Source: Apostichopus japonicus (taxonomy: Eukaryota > Echinodermata > Holothuroidea > Aspidochirotida > Stichopodidae). Taken from it: DNA of 64,000 nt. The notes below the pieces were generated by a model. It was given only the letters and a program-made list of their open reading frames with translations. It made no database searches and was not told the origin of the DNA. Shown in pieces: positions 1-64,000 of the stretch (within the stretch, counting starts at the first letter, position 1; every line of letters begins with the position of its first letter). Both the position numbers and the translations under genes were made by a program. The stretch is from contig NC_092571.1 in NCBI RefSeq assembly GCF_037975245.1, forward strand, positions 913,501 to 977,500, given 5' to 3'.

Positions 1-97
1 TTCAAAGTTACACTGAGCAAGGATTCAGGGTGTTGGCCTTAGCCTGGAGACAGCTAGACCCCAAAGTATCATGGCACCATGTTCACAAAATACCAAG
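1..97 (+). CDS. ATP13A2: ATP13A2 exon a (partial at window start)
   Basis: Reading frame 3 gives [20 protein letters not shown], the conserved segment that precedes the P domain hinge in P5B ATPases. The exon ends AAG before GTACAT, in phase 2. Its 5' end is cut by the window edge. The donor sequence is repeated many times in the following intron. Confidence 0.88.
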
Positions 98-3000
98 GTA
101 CATTACTGTTTATATAAACAAGTTACAAAGGTACATTATATACTTAATATAGGGCAATAGGGTTATGTAAATGACCCAGTGCATCTTCATAACAACAAGG
201 TACAATATTGCTATTTATATGGGGACAGTATGGTTAGGCAAATGTTCCAGTGCATCTTCATAGCAAATGGTACATCATTGAATTACATATGGGGGCAGTA
301 GGGTTAGTCGATTTTCGTGGTGTCTCTGCATAGTGACAAGGTACATTATATACTTTATATATAAGGGCAGAAGGGTTAGGCAAATGTTCCAGTGCATCTT
401 CATAGCAACAAGGTACATTATTGCTTGATATATGGGGACAGTATGGTTAGGCAAATGTTACAGTGCATCTTCATAGCAACAAGGTACATTATTGCTTGAT
501 ATATGGGGACAGTATGGTTAGGCAAATGTTACAGTGCATCTTCATAGCAACAAGGTACATTATTGCTTTATATATGGGGACAGTATGGTTAGGCAAATGT
601 TACAGTGCATCTTCATAGCAACAAGGTACATTATTGCTTTATATATGGGGACAGTATGGTTAGGCAAATGTTACAGTGCATCTTCATAGCAACAAGGTAC
701 ATTATTGCTTTATATATGGGGACAGTATGGTTAGGCAAATGTTACAGTGCATCTTCATAGCAACAAGGTACATTATTGCTTTATATATGGGGACAGTATG
801 GTTAGGCAAATGTTGCAGTGCATCTTCATAGCAACAAGGTACATTATTGCTTTATATATGGGGACAGTATGGTTAGGCAAATGTTGCAGTGCATCTTCAT
901 AGCAACAAGGTACATTATTGCTTTATATATGGGGACAGTATGGTTAGGCAAATGTCCCAGTGCCTCTTCATAGTGGTAAGGTACCAGCTAGATATTTTAG
1001 TATAGCTGCATTCCAAACCAAAACTTTGTGAGATATTCAACTCCTATATTGTTTTTCTGCTCTCAGGGGGGACCTTGAAGCTAATCTAACATTCTTAGGT
1101 CTACTAGTGCTGCAAAATGCTTTGAAGAGCGCCACCACTCCTGTCATAGCTGAGCTCCACAACGCCAATATACGCACAGTAATGGTAACAGGTTAGTAGA
1201 AAGAGCATTTGAAAGTTAGTAAAAACCTTAGTCTTTTAATAGTCCTGACTTGATCCTTATTCCTTTCTCAACTTATTCCTTTATTTCAGTCCAGACTTAT
1301 TCCTTTATTCCAGTCAAGACCTGTTACTTTATTCCAGCCTAGTCATTTTACTTCTTTCCAGTCCTGACCTGTTACTTTATTCCAGTCCTGACCTGTTACT
1401 TTAGTCCAGTCCTGACCTGTAACTTTATTCCAGTCCTGACCTGTTACTTTAGTCCAGTCCAGACCTTTTACTTTATTCCAGTCCTGACCTGTTACTTTAG
1501 TCCAGTCCAGACCTGTTACTTTATTTGTCCTGACCTGTTACTTTAGTCCAGTCCAGGCCTGTTACTTTATTCCAGTCCAGACCTGTTCCTTTAGTCCAGT
1601 CCTGACCTGTTACTTTATTCCAGTCCAGACCTGTTCCTTTAGTCCAGACCTGTTACTTTAGTTCAGTCCAGACCTGTTACTTTATTCCAGTCCTGACCTG
1701 TTACTTTAGTCCAGTCCAGACCTGTTACTTTATTCCAGTCCTGACCTGTTACTTTAGTCCAGTCCAGACCTGTTACTTTATTCCAGTCCAGACCTGTTAC
1801 TTTAGTCCAGTCCAGACCTGTTACTTTAGTTCAGTCCAGACCTGTTACTTTATTCCAGTCCAGAACTGTTACTTTATTCCAGCCTAGTTGTATTACTTTA
1901 GTCCAGACCTGTTACTTTATTCCAGTCCAGACCTGTTGCTTTATTCCAGTCCAGACCTGTTACTTTATTCCAACCTAGTCAATTTACTTTAGTCCAGTCC
2001 AGACCTGTTCCTTTATTCCAGTCCAGACCTGTTCCTTTATTCCAGTCCAGACCTGTTCCTTTATTCCAACCTAGTCAATTTACTTTAGTCCAGTCCAGAC
2101 CTGTTCATTTATTCCAGCCCAGACCTGTTCCTTTATTCCATCCCAGACCTGTTCCTTTTATTCCAGCCCAGACCTGTTCCTGTATTCCAGTTTAGACTAG
2201 AGATCACTGGGATCACAGTCCGAGCAAACTGGTATAAATGTTATCATGTAAACGTATATCACATACCACCATCATCATCATCATCTTCTATGAAAATATT
2301 GAAATGTGTGACGACATCTCCTCTCTGATAACTGAATACAAGTGTAAGTTAACTTGATGTTTGATTGTGTTTGTTCTTAGGTGACAACATGCTGACAGCT
2401 GTGAGTGTAGCTCAGGAGTGTAGAATGATTCCTACATCATCAAGAGTCATCACGGTAAATGCTCTGAAACCCTCTGAAGATTCACCAGCCACCATTCAGT
2501 GGATCAGCAATGAAACCGATAGTCTACCTGATAGAAATATCCAGTCACATAATTACCAAGTTCCTGTAAGTTTGAGAAGTATGAATTAATGGTATGGAAG
2601 ATAGTATGACCATTGGTAGTATGAAGTGTATCATTAATGGACAGGACAGTATGAACAGCATAGGTATAGCACTATGCTTTAGACTTAGAATGAATAATGT
2701 AATGTATAACACCAGGGAGTAACTTCAGTATGAGCAGATATGAAGTAAAATGTCATGGTGTCACAGTAAGTATAAACAGCATGAAGTATGGAATGAATAA
2801 TGTAATGTATAACACCAGGGAATAACCTCAGTATGAGCAGATGTGAAGTAAAATGTCATGGTGTCACCGTAAGTATAAACAGCATGAAGTATGGAATGAA
2901 ACATGTAATGTATAACACCAGGGAATAACCTCAGTTTGAGCAGATATTAGTGTTGCGCCGATAATCGTTTTCAATATCGGTATCGGCCGATATTTGCAAT

Positions 3001-6000
3001 ATCGGCAGCATATCGGTATCGGTAAAATTTTGCCTAATTGCCGATAACAGCAAGCCGATATTGAACTTTTTTTTTCACAGCAGAGCTACTTATTTATACT
3101 TGCAATGATTTGTTAATCTGCCCAAGACGATCCATTTCTTTAGCGTCAGTTAAACTCTTATTCATTTTCGATTAATATCCATGGAAACCTGACCCTCCGT
3201 AACCTCTAAAACACGTCTACGGCGCGCGAATATAACCAATGACCTTCGTGAACCTTGGCCTACACATAGCATTAGTGCAGCATGTATACACTGTACTGTA
3301 CTAACCATTCATTTTCTCAAAGGCCTCCGTGAAAACCTTGAACATGATGCATAACTGCACTTTTAATTTTCCGCGAACACACTGCCGATTTCCCGCCGGT
3401 GTTCGCCCAGCGAACACGCCGAGCACGCGAGCATAAAGGCGTAGTGTCCAGGGGCCCGCCTTAGGGCCTTGGTGGGGTCATGGGGTAGAACCCCTTGTGG
3501 GGATCCTGGGGGATAAAGCCCCGAAAAATTGGCTTTTTTTTGCGTGTCTGGCGATAAAAAAAAAAATCGCAGTTGAGTATGCAAAATAATTTTCTTATTT
3601 AAATTGTCACGAAACAGATGAAAATTTTAAAATGACAAGTTAGAGTAGCTATATTATGTTATAAAATGAAAAGAGATTTAATCTGTCTTTCAATCTTTAA
3701 AAAGTGCAACTTACAAAACTTCCGATATTATGAAACAAACAACGTTCAGCAAAGCCCTGTCTCTAGACTGCCTAACAATGAATAGCGTGCACAATGCGTA
3801 CATTTTTACAACTGCGGTGTTTAACCCTATACCCAACTACCGCCGTACATGTGCTGCGAATTTTCCCAGGTACCTTCCCAAACACACTGTAAGCTCATCC
3901 CCTGTGTAACACCTGTTTGTTAACATTTTTTGGCAAGTTGCCAGGGAACTTTTCAGTTACGTGAGATCCGTAACCGCCGAGGTGGTTAGGCTATTTGCTA
4001 TACAATTAACTCTGGTAGGATATTATTTTTTCCGTATTTTTGGAAATTCTAGAAAATACTTTCTTTTTTCCCCCGCTTAAAAACAGATGTGGTCTTACGG
4101 TATATTCATAAATGGATGCACTAGAGCCTTGTTTACATGACATTAGTTGCATTTAGTACGATATGCCAGTTTTGCGTGAATTTTTCGAAAGTGTTTTGTT
4201 CGATCTTTCGTAATATTTGAAAGGTGTACCACCTTACTTTCCGTACACAATTGGTCATTTCTCTACTGATTTTCAGTTTTTTTCTTCTCTATACGGTCAA
4301 GTGAATAAGTTGTACAATGAGTATAAACTCAATAAATTATGATTTTTACATTGTGATCGACATTTCGTAACCTAATTAAGATGCAATTTTGCAAGCATAC
4401 GTTAACACTATAGCTACTTGTAAGTCTTTACGATGTTAAGGCTCACATTTACTGCGTCCATTTTATTATCGCATGCAGCGCTGCAGTGAAAAAGATTCTG
4501 GTTGGATTTCAATTATAATTCTCTTTTTCAAAATCAGGAAAAAAGTCATTCTTTTCAACTTAGGACAAAAGGAAAACAAAACACCATATTTTGTTGTTTA
4601 CTTGAAGATTTATTTGTGAATGTATGCATGACTAAAAGTACGATTTTGCCTTTATTTTGTCTGTTAAAAAATATCGGTATCGGTATCGGACCGATATTGG
4701 GATGATAATATCGGATATCGGCCAAAACCGATATTGGTAATATCGGCGCAACACTAGCAGATATGAAGTAAAATGTCATAGTGTCACAGTAAGTATAAAC
4801 AGCATGAAGTATGGAATGAAACATGTAATGTATAACACCAGGGAATAACCTCAGTATGAGCAGATGTGAAGTAAAATGTCATGGTGTTACAGTAAGTATA
4901 AACAGCATGAAGTATGGAGTGAATAATGTAATGTATAACACCAGGGAATAACCTCAGTATGAACAGATATGAAGTAAAATGTCATGGTGAGTTGGTAAGA
5001 AAACTATGAAAAGTAAAGCAATTTCAAATTATTAAAAGGTAAAGTATGAAGAATCATTCATTTAACAAAGTTGTGTTTAACCAGGCAAATATTAGACAAC
5101 CCAAAATCAAATATTTTTTATATTTTCTTATGTTTTCAGAATCATTACCAGGTTTCCATCAATGGCGATATTCCTAAAAGTGAGAAGTTTTGTTTTGCTG
5201 TCAGTGGCAAATCTTTCCAAGTTATTTGTAGGCATTTCCCAGACCTCCTTCCAAAGGTGAGTTAACAATTTTGATTCTGTTTGGGGAATTGATTTCAGTC
5301 AAAAGATTAATAAATTGATATTATATTGGGGGGGGGGGGGTATGGAGGATGAAGGGATCGACAATTACATCCAAAATAGTGTAGAGTGTATGAGGTAAAC
5401 TCTAATGTAGTGTAAGAGGTAGTGAAAAGGGTTGAAATTAGAGGTTGCATGAAAGGGAAAATAACATTGACTTGACCTCAACCACCATTCAACAAAGCTT
5501 GATTTGAATTTTTGCTGCAGTTATTCAACCCTAGTGGCCTTCCACCAGACCCAATTATTTCTTACTGTTATTTTATTATTTTTACTATTTTACTTTACTT
5601 AATTTAGATTGTTCAAAGAGGCGCAGTCTTTGCTCGTATGGCTCCAGATGATAAGGCTCAGCTGATAGAAGCTTATCAAGATTTAAGGTAAGAACTCAAG
5701 GTTTAGCCTCAGTCTTATTCAAATAAGTTTGATAAATTGCAAGCAATCAGAATGATTTGTTTTTTTCATTTACAGTTACTGTGTTGGGATGTGTGGAGAT
5801 GGAGCTAATGATTGTGGGGCTCTGAAGACAGCTCATGCAGGCATCTCTCTCTCAGAGGCAGAAGCATCCGTTGCATCACCCTTCACCTCCAAGATTCCTG
5901 ACATCTCCTGTGTACCCATTGTTATCAAAGAGGGCCGGGCGGCTCTGGTGACGTCATTTGGTGTCTTCAAGTTCATGGCACTGTACAGCGTTATACAGTT

Positions 6001-9000
6001 TGTATCTGTAGTCATCTTGTACTGGGTAAGTTTGTGTAATACTAACTAGTAACAGTAACACACTCAGAAACACAACAGTAATAAGAGCAACAGCACAGTG
6101 TCATACAGTTTGTACAGCTACACATGGAGGAACACAACAGTAACACAATAGTATTACAAATTATAACAATCAGTGTGGAAAAACACAAACAGTAATATAA
6201 GTGAATGCCTTTACAATGTTCTACAGTATCTGTCTGTAGTCATATTGTACTTGGTAAGTTAATGTACTACCAGTAACATAACAGTAACACAACACCATAG
6301 TTATATAGTCTGTTGGTGACATAGGTGAGGTCCTTTATAGTGTTATGTCTGTGGTCTTGTGTACTTGGTAAGTTAATGTTATGATGGTAACATAACAGTA
6401 ACATAACAGTTTGTAAGTAACACTGGACCATGGTCAGTGTTCTTGTCTGCCTGTAGTCATATTTTACTAGGTATGTTTGTGTACTTTTCTGTAACAAACA
6501 AAGAAGCTTCAACTCATCAAGTATCAGATCTTTGTATCAAATTTCCTCTCCACACGAATGTCAGTTACTTTCATATCTGATTTTCATATATTTTAATAAA
6601 TCACTCATTTCTTTGAGACATTTACTGGATTGTGTGCATCTTTTCACCAGCTCAGAATGACTGTTTTTGTTTTTTGATATTCCTTTCAGATCAATTCCAA
6701 CCTGGGTGATTTACAGTTTCTTTACGTTGATCTTGTCATCACAACCACTGTTGCTATTCTGAGTGAGTGCTTTTCCTTTCACATATTGATCATCCATTGC
6801 TTTCTATTTATTAAGACTTGCTTGAGGTCTTCTCTTATCAACAAGCCTGAATTGATGCTCATCAAATAATTTTGAATGCTTTCATGGTAGTCACATGACT
6901 TTTACTCTATTAGTTATTTATTGAACACTAAAAATGTATCACTTAGTAATTTCATACCATAAATTGTGCTTTTCTGTTGCCATGGTTACATTGAATTGAT
7001 TGTTGCACTCCCATTGTTATCACCATATTTTATGTAATCGAGACCATTCTTGTTCTATCTTTGTTCTATTTCTAGTGTCTTTTATTCTATTTCTAGTGTT
7101 TCTGTGTTGTATGTTAGTAATCTGTATTAGAAGCTGCTGTCCGTCTTCATTTAGAAACTCTTCCTATCATTGTCATGATATAGCTATTAAGTGGAAGCCT
7201 AATTTGTGTGCTAAGTTGTGTATGTTTATATATAGTAACCTGTTTTTGTAATTATGTATGTATGCGTGTGTGTTTGTGTGTGTGTGTGCATTAAATGAGG
7301 TGTAGTTTGCAGAACAGACTACACATTGTGGAACACGGTGTGGAGTTGTCTCGTTTTAGTGTCCAGAACGATGTTGGTGACAGAGTATTAGTATGTGGTG
7401 ATATGATTCAGTAAACATACATTAGTTATAACAGAATTAATTCAAGAAGTTAGTAACAGAGTATTACCAATGAATGATGTTAGTGACAGAGTATTAGTCT
7501 GTGGTGATATGATTCAGGAAATATTCATTAGTTATAACAGAATTAATTCAAGAAGTTAGTAACAGAATATTACCAATAAATGATGTTAGTGACAGAGTAT
7601 TAGTATGTGGTGATATGATTCAGTAAACATACATTAGTTATAACAGAATTAATTCAAGAAGTTAGTAACAGAATATTACCAATGAATGATGTTGGTGACA
7701 GAGTATTAGTATGTGGTGATATGATTCATGAAATATTCATTAGTTATAACAGAATTAATTCAAGAAGTTAGTAACAGAATATTACCAATGAATGATGTTA
7801 GTGACAGATTATTAGTATGTGGGGATATGATTCAGTAAACATACATTAGTTTTAACATAATTAATTCAAGAAGTTAGTAACAGAGTATTATGTTTTGTTA
7901 AGCGCATTGAACCCTGGGATTTTGCGCTATTTAAGCACCGGTGTAATAATAATAATTACCAATTGGATGATGTTAGTGACAGAGTATTAGTATGTGGGGA
8001 TATGATTCAGTAAACATACATTAGTTATAACAGAATTAATTCAAGAAGTTAGTAACAGAGTATATTACCAATGTTTCATTTATGATGATTAAGTTAAATC
8101 AAACTATGATTGTCCTTTCCTGTAGCACTGAAGGCCATGTCGTATAAGGTATATAGTTCATAGTGTGAGTGAGTAACAAACAGCATTGTTTACTTGTGGT
8201 ATGTAACAAAGATAATGTCACCTGATTACTTGAATATGCTGGTTAATGTTTATATAAATTGATTAGCTTCCTAGGAGACAAGGAGTCCATAGCAAATAAA
8301 TATAAAACAGAACCAGAACCTTGCATGATATTTGTACAGTGTATGTCATTGTGATACATTCTGTCTGATGATAAAATGTTATTTTAGCAAACAAGATGTC
8401 TTACAATTGTTACCTTACTTCATGCACTAAGGATATCTGAACATTTATTTCTCAGCTGCCCTAATGACACTCACATACACATTGTTGTGCACATTCACAG
8501 ATAGTAGGCTGAACTTGATACTAGTTTCCCTAGCCTTAAAAGATTTAGTTTATATAGAATCAATATTTGTGACTATTCTTGTTGATTTATTATAAAACAT
8601 TATCAATGATGATTTGGTTTGTTTCAGAAACACTGTCATTGATGATTTCATATAGAACACTATCATTGATGATTTGACTTAGGAACACTATCACTGATGA
8701 TTTGATTTAGGAACACTATCATTGATAATTTGATGTAGGAACACTATCATTGATGATTTGAATTATGAATGAATACTATCACTGATGATTTGACTTAGGA
8801 ACACTGTCATTGATAATATGATGTAGGACACTATCATTGATGATTTGAATTATGAACACTACAGGTATCACTGATGATTTGATTTAGGAACACTGTCATT
8901 GATGATTTCATATAGAACACTATTACTGATGATTTGATTTAGGAACACAGTCATTGATGATTGAATTATGAACACTATCATTGATTTTCTTTAGGACCAC

Positions 9001-12000
9001 TGTCATTGATGATTTGATGTAGGACCACTTTGAAGGATGATTTGATTTAATAACACTATAATTGATGAGTTGATTTAGTAACACTATAATTGATGATTTG
9101 ATTTAGTAACACTATAATTGATGAGTTGATTTAGTAACACTGGCATTGATGATTTGATTTAGTAACACTATAATTGATGAGTTGATTTAGTAACACTATA
9201 ATTGAAGATTTGATTTAGTAACACTGTCATTGATGATTTGATGTAGGACCACTATAATTGATGATTTGATGTAGGACCACTTTCAATGATGATTTGATTT
9301 AGTAGCACTATAATTGATAAGTTGATTTAGGAACACTGTCATTGATGATTAATTTAGGAGCACTATCATTTATGATTTGATTTATGAACACTATGATTGT
9401 TAACCTGTTTGATGTTTCTGTCTTTTGCAGTGGGCCATAATGGAGCATATCCCTATATGGCCAAGCAGCGCCCACCTGGTAGTCTCTTCTCCTTTCCTAT
9501 TCTCCTGTCCATTCTTATTCAAGTGTTCCTGGTTATGGTCTTTCAGGTTTTGGCCTACTTGTCTCTACATTATCAACCCTGGTAAGCAAAACCTGAACTT
9601 AGACCCTGTAAATGCCTTCCTTCATATTCAATCATTAAATGTCATCAATATTATTGGCCCCAAATTTCCTGGAAAGATGAAGAATGGCCACTCATGCACC
9701 AACTTCAACAAGCATTATACTACCACCCTCAAGGTATATTACCTCGCTGTAACATTTCACCCTCAAAGTATATTACCTCGCTGTAACATTTCACCCTCAA
9801 AGTATGTTACCTCGCTGTAACATTCCACCCTCAAAGTGTTACCTCGCTGTAACATTCCACCCTCAAAGTATGTTACCTAGCTGTAACATTCCGCCCTCAA
9901 AGTATGTTACCTCACTGTAACATTCCTCCCTCAAAGTATGTTACCTAGCTGAAACATTCCACCCTCAAAGTATGTTACCTCGCTGTAACATTCCTCCATC
10001 AAAGTATATTACCTCGCTGAAACATTCCACCCTCAAGGTATGTTACCTCGCTGAAACATTCCACCCTCAAAGTATGTTACCACGCTGTAACATTCCTCCC
10101 TCAAAGTATGTTACCTAGCTGTAACATTCTTCCCTCAAAGTATGTTACCTAGCTGTAACATTCCTCCCTCAAAGTATGTTACCTAGCTGTAACATTCTTC
10201 CCTCAAAGTATGTTACCTAGCTGTAACATTCCACCCTCAAAGTATGTTACCTCGCTGTAACATACCACCCTAAAAGTATGTTACCTCTTCTTATTTTGCC
10301 TTTATTAATCTGTAATTTGTCTAAATGTTCAACCCTGCAACTGCTACATACTAGTACAGTCATCATATGATTCTGGCATGGTTAGATTGTCACATGTTAA
10401 TTGCTTCCTTGGTTGTTACTTTTAGGTTTCCTTATGAGCCTCACCAGCCCAAACCATGTTCTGAGGGGTCTGATGCAGATGACAACATCTTCTGTCCAGA
10501 GAACACTGTTGTCTTCATCATGTCATCCTTTCAATATATACTGCTTGCTGGAGCATTCTCTAAGGGACCTCCATATCGCCTCCCAATCTGGAGAAATTGT
10601 AAGTCATATTCTCAGAGCATAGAACAAAGCTCCATATTCAACTTCATATCCAAAATTTATCCAGCAAAAAGTATCTCTATCCCACATTTGATTGGATGAG
10701 TATGCTTATTAATTTGTTTGCCAAAGCCACGCAACTAGCTTTACAAGTTACCTCGCAGGTCTCCATTTATATACCTGTGTGCTACAGGATTCGGTGGGGG
10801 AGGAGGAGGGGGGGGGGAGGAGTAGATGGCCAGTTGGATCAAGGGTTGTAATGTCAGCTAATTGTTTTTTTTTTTTTTTATTGTCTTTCAGATCTGTTTG
10901 TGTTGGATATATTGCTGTTGTGTATATGTACATGTATACTACTGTTAGTTCCTGCTAGATGGGCTTTCTTCAGGGATGTTCTCCAGATTGATCTCACTGT
11001 CAACAGTAATATACAATATCCTCTCTGTATCCTGGCTCTGATCACTGTCTATGCTGTGTTTGCTTATATGATAGAGGTAGGTTTCATCGTCATATAATAA
11101 TTATTTCTTCTAAAAGATAGCAAATAAAAGTAATACATTGGAAGCTTAATGTAAAATAAGTATAAAATATTTTTCCTTCTGAAAAAGTTTTCAATTGCCT
11201 AGACATTAGGTTTTTTGTTCAATAATTGCTCATGCACATTTATAAACAGTAAAATATCTTGAAATCTCCTCTGCTTGATTTGTCACAGATTCATGCATTA
11301 TGTAAGGTACAGTGACTGTGGACAGTCACTTACCCCCCACCCACCCCCCCTCCCCCACCCTGCACACTTTCTCCCTGCTTGTGGTCATTCTTTGAAGTCC
11401 TGTTCTAGCTTCTAATTGGTTGGCTCTTTCAACAATTGCTTTGTTATTTCGCGCTGTCAGTGTTCTGGTCATGATATGTGTGCAGACATAAAACAAACAC
11501 TAATAAGAAATGAAAAGTTTCCATAGAAACCAATTAAAATCTGTTAGTAATATATATGGAAACTTAAAAGAAGGGCAAAGATAAGACAAATACAGACCTG
11601 TAATGCAAGAGACAACAGATTTAAAATGAGATGGATAGAAGCCAGATGAGGGTAGCTAAGTGTCCACTCCTGTACTCCTTGTCCAATTTAAGTTGTACTG
11701 AAGGGGTGGGGGGGGGTGGGGTTGAGGACATCCAGTGGTAGGATTTGTTTTAAATGGTACAAATGTTAACATGTCACTAATTTCAATGATTCTTATCATA
11801 GGTTTGGAGTGAGTCCTCTTTCGTAAATGCCATCAAAATCCATGCTAGAATTTACCGTTTAGGGGGAAGGTTAGTTAGGGGTAAGGGTGGAGATTGATAG
11901 ATAAAGAATCTCTTATATGTTTCATATTTATTTTAGATTTGCAATTAATTCTGTTCAGTCCATTTACTACTTCATTTCAGGCCTTCATTGTTGATAGCAA

Positions 12001-12166
12001 TGTGCTGAAATCTTGTCTTCGTCGATTCCGATGTAAACGCCAACCGAAAAACAAGTACAAGTTGGTTGAACGTGAAATAGTAGAAGATGAAAGCTGGCCA
12101 CCGGTAGGCCTCCTCACAGAAACTCATCCAGGGAACCACGCTGATATGGTAGATGAGTTTACGTGA
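1..12166 (+). CDS. ATP13A2: P5B-type ATPase, ATP13A2-like (3' part, 11 exons)
   Basis: Eleven exons join in frame into about 539 residues ending at a TGA. The joined protein runs from the end of the nucleotide-binding/P domain ([31 protein letters not shown]) through the hinge motif [13 protein letters not shown] to six hydrophobic segments and a basic tail. It resembles ATP13A2 more than ATP13A3: [33 protein letters not shown], the CLRRFR basic patch and the closing [15 protein letters not shown] each have close ATP13A2 counterparts. ATP13A2 is known as a lysosomal/late endosomal polyamine exporter; substrate and location here are inferred from the family. The catalytic DKTGT motif and the first transmembrane segments lie upstream of the window. 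Exons: 1-97, 1067-1191, 2381-2565, 5140-5256, 5608-5687, 5776-6025, 6690-6762, 9431-9581, 10426-10598, 10892-11076, 11981-12166. All introns are GT-AG and the phases match. Confidence 0.93.
98..985 (+). repeat. 71-bp minisatellite carrying a splice-donor copy
   Basis: The array starts directly at the donor of ATP13A2 exon a. The first units are diverged, with some length change. From about 409 to 940 the 71-bp units are almost identical (period seen at 481, 552, 623, 694, 765, 836 and 907). Each unit holds CAAGGTACATTATTG, nearly the same as the authentic exon-intron junction CCAAGGTACATTACTG, so about a dozen decoy donors sit in the intron. Confidence 0.95.
1067..1191 (+). CDS. ATP13A2: ATP13A2 exon b
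   Basis: The exon follows a TTTTTCTGCTCTCAG acceptor. It encodes [20 protein letters not shown] and ends with IRTVMVTG, the P-domain stretch leading into the TGDN motif. The donor GTTAGT is reached in phase 1, and the next exon completes the glycine codon. Confidence 0.92.
1275..2190 (+). repeat. 24-bp minisatellite rich in acceptor-like sites
   Basis: The basic unit is about 24 bp (CAGTCCAGACCTGTTACTTTATTC), with many one- or two-base variants and some shortened units, over about 0.9 kb. It lies in the intron between ATP13A2 exons b and c. Each unit places a pyrimidine-rich run directly before CAG (TTACTTTATTCCAG), so it looks like repeated 3' splice sites. Confidence 0.93.
2381..2565 (+). 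CDS. ATP13A2: ATP13A2 exon c
   Basis: The exon completes [18 protein letters not shown] and continues into a less conserved insert, [15 protein letters not shown]. Acceptor TTGTTCTTAG and donor GTAAGT are both good. The last codons (NYQV) resemble the first codons of the next exon (HYQV). Confidence 0.92.
2688..2947 (+). repeat. 103-bp tandem repeat, left part
   Basis: Units recur at 2688, 2791 and 2894 (period 103 bp). Each contains a block ending CAGTAAGTATAAACAGCATG, which includes a donor-like GTAAGT. The array is split by the transposon at 2948-4756 and resumes at 4757. Confidence 0.92.
2948..4756. mobile_element. Non-autonomous hAT-like transposon, 1.8 kb
   Basis: The left end reads TAGTGTTGCGCCGATAAT and the right end, read on the other strand, TAGTGTTGCGCCGATATT. 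The element is flanked by a perfect 8-bp direct repeat GCAGATAT at 2940-2947 and 4757-4764. A terminal TAGNG-type end and an 8-bp target duplication are hAT hallmarks. Both ends carry sub-terminal repeats of ATATCGGTATCGG type. No transposase-like reading frame is visible inside, so it would need a partner element to move. A GC-rich block at about 3360-3520 may be a nested insertion. Confidence 0.88.
3360..3525. repeat. GC-rich block with inverted repeats inside the hAT element
   Basis: The stretch is much richer in G and C than the rest of the element. It contains GTGTTCGCCCAGCGAACAC, an 8-bp inverted repeat with a 3-bp loop, then several GGGG/CCCC blocks that can pair. It may be a nested repeat or a structural part of the element; no boundaries with target duplication were found. 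Confidence 0.4.
4757..4990 (+). repeat. 103-bp tandem repeat, right part
   Basis: This is the continuation of the array seen at 2688-2947, with the same 103-bp unit, starting with the duplicated target GCAGATAT. It decays by about 4990, ahead of ATP13A2 exon d. Confidence 0.92.
5140..5256 (+). CDS. ATP13A2: ATP13A2 exon d
   Basis: This 39-codon phase-0 exon encodes [20 protein letters not shown] followed by LLPK, matching the 'GKSF.VI..HF.DL.PK' signature of P5B ATPases. It has the acceptor ATGTTTTCAG and the donor GTGAGT. Confidence 0.93.
5257..5607 (+). other. ATP13A2 intron with a 13-base G run
   Basis: This short intron has no coding signal. Its only notable content is a run of 13 G at 5328-5340. 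Confidence 0.8.
5608..5687 (+). CDS. ATP13A2: ATP13A2 exon e
   Basis: It encodes [20 protein letters not shown], the P-domain ARMAP..K segment that lies just before the GDGANDC hinge in P5 ATPases. The donor GTAAGA is in phase 2. Confidence 0.93.
5776..6025 (+). CDS. ATP13A2: ATP13A2 exon f with the GDGANDC hinge
   Basis: This is the diagnostic exon. It encodes [17 protein letters not shown], where the two aspartates of GDGxND are the conserved magnesium-site residues of P-type ATPases. It continues through [19 protein letters not shown] and ECVP-like [15 protein letters not shown] into the M5 membrane segment ([18 protein letters not shown]). The donor is GTAAGT. Degenerate copies of this exon's last 40 or so bases, donor included, recur in the intron that follows. 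Confidence 0.95.
6026..6485 (+). repeat. Degenerate tandem copies of exon f 3' end plus donor
   Basis: The end of exon f (CAGTTTGTATCTGTAGTCAT, then CTTGTACTGG before GTAAGT) reappears in the intron. At 6221-6260 the copy reads TCTGTCTGTAGTCATATTG then TACTTG before GTAAGT. At about 6340-6375 a copy ends TGTACTTG before GTAAGT, and at 6440-6480 a copy ends TTTTACTAG before GTATGT. The bases downstream (CAGTAACATAACAGTAACAC) are repeated as well. The units are about 110-120 bp and diverged, and they are not coding. Confidence 0.85.
6690..6762 (+). CDS. ATP13A2: ATP13A2 exon g (M6 segment)
   Basis: It encodes [20 protein letters not shown], a near match to the M6 region of ATP13A2 with its conserved acidic residue in the membrane. 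Acceptor TTCCTTTCAG; donor GTGAGT in phase 1. Confidence 0.92.
6763..7320 (+). other. ATP13A2 intron, plain part with a TG-rich tract
   Basis: I see no coding signal or clear interspersed repeat here. A short TGTGTGTTTGTGTGTGTGTG tract lies at about 7265-7290, just before the 106-bp array. Confidence 0.6.
7330..8075 (+). repeat. 106-bp tandem repeat
   Basis: The motif GATATGATTCA recurs at 7400, 7506, 7612 and 7718, giving a period of 106 bp, with about seven units in all. Units include GTTAGTGACAGAGTATTAG and ATTAATTCAAGAAGTTAGTA. A 67-bp foreign piece interrupts one unit at about 7891-7957. Confidence 0.93.
7891..7957 (+). mobile_element. SINE-like 3' tail inserted in the 106-bp array
   Basis: The inserted piece contains TTGTTAAGCGCATTGA, then TTTTGCGCTATTTAAGCACC and a (TAA)n tail. 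AAGCGC...GCGCTATnTAA followed by an ATT/TAA tail is a form widespread at the 3' ends of marine-animal SINEs. It breaks a repeat unit cleanly, with ATTA on both sides as a possible short target duplication. The 5' part is missing. Confidence 0.6.
8076..8610 (+). other. ATP13A2 intron stretch without recognisable content
   Basis: AT-rich sequence between two arrays. I see no exon, RNA gene or clear repeat here. Confidence 0.55.
8620..9395 (+). repeat. 28-bp minisatellite
   Basis: Units of about 28 bp, of the form GATTTGATTTAGTAACACTATAATTGAT, repeat with substitutions and small indels over nearly 0.8 kb, ending about 35 bp before the acceptor of ATP13A2 exon h. Confidence 0.93.
9431..9581 (+). 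CDS. ATP13A2: ATP13A2 exon h (M7 segment)
   Basis: It encodes the M6-M7 loop ([13 protein letters not shown]) and a hydrophobic segment ending [12 protein letters not shown] followed by a membrane span and a QPW motif is typical of P5B ATPases. Acceptor TCTTTTGCAG; donor GTAAGC in phase 2. Confidence 0.92.
9722..10290 (+). repeat. 34-bp minisatellite
   Basis: Units of 34 bp contain CTCAAAGTATGTTACCTAGC and TGTAACATTCC (CTCAA at 9896 and 9930, for example). About 16 units lie in the intron between ATP13A2 exons h and i. The first unit has CAAGGTATATT, which looks like a donor; later units have CAAAGTATGTT. Confidence 0.93.
10426..10598 (+). CDS. ATP13A2: ATP13A2 exon i (M8 segment)
   Basis: It encodes a luminal loop with two cysteines, then [20 protein letters not shown] and SKGPPYRLP, the P5B 'ENT.VF..SSFQY' signature. 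Acceptor TTGTTACTTTTAG; donor GTAAGT in phase 1. Confidence 0.93.
10738..10792. mobile_element. SINE-like fragment
   Basis: TTTACAAGTTACCTCGCAGG and CCATTTATATACCTGTGTG match, with few differences, the sequence at about 56041-56085 in a PLOD3 intron, where it is attached to a tRNA-like head. It is a truncated copy of the same family, next to a 10-base G run. Confidence 0.6.
10892..11076 (+). CDS. ATP13A2: ATP13A2 exon j (M9-M10)
   Basis: It contains two hydrophobic segments, one ending [11 protein letters not shown] and the other [17 protein letters not shown], consistent with M9 and M10. The acceptor TTGTCTTTCAG follows a long T-run; the donor is GTAGGT in phase 0. Confidence 0.9.
11077..11980 (+). 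other. ATP13A2 last intron
   Basis: No coding signal was found. It contains C-rich runs at about 11333-11360 and a G-rich run at about 11704-11721. Confidence 0.6.
11981..12166 (+). CDS. ATP13A2: ATP13A2 last exon and stop codon
   Basis: It encodes the end of M10, a basic patch ([16 protein letters not shown]), then [15 protein letters not shown] and a short acidic tail, stopping at TGA 12164-12166. The order CLRR - basic - acidic - WPP is that of the ATP13A2 C terminus. The acceptor is TTCATTTCAG. Confidence 0.9.
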   Translation, partial: AFIVDSNVLKSCLRRFRCKRQPKNKYKLVEREIVEDESWPPVGLLTETHPGNHADMVDEFT

Positions 12167-15100
12167 AACCAGAAAAGAAAAAAAAAGACTTCTAGCCACA
12201 GTTTATTTATTAGATGCCTTTGTCTTTATCATTTTGTCATTGTTCGATACAGGTGGCAAATGTCTACAGTGGAATTACTACCTTCCTTACCGGTTTTGAA
12301 TCTCTGGACATACAATCAGCGTCCATTACCTAGTTGGTTATGGTGTTCGCATATAAAGCGGGAGGCTTGGGTTCGAAGTTTTTTCACTGTTTTGGATTTT
12401 CCAACCCACTACAATTTCAATTATATATATGTATTTATAATTGACAACTTTCACTGAACTCCACAACTTTACGTATATGTTTGCACGGTTACAATACAGG
12501 GTTTTAACATTGTAATGTTTTATGAGGTCTATTGTAACTAGTTACATGTTAAATAACACTTGGAAATAGATTTAGTGACTAATTATCTTCACATGAAGGG
12601 AGTGGCTTTAAGTACATATGCTCCACCTATGTGTAATTGCGCTTTAATATTAATATTGTTCAGCACAGTGTGGCCGTGATTACCTTCTGGCCATGTGTAT
12701 CTACATGATTAAAATTTAATAGGCAGTGGCTTAATCAAGTTGTGTGTCTATGAACCTGTAACAGGGTGTGGCTCACTGTTGCTGCACAAATATTCTAAAT
12801 ATTTAAATCAATCGTTTCACATTTAAATCAATCCTTTCACAAATTAGAGATGAAAGATATATCTGTGATATATTGACAGTTGACTTATTATAAGATTGTA
12901 GTGAATCCGTTGAATAAGATCCTGCATAGAGAAGCCATATCCTTGATTAAAGTAAACTGGTGATGTGTTATGAGAGATTTTATAAACAAAGAAGGTAATG
13001 TTAGGAATGGACTTGTCCTGGCCATAAAATGTTGAAATTGTTAAAATTTGAAAGTATAATTGGACAAGAGGAATATAATGTATTTAGGAGAATATTGCTT
13101 TAATGAATTGGATTGGCAGAGGGGATGTGGCAACCCCTCCCAAAGCTACAATATAACCCATAATTCTCTTTGACATCTTGTAATTTTGAGCATGGCTACA
13201 AGTATGTTATGCTATGATCCTGCTTCCCGTCTGGTTTAGATACAAGAGGGGTGGGTCACTTTAGGTCTTGGCTATAATGCAAATGTGAGTTCATATATAA
13301 ACAGCCTATCAATAACCACAAACCATGCTGAATATCCAATTTAAACAATAACAACTGGATGTCACAACTAAAATTTCAACAGGTCAAACATGTTTGTTTT
13401 ATATCAGTTTAACTGGTTGTATCTTATTCTTCTGAAATAACTGTTGATATTACATTTGAATTTCAGGGCTCTTCCAAAGTTATTAGTAGTGTCATATCCA
13501 TAGGATGTTTTATGTGAAGGGAGTAATAGATTAATTATTATGTAGTGCGAGCCTTCTGAGTTGTCATCAGTTTGGGTTAAACTGAAAGTTTGGCGAGTCC
13601 ACATTTAACCTTTATTTTTCAGGTAGGCCTAGACTTGATCCTTTAAAGGCATTGAAAACTCGCCCCAAACCGTGTGCGGCCATCTGAAAAAGTTAACTTT
13701 CTGCTGCTTGCAAGTGACGTTTTGTTCGTGTCCCTACAAAATGCAGACAGTAATGAAACGTGATACCTTAATTGTTATCTTTAGCTGGACCTGAAATGTT
13801 CATCGCTGTATCGTTTGTATACTGTGCTGTGGGTATTGACTGCAGCTGTATGTACTGACTGTACACTAGTGTCTAATTACTGATGGTAGCAAGCTGTGTG
13901 TGTACTTTCTGGGATCGATGGTAGTGTTTAACACTTCTGTTACACCTCATTCGAAACTAGGTCAAATTACCGGCATTAGACGTTTCTTTTTGCGCGAGTC
14001 TTCACACCCTTTAACAACCCAAATCACCAAAGGGTGTTGACAGTAGAAGTACCTGTGCAGGCACACACAGACTTGTGATAAAAATATCAAAGTAGTCTCC
14101 TTCTGTTCAAAGGAGTTCCAAGTTAGAATTTATTTTTACCAAACCATTTCCATCTTTCATAAGTATTAACAATTTTAAGGTCACATTTGTTGAACAATTG
14201 AGGTATCCATCCTATTAAAATGTTAAGGCTGTAATGATTCAAATATGTTAGAAGTAAATTTTGTGTACTTTATTTGCCGAGAGATTGGCTTCGGTCAGCT
14301 TGCGAGTCTACAAGCCTCCATGGCTTCTTTCGCGAGTTCCTGCTTGCGGGAAGATCACATATATATACATATATATACATATTTGTGACAGTATGGTTTG
14401 ATTCTCGACATATGATGTCAATAGAACGCAATTAAATCAACAAAAATCAGTTTGTATGGTATTCAACAGATCAATGCAGATGCTTCTTGCATCAGAAATT
14501 TGACCTGATAAGTTAGACCGTTGTTGAGACAGTGTCTATGCAGTACTTGGCTAGATCGTTGGAAGAGACAGATGCAGTACTTGGCTTTCGATATCCTATG
14601 ACACGGACAAGCCCAACAAGTATCCTAGCCAAAGCTTAACCCTTGAACATATCTATAGAATAGACAAACTAGCAACATGCTAGACCTAGCCCTTATCGAT
14701 ATTGTATTACACCTTGGCATATTTAAAGCTAACCACGGACCGCCTTTGCAACTGTCATTCACATCGCTTTCATGACAAACTGCTTCTAAACATTATCAAA
14801 CAGTATCATTTAGGACTATGTCAAATGTAGGTTACAATAATCTCACCAGCCTAACCTGTTCGTTTAAATGCTAGGTCCTAATTATACTACCTAACACTGT
14901 AACAGTTAGACCTAAGCCTAGAAAGCAATACCTGGCAGATTTATTATTATGATGAAATGTGTGTAAAACCGTTGTTTTTGTCTTCTTGATCAGGCCTGCT
15001 CCACGAAAATTCTCCTTCATTGCTGCTATGTCATCGTCTATTCTGACAGGTTAAGACCATTTTGACCTGGGCAATACGATGGGTGATAAATTCAGTACTG

Positions 15101-15960
15101 TGCTTCGTACACACAGTGTACAGGGTAACTGCTACTACTAGTTGAGTGAAGTTTTCCAAGTTTAGCATTAGGTTTAATTTCAGTCGTTCTTTGTAGTGAT
15201 CAATAGAGATGTGTAAGAAAGTACCATAGGATATGATTTATAAATTTACTATTTTTGACCATGCAATATATTTTGACCCCCCCCACCCGTTGACGTGAAT
15301 GGTTAGTACCTACATAGTACATTTAGGGTAGTATGTTAATAGCCTCTGTTTTGGTGGTTCTAAATTTCAAGGATGACAGTTATTGAAGGACCCAACTTGG
15401 TTAGAAAACCTCATCCAGAAACAACTTATCACTGTGCAATTAAGTGTAAATGTTGATAAGGGGGAAAAACATGTGATGCAATTATTGAATGTTCTTGGTT
15501 ACCTATACATATTTTTGTAGTTGGAAATAATCATAACTTGCAAAATTGTCGCTACAAATAGGCCAAACAGGTACTGAAATTATTCAGGATGTTCCTAATT
15601 ATTTATGGATATTCCAGGGAAATTTAATGGAATCAAGACTGCCCATGGAAATCAGAACATCTGGTAACCTTCAATAATTGTGATATTTTCTTTACCCAGG
15701 CTCAGTTTGTATTAAAGAAAGGCTTCCCAATTTCTTGATAAAATCAATGCAACATGTGAAAATTTGAAATTCACTAGATAAGATAATTGGGATTCCCAAC
15801 GATGATCGGAGCAGTGGGACCTCTGTTAATTAGAACCTTTTCTTTCAGTTGGCAAATTCAATGTTTGAGGATAGCTCTTCTGAAATATTCCATGGATGTC
15901 ACTTACTACTGAATATTACTCATAGGTGGCTTCTAAACAACACTTCAACAGGGTGGGTAT
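12167..15960. other. Region between ATP13A2 stop and GNB1 3' end
   Basis: ATP13A2's 3' untranslated region must begin here. A possible ATTAAA poly(A) signal lies at 12708-12713, but the true end cannot be fixed. A SINE-like piece occurs at about 12320-12400 and a TATATA/CATATA tract at about 14361-14390. Between 13000 and 15960 I see no convincing exon on either strand. Confidence 0.5.
12320..12400 (+). mobile_element. tRNA-derived SINE head (probable)
   Basis: TACCTAGTTGGTTATGG resembles an A box, and GGGTTCGAAGT about 40 bases on resembles a B box. AAGCGGGAGGCTTGGGTTCG between them has the usual tRNA-like spacing. No full tRNA fold or intact acceptor stem is evident, so it is more likely a SINE head than a tRNA gene. 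Confidence 0.5.
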
Positions 15961-15969
15961 TTAACAGTG

Positions 15970-15975
15970 TTTATT
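15970..15975 (-). terminator. Candidate poly(A) signal for GNB1
   Basis: TTTATT on the plus strand reads AATAAA on the minus strand. It would give a 3' untranslated region of about 3.8 kb. Closer AATAAA candidates exist at 17223-17228 and 18596-18601, so shorter transcripts are possible. The choice cannot be made from sequence alone. Confidence 0.35.
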
Positions 15976-18900
15976 AATGACAATATAACTACAAGACCAG
16001 ACTAAAAAAAATACAAACACTATCAAATTTTAAGACCAAAGTTCTTTAATTACGATCAACCCACATGGTCCAGTACAGAAAAAAATGAGTTGACAAATTG
16101 TGAGAGACTATTACAACACACACACTCCTGTTCACTGGGTCCTCTACAGTACTACAAAAACAACTACATCTATTTAAGCATTCAAAATTTTTGTCTTGTA
16201 CACGATTAATTATTATCATCATTTTTATACACTTTGAAATATAGAATGATGGCAATTGAGTGCATTGGATAGACCCTTTCAAGAAACAGGCAAGCTGTTC
16301 AAGGGCCTACTTTGCCCCCTTCGACTAAATAAGTGGAAATTTTAAAACAAAATAACAAAGTTGTCATCCCTTGACACTTTTCTTCCAAAAAGATAATATC
16401 AACACAAAACTTAATAAGCTTTTCATTGCAAAAAGTAACATAATTCCAGACTAAATATCAAATTTGAGAAAAATATGACAACTTCCAAATAATGTACATG
16501 TACTGAACTGCTATGAATTACACATATTTAAACCCATGTAACAGGTTAATGATGAGCCATACAACTTTTTCCTTCCTTTCAAACAGCCAAAAATGTTTTC
16601 AAGAAAAGTTTTATCACATTTAACCAGTGAATAGCTTTTAGTTCATTTTTTAATGACCAACCTTAAAAACCATTAAAGTGAATCAAGTATAAACATAGGA
16701 AAAAACATATTGGGTCTTATATTTTCAAGGTTGAAAGTCGTTACTTTTATTTCTTTTTTCTTTTCATTTTTAGTTTTTTTGAATTTCCCCTGAAATTCTT
16801 AATTTTTTCCTTTTTTTTTTTCCTTTTTTTTGTTGCAAAGGAGCACTTTACAGTGAAGCACTCAAACTTGAACAAAGCAAAAACATATGACAAGTAGTAG
16901 TACACACCTAATAAGAAATGCATATACACTGGCTGCTTGCACCAGGGACTACTATCTTCAACTGATGATGCTGGTTTTATATGAGAGAAACAGCTTGGTG
17001 ATACTGCCCAGGGCTATTGGTTCTCAGAGGGCTATGGTAGTGGTACTCATATACAATACACCATATAAATGCTTCACAAGAGTCCCCAGCAATAAATCCA
17101 GGTTCTCTAAAAGGATTACTAGAGATTAAGGTTTAATCACTACTACATTCTACACGTTGGAACCAGTAGGGACTACTGCACAAGTCTTGATGGGATTGAT
17201 TAATACTATCAGCTGCTGCTACTTTATTGCAGTTTTTTTTCTTCTTTCACTTCTCATGAACTGCAACTAGCAGCAGGCATAGGAGTGATAGGTTTGCTGA
17301 TCAAGGGCAGATCTTACCTCATCATGAAACCCTTTTCACTCCAGTATCTATTTCAGATGAAGAAAAAAAATATCCATAAATATCCAGTTCATTTGACAGA
17401 GCTGTGAGCCAGTAGAGCCCAGGGTGCCTTGCAAGCATTTCTAGAAAATTGTACCGAGACATGGTGAAGATAAGACCATAAGACGATGCTTTGTGGTGGG
17501 TTGACCAAAGATTAAGGTTTGTAACATTTACAAACTGACGATGTAGCATCCTCATATCTTGCACCCGACTACAACCCTTAAAAAAGTTGTGTGTGTGTTT
17601 GTATATATTTTTTGGGTCTTAGTTCCCTCTCCTGGCTTCAAAGGTTACAGTTAAATGACACACAAAAAAATCACTAATCAAATCAGAACTGGTAGGTGGT
17701 GTTAAACAAACAGTACATAAAAAGGGCTTTCTCTTTAGGTGGGGAAGGGTCCTACATGATCATATTCTTGTCATTTCACGTATCAATGATCCTGAGCTTG
17801 TAAAGTTTTAATAACGACCATCTGATGGACTCCGGTGCTGTGGCAGTTTCAAAATCCTTTGTTCAACCACATAAGCAATCCATTGTCTGAAGAGCTACTA
17901 TATATAATTACCGAATGAGACACTACTACTACTACTGCTGCTGTAGCAAAACAAAGATCAAAGCTTTGCCAACATGATCCTAAAAGAAATACAAAATTTT
18001 GAGTCCACTGCACACTGCTGCTATGGCACTAAGGTGGGTCATTGCTGCCAGCTACAGAGGTTTTAACTAGAGTTCTTGGTATGTGGGGCACAGATCAGTT
18101 TGACTGCACCCACCAGAAGACCTACTGCACTATGGTGGGTCACTGCTGCCAGCTACAGGTTTTCACCAGTTCTTGGTTTGTGGGGTACAGATCAGTGTTA
18201 ATGCACCCACCAGAACACCTACGGCAATATGGTGGTTTATTGCTGCCAGCTGCAGAGGTTTTAACCAGTTCTTTGTGGGGCACAGATCAGTTTGACTGCA
18301 CCCACCAGAAGACCTGCTGCACTATGGTGGGTCACTGCTGGGTTATGGGATACAGCTCACTCACTAATAATGCTACTATCCCTTCCTGTCAGCAGAAAGT
18401 CATCCTTTTTACTACATAGCTTATGCTGCTGATGCCAATCTTTTGCAGCACCATTACTACAAGGTGAAAGCCAAATAGCTCTTAATGCTGAAAATGCAAA
18501 ACCAATTTACCAAGAAACCCACCAACACACATTCCACTCAGTCATCCCCCCTCTCTTCCTCACCTTGAAGAAAATAAAAACTTACTTTAAATAACTTTAT
18601 TCAACAGTTACCAGCAGAACTATTCCCTCAAATAGGGATCATTCCTTCTGTATTGTAAAACTTTTGTATGCCACTATTTTTTTTAATTATTACCAATTTT
18701 TTCAATTTTTTTTTCAATTTTTTTCAAATTTTTTTGGCTTTGATATTTAAATACTGGAGTAAGTTTCCAACTATGGATATTAACATTGCACTATTATGTT
18801 TGAAACGAAATATAAATGTTATCATGCTAAACACAAGTCTCAAACAGAACAATTTCATGCCAAACCTTTCATCATCAGACACCTACCAAATACGAGCGTA

Positions 18901-19742
18901 TTGAACACATTTATGGCTTGCTCAATTTGCAAACATTCAATCCCCTTCAAATTATTTCCCTCCCTGATCCCCCCACCCCCCTCACCTCATGCAACACACA
19001 AACCTTCACTTTCCTGTGTGGAGGCATCTGCACATCCACTTACTTCACAACTATACTGAGTTTCAGACAGGCTTGACTCCCACATTAATGAAAGAACAAA
19101 GCCATTTGATAACCCCATTATATGACTAGCATTCTGTACGAATATTGAACAATTGAAAAAAAAAATAAGAAAATGTCTATGAAGGAAAAAAAAAGAAGAA
19201 AATGTTTGGCCTTTTGTAACTTAGGGAGAGATAATATGCAAGCTGCAAATGTTTGATTGCTGCAGACATGAGAAGGTACAGTTGGTCATCATTGTCGTCA
19301 TCATCGTCATCATTATCATCACACAGAGAAAACACAAGTTGAGAGATATCCCTCTCCCCTTTGTAGTAAAGTTACTCCCTACGAATTCACTCATGTCCAT
19401 GTCATATTGCTTGTCCAAATAGTCAGATATAGCTGCTATTCAGTTTGACATAATACAACATGAATTCCATTTGTGAGCACTCAGTAAACAGCTTCTGATT
19501 GTCCTTCGCTTCTGTGAAGGTTTATAAGGGCCTTGGCAGAATATGGCATGTCTACCGTCGAGGCCACATATTAGGGGGAGGGGGTCAATACCCCCTTATC
19601 CCATAGCTGCTACTGTTGCTGCATCATTGCTTTTCTCTGGTAGTCATCAAGTCCTGTCCCCCCCTCCCATTTGAACATTAGCTATTGTATAAGGAAAAAA
19701 CCTATGGCGGCTGAAACAACAAAGGTGGTGCTGGAGGCATTA
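15976..19742 (-). other. GNB1: Probable GNB1 3' untranslated region
   Basis: This is the sequence directly after the GNB1 stop codon, read on the minus strand. It has no coding pattern and no exon of another gene that I can support. Three AATAAA hexamers on the minus strand would allow alternative ends. A degenerate tandem repeat lies at 18000-18345. The upper part is the most likely to be transcribed; the lower limit is uncertain. Confidence 0.4.
18000..18345. repeat. About 98-bp tandem repeat, four units
   Basis: Four diverged units of about 95-100 bp share TATGGTGGGTCACTGCTGCC, CAGCTACAG and GGGGCACAGATCAGTTTGAC. They lie in the probable GNB1 3' untranslated region. Confidence 0.85.
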
Positions 19743-27750
<8,008 letters not shown>

Positions 27751-30700
27751 TTTGAATGTGTAATTAAAAAATACCTGAAAATAAACAGAAAACATTGCCA
27801 TTTTGTTATGTGTTGTTCATGCATGTGAGTGAGTAAAGACCATCAGTGCTAGACATAACAATACCATTTAATTTATTGGCATCATATTGAGCTGAATGGA
27901 ACATCCTACACTTTGAAGTACTCAATACAGTGCACCAGCAGCTTCATTCACTAATTTGAGGCTAAATTGCCCATTGATGTGCTACTCTCCTGAATGGCAC
28001 AACACATTACTGTGTGGAAATATCTTGAATTATACTGACAACTAATGAAGAATCACACTATTGCTATTGTATTTTGAAGCCTATGGTGTAATTCTATAAT
28101 TCACTGACAACTGATACAAAACTATGTGACCCATAATGCATAACATTTTAATAGGTTCATCAAGATCTGGATAACCAACTGTCTTCTCTTCCTTCTGCTA
28201 GCTTTACAATATAGCTATTCATGATAGAGAGAAGGTCAACAACAATAAACATGAAGGATCAGTTGTAGCACTTCATGATAACCCCACACAGCCTATAACC
28301 ACATCAAAGCAGTGGTTTCATAGCCAACTTATCCAAATGTAATACATATTGAGTATTCACAATAATCTTACAAACTAAAGACACAATCTTTTTTTTTTCA
28401 CCAAATGGACATTGATTAGCAGATACTGATGATTGTTTTAATGCTTTGGGAAACTTGATTCAATGATCATATGAAGTGGACTTTAATAATTATAATTCAA
28501 CAGAGTACCTCACACTTCCAAATGATGTAATCCTATTGAACTGTGGCCTAAGAAAGCATCTTTGACTGCAGCACTCTCAATATATGTATCACACGTTTTT
28601 TCTATGAAAGATAGCAACAGCAGTTGGCTGTTTTTTTTTAATCTGATAAGTTCAACCAATTGGTAAACAAACTGTTTTAAATATTAACTCAAGTAGGCAT
28701 GGCTGAAGATTCAAATCCCTTTTAAGAAATACAAAGGCATTATGCAGCTACATGTATTTGGTCTTTGATACTAATATGCTCAAATTAATATTTAATTCTT
28801 GACATGTTTATTGTCTAGTACTAGTCACAACCAGACATACAAGCTGCATGGCATACAACCATAATGAGAGAACCTCTTAACATAAAATATTCAGCATTAT
28901 GCAACCATACTTTATTTTTCTCTTTTCGTAAGTCAAACATGCCATTAAAGAACTACTTTTAGTTAGCCTCATATTATAGCAACTCTAGCTATGGAGACCA
29001 ATATTATACATTTTTGCTGTACTCAAAATAATGATATTAATGCAGCTCTCTCACTAAACCAAAAATCAAGATGTTGCTTAGCAACCAGCCCTTGCTTTCA
29101 TCTTCACCACAAGTTCAGAACTGCATGCATACCTAATGTGCACACAGACTGTGTGCATTGCCTTCATGCAGTAAGCTTGGTATGAAGCTAGACATGGACT
29201 TGCAGATCTAATTTACACAGTGCTGTGCACTTAACGTGTGGGTGGAATCTCATGTCAATGGCAAACTGTCTGAACAGATTCATAAGAAAGTAGGTGGGAA
29301 AGCATTACACAATGCAGTACAAATATGAACAAAACAGAATGTTTCAGTTGATGGCTGTTATTCAGATACCCAACAAAAGTCTCTACATAACAATTCTGTG
29401 ATAGAATTTCACACTATAATTCACTTATACTTCCAACTGAGAAAGAATAGACAAATAATTCCAAGCCGTCCCTAGTGTGCATTTAGCAGTCTTACAGAAC
29501 TGATTTGGCTGATATGACATCCCACAGCTTTAATAGGCATGATGACAATTCACTTATTTCTTTCTTAAGCATTTTAATATTTTGAGACTGACGCTTCAAA
29601 CAAGGTGATGTATTTGTCAGGGGAAAAAATATCAAAAATCCTCACTCAATATGCACCTATTAAGGGGAAGTTATGTCAAACAGTGAACTGAAACTATGCA
29701 TAGCAATTTTCTATTTTTTTTGTTGTTCTAATTATATTTTTCTAATTCTCATGTGCATACTGTGCATAATACTTTTGAAGGGTTGGTCCACAACTTTCAA
29801 CTTTGCCATTGCACTCCATTTATTCTACATTCAACATGGAGAGAATGGTTTATATTTCTTATGGTCTTATGGTACCATTTGAACCACCATGGGATGGTTT
29901 GTTTTCTATTTCAGATTTCTACTTTATGTGTTTATGTACATAAATCACTCAAATGAGCTCTTAACATGAAAACTGGCAAGTATCCCTGGATCTTCCATGG
30001 TAAGTTTAACTTCAAAAGGAAATAAGGAATAAACTCTTCAAAGCTATCAGATATTAACAGATATGGCCACTGAAGGAAAAATCACTGTCCATGCCTAGGA
30101 AGTTTCAAGTTTCCTTGTAAATGTATGCAAATAATGTTACAAATATGTTATCTTTCTCTGTAAAGGATACACTATTTGTCAGCTAAACTTGTCATGAAAA
30201 TTTTATCCACTCTACTTATTACGTAATTTTCCAAACATAACTGTGCCTGTTACCTTTGTATACATCCTTATGCAGTGTTTCAATGTGTCTCCACATAATA
30301 GCATCGTCTATGAAACATGGATACATCTAACACTTAAATTCTTGCAATCTTTGACACCAATCCGGAATTTCCCTGTTCAAGTACTGTCCTTTAAGAAGTA
30401 TTCAATATTCCAACTGTTCACACTTACAGCTATCCACCCAATTTAGCCTGTAATCGTCCTGAGATAATACAAAATTGTAGTATGTAAACTTCTGCATGGT
30501 AGATGTCGAAATAAAGAAGTGGACGGCTATTGAAACAGTTATGGGTCTAGGGAACCTGTCAACAATTTTATAATATTTTTTCTTAGGAGGGCGGGAAAGT
30601 TCTGTTAATTGGGGTCAAGTAAGAAAGGAGCGAAGTAAATTGAATAATCCTGAAAAGTGAGTGCATATAAGCTGACGGTGACTGAATTTTGTAGCTTTAA

Positions 30701-33686
30701 CACTAGGAAATGTCCACTGTTTAAGCTTCCTAACTTATCCCAACTTCAGTTTAGTGGACTGCCATGATTAAATGCCCAAAGTCACTTAGCATTGAAGAAT
30801 TAAATTCTGTCCATTGATCAGACAGTAATCAAATCCTTACAAGCTAGCTACTACAAACACTGCCTGCTCAAACTTCACCAAAAGTTATGTATTGTGTACA
30901 GTACTACAGTACAGTACTACAGTGCAAACATATGCACAACATGTCTGGCATTGGCACACAGAAAATGAACGGACATTCAATTATTACACACTTCTTCCTG
31001 AACTACGGCTTATATTAACATAAATTGGTTGAGATCCCTTGAGGAGGTGACTGGCAAATGATACTGTACAAGGAAGTGAACATAGTTCCAGAGTTGCAAG
31101 CTTGACACCTACACGAGAAGTGTTTTACACAGGTACAGAACAAACATCCAGACAACTGCTACAGTATGAGAGCCAGTAGTGCTGCCAAAAGATGGAACAT
31201 GAACTTGAGCAATCTTAATTTGGCTATTATTTTATTCAGGTGTTCACCACCAAAGAAGCCAGCTTAGACTTTAGTCATTTCAGTACCCAGAAAGACTCTT
31301 CCTCAGTGAATTATAGACAGTATATGCTCTACGTATGAGCAAATGGCAATTTACTTAAATTACCAATGTTGAGCTAGCAAATCAGCTCTGTCACCAACCG
31401 CTTCTTCAATAATTGTTATCGTTGAATGCAAGTTACATGGCATTGTTTATTCAATGTTAAATATTTTCACATCTTACTGCCAAAACCAGTCATTTAGTAT
31501 AAATCACAGAGAATAAGGCCAAGTTTGAGACCATTTAATTAAGACAGCCTATTGGCTCACCCATTGAAGCCCAGAGTGTAAAATCTGATATGGGCCACTT
31601 GAGGAAGATGGAAATACCAAACAATATTTACTTTTGCAATTATCATCTACACAAGGTTTCCAGATTTGACCTCTAAAGTAGCCTTCAATCCTTCCCAACC
31701 CCCCACCCCTCCCTCCCCATCAACTTCTATTGGGTTCTTGCCTTCACTACTGTGGAGCTACCTAGAAGTAGGAAGTTATTCTGTTTGTAAGCAAGGTTTT
31801 CACAGACTGACTTATGTTGACCTCAAATAAGCTTTTAACCTCAACCAATTTCACAATGGTTGGCTTTACCAAGACAGATCTACATACCAAGTATGGATTT
31901 AATCCTTGTTTCCATTTGTTTGTTATGTGTTTACATAGCTTTGTTGTTTAGTTTTTTCAAAAACCATGTGTTCTTCTTGTACCTATTATAAGCTATAACC
32001 ACATTGCGATTTCAGAACTGACTCAAATGAATTGCATGCATTGTTTTGCGTTTCCTGCCTTTTTACTTTCCAAGGAAACTATGTGAACACGAAGACAATA
32101 ATAAATAAAATTGACTATTCCCAAAGCCTAAACAGTTTACTACCATCAAGGTAACTTCCTGCTCATATCAAAGATCCCTGCAACACACTGTTACTTACCT
32201 ACTACTTAACAAAATATGCAAGCTACAGCGGAGGCACCCTTTACCTCCTACAGTACAGCAGACAGACCTTCTCCTGCAGAAACAATACAGAAGTAATAAT
32301 GATAATTAGATGCAAAAACAGACACTGAAGTCAGTCAGTTCTAGACAAGAGAATCACACTAAACAAGGAATCAAGGGAAAGATGAAGACTGTATAGTGGC
32401 AGACATATACATTAAATGGCAACAACAGTCCCATTTGCAGACTAATTTATATGCAAACACCAGGTAAACAAAGGTGTAGCCTCTTGGAGTTTCGATGCTC
32501 TTAGTCCATTCAGTAAGACTCATCAGAATACTACCACAAGTCCTTAATTTTGAAATATGTGTCAGTGAGTGAAATGAATAAGATTATTAGTAGCGGTAAT
32601 TGAGCAATACTGTTCGGTAGTAAAATCTCCATATTACGGGAGCTTGTAATCATGCTCAGTTATGTCTAAGATATTTCAGGGAAAACGCATTTTTTTTTGT
32701 AGATTGGTGTTGGAGAAAAGAGCCCAACAACTTACTCCAGTTCACTGTTACTACTGCAGTATTTCACCTATACAGTATATAACATTTTGGCTTAGCATAG
32801 GTACTGCTACTTAGAATAATGGGTAGGCTGCTGTATCAACTGGGCTTGATAAACCAAGCACTTGCTAAAGTCTTGAGTGTACTGTGAATATTTTTGAAGG
32901 AAAAAAAGACAAACAAGGGCATTTTCTTTATTTTATTTACAAGTTTCTCTCAATAACATGATGCAAAAAACATACCTGCAAAGACAAGGAACGCAAGGTT
33001 AACTTACTTTCTTTCCTAATACAAAATGTAGGTGCTAATGGTGAAAGAAAATTTTGTCACAGACACAAAGTTAGTGTACATATATGAATTCCAATTAGAC
33101 CAAATTCAACTTTGGCCAAAATCATGCAGCCTTAAAACCAATCATAACAATATGCTGTTCAAAGGTTGCACACTTTTTTGCAAAGCTGCATAGCCTTTAA
33201 GTCAGATCAAACTACTGCAGTCATCTACAATTGTCATTAACCATGAGAAATATTGTCTTTTTGTAATTAAGGAAATGCACTGCACTCTACATATTGTCAA
33301 GTGACTAAAAGCAGTATTGTTACGAAAAAAGTAGGAAAAACTAGAAATCATGGCTTGCCAGAAAATGTCAGCAGAAAAATAATGAGCTTCTTGATCGATT
33401 ATCAATTAATATGAGCCCCTTAAATACTAACTTAAGACATGCTCATTAACCCTTCGTAAGTTACCTATTACAGTTCTCTATACAATTTTATTCATACGTT
33501 GTGTGTATTTCCCTTATTCCAATCCACTATTGGCAAGTCGGCCCACCCCTTCTTGTTCCAACCTCTTACTTATTATAGTATGTAATATTGATTCAAAAAC
33601 TCAAAAAGCTTTAATTGTTGCTTTTGGCAATAAATGAAAGATTAAAAAATAATAAATTTACATATTTCTATATTTAAGGTTGATAT

Positions 33687-33918
33687 GCATGGCGCTTACA
33701 TAATGCAAATTGAAGATTACATTTCTGTGCATTATGAAATTTAAACTTTTTTTACCGCAAGAAAGTAATGAACAACGTAAAACATGTCGCAGAATCATCA
33801 ATATGCAGCTATTCCTTTTTTATCTCAAGCAACTCCAAAGAACATCAGCAAAAATACCTACGAAGGTTGCTTGGCTTCTGTAACATTAGGGCTCCTGTTG
33901 TACTAAGCATATACTAGC
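33687..33918. repeat. Diverged 230-bp duplicate, copy 1
   Basis: This stretch shares ATTTCTGTGCATTATGAAAT, AAAACATGTCGCAGAATCA, ACATCAGCAA.AATACC and CTACGAAGGT with 34412-34646, in the same order and orientation. The copies are about 725 bp apart and clearly diverged. Confidence 0.85.
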
Positions 33919-34411
33919 TGATGTACTGTAGGTGTGCCCCAGTGAGTCTGTACAGTACCTCATTGCAACTTGGAGATACTACTTGATTAGCAACTTCATA
34001 CATTGTTTCAATTATTCTTGACTTTAGACAAAATACTGTGTCTATTTTCCACTCGCAATATGTGTCCAGTGAAAATTTCAAAACACTGCCAAAAATAATG
34101 GCAGCGAATAACATGATACTTGTCTCCAAGCTAGATTATTTTACAAATTACGGCCGATGGCATGTAGATAATGCCTCAAGAAATAACTTAGATGTTTGGC
34201 CTCCTTAAGTTTATTGTTATTCTGACACTAACATTTGTCTTCACATTTTGTGTTAGACAGACGGCTGGAAAGAGGCATTGCCATGACGATAGCTCCACTA
34301 GTTGAGCAAAATCTGGTTCAAAAGTACAATACACTGTATGTTCCTTTACCTTAGTAGTACTTGTAGTACACAACAAAACTTTTATGGTAAGGTGAGGCAG
34401 ATACATGGCTA

Positions 34412-34646
34412 CATGCACGCTACATCATGCACAAAATTATATTTCTATGCAGTATGAAATTTTAACTTCTTCCACCACACAGAGGGGTTAAAAAAGTAAA
34501 ACATGTCGCAGAATCAATATTATACAGCTATGCCTATTTTGTCTCAAACAATTCCAAAGTACATCAGCAACAATACCGCTGCATGGCTACGAAGGTAGTT
34601 TGGCTTCTTTAACATTAGAGCTCCAGTAGTAGTAGGCCTACACTAG
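34412..34646. repeat. Diverged 230-bp duplicate, copy 2
   Basis: This is the partner of 33687-33918, with the matching blocks ATTTCTATGCAGTATGAAAT, AAAACATGTCGCAGAATCA and CTACGAAGGT. It ends near CTACACTAG, as copy 1 ends near ATACTAG. Terminal inverted repeats were not found. Confidence 0.85.
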
Positions 34647-35951
34647 CGTGGGCTTTGAGCTGCTATCTGAGTAGTGACTCTCTATAACTTACATTTTTCT
34701 CTTTACTTTTTTGTGTTAACAAACGTAATACTATCCAACCGTTGTTAGTGTATGTCACAGTGACGCCTAACCAACTTGGCAAATCCATGCGTTGTGAACT
34801 TGCACCAAATTACTACAAGATACAACACTTTTTAAAAATTTGTAACAACGATAGTCTGAGATCGCGCTATTAAACTCCATGAGAAGCAAGAACCTTTTAG
34901 AGCTGATATGCTAAAATCAAATCCACTGTACACAAATATTTGTCATCATTTTGGTCAAAACCTTTTCACTGACGAAACATAGAACTGCCAAGTTGTTCAT
35001 GTCCTACGGTGATGAATGAGAATGCAAATTTAAATGCAGTTAATACTCAAAAATATTATACATCCAGCTTACTTCAAATAAAACAATTACTCCAAGATAA
35101 TTTACAGTTCACATATCACTAAGGCAAAGTGCATTTACAATGCAACAGAAAATATCCTAACCTGTTCAGATACTGCACACATGTAATATTACTGGCCTCC
35201 AAGAAGTATACACAAAGCACGATGGTACCGCTCACACTATTTAACATGCCTATATGTACAAGTGTATTACATAATCAATTCCCGATTGAAATGTCAACAA
35301 CAGGAAATGTTCGTTTTGTACACATTGGTACTGGAGGCGGTATTTGACCATATTGGTTAAATTACAGGTTTGAGTACTCCATTGTAGTCCAGCATACTCA
35401 GTCATAGTTTCTGTATGTATTCGCTAGCAATTCCTTCAACAGTGGGGGAAATAGGCGCTGCGATGTGACTGCTTCCAGAGGAATGCAGAGAAGGCCAAAC
35501 AAAGTAGCCTATACAATAATACAATATTAGTATGCTGTGCTATACTAACATTGTTAGCAATATTCAGTGCTTAACAGAAGTATTACTTGCATGTAAGATG
35601 AAAAGTGTCACATGCCTTCTTGCAGTTAGGGCTGATCATGTGGCTTGTTATGCAGTTCAAAATGTTTGTACTTTGGTATGACTAGTTTATGAAAGACTTG
35701 GGATTGGTTTCTAGGTCCAATACTTCAACTCAACTCTGACAAAAACATGTTTGTTTTGAAGAATCAAAATCAATATTTCAAAATGATGCAAATTTAACCA
35801 ATATGGATAATAGACCCATATCAATGATATCAGTCGATACCAATTACTTATGGTGCAAATCAGTGCAACACTAGTAACAACCCTACCAGTCCTTACTTCC
35901 AGCAGATTAACAAAATACATTCAAAAATGTTAGTGAATATTAAAGCCTACC

Positions 35952-36048
35952 TTGTGAGTCTGTTCCTGCCAAAAAAAGTTGCAAAGTACTGGATGCCTGG
36001 TCCTCGTTCTCATGTGAACAAATTCTGTACGTCACAAGTGCAACCCTG
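35952..36048 (-). other. GNB1: Candidate GNB1 5' untranslated exon
   Basis: On the minus strand a CATTCCAGCAG acceptor is followed by about 97 bases ending ACTCACAAG before GTAGGC, a good donor. It has no conserved reading frame. Its position upstream of the start-codon exon fits a non-coding exon, but only splice signals support it. Confidence 0.3.
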
Positions 36049-38501
36049 CTGGAATGAGGAGAAAAGAACTTTCAAACCAATTGCCTAGACATCATCTGAC
36101 TGTCCTCTGAGAAATGCAACCGTACTCCAGTTACATGACATTTATGCTGCAAATCTTATGTAATTTGACATATCAACACATAAATGTGTTTCTCTTGACC
36201 ACTTTAGACTGAAAACCTACTTTTTGTGTGTCAAAGTACAACTTGTCTTCAAAGTAAGCTTAATACACTTGATTCTAGCTGACTGTGGGATAACATTAAA
36301 AAAAGATAATTAAGAATGACGGATAGCAAAACGTATACTAAAAACTAAACCATACAACAATTATATACAAAATTCGTTTCATCACTCAACTTTCTAATGA
36401 CAAATTCCATTGAAGTATTAAGTGACAAGCCTACCCCACGTAGGCAAATGAAGAAAACAGCTGTTTTTGTTTACACTTACTCGACGACTATCACTGCTCA
36501 TTCAAGGGTCAGATAAAAAAAGGGTAGTGACCGAGCAGTAGTTATTACAATTTGTAAGCATAAGGAAATTGAACAGTAATCAATGCAATTCACAAGAACT
36601 ATCGGTTTGATTAGCAACAATTGTGTGCACTGTTCTTGAGGAACTACAATATTTCGTTTTTGTTATAAATAGTACTTTCCAATAACATTAATATGGCTTC
36701 ACCGATATCTTATGATTTTAATTGATTTCAGAATGATGTTAAAACAGTTTTCCACACAGAACTCATTGCATTTTCAATTCTTTTTTAAATACAAATTGAG
36801 AAGTTAATTAAAAGACCAATCAAGGTTCAATCAAAATGAAGTCCAATGTACACATGAACGGTTCACTTTTTGCATGTACTGCTGACTCTCCAATCGATCA
36901 AAGTGGTGTTCTAATTAAGGATTTCGCTCTGACTGTGTGGCTTAATTGTAACCAGCTACTATCATCATGTGTTTCATTTAAGCTACAAATATTTTGATTG
37001 GTAGAACAAACTAAATTGCAGCTTATACATAGGCCTCTCAAAAGTAAATGCTGACAATGTGGGGAAAGGTTCAGCCTTCATAGTACAACATGTTAATGAA
37101 ACCATGGAAGACTTTGAAGCAACAGAAATTAGGAGAAAAACTATTTAAGTCCTCATCCCTACAGGAATTTGAAGACCCTGTGTAATCTTGATATCAGTAA
37201 GTATAGGATACCTATTGAAAAGAACAAATCTTTACAATAGGCAAAGATGTGAACCAAGGCCTCAAATGATTGCAAGATCTGTGCACTTAACTACAACCTT
37301 AACATATCCCAACTGCTTCATTCTTGAAGAAAAAACCGATTACAAGAGCTGCAAACCATCTGGATAACTTCAGATGGTTAGGGAATGTAGGGATCTAGGG
37401 GAGCTACATCCCTTGTCTGTATGTTCTTGGAATATCAAGGACAGAAGTATATGTGGAGACAACCTTATTTGCATTGTTAAGTACCTGGGACAACCAAGTT
37501 CTGGTTAACAAAGGTTGATTTAAAGAGCTGATCATGGCCGATGCACTGATTACACCACATTTTCACCAAGAATAAATTAAAAAGTAATAAAATAATTGAC
37601 ACAAGAAACAATCACTGACAGAAATGGATATATCATGAGGATGTATATTTAATTTTACACACAGCAAAAAGGAGTAAACAAAATAAAAATGCTAAATGAT
37701 GTGCAATCACAAAATACAAAAAATAGCAATGTGAATGTTGAACAGGAAACATACCATCTTACTGTAAATAAAGAAACTTCAAAACGAAAAACAAAGCAAA
37801 AACAGTAGACCCACAAACGCAGATAACATATTAACAACACTTGTCATGAGGCAAGTATGCAGAAATAACTGTAGCTATAATCTCTGAAAAAGAATGATAA
37901 ACAAAATACATTCATGTGGGTTATCTATAAACATGCCACAGAAATATAATAGGATTTTGTATGTAGGCATTTAGGACCACTTCAAGACAAGCCTATGCCA
38001 TCATTATTAACATTACAAAGGCCTACTTGCATGTAGACCTGCAAATAAGAATGGTGCCGTACAGCAGGTTCATTTGAGGCAGATGTGTAGGCTGTGACAC
38101 CTGCAATTGCATGGACCAAGTAGGCCTCTTCCCTATTTTAGGTTAGGCCTAGCCTACTTAATGAAATCTGACACAAAGTACTCACTTGAACAAGTTTAGG
38201 CATAAAGAAAGCAAGTAAGAATGGTTCCTTAAAATATGGAAGGGTGATTAGCATTGCTTGAGCCCAACAACTGACTTGCCTACACCAAAATAGTGTCCCT
38301 GCCAATGGGCTGCACCAATTGCCCTGCCAAGCCCATGTTATTATGAGTAAGCTAGGCCAATACTGTTATTATAAAGTCAAACACCACAGGAGGGATAAAA
38401 TACTCCACAAAATTAACAAAAGACAAATGTATAATTAATACTTCGTTTCATAAATGGCAAAGAAAAGATATCAGCAGATTAACGGTCCAGGTACGAAGAA
38501 A

Positions 38502-38507
38502 ACTTAC
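38502..38507 (-). promoter_or_regulatory. Candidate first-exon donor for GNB1
   Basis: On the minus strand the sequence reads CACAAATTC before GTAAGT, a near-consensus donor. Sequence upstream of it (38600-39200) has more CpG than the surroundings. A transcription start near 39000-39200 is plausible but unproven. Confidence 0.2.
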
Positions 38508-40155
38508 GAATTTGTGCAACTCATTGAAACGGGAACAAGCTTAGGGGGCCTAATGTTATCATTAGCAACGTTAGGCTGAGAAAACAAATAAGGAAACAGT
38601 GGTCCATGAATATCTCTGTTTACCGTTTCTGTATAAAATGTCCTCTTCTTTGAGAGAAAATCGACCATAAATGAACATCCCATGCGATGCCTAACCTCTG
38701 GAATATTGTATTCACCTCTGATTCAAAGAAAACAGCCCTCGACCAAAAATGGGTGGCTTACGAACATACATTAACCAAGACGTGAACAGGTACCCGGATC
38801 CCTTCAAGTGCAAATGACATTACAGCAGGCACAATACAAACACAGGACCGTTACATACAATGCATGTGAAAGGCTAGGCTTAGGCCTCCGTATTTTCTCA
38901 ATTCTTTTTCATGTTTACCACGGAATTACAATTTCCTGGTCACTTTGATCTCCACAGACTTACCCTAAGCGAATCTTGCAAACCTCGTTTATTCCTAAAT
39001 AATCACATTCGTGTAGTCACATCCGTGCAAAATGCAGTAAAATCCCTTTGTCAGTGGGCAGTGATCTCGGAACTGGATCGCAAATTTTTCAGCTCAGGGT
39101 GCGGTTTAGCAGGGTGGCCTTGCGCTGCAGAGTGAGAAACCCGTCATATCTTTACTCAAAGAAACGAGGCCACGCATGCGTAGTTTACGCAGTCAGTGCA
39201 CTTGCAGTCTTCTAGTCATGAACATAGCGCAGAGGCATAATGATTAGAGTGTGCAAGTTACCAAAACGGACTGAACAGTGTACACAACTTTTGATAATGA
39301 TAACGTGAAATGATTAAATCATAATGCATTTTCACAATGCGAACTTAGTTGACTAGTCGGCCAAAAATCGGCTGTTGAATTTATAAGTTTATAAATATGG
39401 GGATAAGAACCCTTTCACTGTAACTTTTTAAAAGATATATTTTCGAATATATGCCTATGTAATTTCCGTTAGCATATGTATAGTTCATGAACACTACTCT
39501 GCATGTACGTATATTAGGTAAAACTGCATGTGTTGTAGATTTGTGATGGGGCGGGGATGTAAAATATTAATTTTCGAAAATTAAGTTAAAGGAACAAAAG
39601 TCTTCCATCGTAAAAGGTTCATTTGTTGGGTGATATCCATCAGCTTCATAAAAAGCGTTGCCATGAATAATTGTCGATTTCTTGATAAACTTTACAGTTT
39701 ACACTATACGTACACGTCGTTACTGCTACATTAATAGTTTAGAGGTAAGCGCAATGTCGCAATGAAATCTTACCCGATATTGTGTAACTTGCTAACTGCT
39801 TTTATCCGCAGGCGATCCCAGTTTAATTTGTGGGAGGGGAGGAAGGATGTAAGCAATTTTTAAAGGGGAAACAGGTTCTCGAAGGAAATATTAAAATCTA
39901 TGGATAGTTTTGGGGAACTTTAAAAGTTGGAAAACCAATGGCAAAAGAATGATCCTGATGGAGTTATTTTAGCCTAGGCTTATGTTCCTTTCAGTTGGAA
40001 AGAAGCTTGTTTAATTCTCAAGTATAGCCTATCAGGCATTTTTATACTTACTTCGGCAAGTGAATCGACTAGGCCATGATAATTTAGAACACAGGCCACC
40101 CTACAACACCGAGAAAGGATCTAGAAAAACCGTAAGGGACTTTTATGAACTCAAA

Positions 40156-40517
40156 CAAGGGCGTAGGAACCGGGGGGGCTGGGGGGGGGGGGGGCGACAG
40201 CCCCCCAGTGAAAAATGTGGAGGGGCGGAAGTATCATTCCGCCCCCCCCCCGCTTCGCAAGTCCGAAAACCCCTTTTTCATTTCCAAATGAGATAAAAAA
40301 TCTCATTTGGAGCACCAAATTGCATCTAAGGCCAGGTGAAAATACAAAATTAAGTTTACAAAATGGAGTGGGTGTTGAAGTGTGCTATATTGCACCAAAT
40401 TGCATCTGAGGCCACCTGGAAATGCAAAAATTTCCAAAGGGGAGTGGGACACCCCCTCCCCTTAGACCCCTCCCCCAGGCCCCCCCCCCCACTCAAAAGT
40501 GCCTTCCTACGCCACTG
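40156..40517. mobile_element. hAT-like MITE, 362 bp
   Basis: The left end reads CAAGGGCGTAGGAACC and the right end, on the other strand, CAGTGGCGTAGGAAGG. An 8-bp direct repeat AACTCAAA flanks the element at 40148-40155 and 40518-40525. The interior has long G and C runs and AAATGAGATAAAAAATCTCATTT, an inverted repeat. CAGTGGCG ends plus an 8-bp target duplication fit a non-autonomous hAT element. Confidence 0.82.
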
Positions 40518-43500
40518 AACTCAAATATATAAAGACTACGTATTTAGTTACAATTAATGCACCATACAAGGACTATATAGTGGTATAAACGTCATCTATG
40601 CTATTTTGCTTATATATGAAATTCAGTAAATTATATTTAGGTAAAATTCAAGTTAGGAATTAGGCGTCACAATATTAGGTTGCGGAATGAGTAGCTGACG
40701 TCATCCTTCGATTTGGCCAAGGGGGCATTCCAGACGTTTCCCATTTCCTTTATTTTAATTTTATTTATGTTTTGGGGCTCACTATGACGTATATAGGACT
40801 AGCAACCTAAGTCTTGGCTCATCCGATAATAGTATACAGTTAATTGTTTGCCAGCGGTTGGACGATGTTTGTTTAAAGTTGTTTCAGTCAATGTTTAGTT
40901 TTTGTGTGTGCACTGAATGCGCTGTTTCCATATAAGCTGATACAAACCAAATATTAGTATAGGCTGGCTACTCGGCTATAGCAGGTCTGGCTTTCTGCAC
41001 TGCACTGAAATGTCAAGAGGTCGACTGGTCGGCGGAACTTAGGGTCAACCGATTAGTAAAAAAAAATCCAGTTTCAGAACTTCAGGGGATGGGGGAGGGG
41101 GGGCAAGTAAAAGGCATTGCTAATAATGCAAACGGTTTGACCGCGATCCATGCTATATACTCAGTATTGTTGTTATAACCAGATGATGGACTACCTGTGT
41201 CACCGGGTTTGTTTACCTTGTTTGCCACTGATCATTGAGAGGGATCGCGGTCCGTGAGTGAGTAATTGTCTTGTAACCCCACACCACCCAACCCCCATCA
41301 CCTCCTCGACCGCAGAGCTCATGATGGCCTTTAGAATAACATCTATCCGTCTTCGATGCCAGGCTTTCCCCTCAAGTCCACTCCTCAGTCAGACCCATTC
41401 CCCCACCCACGATGAAAGGATCGAGTTTTTCTTACGAAGAACAGCTCAAGTTATCGAGGACTACGTTTTGCGTTGTGCAGTCAAACAAAGATACTTACAA
41501 CTTGCGCAAGGCATTCTGTTACACCAGTGGAAATACGGATCGTCCCGTATTGCCTATATTCGACTTAATCGTAGCACATGCCATCCGTGCCCGCCCCCCT
41601 CCCCAGCCCCATTCTGAGATTTTAAAAACAAGTTGTACGCGGAAAAAGCCATAATATGATGGTTATATGAACATTTTGGGAGTGGTGGGGTATTTATTTG
41701 GATTTATTGAATAAAGTGGGTAAAACGTATTAACACCCATCGCCAACTTCTCCCTATTTCCAGCCCCTACCCCTTTTAATTTACAAAACCTTCACTAGGT
41801 TAATTAAGAAACCAAATTATTATCCTGGTTGAAATTTGTATTCACTGAGAATTCTCATAATGTATAAATAGTACCGTAGTCCATAAAACTGCAGCAAAAT
41901 TCCGAAAAGTTCACAGGAATAAAGTGACTTGAAAGGATCCATTTTAGCAAACTAATTAACAATTTATGTAGATAATATTCCGGCAGCTCTGTTTTCCCTT
42001 GCCCTTCTCTCCCTCCTCCCCTATGCTTTCCCTCCCTTGTCACACCCACCCTATATAACGTGATATTAACATTGAAAGATATTATACCAAGAATGTGACA
42101 CTTTGTCTACGTACGAGCAGAGTGCGCTAAATTGGTGGCGCTAGCTCTTTTCGTGTCTTTTAGAAATGACTGCCTTGTGTTTACACATATACAAGATAAT
42201 AACATCACACAGATAACAAGCCTTGCATCTCGTTGTATACGATTTATTTATCTATTAAAGGGTAATTTGAATATTAATGCTGCAAAATATGCTAGCAAGT
42301 CACATAATGGGCAAACGTGTTCAAATTTCATCCAGTTTTTTACTGCCACTCTAAAAGTAGTTATCCAAGCTGTGATAATTAATTGTCTATTTTAACAATC
42401 CCTAATGTCCGGGGATCACTTGGAGGATCAGAACCTTTCCCAAAGTACTTTTGAAGGCAATTTTGAGTGTGTAGTGTGATATTTCATCCACGATTCGACA
42501 AAATAACCAGGGAGTGTGTCTTAGTTTGACTTAATACGATATGATATTGAGTAACATTCGGTATATGATTTGTAACGTTGTCAAATTTATGTATGGTAAA
42601 CTTTAAAGTGTTTTCTTAAAAGAAAAATCGTAGCGGATTCCTATACCACTACCACGACATGTGCTCAATTGTATACAAGCTCGATGTCTGTTTCCTTCAG
42701 AAACTGTTTTTAGTCCAGAGCCATACTAGCCACTGTGCATGAATGTGGTCGTACACTATAGCCCGGCAAAGTTTGTGAGATTTGTAGACTTCCACATTGC
42801 TAAAAATAGAAGTCTTGTACTGCACAAATGTATAGAAAGTGATGGAAAAAGCACCATTTTAGTTCCCTTACCGCAAACTAAATTTCCCTTATGCCCTCCT
42901 CAAGACGGACATCAGCAGACCAATTTTGTGCCCCATCTTATCCGCACCCGCAAATTTAGAACAAAAAGGACTATACGGGCCTGGTTGATAATAAACAACA
43001 GATGTTCAAATTAACCACATTTCCTCCCACAACAAGGAAAACTACACGTTTGAGAGCCGCTGTGAATCCGGCAATGGTTTTTACTGGAACATTCTACAAC
43101 AATGGAGCTATAAGCAGATTATAGCTCCATGCTACAACCAAAACACGGAAGACTAGAAATTTGCTTAGCCCAGCAACTTTTGTGTCAAAGGTCACCAAGG
43201 TTTCTAACTTTACAAACTCGGAGGAATAAACAATCCTCCATATACCGTCAAATATCAGAATATATTTTCAACGTTAGAGTAGCTACATATTCATAAAAAA
43301 AATTACTGCATGAAAAGAAATGCACAATTTGTAAAGAAAGTATTAGTTTTGGTTGAAAAAGAATTATTTGTATTATAAAACTAGAATATTACAAATAAGA
43401 CTGATGATAAGCTTTATGCACATATGACTTTACAACATTGGCAAGTGGAACCATATTTGCAAGTTTACGTACTACGAGTCCAAGTCCAATACACGCAAGG

Positions 43501-43649
43501 GGGGTTTTTGTATAGTCTACACCAAATCCTGACTTTATTTACACGTACGTCTGCCGAACTGTCTGACAGAGCAACCGCCACTTGGTAGATCGTTCGTGCA
43601 CTATCCGACAGTAGGATAGCATAAGTAAGCCTCAGAATTCCCACCGAAC

Positions 43650-43740
43650 ATGAAAACTATGGCTCAATACAGTTTCTTCATTTTATTTATAATTTTGTTG
43701 CAAACGTTTGGTTTTGATGCCTCGTCAGGAAGCAAAGCCG
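43650..43740 (+). CDS. PLOD3: PLOD3 exon 1, signal peptide
   Basis: The ATG at 43650 begins [20 protein letters not shown], a hydrophobic signal sequence for ER entry, ending about GFDA. A second ATG at residue 4 could also serve. The donor GTGAGA is in phase 1. The start is chosen because the hydrophobic run follows at once and the next exon continues the frame. Confidence 0.85.
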
Positions 43741-46700
43741 GTGAGAAAAGTAACGTAGGCCTAAGTTAGGCCCTAACTTAAGTTAGGCCTAGGCTACGCT
43801 AGGTTGGGTCCTCCTCTTAATAATAATGTAGCCTAGACGGTTGGCCTAACTTAGCCTAGGACTAAGCTAGCCTGCACTTAAAGCAAGTTAAGGTGACAAA
43901 TATTAGTACTTTAAGGAAATATACCCCAACAAAAAGAATTCTTCAATATTCAGTTAAGTTTCAGTTAATTTTCTCTGTGTATCCTCCAACTTCCAACTTC
44001 CAAGGAGGTAAAAGAGACACAAATGCATTAACAAATAGAGATACGGATGTGGCACCAGCACTACAGTAAGCACTAGATATTGATGTGACAAAAACTTACG
44101 AGAAGGCTTTTATTATCTAAGCACAAAACTGACTTAAATTGTGAATAACAACTTTACACTTCGATTGAAAAAGATCATGCATATTAATCGCACTGGGTCT
44201 TGTTCTGAAATTTGGTTTTAAGTAAGGCCGTGGCTATTCTTACGACTAGTCGTAACAATTATTTATAAACTATTCTTACGACAAAGGCGAATTCAAGCGC
44301 AGTAAAGTAAATAAAGCAACTGCGCATGTAGTAGGGGTAACCCTAACTTTAACCCTAAACCCCAATCCTAACACTAACCCTAACCGGAAATTATTGTTAC
44401 TCCTGGTCGTAAAAAATAGTACTCCTGTCATAAAAATAGCAACTGCGCATGCGTTATCGGAAATTATTCTTACGAACAGTCGTAAGAATAGCCACTTTGT
44501 TTAAGTAAAGATTTCTTTCTTTCTTAAAGGCCGGGCACTCAAAAATGTAATGAAATTCATCACCTAATTTATTAAGTACGTTACATAAATTGCATATCCC
44601 ATCATGAAACACAATATCTTGGTATCTTCCAGAAATAATCGGGATATTAGTATTGCAGCAACGATATTTACTCCAATAGTTAAGGTTCCGGAAATAGAGG
44701 GTTTTCAAATACTTTTCATATTCAAGGTTGGTCTTGAACATCCTTTGCACTTTAAAATGCGAATTACTATTTACATTGGCAAGTCACTCCTGTTTATACG
44801 TGTCACCTAGTCAGTGGCGGAGCTAGAGGTATTGGTAAAGGGGGGCGAGAATGGTCTGTAGGGGCGCTTCCGACACTATCTAAGCGGAGCGCCACCACGG
44901 GTTGGCGCGGAGCGTACTGGAATTTTTGAGTAAAGATACTCCCTAGATCGCCGGAAATGACCCTTTCCAGGCCTTGCTAATTTGCAGATAAACGAAGAAT
45001 AAATAGGTGTCATCGCCAAAAAAATGTGACAAATGTCAATATGTAGATGAGAGCACAATAAAAAAGTCAATAATCCCGAATAAGTTAAAAGTGGTAATAA
45101 GCTGAAAAGGGCGCCAGCAGTCCAATTGAGTCCGTCAGGGGGGGCATACTGTATGGACGCTCCGCCACTGCACCTAGTCTTAGTTTAATTGCTCTACTTA
45201 ACCATGCCTGGGATATAATAGGGTCAGAAGAATAATGAGCTTGGCTGGCCCCGTACAGTAGGTTCCACACATACGACATTTCGGCTTTGTCAAGAATACT
45301 TAATATTTTACTTAACCAAGGAGATGAATAAAATAAATACTTTGATCATGGAGAGCCCTAAAGAACTTGTACATCATATGCGATAATTTATACCCACTGC
45401 TATTTACACTGCTACACAAAAAATTAACCATTCTTGCCTCGATTGTATTGATCAGCATGTGACGTCCCAAGTCACCATATGCCATGCAATTCGAGTATAC
45501 TTGTTAAGTTTAAGAATTTGTTTACAGAATAATTAATGAATAGCTTCAACTTGGCTAAAATTATCAACGTCCCAGATATCACATCCATAGAGCAGAACAG
45601 GAAGAACCAGTTGATCAAACAGCTCAACTTTTAAATCTGATGCCCGTGATGGGAGCTGTAGGCTATAAGATTTACACAATAGGCTGTATAGGGCACATCT
45701 AGCTTGGTTCACTCGTTTATTAACAGCCTTTGTGAATCTTCTATTATAGTTAAAAGTACAACCCAGATAATAATCATCAATGATTTCAACTGTAGAACCC
45801 CTCAAGTATCGCTAACCACAAGTATATTTGTGAATAATGCTATTTAATATTGTTATTGATTATTGCTAACCCTAATTGTTCAATGGGGCATTTGCACTGT
45901 TAGGCTTGAAAGGGTATAGAGTTGCATTCATGCAAGTTACAAAATCTTTTCAGAGATCACTAAACACCATCATAGGGGGTAAAACATTGTGTGTGTTGAT
46001 TTTGAAAAGTAATTTTAGGATATAACATTATGCTTAAGTATGCCCTGTACTAGTATAGACCGAGGGGGTTCTAGGGTGAATGGGTATTGACTGGGTATCT
46101 GGAGGGACCGAAATGGATGTGAGCTGGACCTGCCACATAGAATGGTTATGTATCTTTGTTTAGTTTCATATTTAAATCAAATTTGAAATATAATAAGATA
46201 TTTGGTAATATGATTTTAATGAACATCACGTATACTTTATAGCTCAAATACTTCAACATTATTCCTGTCCTGTTTAGATAAGGAATATGAGCTGCTTGTC
46301 GTCACTGTAGCAACAGAAGAGACTGATGGTTTCAAAAGGTTTTTAAGATCAACTGACAAATATGATGTTAATGTAAAGGTGAGTCTACATGTTAAAAATG
46401 AATGTTTAATGGTTCTAATTCATGTAAAAATATCAGTGTTGATGTTTGTTCTATACAGTTAACATACATTCTTAAAATCTGTTGAAATCAGTGGACAGAA
46501 CTGAAGAAATGGTCCCTGTATTGCATAACTCAAATTTGTAGTTTTATTCTCAATGTTTGTACAAGGAATACTCTTCTCTTAACTTTAAGTAATTCACACA
46601 ATGAAACAAATTTGACACATTTGTTAGTATGTGTCTACTGGTCACTGTCTGTTGTTGTCATGGAAACACAAATCAGGTTTTTGGTAAATAGCAAATTACA

Positions 46701-49700
46701 AACTTGAACTGTTATTGTGGTCTGTTACTGTGATCTATTACACTATTAGGGCAATTCCATGAAGTTGGACAGTTTGTTGATCCATATCTCAGTGGCAATA
46801 TATAGGAGATTACTTTTCATTTGGGTTTTATGGAACATCTGCCTTGTACTATTCTTTTATGGAGTTTCAGTCCTTGTCTATAATAAATAAACTACAAAAA
46901 TACTCAAATACTCGGACTTACCCAGAGAAAGATAAGTGACATTTTCAGATCATATTTTTCTTTGGAAGACTTTCTGTGAATTGGAATGGGATACAATTAA
47001 AAACTGCTATACATTTTATGAGGAAGACTCTTAACTACACATATCAGTAACCAGCAGTTGAAACCTTTATCACTTCCGGCCTGCAATAGTTTCAAAAATT
47101 TCGAAAATTGATATGACTTAAAGGTGGCATTTCTTTGGCAAGACTGTTTATAATATGTTCACTTTAAAAATAGAAAAGAGAAACAAAGTGAAATCATAAT
47201 CTAGTTCCATCTCCTATGGGCACTATAATAATCATTAACAAGACAGCCACCACCCCCTCCCCCACCCCCTGCCGACCCCCTCCTCACCCCCTGACATGAC
47301 TTTAATCTACAATATTGCAAATCTAAAGCAAGAGTTTCCTTGGCTTGGTTTGGTGTTTTCTGTAACAAGCATCTCTGTTACATAAGAGAATGGTGATGGT
47401 TGGGTACATGCTGCTTGTCTAAATGTTCACCTCCTTTATGGATTATAGGTGGTTGGCATGGGAGAAGAATGGACCGGTGGAGACATCGTAAACTGGCCTG
47501 GTGGTGGACAGAAGATCAACCTCTTAAAAACTGCTCTGGAAGAGTATAAGGACAGGGATGATCTTATTCTTTTGTTTTCAGACAGGTGAGGAAGACTAAG
47601 GAAAGTAGGAGAGGGTAGGTGATGGTGATGGGGGGGGGGGTTAGATATTGGGAGGAGAGGCTGTAAGGGTGGGCCATAGAGAGGAAGAGAATGTAGAATG
47701 GTACAAAAGGAAGTGCATTGTTATGGAAAGGAGAGGCTGGCACTAATTGTGTCAATGGGAAGTATTGGCAGGAGGGATAGGTAAGGTATCAATAGGAGTG
47801 TGTTAGGGGTAGGCTATGATGAGGAGGTAACTCTACAATAGGTTAGTTATGACTTTATTTTACAAGAAGTGCTTTAAAATACCTCTTTTATATTCCTTCA
47901 ATTGATACAGTATCTCTTCACTAGCTCTGTGTTAATTGGAATGTATTTGCAAAAGAAAGAAACTTTGTGTGTCACGTTACTACTGCAGAAGTTTAATTTT
48001 GTTTTGGGTGATCTTTTGGATCTCTTCGCCTAGTAGTCAGTGTACACACAAGTTAGTCTTAGACCCATCATGTGGGACAGTCGATTTCACTGCATTCCTA
48101 CTACCTCTAACTTTAAACCTGCTTACCAATGTTCTTTCATGTGTTATGTCATATGTTACTTATAAGTTGTAATAATGTGTTTGTTTTACAGCTATGATGT
48201 CATCTTTACCACTGGTGCTGAAGAAATAATCAGAAAATTCCAGGAAATGGATGCCAATTTAGTCATCTCTGCTGAGAGCTCAATCTGGCCGGACCCAACT
48301 TTGGCTGTGAGTGCAAACTTGAACATACAAATTGCCAGTTGCACATTAAAACATGGACCAATCAATTGGGTTTATTACAAAGTGACAGGAATAATGAAAA
48401 ATAATGTGACATCTAAGAATCACATTTTAGCAATTCCATCGATGTAAGTTCAGTTCTTGAATCCTGGCTACCTACGATACCATTATCAAAGAAGTTGCTT
48501 TTTATACCAGATTTACTCAGCTTACTTGAGGATATTAGTTTAGATGATGACAATGTTCGATTTGTATGTAGGCTGGATAATCCTGCTATTCAAGTTTAGT
48601 AGGCTAAATGTTGATCGTTGAATTTACAAGCATTTGCTTGTATCTTGAGACACTCAGCATCTTTTTTGATAAATAATAAGAAAAACAAAACTTTATAAAT
48701 AGTTCTTTTTCAGGTCTAACTCATGTTGACAGAAATAAAATTGCAAACACTGACAGTTTTTTGAAGGTTAATTCTGTTTGGTTTATTGTATCATTTGGAA
48801 TTCACTTGTTGTTTGTTTTTTTGGAATTTTAACAGTCCCAGTATCCAATGCCTGAGGTGGGATATCCATTCGTATGTTCAGGGCTGTACATGGGCTATGC
48901 GCCTTACTTCTGGTCAGCGCTGACCTATAGGGACATTGCAGACAAGGATGATGATCAGCTGTTCTATACACAGCTTTACTTGGATTCATCCAGAAGGGTA
49001 AGATAAATTATCACCCATTGTCGTCAAATCTTCCTCGATTACTTTCAATTCTGATTATTTCATAAAATTTGACTTTGAGAATGTGGTTACCGACTGTCCT
49101 CAACAGTTTAGTTAATCGTGCTATATCACATCATACCAGTGAACGTTTGAAAGCTTTCTGTCAATGAAGGGACCAAATTGGAGCTCAAACTGTTAGATTT
49201 ATTAGCAACATGTTTGTTAATGTCAGTCTTAACCTGGGTGTAGCACCTGGAATTTCTGTTCCTCGTTTCTGTTCCATAAAATATTACTGTCTTTTAAACT
49301 TTTCATTTCAGCAGCTAAAATCACATTCTCTTACAATTCTTAGACCTCTTTTTATTATTTCTTTAATCACTGAGTGGTGCCCCCTCCCCCAGCCCTGCCC
49401 TCTTGTATGCACTATACATGAATCTTCCTCACTTAACTAGATTTTTACGCTATCTATGTAACTACATTGTTGATGTCATGATGGTGTGTGTGTTTATGTG
49501 TGAATTGTGTGTAGTTGACAACTCACTCATAATATCAAGCAAAATAACTCAAAACTTACAACTAGGAATTACCTTCTTACTTAGTATAGTGGGTAGGTTT
49601 ATTCCCTGTGGTGTCTATAAGGCCACTGTTGAGTTTGGTTGAGGTCATGCAGTTTCTTGAGAAGAACAGGTGTTTATTACCAATTGTAAAGTAAACATAA

Positions 49701-52700
49701 GCAAGGGCAAGAGTCATTGAATGGCTCTGCTTGAGTTTCACTTCTCTTGTTTACATCGTTACAATTATCGGGTGATTAGCGACTTATGGTACTCAATTTC
49801 GCAGCTAAAGGATAATGTACTACTGTTTAAAATGGAAATGTCATTCCAAAGTCACACCCAATTAATATCTCGTTTCTGTGTTACTCTGTCGTTTTATTAA
49901 GCTTCATCAACCACATCTGCTTCCTTAACAAGAGGTAATCTAGTATTTATCTTTTCAGTCTTCAACGTAATAATCATATAATATATAAAAAAGTGACTGT
50001 TATTTCGTTAGTTACCATTTTCTCAGTGGTTACATCTTTGTGGTAATGCTATCTCTTTCAATGTGTTATTGGTTGGTTAAAAAAAATGCTTCAAGATGAA
50101 GGGAAATGTCAATGGTACCCTTCACGTTGTAACATAGTATGAAATATAGCAAGAAACGAAAGATAGTAAGAAACAAACAACAGACCACAAAAGAAAGAAA
50201 GAAACAACGAGCAAAGCAAACACCAGAACCACAAATAAACCCTGCTGTCTTCCTCTTCTTCAAATAGGGAACAAACAACAAGAAACAAAGACAAATTTGA
50301 ATCCATTATTATATTTTTTGATCGTGTGGACATATGTGTACTACAATCCTTCTAATATCCTACAGACATACTCACCGATTTAGCCTGATGATTTGGGAGT
50401 GGCTGGTTGGTATTTAAACTAGCTTCTGTGATTGGTCCTCTACTTGCCTAAAACGGTTTGAAATTTGTTGGGCTCTCCTCTTGCGATATTTCAAATATTT
50501 ATTCCCATGGGTGCTTTCCTGAATTTTGTTCCTGGCATATCTTAATGTTTTTGACCAAGAAATTGAATTATTTGCTAACAGCCTCCTTCCATGCAGCAAC
50601 AATTGCAAACGACACTATGGTTACATATATATATATATATATACAAGCTTACGAGACTCATTGTTGGGCATGAAGTTCTGTAAGCTCTTACCAGCATCTC
50701 TTCTGGGTTATAATGAGTGTTCATACCTGGAATCCTGGATATTTATCTTGATAATTTCTTCACAGATGTTGTTGTAGTTGCTCTACCAGCATATTCAGAT
50801 CTACTTACAATGACTTGTATTGGTCTAGTTGTGACAGCAAACGGTGTACTTAGTGAACTGTATTCATGCTTTTAGGATCTGATTCCCTGAATGCTGAGGT
50901 TGAAGAATCTTTTAACACAGTTCAATATTCATGGACATTAAATAAGTTATAAATGATTTTGGATTTGCTAAAATCTTAACCTTTCCAGTTATAATGCTGT
51001 GCATATGTATTTGTATGTGTGATACCTTCCTTTGTAAGCAAGATATAAGACACACTTGGATGGGATCTCAGTCTTTGCATGTGGATGTCACATATTGAGT
51101 GGATGTCACATCTTCTTTTATCGTGGAGTTCATTGTTCATTTGAGGTCATCAGGGGTCCAAATGTGAAAACCTTGATATCTCAAGAAGGGAAATCAGATC
51201 AAACTCATACTTTGTATATGGATTCCTGCATTGAGTTGCTCAAGCCACATGTGTGAACAGGAGGTTAAAGTTCAGTTGAGGTCAGCTTAGGTGGAAGTGT
51301 GTAAACCTTTGTAAACACAACATCTCAGTAATGCATCTTGCATAGATCTGGTACTTTGTTTGAGGTTTCCTCATATTGAGCAGATAGATTTCGTTGTTTA
51401 TTTGTGGATGTCAAAGGTCAGTGGAGGTTAAGGAAGGAGGAATATGGAAAAATAAGGTATCTGAAGAATCGGACCCATAGATCGGTTGCTTTATGCTTAT
51501 TACGTAAAGTATGTTGTTTTAAAGCAGGTCAAAATAGCTACTTATCATTCTTAGTTTGAGAAAGCATAATATTACATAAAAGCCTTCATGTGTTGTATTG
51601 GAGGTGAAAGGTCATTTGTGGTCAACAGACAACCTTGTAAACATGGTATCCCTACAATTTTTGCATTTCTGGTGTTGAAAGTAATATTTTTTTTTCTGCC
51701 ATAGTATAGGTTTGTTCTAGTACTTCAAGTGTAGTATGGTATTCACATGACTCATCACATTTCAAGGCAGTCAGACTAAATGTTTTGTTTCTTATTTATT
51801 CTCTAAACTGAATCTTCACATGTCAATGTCATAGTTGCCAATAGTAACAACAATAACACTATGAAAACTTGTTTGTAACGTATCTAGTTCGTGAACACTT
51901 AACATGGAAGACTTGACTTATAATTGTAAAAGTAGAAAGGGCTGTCATTATGCACACGTCTATGTAGGTATTAATACAAAAGATACTAACCCTCAATGAT
52001 ATCCTCACATCTAAATCATCTCCTCCCTACCTCTATAGTTGAGTTATTACTATGAACAAATTTATGTTTTTCGTTTTCCATGGCTGACTAGTTTTGAGTT
52101 CTGTTATGTGGTTTACTGTTTTCTGACAGTTTTGTGACAACTGTTTCTTTGATCGGCCGGTATAAATAGATTACTTCACCAATCAGTTAAATCATCAGCA
52201 TAAAATGTTAACGACTTAGGAGACATTAATCAGGTTTAATGCTAATTGTCACTACATCTTCAGTGACTCATTTATTGTATAGTAGGAAGTAAAAACATAG
52301 TTAATAACATGTAGACAGAGCTCTGTGACAGTTTTTCATTGTTTGAAGTCTGTATTGCGCCCATTGCACTTATCTGTCTCAGAGACAGAACATTATCAAT
52401 CGTATAACTTCACATGGAAAAAGGACTTCGGAGACAGGGGGTGAGTGGAAAGGGGGGGAGGAAACACCTCTGTCTTTTGGAAAACAGACCTTAAATGAGG
52501 TCTTATATAACAGTAGAATTTGTGTGACTTGGGGAACAGGAGAGATGGACAGGAATGTGGGGGGGGGGTCACCTCTTTGACTTGAAGTTGTTCCCACCTA
52601 TATTGGTTTAAGAAAGTGCAGATAGAAGAGTATCATAATCTTTGTTGAAACTATTTTCATAGTTTGAGGACACTTCTCGCTGGCCGCTTTACCAGCATCT

Positions 52701-55700
52701 CTCAACAAACAGACACAGCAATTACAAAAGTGCCATGCATGATAAGTACACTCATTATACAGACTCAAGGTTGAGGACTTGAGGGTCAAATTGAGCAAAC
52801 CTCTCCATTCTACTTTGATATAAATTGCATATTTTACCAATATGTATAGCACGCACAGCTTATACAATGTCCTTGTGTCTAAGTAGTATCTAGTATGTTA
52901 ACCTCTTAAGAGTAAGTCTAAAAGGACATGTGAAATTTACTGCATATAACACCAATTGCTTTATTAAAAAAAAAAACTTGGCTGGAAGTAGTAGAATTTT
53001 GAAATAAATTTCCATACTGACATTTTGAAAGTGGCTTTGCAAATCTTTGATGTCATTTTTTATGATGAATGATTCATCAACACAGCATTATCATTTCTCT
53101 GTTTGCAAATTGGAAAAAGTTCAAAATGGAACATCTTGCAACAAAATATTGGATAGATTGCAAGCTTTATCAATTCATCAGAATAAAACATTTGACATGA
53201 TAATGTTCCTTTGGAGACATTCTTAAATTACCAATACTGTTTTTGACTTATTAACCCACTACTAAAACTATTTTTATAGTTCTTTTTGTGCACAGGGGGG
53301 GGGGTGGGGGTTAGTGGCTTGGGAGGGTGGTTAAAAATACTAGTTATTGCCTTGTAAGGGAGATAACCATAAGGAAGGATTTTACTGTCCTAGTAGAAAA
53401 GAATGAAAGTTTATGGATAACAATTCTCTGCAAATTGATGTGTTATTTCTTTCTTACATAATGACATGTATTTACATCAATGTACTGTATGGGTGCAGAC
53501 ATGCTAATAGATCCAATAATTTAGGCATTTATTGCAATAATGTATTGTTATAGAATATTAATAAGGTGGATACCCACATCCATTATGTATGTATGAATTC
53601 TTTTGCTTCTAAGTAATGTATCCTTCAAAATATTTTTCTTTTGTACTTACCCGAAATAATTCTTTTTGATTTCTCAGGAAGAATGGAAAATCAAGTTGGA
53701 TCATGTAGCTTCATTATTTATGAATTTAAACGGTGCTAGAGGTAAGTTCAAGTTTGATTGGTCGCTGTTATTTTAAGAAAAAAATTGCAAAGGTTTACGT
53801 GTATCAGTTATGATTTTATGTTCAAGTTCACATTTTAAGTTCTTTTTTCTCAAATATTTCTATGTGTAAAAGGAAATGGGTCTGACATTTCGATTCTAGC
53901 AGGATCTTCTTCAGAGGCTGGATGACAAGTAGCAGAAACTACACTTTACTTACACTTACACTTGACTACTTTATTTTTTTCAATATTTTTATGTAACAAT
54001 TTCTTGTACTTGATAAACCAATCCATACAACGTAGCATACTTCCCAACAGCTCGACTACTGGTTTGCTCAAGTGCATTGCTTTGTACAAAAGTGAAAAGT
54101 TATTTCTTCTTGCCCCAAATGATGTAATGGGCAAAGAAAGGGGGAGGGAAGGTGAATGGGTGCAAGGGGGGATATTGCCATCCATGGCCTAATGGCAAGC
54201 TTTAAGGTCACAAGAGCCCCTCGATGGTGATACGCTCTGGTCTGTTAAGCTGTGTAAACTTTATTGTTGTTGACATTGTAAATATTTGTTTTCATGTTTA
54301 CAGACGATGTGAAGCTTCTCTTTGAGGGTGCTAACAGCATGCTGCAAAATACTAAGTACAGAACAGTACCAGCCATTATTCACGGAAATGGACCATCTAA
54401 GGTAAGAATCCACAGAAAGATGAGGAATGAAATACAAGGGAGGCTTAGAGTGTAACAAGTATAGCACGTACAAAGATCAGGATTATATGACATACACAAA
54501 CAGAGTCCTGTGAATTTACTAGAATTGTCACTCTCAATGTTGTTGTTCTTATTTAATTACTATATATATAGATATTAAGTGTTAATTATTTGTTAATGAA
54601 GTGATCCTTTGTTTGATCATAGACTAATTGATTGTTTTATGAATCATTCATCAGCTTTACTTGAATCAGTTGGGCAACTACCTAGCCAATTACTGGACCC
54701 AAGATAAAGGCTGTCTAGCATGCGGCGAGGAACGAATTGACTTAAGGACGATTGAGGTAAGCTGTCGTACACAGGGACCTTACTGAACACTTAAAAGCAG
54801 CTCAGAGTTGATTTACTTAATGTCACACAATCACAGTCTTCTAAGCTGAACAAAATTCCAATGTTGCATGTACCATCAGATTCAATTAGTTTCTGTTATA
54901 TAGAAAATTATTGATAAACATTTTCTAGCCGAATGTTTTTTTTGCCTTTTTTGTTTTTGCTTTCATTATTTTGAAATGGAATGTTTTCTGTGATGAGTTT
55001 ATGGAATGCTTTGCAATGGTACAACAGTGTTTACAAACATAGCCAATCATGGGAGGAGTATTGGTTGGGTGAGTGGACTACTCAAGCTATGGTGTGGGCT
55101 TTGTTTGTCAAAGTTACATTGAAAACAGTTGTATGTACTTTATTTTGCATTGAGGATGCATTAACATGATACTTGTACACTTGGATTATTAGTTTTATCT
55201 AGCTATAATTCTTCACATAGCAAACTACTTGCAGTTGATAGAAAACTCAAAATAATTCAAATAATGTATTTGATGGTAATTCCCTTACATATATGAAGTC
55301 CTTAAAATTTTTGTTTTCATCAAATGTACAGATTTGTGCAATAATTTTACACAAAGATTGAAATATTTCATCATGTTCAATTTCTTCCCAGGAAACGGAA
55401 TATCCAGTAGTCATGTTGGCATTATTCATCGAGCAACAAACTCCTTTCATCGACGAGTACTTCAAAAATATTGAAGATTTCAACTACCCCAAGAATAAAA
55501 TGCATCTGTATATCCATGTTAACGTGAGTAGAATTGATTAGCAAAGTATTGAAAGGATTTTAAAGATATATGAAAGTATACTTTCCATCTTGTGCACAAT
55601 TTCTCTGCTAATTCTGCTAATACTCTCATCAACTTTTTCATCAGGTGATGCTTCACTACCATCATGCTAAGAATTTTGCTGCCAAGTGGGAGAATGAGTA

Positions 55701-58700
55701 TTTGTCAACAACGACGGTCATCCCAGCTTATGAAAGAAGTGAAGGGGAGGCCAGAGATGAAGCTCTGTGAGTAACCTTCCTTTAAACTTGAGACCTTTTG
55801 CTTTTTGTCCAGGACTAATAAATGAATAAGTTGAAGGTTTACAGTCTTGTTCGAGGCCAAGGCCATCTCACAGGACTTTAAAACACTTCAACCCCTGGTC
55901 ATTGGTAACTTGTCATACTCACACACTAAAGTGTGCACAATTCAAACAATCCCTCCTGGAGCACAACAGTGCACCACATCTACGTGTCCCCTGGGGGACT
56001 TCCCATAGGGTGCAGCCACAAACTCGCGCACACAACTATATTTACAAGTTACCTCGCAAGTGCCCATTTATATACTTGGGTGAAGAGAGGCAATGCAGAT
56101 TAAGTGCCTTGCCCAAGGACATGACGTAATGATCTGGTTAGGACTTGAACCTGCAAACCATTGCATTAACCACTGGACCACCACACTCTCAGGATGAGTC
56201 CTAGAACTGTTTAGTCAAGTTTCTTCTATTAATCTGTAATCCTTGATCCTTCCTTGCAGGAAGTGAGGTAGCATGGAGATACTATTCTTCTGTACCCATG
56301 TTACCACTCATGTTATTGGTAGATATTTAAGCAAACACCGACTGTGTGTAGTGACAGTCCATATCATATTCAACCTCAGTGTGCAGTGAATGTACTTTAA
56401 GGTTTGAAACCCATCATCTGGAAGGTTGCAGGCTCAATTCCCGGCCTAGTCAGTGTGGGGTCAGTTGTATTTGAAAATTTAATAAGTGCAAATCAATATT
56501 TTGAGTGTCTGCAATGATCTTCCAATATGATTCCAATATAATAGTACAATATCTATGATTCCTCTCATGTCAAGCCTAAAAGTAAAACTGCCTCAACTTT
56601 TGCCATATTGATATTTGAATGCTAAGTGTAAGATAATCTTTACCTTTCAAGACTAAATTTACTTTATTATTATGATTATTGATAGGACAGTAACAACAGT
56701 TTATTATATCAGGTCATTTACCTTTCACTATGTATTTTTTCTTCTGTTTTTATTTTTGTCAGGAATCTTTGTAACGAGGTAGAATGTGATTATCACTTTG
56801 TGATTGATTCTAATGTCCGGCTCTACAATCCTGAAATACTCAAACGCCTTATCGAACAAAACAAGTGAGTTTACTTTTCATTCAACCTTCTGTAAGAATT
56901 TCAGAATAACATAAAGTGTTCCTGAGTGTTTCATATTGTCTTGGTAAAGATATTTATCAACAAACCAAGTATTATCTATAAGTTCCTAACAATACATGTG
57001 GCTTTCACCTTGCAGGAAGACTTTACTTTTTCACTGCAAAACTTCTTTCCTTGAGTCGTTGCTTTACTTTCCTGTTTAGAAAATTGTCAAGCATGCTTTC
57101 CCCTGGGGATGGAAGAGGTAGCAGTAGGGGGGGGGGGTAGGGAAAGGTGGATTGGAAAAAGGGCACAAGGGAAGTGGTATAGTAGAACAAGCTATAAGAG
57201 ACCAGTGACACCTAATTTATGTCTATGCTGTACAGAGACTTGTAAGAGACCAGTGACACCTAATTTATGTCTATGCTATACATAGACGTGTAAGAGACCA
57301 GTGACACCTAATTTATGTCTATGCTATACATAGACGTGTAAGAGACCAGTGACACCTAATTTATGTCTAATGCTATACAGAGACTAGTTAGAGACCAGTG
57401 ACACCTAATTTATGTCTTTGCTATACATAGACGTGTAAGAGACCAGTGACACCTAATTTATGTCTATGCTATACATAGACGTGTAAGAGACCAGTGACAC
57501 CTAATTTATGTCTTTGCTATACATAGACGTGTAAGAGACCAGTGACACCTAATTTATGTCTATGCTATACAGAGACTAGTTAGAGACCAGTGACACCTAA
57601 TTTATGTCTTTGCTATACATAGACGTGTAAGAGACCAGTGACACCTAATTTATGTCTATGCTATACATAGACGTGTAAGAGACCAGTGACACCTAATTTA
57701 TGTCTATGCTATACATAGACGTGTAAGAGACCAGTGACACCTAATTTATGTCTATGCTATACATAGACGTGTAAGAGACCAGTGACACCTAATTTATGTC
57801 TATGCTATACATAGACGTGTAAGAGACCAGTGACACCTAATTTATGTCTATGCTATACATAGACGTGTAAGAGACCATTGACACCTAATTTATTTTACAT
57901 GAGATATTTGATTCCTAACTTTCTTCTTTGATTCCTCTGTTTTTATTCAGGCCTGTTATTGCACCCATGGTAAATATTCCAGACAAACTCTGGAGTAACT
58001 TTTGGGGTGAGGTCAATTTGGAAGGGTACTACGCTAGGTCAGACGATTACGTCGACATCGTCAAAGGAAACAGGAAGTAAGTAATTGGATCATTTTAAGA
58101 AACCAGCAATGTGGCCGAGACTGATTTGAACAAGAGTTTGTTATGAGTGAACATTAAATTTTTGAGCTAAGATTTAGAATGAAGTAAAATTTAGCTGTAT
58201 CGTGATTATTTTAATAATGAATAGAAGTAACTTTCAGATTAAGCAAATAAATTTGCCCTGAATATAGAAAAAAGATTTTTGAAAGAGCCAAATGAAGTTT
58301 GGCTAGAGCATTATTTGTTAGAGGTTTTGGGATTTTATGGTAGCAGGATCTTCTGCATTAGAGACCTAATGTTAATTTTTTGCTCGCACATTACCCTGTG
58401 TGAGGTTATGGAGTTCCATATTTCAAAAATGTTTACAGACTTTGTGTTTTACTATTTCCATTGAAAATTGTCCTTTTTGCTCATGAGAGATCATGAAATG
58501 ATGAAACAAAATTATTTATTTTAAATTTTAATAGTTCTAAGAACAAATTGTTTATAGTATCTGCACAGGTTACCATTGTTTATTTCTGTATCAATTGGAG
58601 TTGGCCTAGCCTAAATTCGATGTAGGCTTAATGCTGAATGTGCGTACTACACGAAAATGGGTCACAAACATAAGGGATAGCAATAATACTTCGGAATACA

Positions 58701-61700
58701 CTGTCCAGCTGAACCCTCTATTTTTTTAGGTAGTATCTGGAAGCGGGCGCAGCAAGTTATAAAAACTGCTGGCGCCTAAATTTAGGTTCCAAATAGGTTC
58801 ATTCATGGAGACACACTTGTCCAAATGATAAATGTGTTGTGAGTAACTGCACCTTTGATTCTCTAGTTTAATACATGAGTTTGCATTTTATTTTCATTTT
58901 TCAACGACATTACCTGTTTCATGCATTATATATATCATGTTCTTAACAGGACTGGTTTGTTTTCTTGTAATCAGGGTCTTTTAATCGTGAGAAATATTAT
59001 TAAATAAAACCATGTTATCATATTGTTATATTTGATGGCAACAATGACATTTACAATGTAGTGTCATTCTGTAATGCCTTGTGTGAAATTTTATTAATCG
59101 TCCACATATTTTGGAAATTTCTGCCAGGAAATATAGAATTTGTTCCAATTTGATGCTGTCCTCATTTTTATGCTTCTTAGAGGTAATTGTTTAGTTGAGT
59201 CACTCCCAAGAAGGGTTTAAGAAGTGTTACTCCCAAGATGGTAACATTCCCAAGAGTGTTACCTCCCAAGAGGTAACACTCCCTTGAGTCACTCCCAAGA
59301 AGGTTTAAGAAGTGTTACATAAACATTATTGAAACCAGACAAACCTGCAGAGACAATCTAGTCTGTTGGCAAATCTTCAAGTTTTAAGTGATGTTAGAGT
59401 GAACAAAGGACAACATGATAATTCCACACATCCTTTCTAGTGTTGGCATGAATAATACTAATGTTTATATTGCTTTTAATCACTTTTCCAGGGGTGTATG
59501 GAATGTTCCCTTTGTCTCAACTGTTTACCTCATTCAAGGGAAGCGAGTTCGGTCACCAAACACACCTTCCTATGTATCTGCACACATGGACCCAGATATG
59601 AAAATCTGCAAAGACCTACGAGACCAGGTAAACTAGGCTTTGTGTAGTCTGTTGTAGAAAATGAATGGACTGCACCAATCGCTTAGACTCTAGCAAGTGT
59701 TTAAATGATGAGTAAAAAGGCATAGAACATAGTATGAATCAGGATAGGCTAAGGTTTGTTTACCAAACACACTATTTCATGTATCTGCACACATGGACCC
59801 AGATATGAAATTCTGCAAAAATCTACGAGATCAGGTAAACTGTGAAACTGTGAGAGATGTGGTCTTTACTTATCTGTCACCTCACAACAAATGCACTCTG
59901 GCATTACTGTGTCTAGAGCACCTGGGAACCTTTAGTATACAGTATACTCTCTCAGTGACAAGCCCATTCTGGTCTACCACCCTCATTTTGGAATTTTGTA
60001 TCATCAATGGACTTTGCCAATTTCTTAGACACTAGTGTGTGTACAAATGATGAGTACAATGGCTTGAGAGATGTATGCATCTGTATAGGCCATCTGAAGT
60101 TGAAATTCTCTAGGAAAAGGTGGAGAAAAATGGTCAAAAGGCCTTGAACAAATTCAGATCAAGTCTGACGTGAGGCATTTAAAACCTAAAACATACAGAG
60201 TCTTTTTTATCCAAATAATCGCATACAAGAACAGAAAGAACTATGTTCAGCTAATCTTCAAAAGCCACAAAATAAATAATAAAAATTCCAGTAGTTGTTG
60301 GCAAGCTGTTGTTTTATTTATTTTCTCTACATTAATCTGTTTTCACTATTTTGTCTTGTCTTGGAACAGGGAATATTCATGTATGTAATGAATATTTATG
60401 AAGCTGGACGAATCTTGAATATGGATGGAGTTGAGACCAGCCATCTACACAATGACCTGTGGCAGATGTCTCTCAATCCAAAGGTATTACAAGCAACACT
60501 TTTTATCTGGGGGGGGGGGGTGGTGGGGGAGGTTGGTGAATTCTCAAAAGATGTGTTTCTGTGTATGGCAGTTTAATCTGTAATGGAGTTGTGCACATGT
60601 AATTTGAGGTACAGTTTCCAATAACACCATGTTATATTTTCTCTTCTATTCAATTCTAGCATTAAGTAGTAGTAGAACAGAAGAAATGCTGTCAGCAAGG
60701 CCCTTTCACTATCAACATTTTGTGGGTATATTGCTGTGTGAAGTATATTGTATTAACACTCATACATATGAGAAATCTTAACACCCCCCCCCCCCCCCGA
60801 TCCCTCTAAGAAAAGACAAAGGATAAAGACTTAAGTTGACATGTGTGAACCCTGTGCTTCTTTTGTCTTATAAAATGTTAAAGTTATATATACCTTCTGA
60901 ATATTCATGACAAGTCCTTTGTGTTATTTTCTTTTCTTTCAGCAATGGGAAGAAAAGTACATTCATCCAGGTTATTGGACTGCCAAAGATCCCGACACCG
61001 ATGTTGAATTGGTAGGTTTAAAATGTTCCTTATTTATCATTGATTATGTCAAATGTATTTCAAATTTACTTCATGATGTGGAAAATGTTAAATATAGTTA
61101 TGCTATACTCAGACCATATTAAATTAGAATCAACATGGTTCAGTGAATGGTGTGATGGCCCAGTAGCTGGTTTGCTGGTCCAGTAGCTGGTTTGCCGGCC
61201 CAGTAGATGGTTCGCCGGTCCAGGAGCTGGTTTGCCGGTCCAGGAGCTGGTTTGCTGGTCCAGTAGCTGGTTTGCCGGTCCAGTAGCTGGTTTGCTGCCC
61301 CAGTAGCTGGTTTGCTGGCCCAGTAGATGGTTCGCCGGTCAAGGAGCTGGTTTGCCGGTCCAGTAGCTGGTTTGCCGGTCCAGTAGCTGATTTGCCAGTC
61401 TAGTGAATCATTGAATGGTGAATGGTTATGCTTAAGTTTTGAGAGAATGCCACAGCCCTTAGCAGTTTTAGTTGCAATAGACTGTCTGTGATTGTTCCAT
61501 GTTAAACGGGAGTCAATATAAACACCTAGAAGCTTAGTGTTATGTACTTGAAGTATCTTCATGCATATTCATGTCATTGGTTTCTTACTCAGTCAGTTGG
61601 GACAATTCCCTAATGCTATTACCACTCTATACTGTCCTCCCATATACCATGCTTCAAAGCACTATTACTAACAATACAAACAGTTCCTAGCCTTTATCTG

Positions 61701-64000
61701 ACAGAAACATGATATGACAATACTGGTGCGGGGCGTGAAAAATACAGTATAGAAAAAAGTGGGGTGTCTAATTAGCTGTGTGTTACTTTTGGTCAAAGTA
61801 TGCTTCATGAATATGCATATGATTTGTTTCTCACCAGATTTGTCCAGATGTTTACCTATTTCCTATTCTTTCGGAGACTTTTGCTGACCACTTAGTCGAG
61901 GAGATGGAAAACTTTGGTCAGTGGTCAAATGGAGGTAATCAGGTCAGTGGCTAAAATGATATCAACTTTGACCACCTGATGTAGTGGCTACTGTAACTCT
62001 GCAATGTAGGCATGGTTTTGTAGGACTCATCTTTTTAATCTTGCCAAGATTGTCACAAGAAATGGGTGTCTATGAGCCAAGTGAGTGTTGGGTAAAACAA
62101 ATGTTTGTTTACTTAGTGTGGTCTTTCTATTTGTTATTTGAAATGATACTTGAAGAGTTCTGCTAATGTTATGCATTGTTATGAACTTTCATTATCCAAT
62201 CTGGTTGAAAGTTAACCACTTTCATTGCCTAAAGTTGTGTTAAGTTACTCAGTTTAACACTTTGGTACAATTTGTAGTAAATTGAAACAGGTCAAAGGTC
62301 TTGTATTACTTCAAAGCATTAATATTGACCTATATACTATGTGCATTCTAGGACAGCCCTTTTCACACCCTGGAGAATTCTCATCCAGCAAAAGGAGTTC
62401 AAAATTGTTCCATTTATTTACCATTAACTGACGATATCCTCCGACCACAGCAGACAGGGAGGAAGGTAGTTGATAAATTTCAGTCCATAGGATTCTCCAG
62501 AAAGGTCAAAAGGTTATCATTTCAGCCTCCCAGTAACAACAAGGAAGTTTCAAATGAACCAATCAAATCCCACCAGTAGAGATGAACTGGTTATCATCAG
62601 GGGTGTGACAAATGACATGTTCCATTTAGATATTGGCTGCATTAATGCTGGTGCAAGTAAGCCACAAGGAGGACGATAAATCTGGTTCTTTACCGTCCAG
62701 GGAATAATTGATCCAGTATCACATTCCAAATTGCTATGCAAAATATTGCTACAGTGCACAGATGTAGGGCAGTGTGTTTTTTTTAACACAGAACCCATAG
62801 TATTTTACATTAGACAAAATTCCAAAGCCTTCAGAAAAATTTAAATTCTGACACTAGTATATTCCCTGCTCTCTCATGTGCAAGTTTGTAGATCGCCTTC
62901 CGAGGTTTTTTCGTTTTTCACAAATTTTGCCTTGTTTTGACAGGATACAAGGTTGGAAGGCGGTTATGAGAATGTACCAACCCGGGATATACATATGAAC
63001 CAGATCGGATATGAAAAACACTGGCTGTACTTCCTGTCTCACTACGTGGGACCTATCTGTGAAAAACTCTACTGGGGTTATAGCGGTAGGGTGAGTACTC
63101 TGATTTGAAAGTGACCTTTCACCTCTCAGAAGAGTTCTTAAGGGAGCAAGGTGCATTTCTGAACCAAACTACTGGACATGATAGAGGAGTTCCTTGACAA
63201 CTATCTCTTGAGTATTAGCGGTAGTGTGTGCAGGACATCATAGTTAAAGAAAGTAGTTTTGAAAAAGAAGTACAGTGGGGGGGGGGGGGGCTGGGCTATT
63301 TATAGGGTTTTGTCTTCCCTGTCAAGTTACACTCTCTTAAATATTCAATCCATTTTACTGGGGCTGTGGTAAGACTTTTTCAATCCGTAAACAGAAACAG
63401 TTTTTGGAGATTGTTGAACTCATTAGAATGAAAAGATGAACGAGAAATTAATATTACTATACTATAATACTCTACTTAACAAATGTATGAAATAATAAAC
63501 ATGAAACAAAACAGTTACTTACGTGATAAAGGGTACATTAAAGGGTACGTTAAAGGGACTTAAGGTTCCAGTTAAATATATTAAAATGAAACAGTTACTT
63601 ACGTGATGTAGGGTACATTATAGGGTAAAAGTGACTTCAGCTGCCAGTTAAATAGATTAATTGATGACTTACCTGTTAATTTGGTGGCAAACAGATGAAC
63701 CTCACTATTGTCACATTTTCCAAAGAAAAAGACTATTTGAGAGACAATTGGCCATCCGAAATGATGATATGTAAACCTCTGCTAGAAGTAACAACTATCT
63801 TGTGGGTTCACGGTGACAGTGTACATTTGATGGTGTCTCTTAATTGATGTCATTTATTGAATATTCAACAGGTAAAGCAACCCCATAAAGAAAATTGACA
63901 TATTTCCCCACATTACTCATCATCATCTTACTCGGTTGTTTCTTCCCTTCTCTCCTTCCAGCATTATGCAATCATGAATTTTGTGGTCCGTTATCGTCCT
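43650..64000 (+). CDS. PLOD3: Procollagen lysyl hydroxylase/glycosyltransferase, PLOD3-like (3' end outside)
   Basis: Eighteen exons join in frame into 654 residues; about 75 more are expected beyond the window. Order: signal peptide (1-25), N-terminal glycosyltransferase domain, a second GT-like accessory domain, then the start of the 2-oxoglutarate/iron hydroxylase domain. Visible motifs include [22 protein letters not shown] (D109 and D112), WPD, poly-Asp D184-K-DDD-Q (184-188), IIHGNGPSK (H250), [83 protein letters not shown] and [10 protein letters not shown]112, D115, the poly-Asp run and H253 are known metal/sugar-binding residues of LH3. [17 protein letters not shown] and MNFVVRYRP favour PLOD3 over PLOD1 and PLOD2. 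It acts on collagen lysines in the ER. The iron-binding HxD...H lies outside. A single ancestral PLOD is also possible. Confidence 0.94.
43741..43880 (+). repeat. TAGGCCTA-rich palindromic stretch
   Basis: Within about 130 bases the motif TAGGCCTA or near relatives (AGTTAGGCC, TAGGCCTAGG, TAGCCTAG) occur about ten times in both orientations, directly after PLOD3 exon 1. The run AGTTAGGCCCTAACTTAAGT is itself nearly palindromic. Confidence 0.7.
44226..44499. mobile_element. MITE with telomere-like tract
   Basis: The ends read GTGGCTATTCTTACGACTAG (from 44230) and, on the other strand, GTGGCTATTCTTACGACTGT. A direct repeat of 8-9 bp, TTTAAGTAA, lies at 44217-44225 and 44500-44508. Inside are CCCTAA-type repeats (44339-44386) and a second inner copy of the terminal motif. 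The superfamily is unclear because the outermost bases of the two ends differ. Confidence 0.7.
44339..44386 (+). repeat. Degenerate CCCTAA telomere-like tract
   Basis: About seven diverged units, with AACCCTAACTTTAACCCTAA followed by CCCCAATCCTAACACTAACC. It is internal to the MITE at 44226-44499. Confidence 0.8.
44510..45805 (-). pseudogene. Non-LTR retrotransposon relic (RT C-terminal part)
   Basis: On the minus strand 45805-45533 encodes [20 protein letters not shown] and [20 protein letters not shown], the region after the reverse transcriptase fingers/palm in many LINEs. After a frame change, 45500-45360 continues [20 protein letters not shown]. At 44750-44510 the end reads [20 protein letters not shown] and [20 protein letters not shown], a C-terminal CxxC...H...C motif. 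The frame breaks and an inserted MITE show that it is dead. It is 5' truncated, in the antisense orientation of PLOD3 intron 1. Confidence 0.85.
44812..45170. mobile_element. hAT-like MITE, 359 bp, nested in the LINE relic
   Basis: The left end reads CAGTGGCGGAGCTAG and the right end, on the other strand, CAGTGGCGGAGCGTCC. A perfect 8-bp direct repeat CACCTAGT lies at 44804-44811 and 45171-45178. No transposase is present. Confidence 0.88.
45806..46277 (+). other. PLOD3 intron 1, downstream part
   Basis: No coding signal or identifiable element was seen here before exon 2. Confidence 0.5.
46278..46378 (+). CDS. PLOD3: PLOD3 exon 2
   Basis: It encodes [20 protein letters not shown], the first beta strand of the glycosyltransferase domain (VVTVAT.ET.G is conserved in all PLODs). 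Acceptor CCTGTTTAG; donor GTGAGT. Confidence 0.94.
46379..47448 (+). other. PLOD3 intron 2
   Basis: No exon was found. A C-rich stretch lies at about 47251-47290. Confidence 0.55.
47449..47585 (+). CDS. PLOD3: PLOD3 exon 3
   Basis: It encodes [20 protein letters not shown] and ends [10 protein letters not shown]. The GEEW.GGD form matches LH3, and GGGQK belongs to the sugar-nucleotide loop. The donor GTGAGG is in phase 2, splitting the serine of DSYD. Confidence 0.94.
47586..48191 (+). other. PLOD3 intron 3 with G run
   Basis: No exon was found. An 11-base G run lies at 47630-47640. Confidence 0.55.
48192..48306 (+). CDS. PLOD3: PLOD3 exon 4
   Basis: It completes [18 protein letters not shown] and encodes [17 protein letters not shown]. 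The DSYD aspartates and the SAE...WP motif are conserved in the glycosyltransferase site of LH3. Confidence 0.95.
48307..48835 (+). other. PLOD3 intron 4
   Basis: No exon or clear repeat was found. The frame of exon 4 stays open for about 140 bases past the donor, but the encoded residues have no family counterpart. Confidence 0.55.
48836..48997 (+). CDS. PLOD3: PLOD3 exon 5 with poly-Asp motif
   Basis: It encodes [20 protein letters not shown] and the poly-Asp segment [16 protein letters not shown]. In LH3 this Asp run is required for transferase activity. The usual N before SG is C here (VCSG). The acceptor is ambiguous: AACAG at 48831-48835 gives SQYPMP, while CCCAG at 48837-48841 gives YPMP; both keep the frame. 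Confidence 0.92.
48998..53677 (+). other. PLOD3 intron 5, largest intron
   Basis: This 4.7-kb intron has no supportable exon. It contains a TATATA run at about 50625-50643, a degenerate repeat with AGGTCA modules at 51040-51660, and G runs at 52559-52567 and 53295-53304. Confidence 0.55.
51040..51660 (+). repeat. Degenerate about 125-195-bp repeat with AGGTCA modules
   Basis: Four diverged units share a segment like AAAACCTTGATATCTCAAGA (about 51167, 51303, 51446, 51631). Each is preceded by hexamers of AGGTCA type separated by 4 bases: 51144-51159, 51269-51284, 51415-51430 and 51609-51624. From memory, the overall text resembles a repeat common in sea urchin and related genomes. Confidence 0.65.
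53678..53741 (+). CDS. PLOD3: PLOD3 exon 6
   Basis: This 64-nt exon encodes [20 protein letters not shown], the position of the family's 'LDH.S.IFQNL.GA' motif. Acceptor GATTTCTCAG; donor GTAAGT. Confidence 0.93.
54304..54401 (+). CDS. PLOD3: PLOD3 exon 7
   Basis: It encodes [20 protein letters not shown] and [13 protein letters not shown]. The HGNGP histidine is a conserved metal ligand of the glycosyltransferase site. The donor is GTAAGA. Confidence 0.95.
54655..54756 (+). CDS. PLOD3: PLOD3 exon 8
   Basis: It encodes [20 protein letters not shown] then LACGEE, matching the LNYLGNY..W....GC..C segment of lysyl hydroxylases with its paired cysteines. Confidence 0.94.
55392..55523 (+). CDS. 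PLOD3: PLOD3 exon 9
   Basis: It encodes [19 protein letters not shown] and [14 protein letters not shown], the start of the accessory GT-like domain (FIEQ.TPF is near-invariant). The donor is GTGAGT. Confidence 0.94.
55645..55766 (+). CDS. PLOD3: PLOD3 exon 10
   Basis: It encodes [20 protein letters not shown] and ends [10 protein letters not shown], where family members have an EAR.MA.DLC stretch. The donor GTGAGT is in phase 2. Confidence 0.9.
55955..56192 (-). mobile_element. tRNA-derived SINE, minus strand
   Basis: On the minus strand GTGGTCCAGTGGTTAATGCA looks like an A box and GGTTCAAGTCC (56151-56141) like a B box. The body that follows contains CCTTGGGCAAGGCACTTAAT, and then the piece shared with 10738-10792. 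It lies in PLOD3 intron 10. Exact ends are uncertain. Confidence 0.65.
56405..56465 (+). mobile_element. Possible second SINE fragment
   Basis: GGAAGGTTGCAGGCTCAATT followed by CCCGGCCTAGTC resembles the B-box region of tRNA-derived SINEs. It is short and without a clear A box. Confidence 0.35.
56763..56864 (+). CDS. PLOD3: PLOD3 exon 11
   Basis: It encodes [20 protein letters not shown] and [10 protein letters not shown], matching C.YYFS.DAD...LRLLI.QNK of the family. The usual DxD appears as DSN. Acceptor TTTTTGTCAG; donor GTGAGT. Confidence 0.92.
57185..57895 (+). repeat. 48-bp minisatellite in PLOD3 intron 11
   Basis: About 14-15 units of 48 bp, GTGTAAGAGACCAGTGACAC then CTAATTTATGTCTATGCTAT and ACATAGAC (period seen at 57625 and 57673). 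Each unit holds the inverted repeat GTCTATG-CTATA-CATAGAC. An 11-base G run (57127-57137) precedes it. Confidence 0.96.
57951..58076 (+). CDS. PLOD3: PLOD3 exon 12
   Basis: It encodes [20 protein letters not shown] and [18 protein letters not shown], near-identical in pattern to all PLODs. The acceptor TTTTTATTCAG comes about 55 bases after the 48-bp minisatellite ends. Confidence 0.95.
58077..59491 (+). other. PLOD3 intron 12
   Basis: No exon was found. At about 59196-59320 a stretch of about 88 bp (GAGTCACTCCCAAGAAGG, TTTAAGAAGTGTTAC) is repeated twice with inner copies of GTTACCTCCCAAGAGGTAAC, a palindrome. Confidence 0.55.
59196..59320 (+). repeat. Small tandem duplication with palindrome
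   Basis: GAGTCACTCCCAAGAAGG with TTTAAGAAGTGTTAC occurs at about 59199 and 59285. GTTACCTCCCAAGAGGTAAC between them is an inverted repeat. Confidence 0.8.
59492..59627 (+). CDS. PLOD3: PLOD3 exon 13
   Basis: It encodes [20 protein letters not shown] and [15 protein letters not shown]. Family members have DPDM.FC; here it is KIC. The second half of this exon with its donor is duplicated about 200 bp downstream. The donor is GTAAAC. Confidence 0.93.
59760..59834 (+). pseudogene. Duplicated second half of PLOD3 exon 13 with donor
   Basis: ACCAAACACACTATTTCATG through ATCTACGAGATCAG before GTAAAC copies 59553-59627 with about ten substitutions. The frame is open and would encode [19 protein letters not shown], with the family's FC restored where exon 13 has IC. 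The upstream side lacks a pyrimidine-rich acceptor: only CTAAG just before GTTTGT is available. It is therefore probably a non-functional copy. Confidence 0.75.
60370..60483 (+). CDS. PLOD3: PLOD3 exon 14
   Basis: It encodes [20 protein letters not shown] and [15 protein letters not shown], matching the GIF..L.N...GRLL and HLH.DLW motifs. The donor is a weaker GTATTA. Confidence 0.93.
60943..61011 (+). CDS. PLOD3: PLOD3 exon 15
   Basis: This 23-codon exon encodes [20 protein letters not shown], matching the DW.E.YIH.NY segment. Acceptor CTTTCTTTCAG; donor GTAGGT. Confidence 0.93.
61140..61400. repeat. 20-bp minisatellite at a LINE end
   Basis: About 12 units of 20 bp, CCAGTAGCTGGTTTGCCGGT and variants (AGATGGTTCGCC, GGAGCTGG). 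It adjoins the LINE relic at 61400-61562 in PLOD3 intron 15. Confidence 0.95.
61400..61562 (-). pseudogene. Second LINE reverse transcriptase relic
   Basis: On the minus strand the sequence encodes [20 protein letters not shown] and [16 protein letters not shown], the 'K.LGV.ID..L.W..H' motif found after the catalytic part of many non-LTR reverse transcriptases. The frame then runs into the 20-bp array. It is a short dead fragment, of a different family from the one in intron 1. Confidence 0.8.
61838..61942 (+). CDS. PLOD3: PLOD3 exon 16
   Basis: It encodes [20 protein letters not shown] and [15 protein letters not shown], matching PCPDVY.FP..SE...DELV.EME..GQWS. The donor is GTCAGT. Confidence 0.94.
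61943..62943 (+). other. PLOD3 intron 16
   Basis: No exon or clear element was found. ACAGGTCAAAGGTCTTG at about 62288-62304 is a DR1-like pair of AGGTCA half-sites. Confidence 0.5.
62944..63090 (+). CDS. PLOD3: PLOD3 exon 17
   Basis: It encodes [20 protein letters not shown] and a segment ending [11 protein letters not shown], the start of the hydroxylase domain ([12 protein letters not shown] is near-invariant). The donor is GTGAGT. Confidence 0.95.
63091..63961 (+). other. PLOD3 intron 17
   Basis: It contains a 14-base G run at 63277-63290 and a two-copy tandem repeat of about 80 bp at 63510-63660. No exon was found. Confidence 0.6.
63510..63660 (+). repeat. Two-copy tandem repeat, about 80 bp
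   Basis: ACAGTTACTTACGTGAT, AGGGTACATTA and CCAGTTAAATA occur in the same order in both halves. Confidence 0.85.
63962..64000 (+). CDS. PLOD3: PLOD3 exon 18 (partial at window end)
   Basis: After TCTCCTTCCAG the frame gives [13 protein letters not shown], like the MNFVVRYRP of LH3. The following HHD iron-binding site is cut off by the window edge. Confidence 0.93.

Follow-up and report, generated by a model that had tools for sequence, protein, structure and literature searches.

The 71-bp tandem array adjoining an exon of an ATP13A2-like gene in Apostichopus japonicus is very probably a minisatellite of the mirage type, in which copy 1 serves as the working 5' splice site (donor), the later copies are decoys within the intron and the array is probably neutral. 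As is required of a mirage, the array is a minisatellite-like tandem repeat and its copies carry a splice signal, with 10 decoys having the identical donor 9-mer. The window, that is, the whole stretch of 64,000 nucleotides analyzed here, corresponds to C11:913501-977500 of a 671.6-Mb genome comprising 35 contigs.

Exon end and repeat array in the ATP13A2-like gene

The whole ATP13A2-like exon occupies C11:913477-913597 (121 nt), and the translation of two joined exons had polyamine-transporting ATPase 13A2 as its best match in the PDB (E 1.4e-11). The exon end reads CCAAG/GTACATTACTG at 93-108 (slashes mark junctions), with the donor GT at 98 and AAGGTACATTA as the start of the intron. The next exon begins at 1067 after ctctcag, and the frame continues across the join, in agreement with the preliminary description, which had placed the real junction after CCAAG; on frame and homology, the exon end at 97 would be the working donor and copy 1 of the array. 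The features are as follows (window positions, all on the plus strand).

1-97: 3' part of the ATP13A2-like exon, ending CCAAG in phase 2 (PDB match and placement of the exon start)
95-103: authentic donor AAG/GTACAT, U1 duplex -5.6 kcal/mol (reading frame carries over into the exon at 1067)
95-126: shortened first repeat copy of 32 bp, holding the authentic donor (22 of 24 columns in common with the unit)
127-977: 71-bp minisatellite of 12 full units (TRF and unit alignment)
131-132: nearest decoy GT, at +33 nt, whose use would add 11 in-frame residues (derived manually from the sequence and the read-through)
200-911: further decoy GTs at 200, 270, 341, 413, 484, 555, 626, 697, 768, 839, and 910, the use of which would include the TAG that begins 52 nt past the exon end (read-through)
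976-977: donor-like GT of GTG/GTAAGGTA, U1 duplex -8.5 kcal/mol, better than the real donor (U1 pairing)
978-984: AAGGTAC, the closing 7 bases of the array, identical to 95-101 at the exon end (sequence; putative microhomology)
1065-1191: acceptor AG (1065-1066) and next coding exon (1067-1191) (frame and homology)

The array was called by TRF at 128-973 (71 bp x 11.9), with divergent units at 127-409 and nearly identical units at 410-977. This call starts at 128, 30 bases past the exon end, because the first copy of the array is the shortened one, and the similarity to the unit extends, narrowly, over 4 exon bases and the first ∼20 columns of the intron. Thus, the earlier statement that the array starts exactly at the exon end holds for the copy at 95, but what lies there is a 32-bp stub, and full units run only from 127.

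Direct comparison revealed that the junction and the 71-bp unit have CAAGGTACATTA(C/T)TG-TTTATATA in common, matching in 22 of 24 columns with a local score of 36, and the matching columns include the non-consensus GTACATTA. The intronic part of the stub alone (98-126) scored 28 against the unit, a score reached by none of 17,992 29-base stretches of the window after position 1000 (both strands, step 7; best, 27) and by none of 20,000 shuffles. By comparison, the scores of 11 further donor regions in this gene against the unit were 10 to 16, a twelfth being left out because the script did not place it. The matching columns, the gap between 36 and 10 to 16, and the empty background therefore indicate a similarity beyond generic donor consensus and support the preliminary description's view that the first unit was the real donor region. 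These same observations argue against the reading that only the common donor consensus is involved and that an unrelated intronic minisatellite adjoins the exon by chance, which is very unlikely and already largely ruled out, even though the exonic portion of the match is confined to the last 4 bases, CAAG, and the gene's introns are rich in minisatellites. Descent from the junction is nevertheless less certain here than in the sister arrays, which copied up to 35 exon bases, because the shared stretch is short and contains only 4 exon bases.

The phase-2 intron is shared by two paralogues (C11:6.66 Mb and C11:10.05 Mb), in which the exon end reads GAAAG/GTAAA and tandem arrays begin only ∼260 bp or more into the intron. 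The array is therefore younger than the intron and its donor. A tandem duplication would have taken in the last few exon bases and the start of the intron, and the duplicated junction may then have grown within the intron through slippage or unequal exchange. The occurrence of AAGGTAC at both borders (95 and 978) would fit a founding duplication between two 7-base repeats. Haber and Louis reportedly described in 1998 the birth of minisatellites between short direct repeats.

Decoy donors and predicted consequences of their use

The donor 9-mer AAGGTACAT occurred 11 times on the plus strand, once at the exon end and once in each of 10 decoys, and was absent from both strands after window position 1000. 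ACAAG/GTACATTATTG, which was said to be present in every unit, was found in 8 of the 12 full units (starts 410 to 907), and the units at 127, 197, 266, and 338 differ; two of these (197 and 266) provide further decoys with a variant donor 9-mer. U1 duplex energies were computed with 11 bases of U1. By this measure, the authentic donor (-5.6 kcal/mol) ranked last among the gene's 13 donors with clear placement, the remainder ranging from -6.5 to -13.6 kcal/mol, and two less clearly placed donors had -6.8 and -5.4 kcal/mol. Most decoys equaled the real donor at -5.6 kcal/mol. The claim of many equally good donors, all downstream, is accordingly true of the 10 decoys with the same 9-mer, with the two variants and the stronger site at 976 (GTG/GTAAGG) as departures from it.

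Read-through past the exon end meets a TAG that begins 52 nt on; hence, only the decoy at +33 is stop free, every subsequent one taking in the TAG. The position of the +33 decoy was assigned manually, since the aligner had merged the 32-bp stub with the next unit and its list of decoys began at +102. The preliminary description had expected decoy use to add up to hundreds of residues or a stop: the stop applies to the later decoys, and the TAG leaves no room for hundreds of residues. If copy 2 were used now and then, the protein would gain 11 residues in frame; splicing from later copies would bring in a stop codon and probably nonsense-mediated decay. Across eight arrays compared, use of the first decoy led to a frameshift or stop in six, the in-frame cases being the 71-bp array and C2:23925275 (phase from the open frame).

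Divergence from the repeat consensus in these eight arrays amounted to 41/1,444 cells in donor columns versus 261/5,476 in other columns (P = 0.001), a comparison that leans toward intact donors because seven of the eight arrays had been found by the donor motif. In the 71-bp array, which was not found by motif, the values were 3/104 and 36/677 (P = 0.47). Extra decay of decoy donors was thus not seen in the eight arrays, seven of them motif found, and the Yju2-like array points in the direction opposite to decoy retention, with the -1 G lost in 18 of 30 copies. An array that is merely tolerated need not show lower divergence in its donor columns, so that the result, if anything, counts against the preferred explanation.

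Recurrence in the gene and in the genome

The same gene contains a second array (40 bp x 16; C11:903765-904403), located after the exon ending ...SVKAVIIRT (C11:903770). Its exon junction reads ATCATCAGAACAG/GTGAGTACTATAACTATAAAAACAACAAGAGATAAGAACAG/GTGAGT, and the real donor, ATCATCAGAACAG/GTGAGT, is copy 1. The units carry AGAACAG/GTGAGTA, with the full CAGGTGAGT in 15 of 16 units (U1, -13.6 kcal/mol), and splicing at copy 1 would yield RT-GFLTMKGELVRS, whose alignment to ATP13A2 spans the join (E 1.2e-22). This array is a stronger case of donor copying than the 71-bp array.

Minisatellites flank the 121-nt exon on both sides, as a 52-bp array with units containing TTATTCTCACAG (C11:913206-913449) ends ∼27 bp before it. 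An acceptor-side copy in this array was considered and rejected, with 11 of 13 columns matching, and so was an exon match to the 3' flank of the 71-bp array, which 641 of 5,000 shuffles reached. The next intron holds a 24-bp x 38.5 array (window 1279-2191) whose unit has the acceptor-like TTTATTCCAG, and another intron of the gene holds a 65-bp x 42 array of 2.7 kb (C11:906958-909697). Elsewhere in the window, large minisatellites lie at 22484-23833 (56 bp x 24) and 57195-57893 (48 bp x 14.5). The minus-strand gene at 20368-21824, near the 56-bp array, is presumably G-protein beta-like, and open frames on the minus strand at 44454-45811 resemble what we take to be fragments of a LINE reverse transcriptase.

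Genome-wide, triples of the donor motifs AGGTRAGT, CAGGTGAGT, CAGGTAAGT, and AAGGTAAGT were searched, AAGGTGAGT triples being covered only as part of AGGTRAGT. The resulting 30 donor-motif loci consisted of 10 among the AGGTRAGT matches listed (∼100) plus all further CAGGTGAGT, CAGGTAAGT, and AAGGTAAGT loci, with two neighboring blocks at C1:4.70 Mb counted as one locus, and they were read for the flank 5' of the motif. In 10 of the 30 arrays, the first motif copy coincided with the donor of an exon whose frame stays open from an acceptor onward. Homology supported 6 of these 10 exon ends:

Saf4/Yju2 exon at array (Pfam, E 2.8e-12)
glycosyl transferase family 21 exon at array (Pfam, E 9.3e-11)
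protein-tyrosine phosphatase exon at array (Pfam, E 6.2e-10)
acyl-CoA oxidase exon at array (PDB, E 1.6e-12)
serine palmitoyltransferase 1 exon at array (PDB, E 1.1e-5)
ATP13A2 exon at the 40-bp array (E 1.2e-22)

The other four (C1:3939066, C2:23925275, C2:13555057, and C21:18254742) were identified from an acceptor and an open frame; the frames at C2:13555057 and C21:18254742 are ∼20 residues each and possibly due to chance, none of the four exons had a match in Pfam, and that at C2:23925275 had none in the PDB. Considering these 10 arrays together with the 71-bp array, the TRF start lay 4 to 35 bases inside the exon in 8 of 11 and after the exon end in 3 (by 30 bases in the 71-bp array and by 16 and 9 bases in the others). 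C2:6511341 and C3:233617 are possible further cases outside the 10, and the donor-motif array at C1:4704988, also outside the 10, begins ∼90 bp past a likely exon end. The array at C2:23925275-23926561 (51 bp x 28) is situated at an open exon end with 35 exon bases inside it, and CAGGTGAGT is intact in 28 of 28 aligned copies; a coding role for it was rejected, as its copies do not keep the frame and a stop occurs at 246 nt.

Control arrays comprised 12 of the 15 control loci listed, leaving out C15, which is itself a donor-motif array, and two loci on C1 that belong to a single longer satellite. None of the 12 began at an exon's donor versus 10 of the 30 donor-motif arrays (Fisher P = 0.04). 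One control (L058; C1:9969800-9971050) begins ∼85 bp downstream of a likely exon end and has a donor-like unit, and counting it as an exon-end array changes the comparison to P = 0.13. Its units are like GGTGAGTAATTGTGATGAGG, the likely exon ends ...GKENVYNG/GTGAGTAG, and it may be a decayed array born at a donor.

Motif triples, counted as overlapping matches rather than as arrays, numbered 588+388 for AGGTRAGT versus 501+288 for the reversed pattern, with 503+273 for the shuffled motif GATGRGTA and 207+307 for its reverse. The corresponding values against the reverse were 21+33 versus 4+55 for CAGGTGAGT, 24+5 versus 19+20 for CAGGTAAGT, and 16+27 versus 20+15 for AAGGTAAGT. Donor-motif triples were thus not clearly commoner than control triples genome-wide, and the single 9-mer MAGGTRAGT showed no excess over its reverse (26,642 versus 31,450). 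Given the weak contrast of 10/30 with 0/12 and no clear motif excess, a preference of arrays for exon ends was not shown. In a minisatellite-rich genome with so weak a contrast, the recurrence is therefore read as chance births, some of them at donors, that were tolerated. Unlikely, in our view, is a wider claim, namely, that donor-spanning minisatellites are widespread and tolerated, that decoys are kept rather than lost, with the spliceosome ranking identical 5' splice sites by position alone, and that arrays perhaps offer extra landing sites for U1.

In addition, C35 contains a full-length COX1, whose translation with table 9 matches cytochrome c oxidase subunit 1 in the PDB (E 2.4e-186); this contig looks mitochondrial, and the frame after COX1 presumably resembles COX2. 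Several COX1 pieces at C29:14745-31219 are perhaps a rearranged mitochondrial or nuclear copy. Nine of the 10 AAA codons in the aligned stretch of the C35 COX1 fall on asparagine (residues 11, 55, 80, 98, 99, 163, 170, 214, and 216), the remaining one (residue 2) falling on phenylalanine in the unalignable start, and by eye, most ATA codons correspond to isoleucine and most AGA codons to serine. AAA is read as asparagine in the echinoderm and flatworm code (table 9), and cephalochordates use table 5; given the closeness of the COX1 match, the code points most likely to an echinoderm.

Alternative readings and comparison with known systems

A competing reading is that the decoys are used, giving regulated or copy-number-dependent isoforms as in IFI6, with either 11 added residues from copy 2 or, from later copies, decay-bound transcripts that would set the dose of ATP13A2. 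The identical 9-mers and U1 energies are compatible with it, as are a first decoy only 33 nt away, in frame and stop free, the lack of decay in decoy donor columns (in a biased test), and the repeat units of IFI6, which serve as donors (PMC4526556). We regard it as unlikely, considering that the first decoy leads to a frameshift or stop in six of eight arrays, that copy 2 of the ABCA7 repeat is described as little used, in an event independent of repeat length (PMC5954066), and that amphioxus mirages are reported with normal splicing (PMC3087553 and PMC3902484).

It is highly improbable that the array existed beforehand as a dispersed repeat and later supplied the exon with its donor: copy 1 at 95-126 is indeed truncated and degenerate, but a genome search with the 71-bp unit gave at least 11 matches, all of those listed lying inside the array, and the paralogues, whose intron matches in position and phase and has no array at the donor, indicate that the donor predates the array. 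Extremely unlikely is an assembly artifact, the true allele having another copy number or no array. Tandem arrays are error prone in assembly, but the units at 127-409 differ from one another, unlike simple assembly stutter, and further arrays of a like kind exist in the genome. For the preferred reading, a mirage-type minisatellite with a working copy 1, we suggest that copy 1 would be chosen as it defines the 121-nt exon in combination with that exon's acceptor and signals within the exon, and that the 71-bp array is, most likely, a neutral and tolerated feature. Such arrays most likely arose through chance duplication at the junction, and their tolerance would follow from selection of the donor nearest the exon.

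How the spliceosome picks the first donor, raised in the preliminary description, is a fair question and not a new one, being touched on in PMC3087553, PMC3902484, and PMC5954066. A search by title and abstract, with most subscription journals outside its scope, found no report of donor-spanning arrays in echinoderms. The presence of several arrays in one echinoderm, including a pair within one gene, extends a phenomenon of amphioxus and humans. Such arrays repeat one 5' splice site in the same local sequence, so that position becomes separable from strength without engineering. Duplicated donors in vitro show an intron-proximal preference; if the exon-proximal copy always wins, this would favor exon-side selection over that preference.

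In PMC3087553 and PMC3902484, amphioxus mirages are described in Adh3, troponin C, the globins BflGb6 and BflGb9, and PGBD5. They seemingly do not interfere with regular splicing and were proposed as a route to new introns (PMC3087553), and the troponin C and PGBD5 mirages, added later, are likewise said to leave splicing undisturbed (PMC3902484). As in the 71-bp array, many copies there have splice signals and units at the edge escape homogenization. Amphioxus mirages occur on both acceptor and donor sides of cephalochordate genes, whereas the echinoderm arrays described here are on the donor side only; length instability is reported for the former, and a single haplotype was analyzed here.

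Among human arrays, the IFI6 (6-16) minisatellite supplies working donors (PMC4526556). Its units yield three mRNAs, whereas the likeness of the 71-bp array to it consists in donor-like units at an exon end, seen from sequence alone. Turri is said to have described in 1995 an IFI6 (6-16) minisatellite with multiple splice donor sites. PMC2812944 likewise deals with human repeats located at exon-intron boundaries. Another close system is the VNTR in ABCA7 intron 18, a 25-bp C-rich unit present in ∼12 to 427 copies, the first two bases of which are the donor of exon 18. According to PMC5954066, use of copy 2 retains one unit in 2 ± 1% of transcripts, on our reading of the order of the figures, is independent of VNTR length, and is subject to decay, and skipping of exon 19 rises with VNTR length. 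In both ABCA7 and the ATP13A2-like gene, the array begins with the exon's own donor and the decoys lie downstream, but the 25-bp unit is retained out of frame in ABCA7, whereas copy 2 of the 71-bp array is in frame at +33 nt. Under the amphioxus model of intron gain, as given in PMC3087553, donor-spanning arrays such as these represent raw material for new introns.
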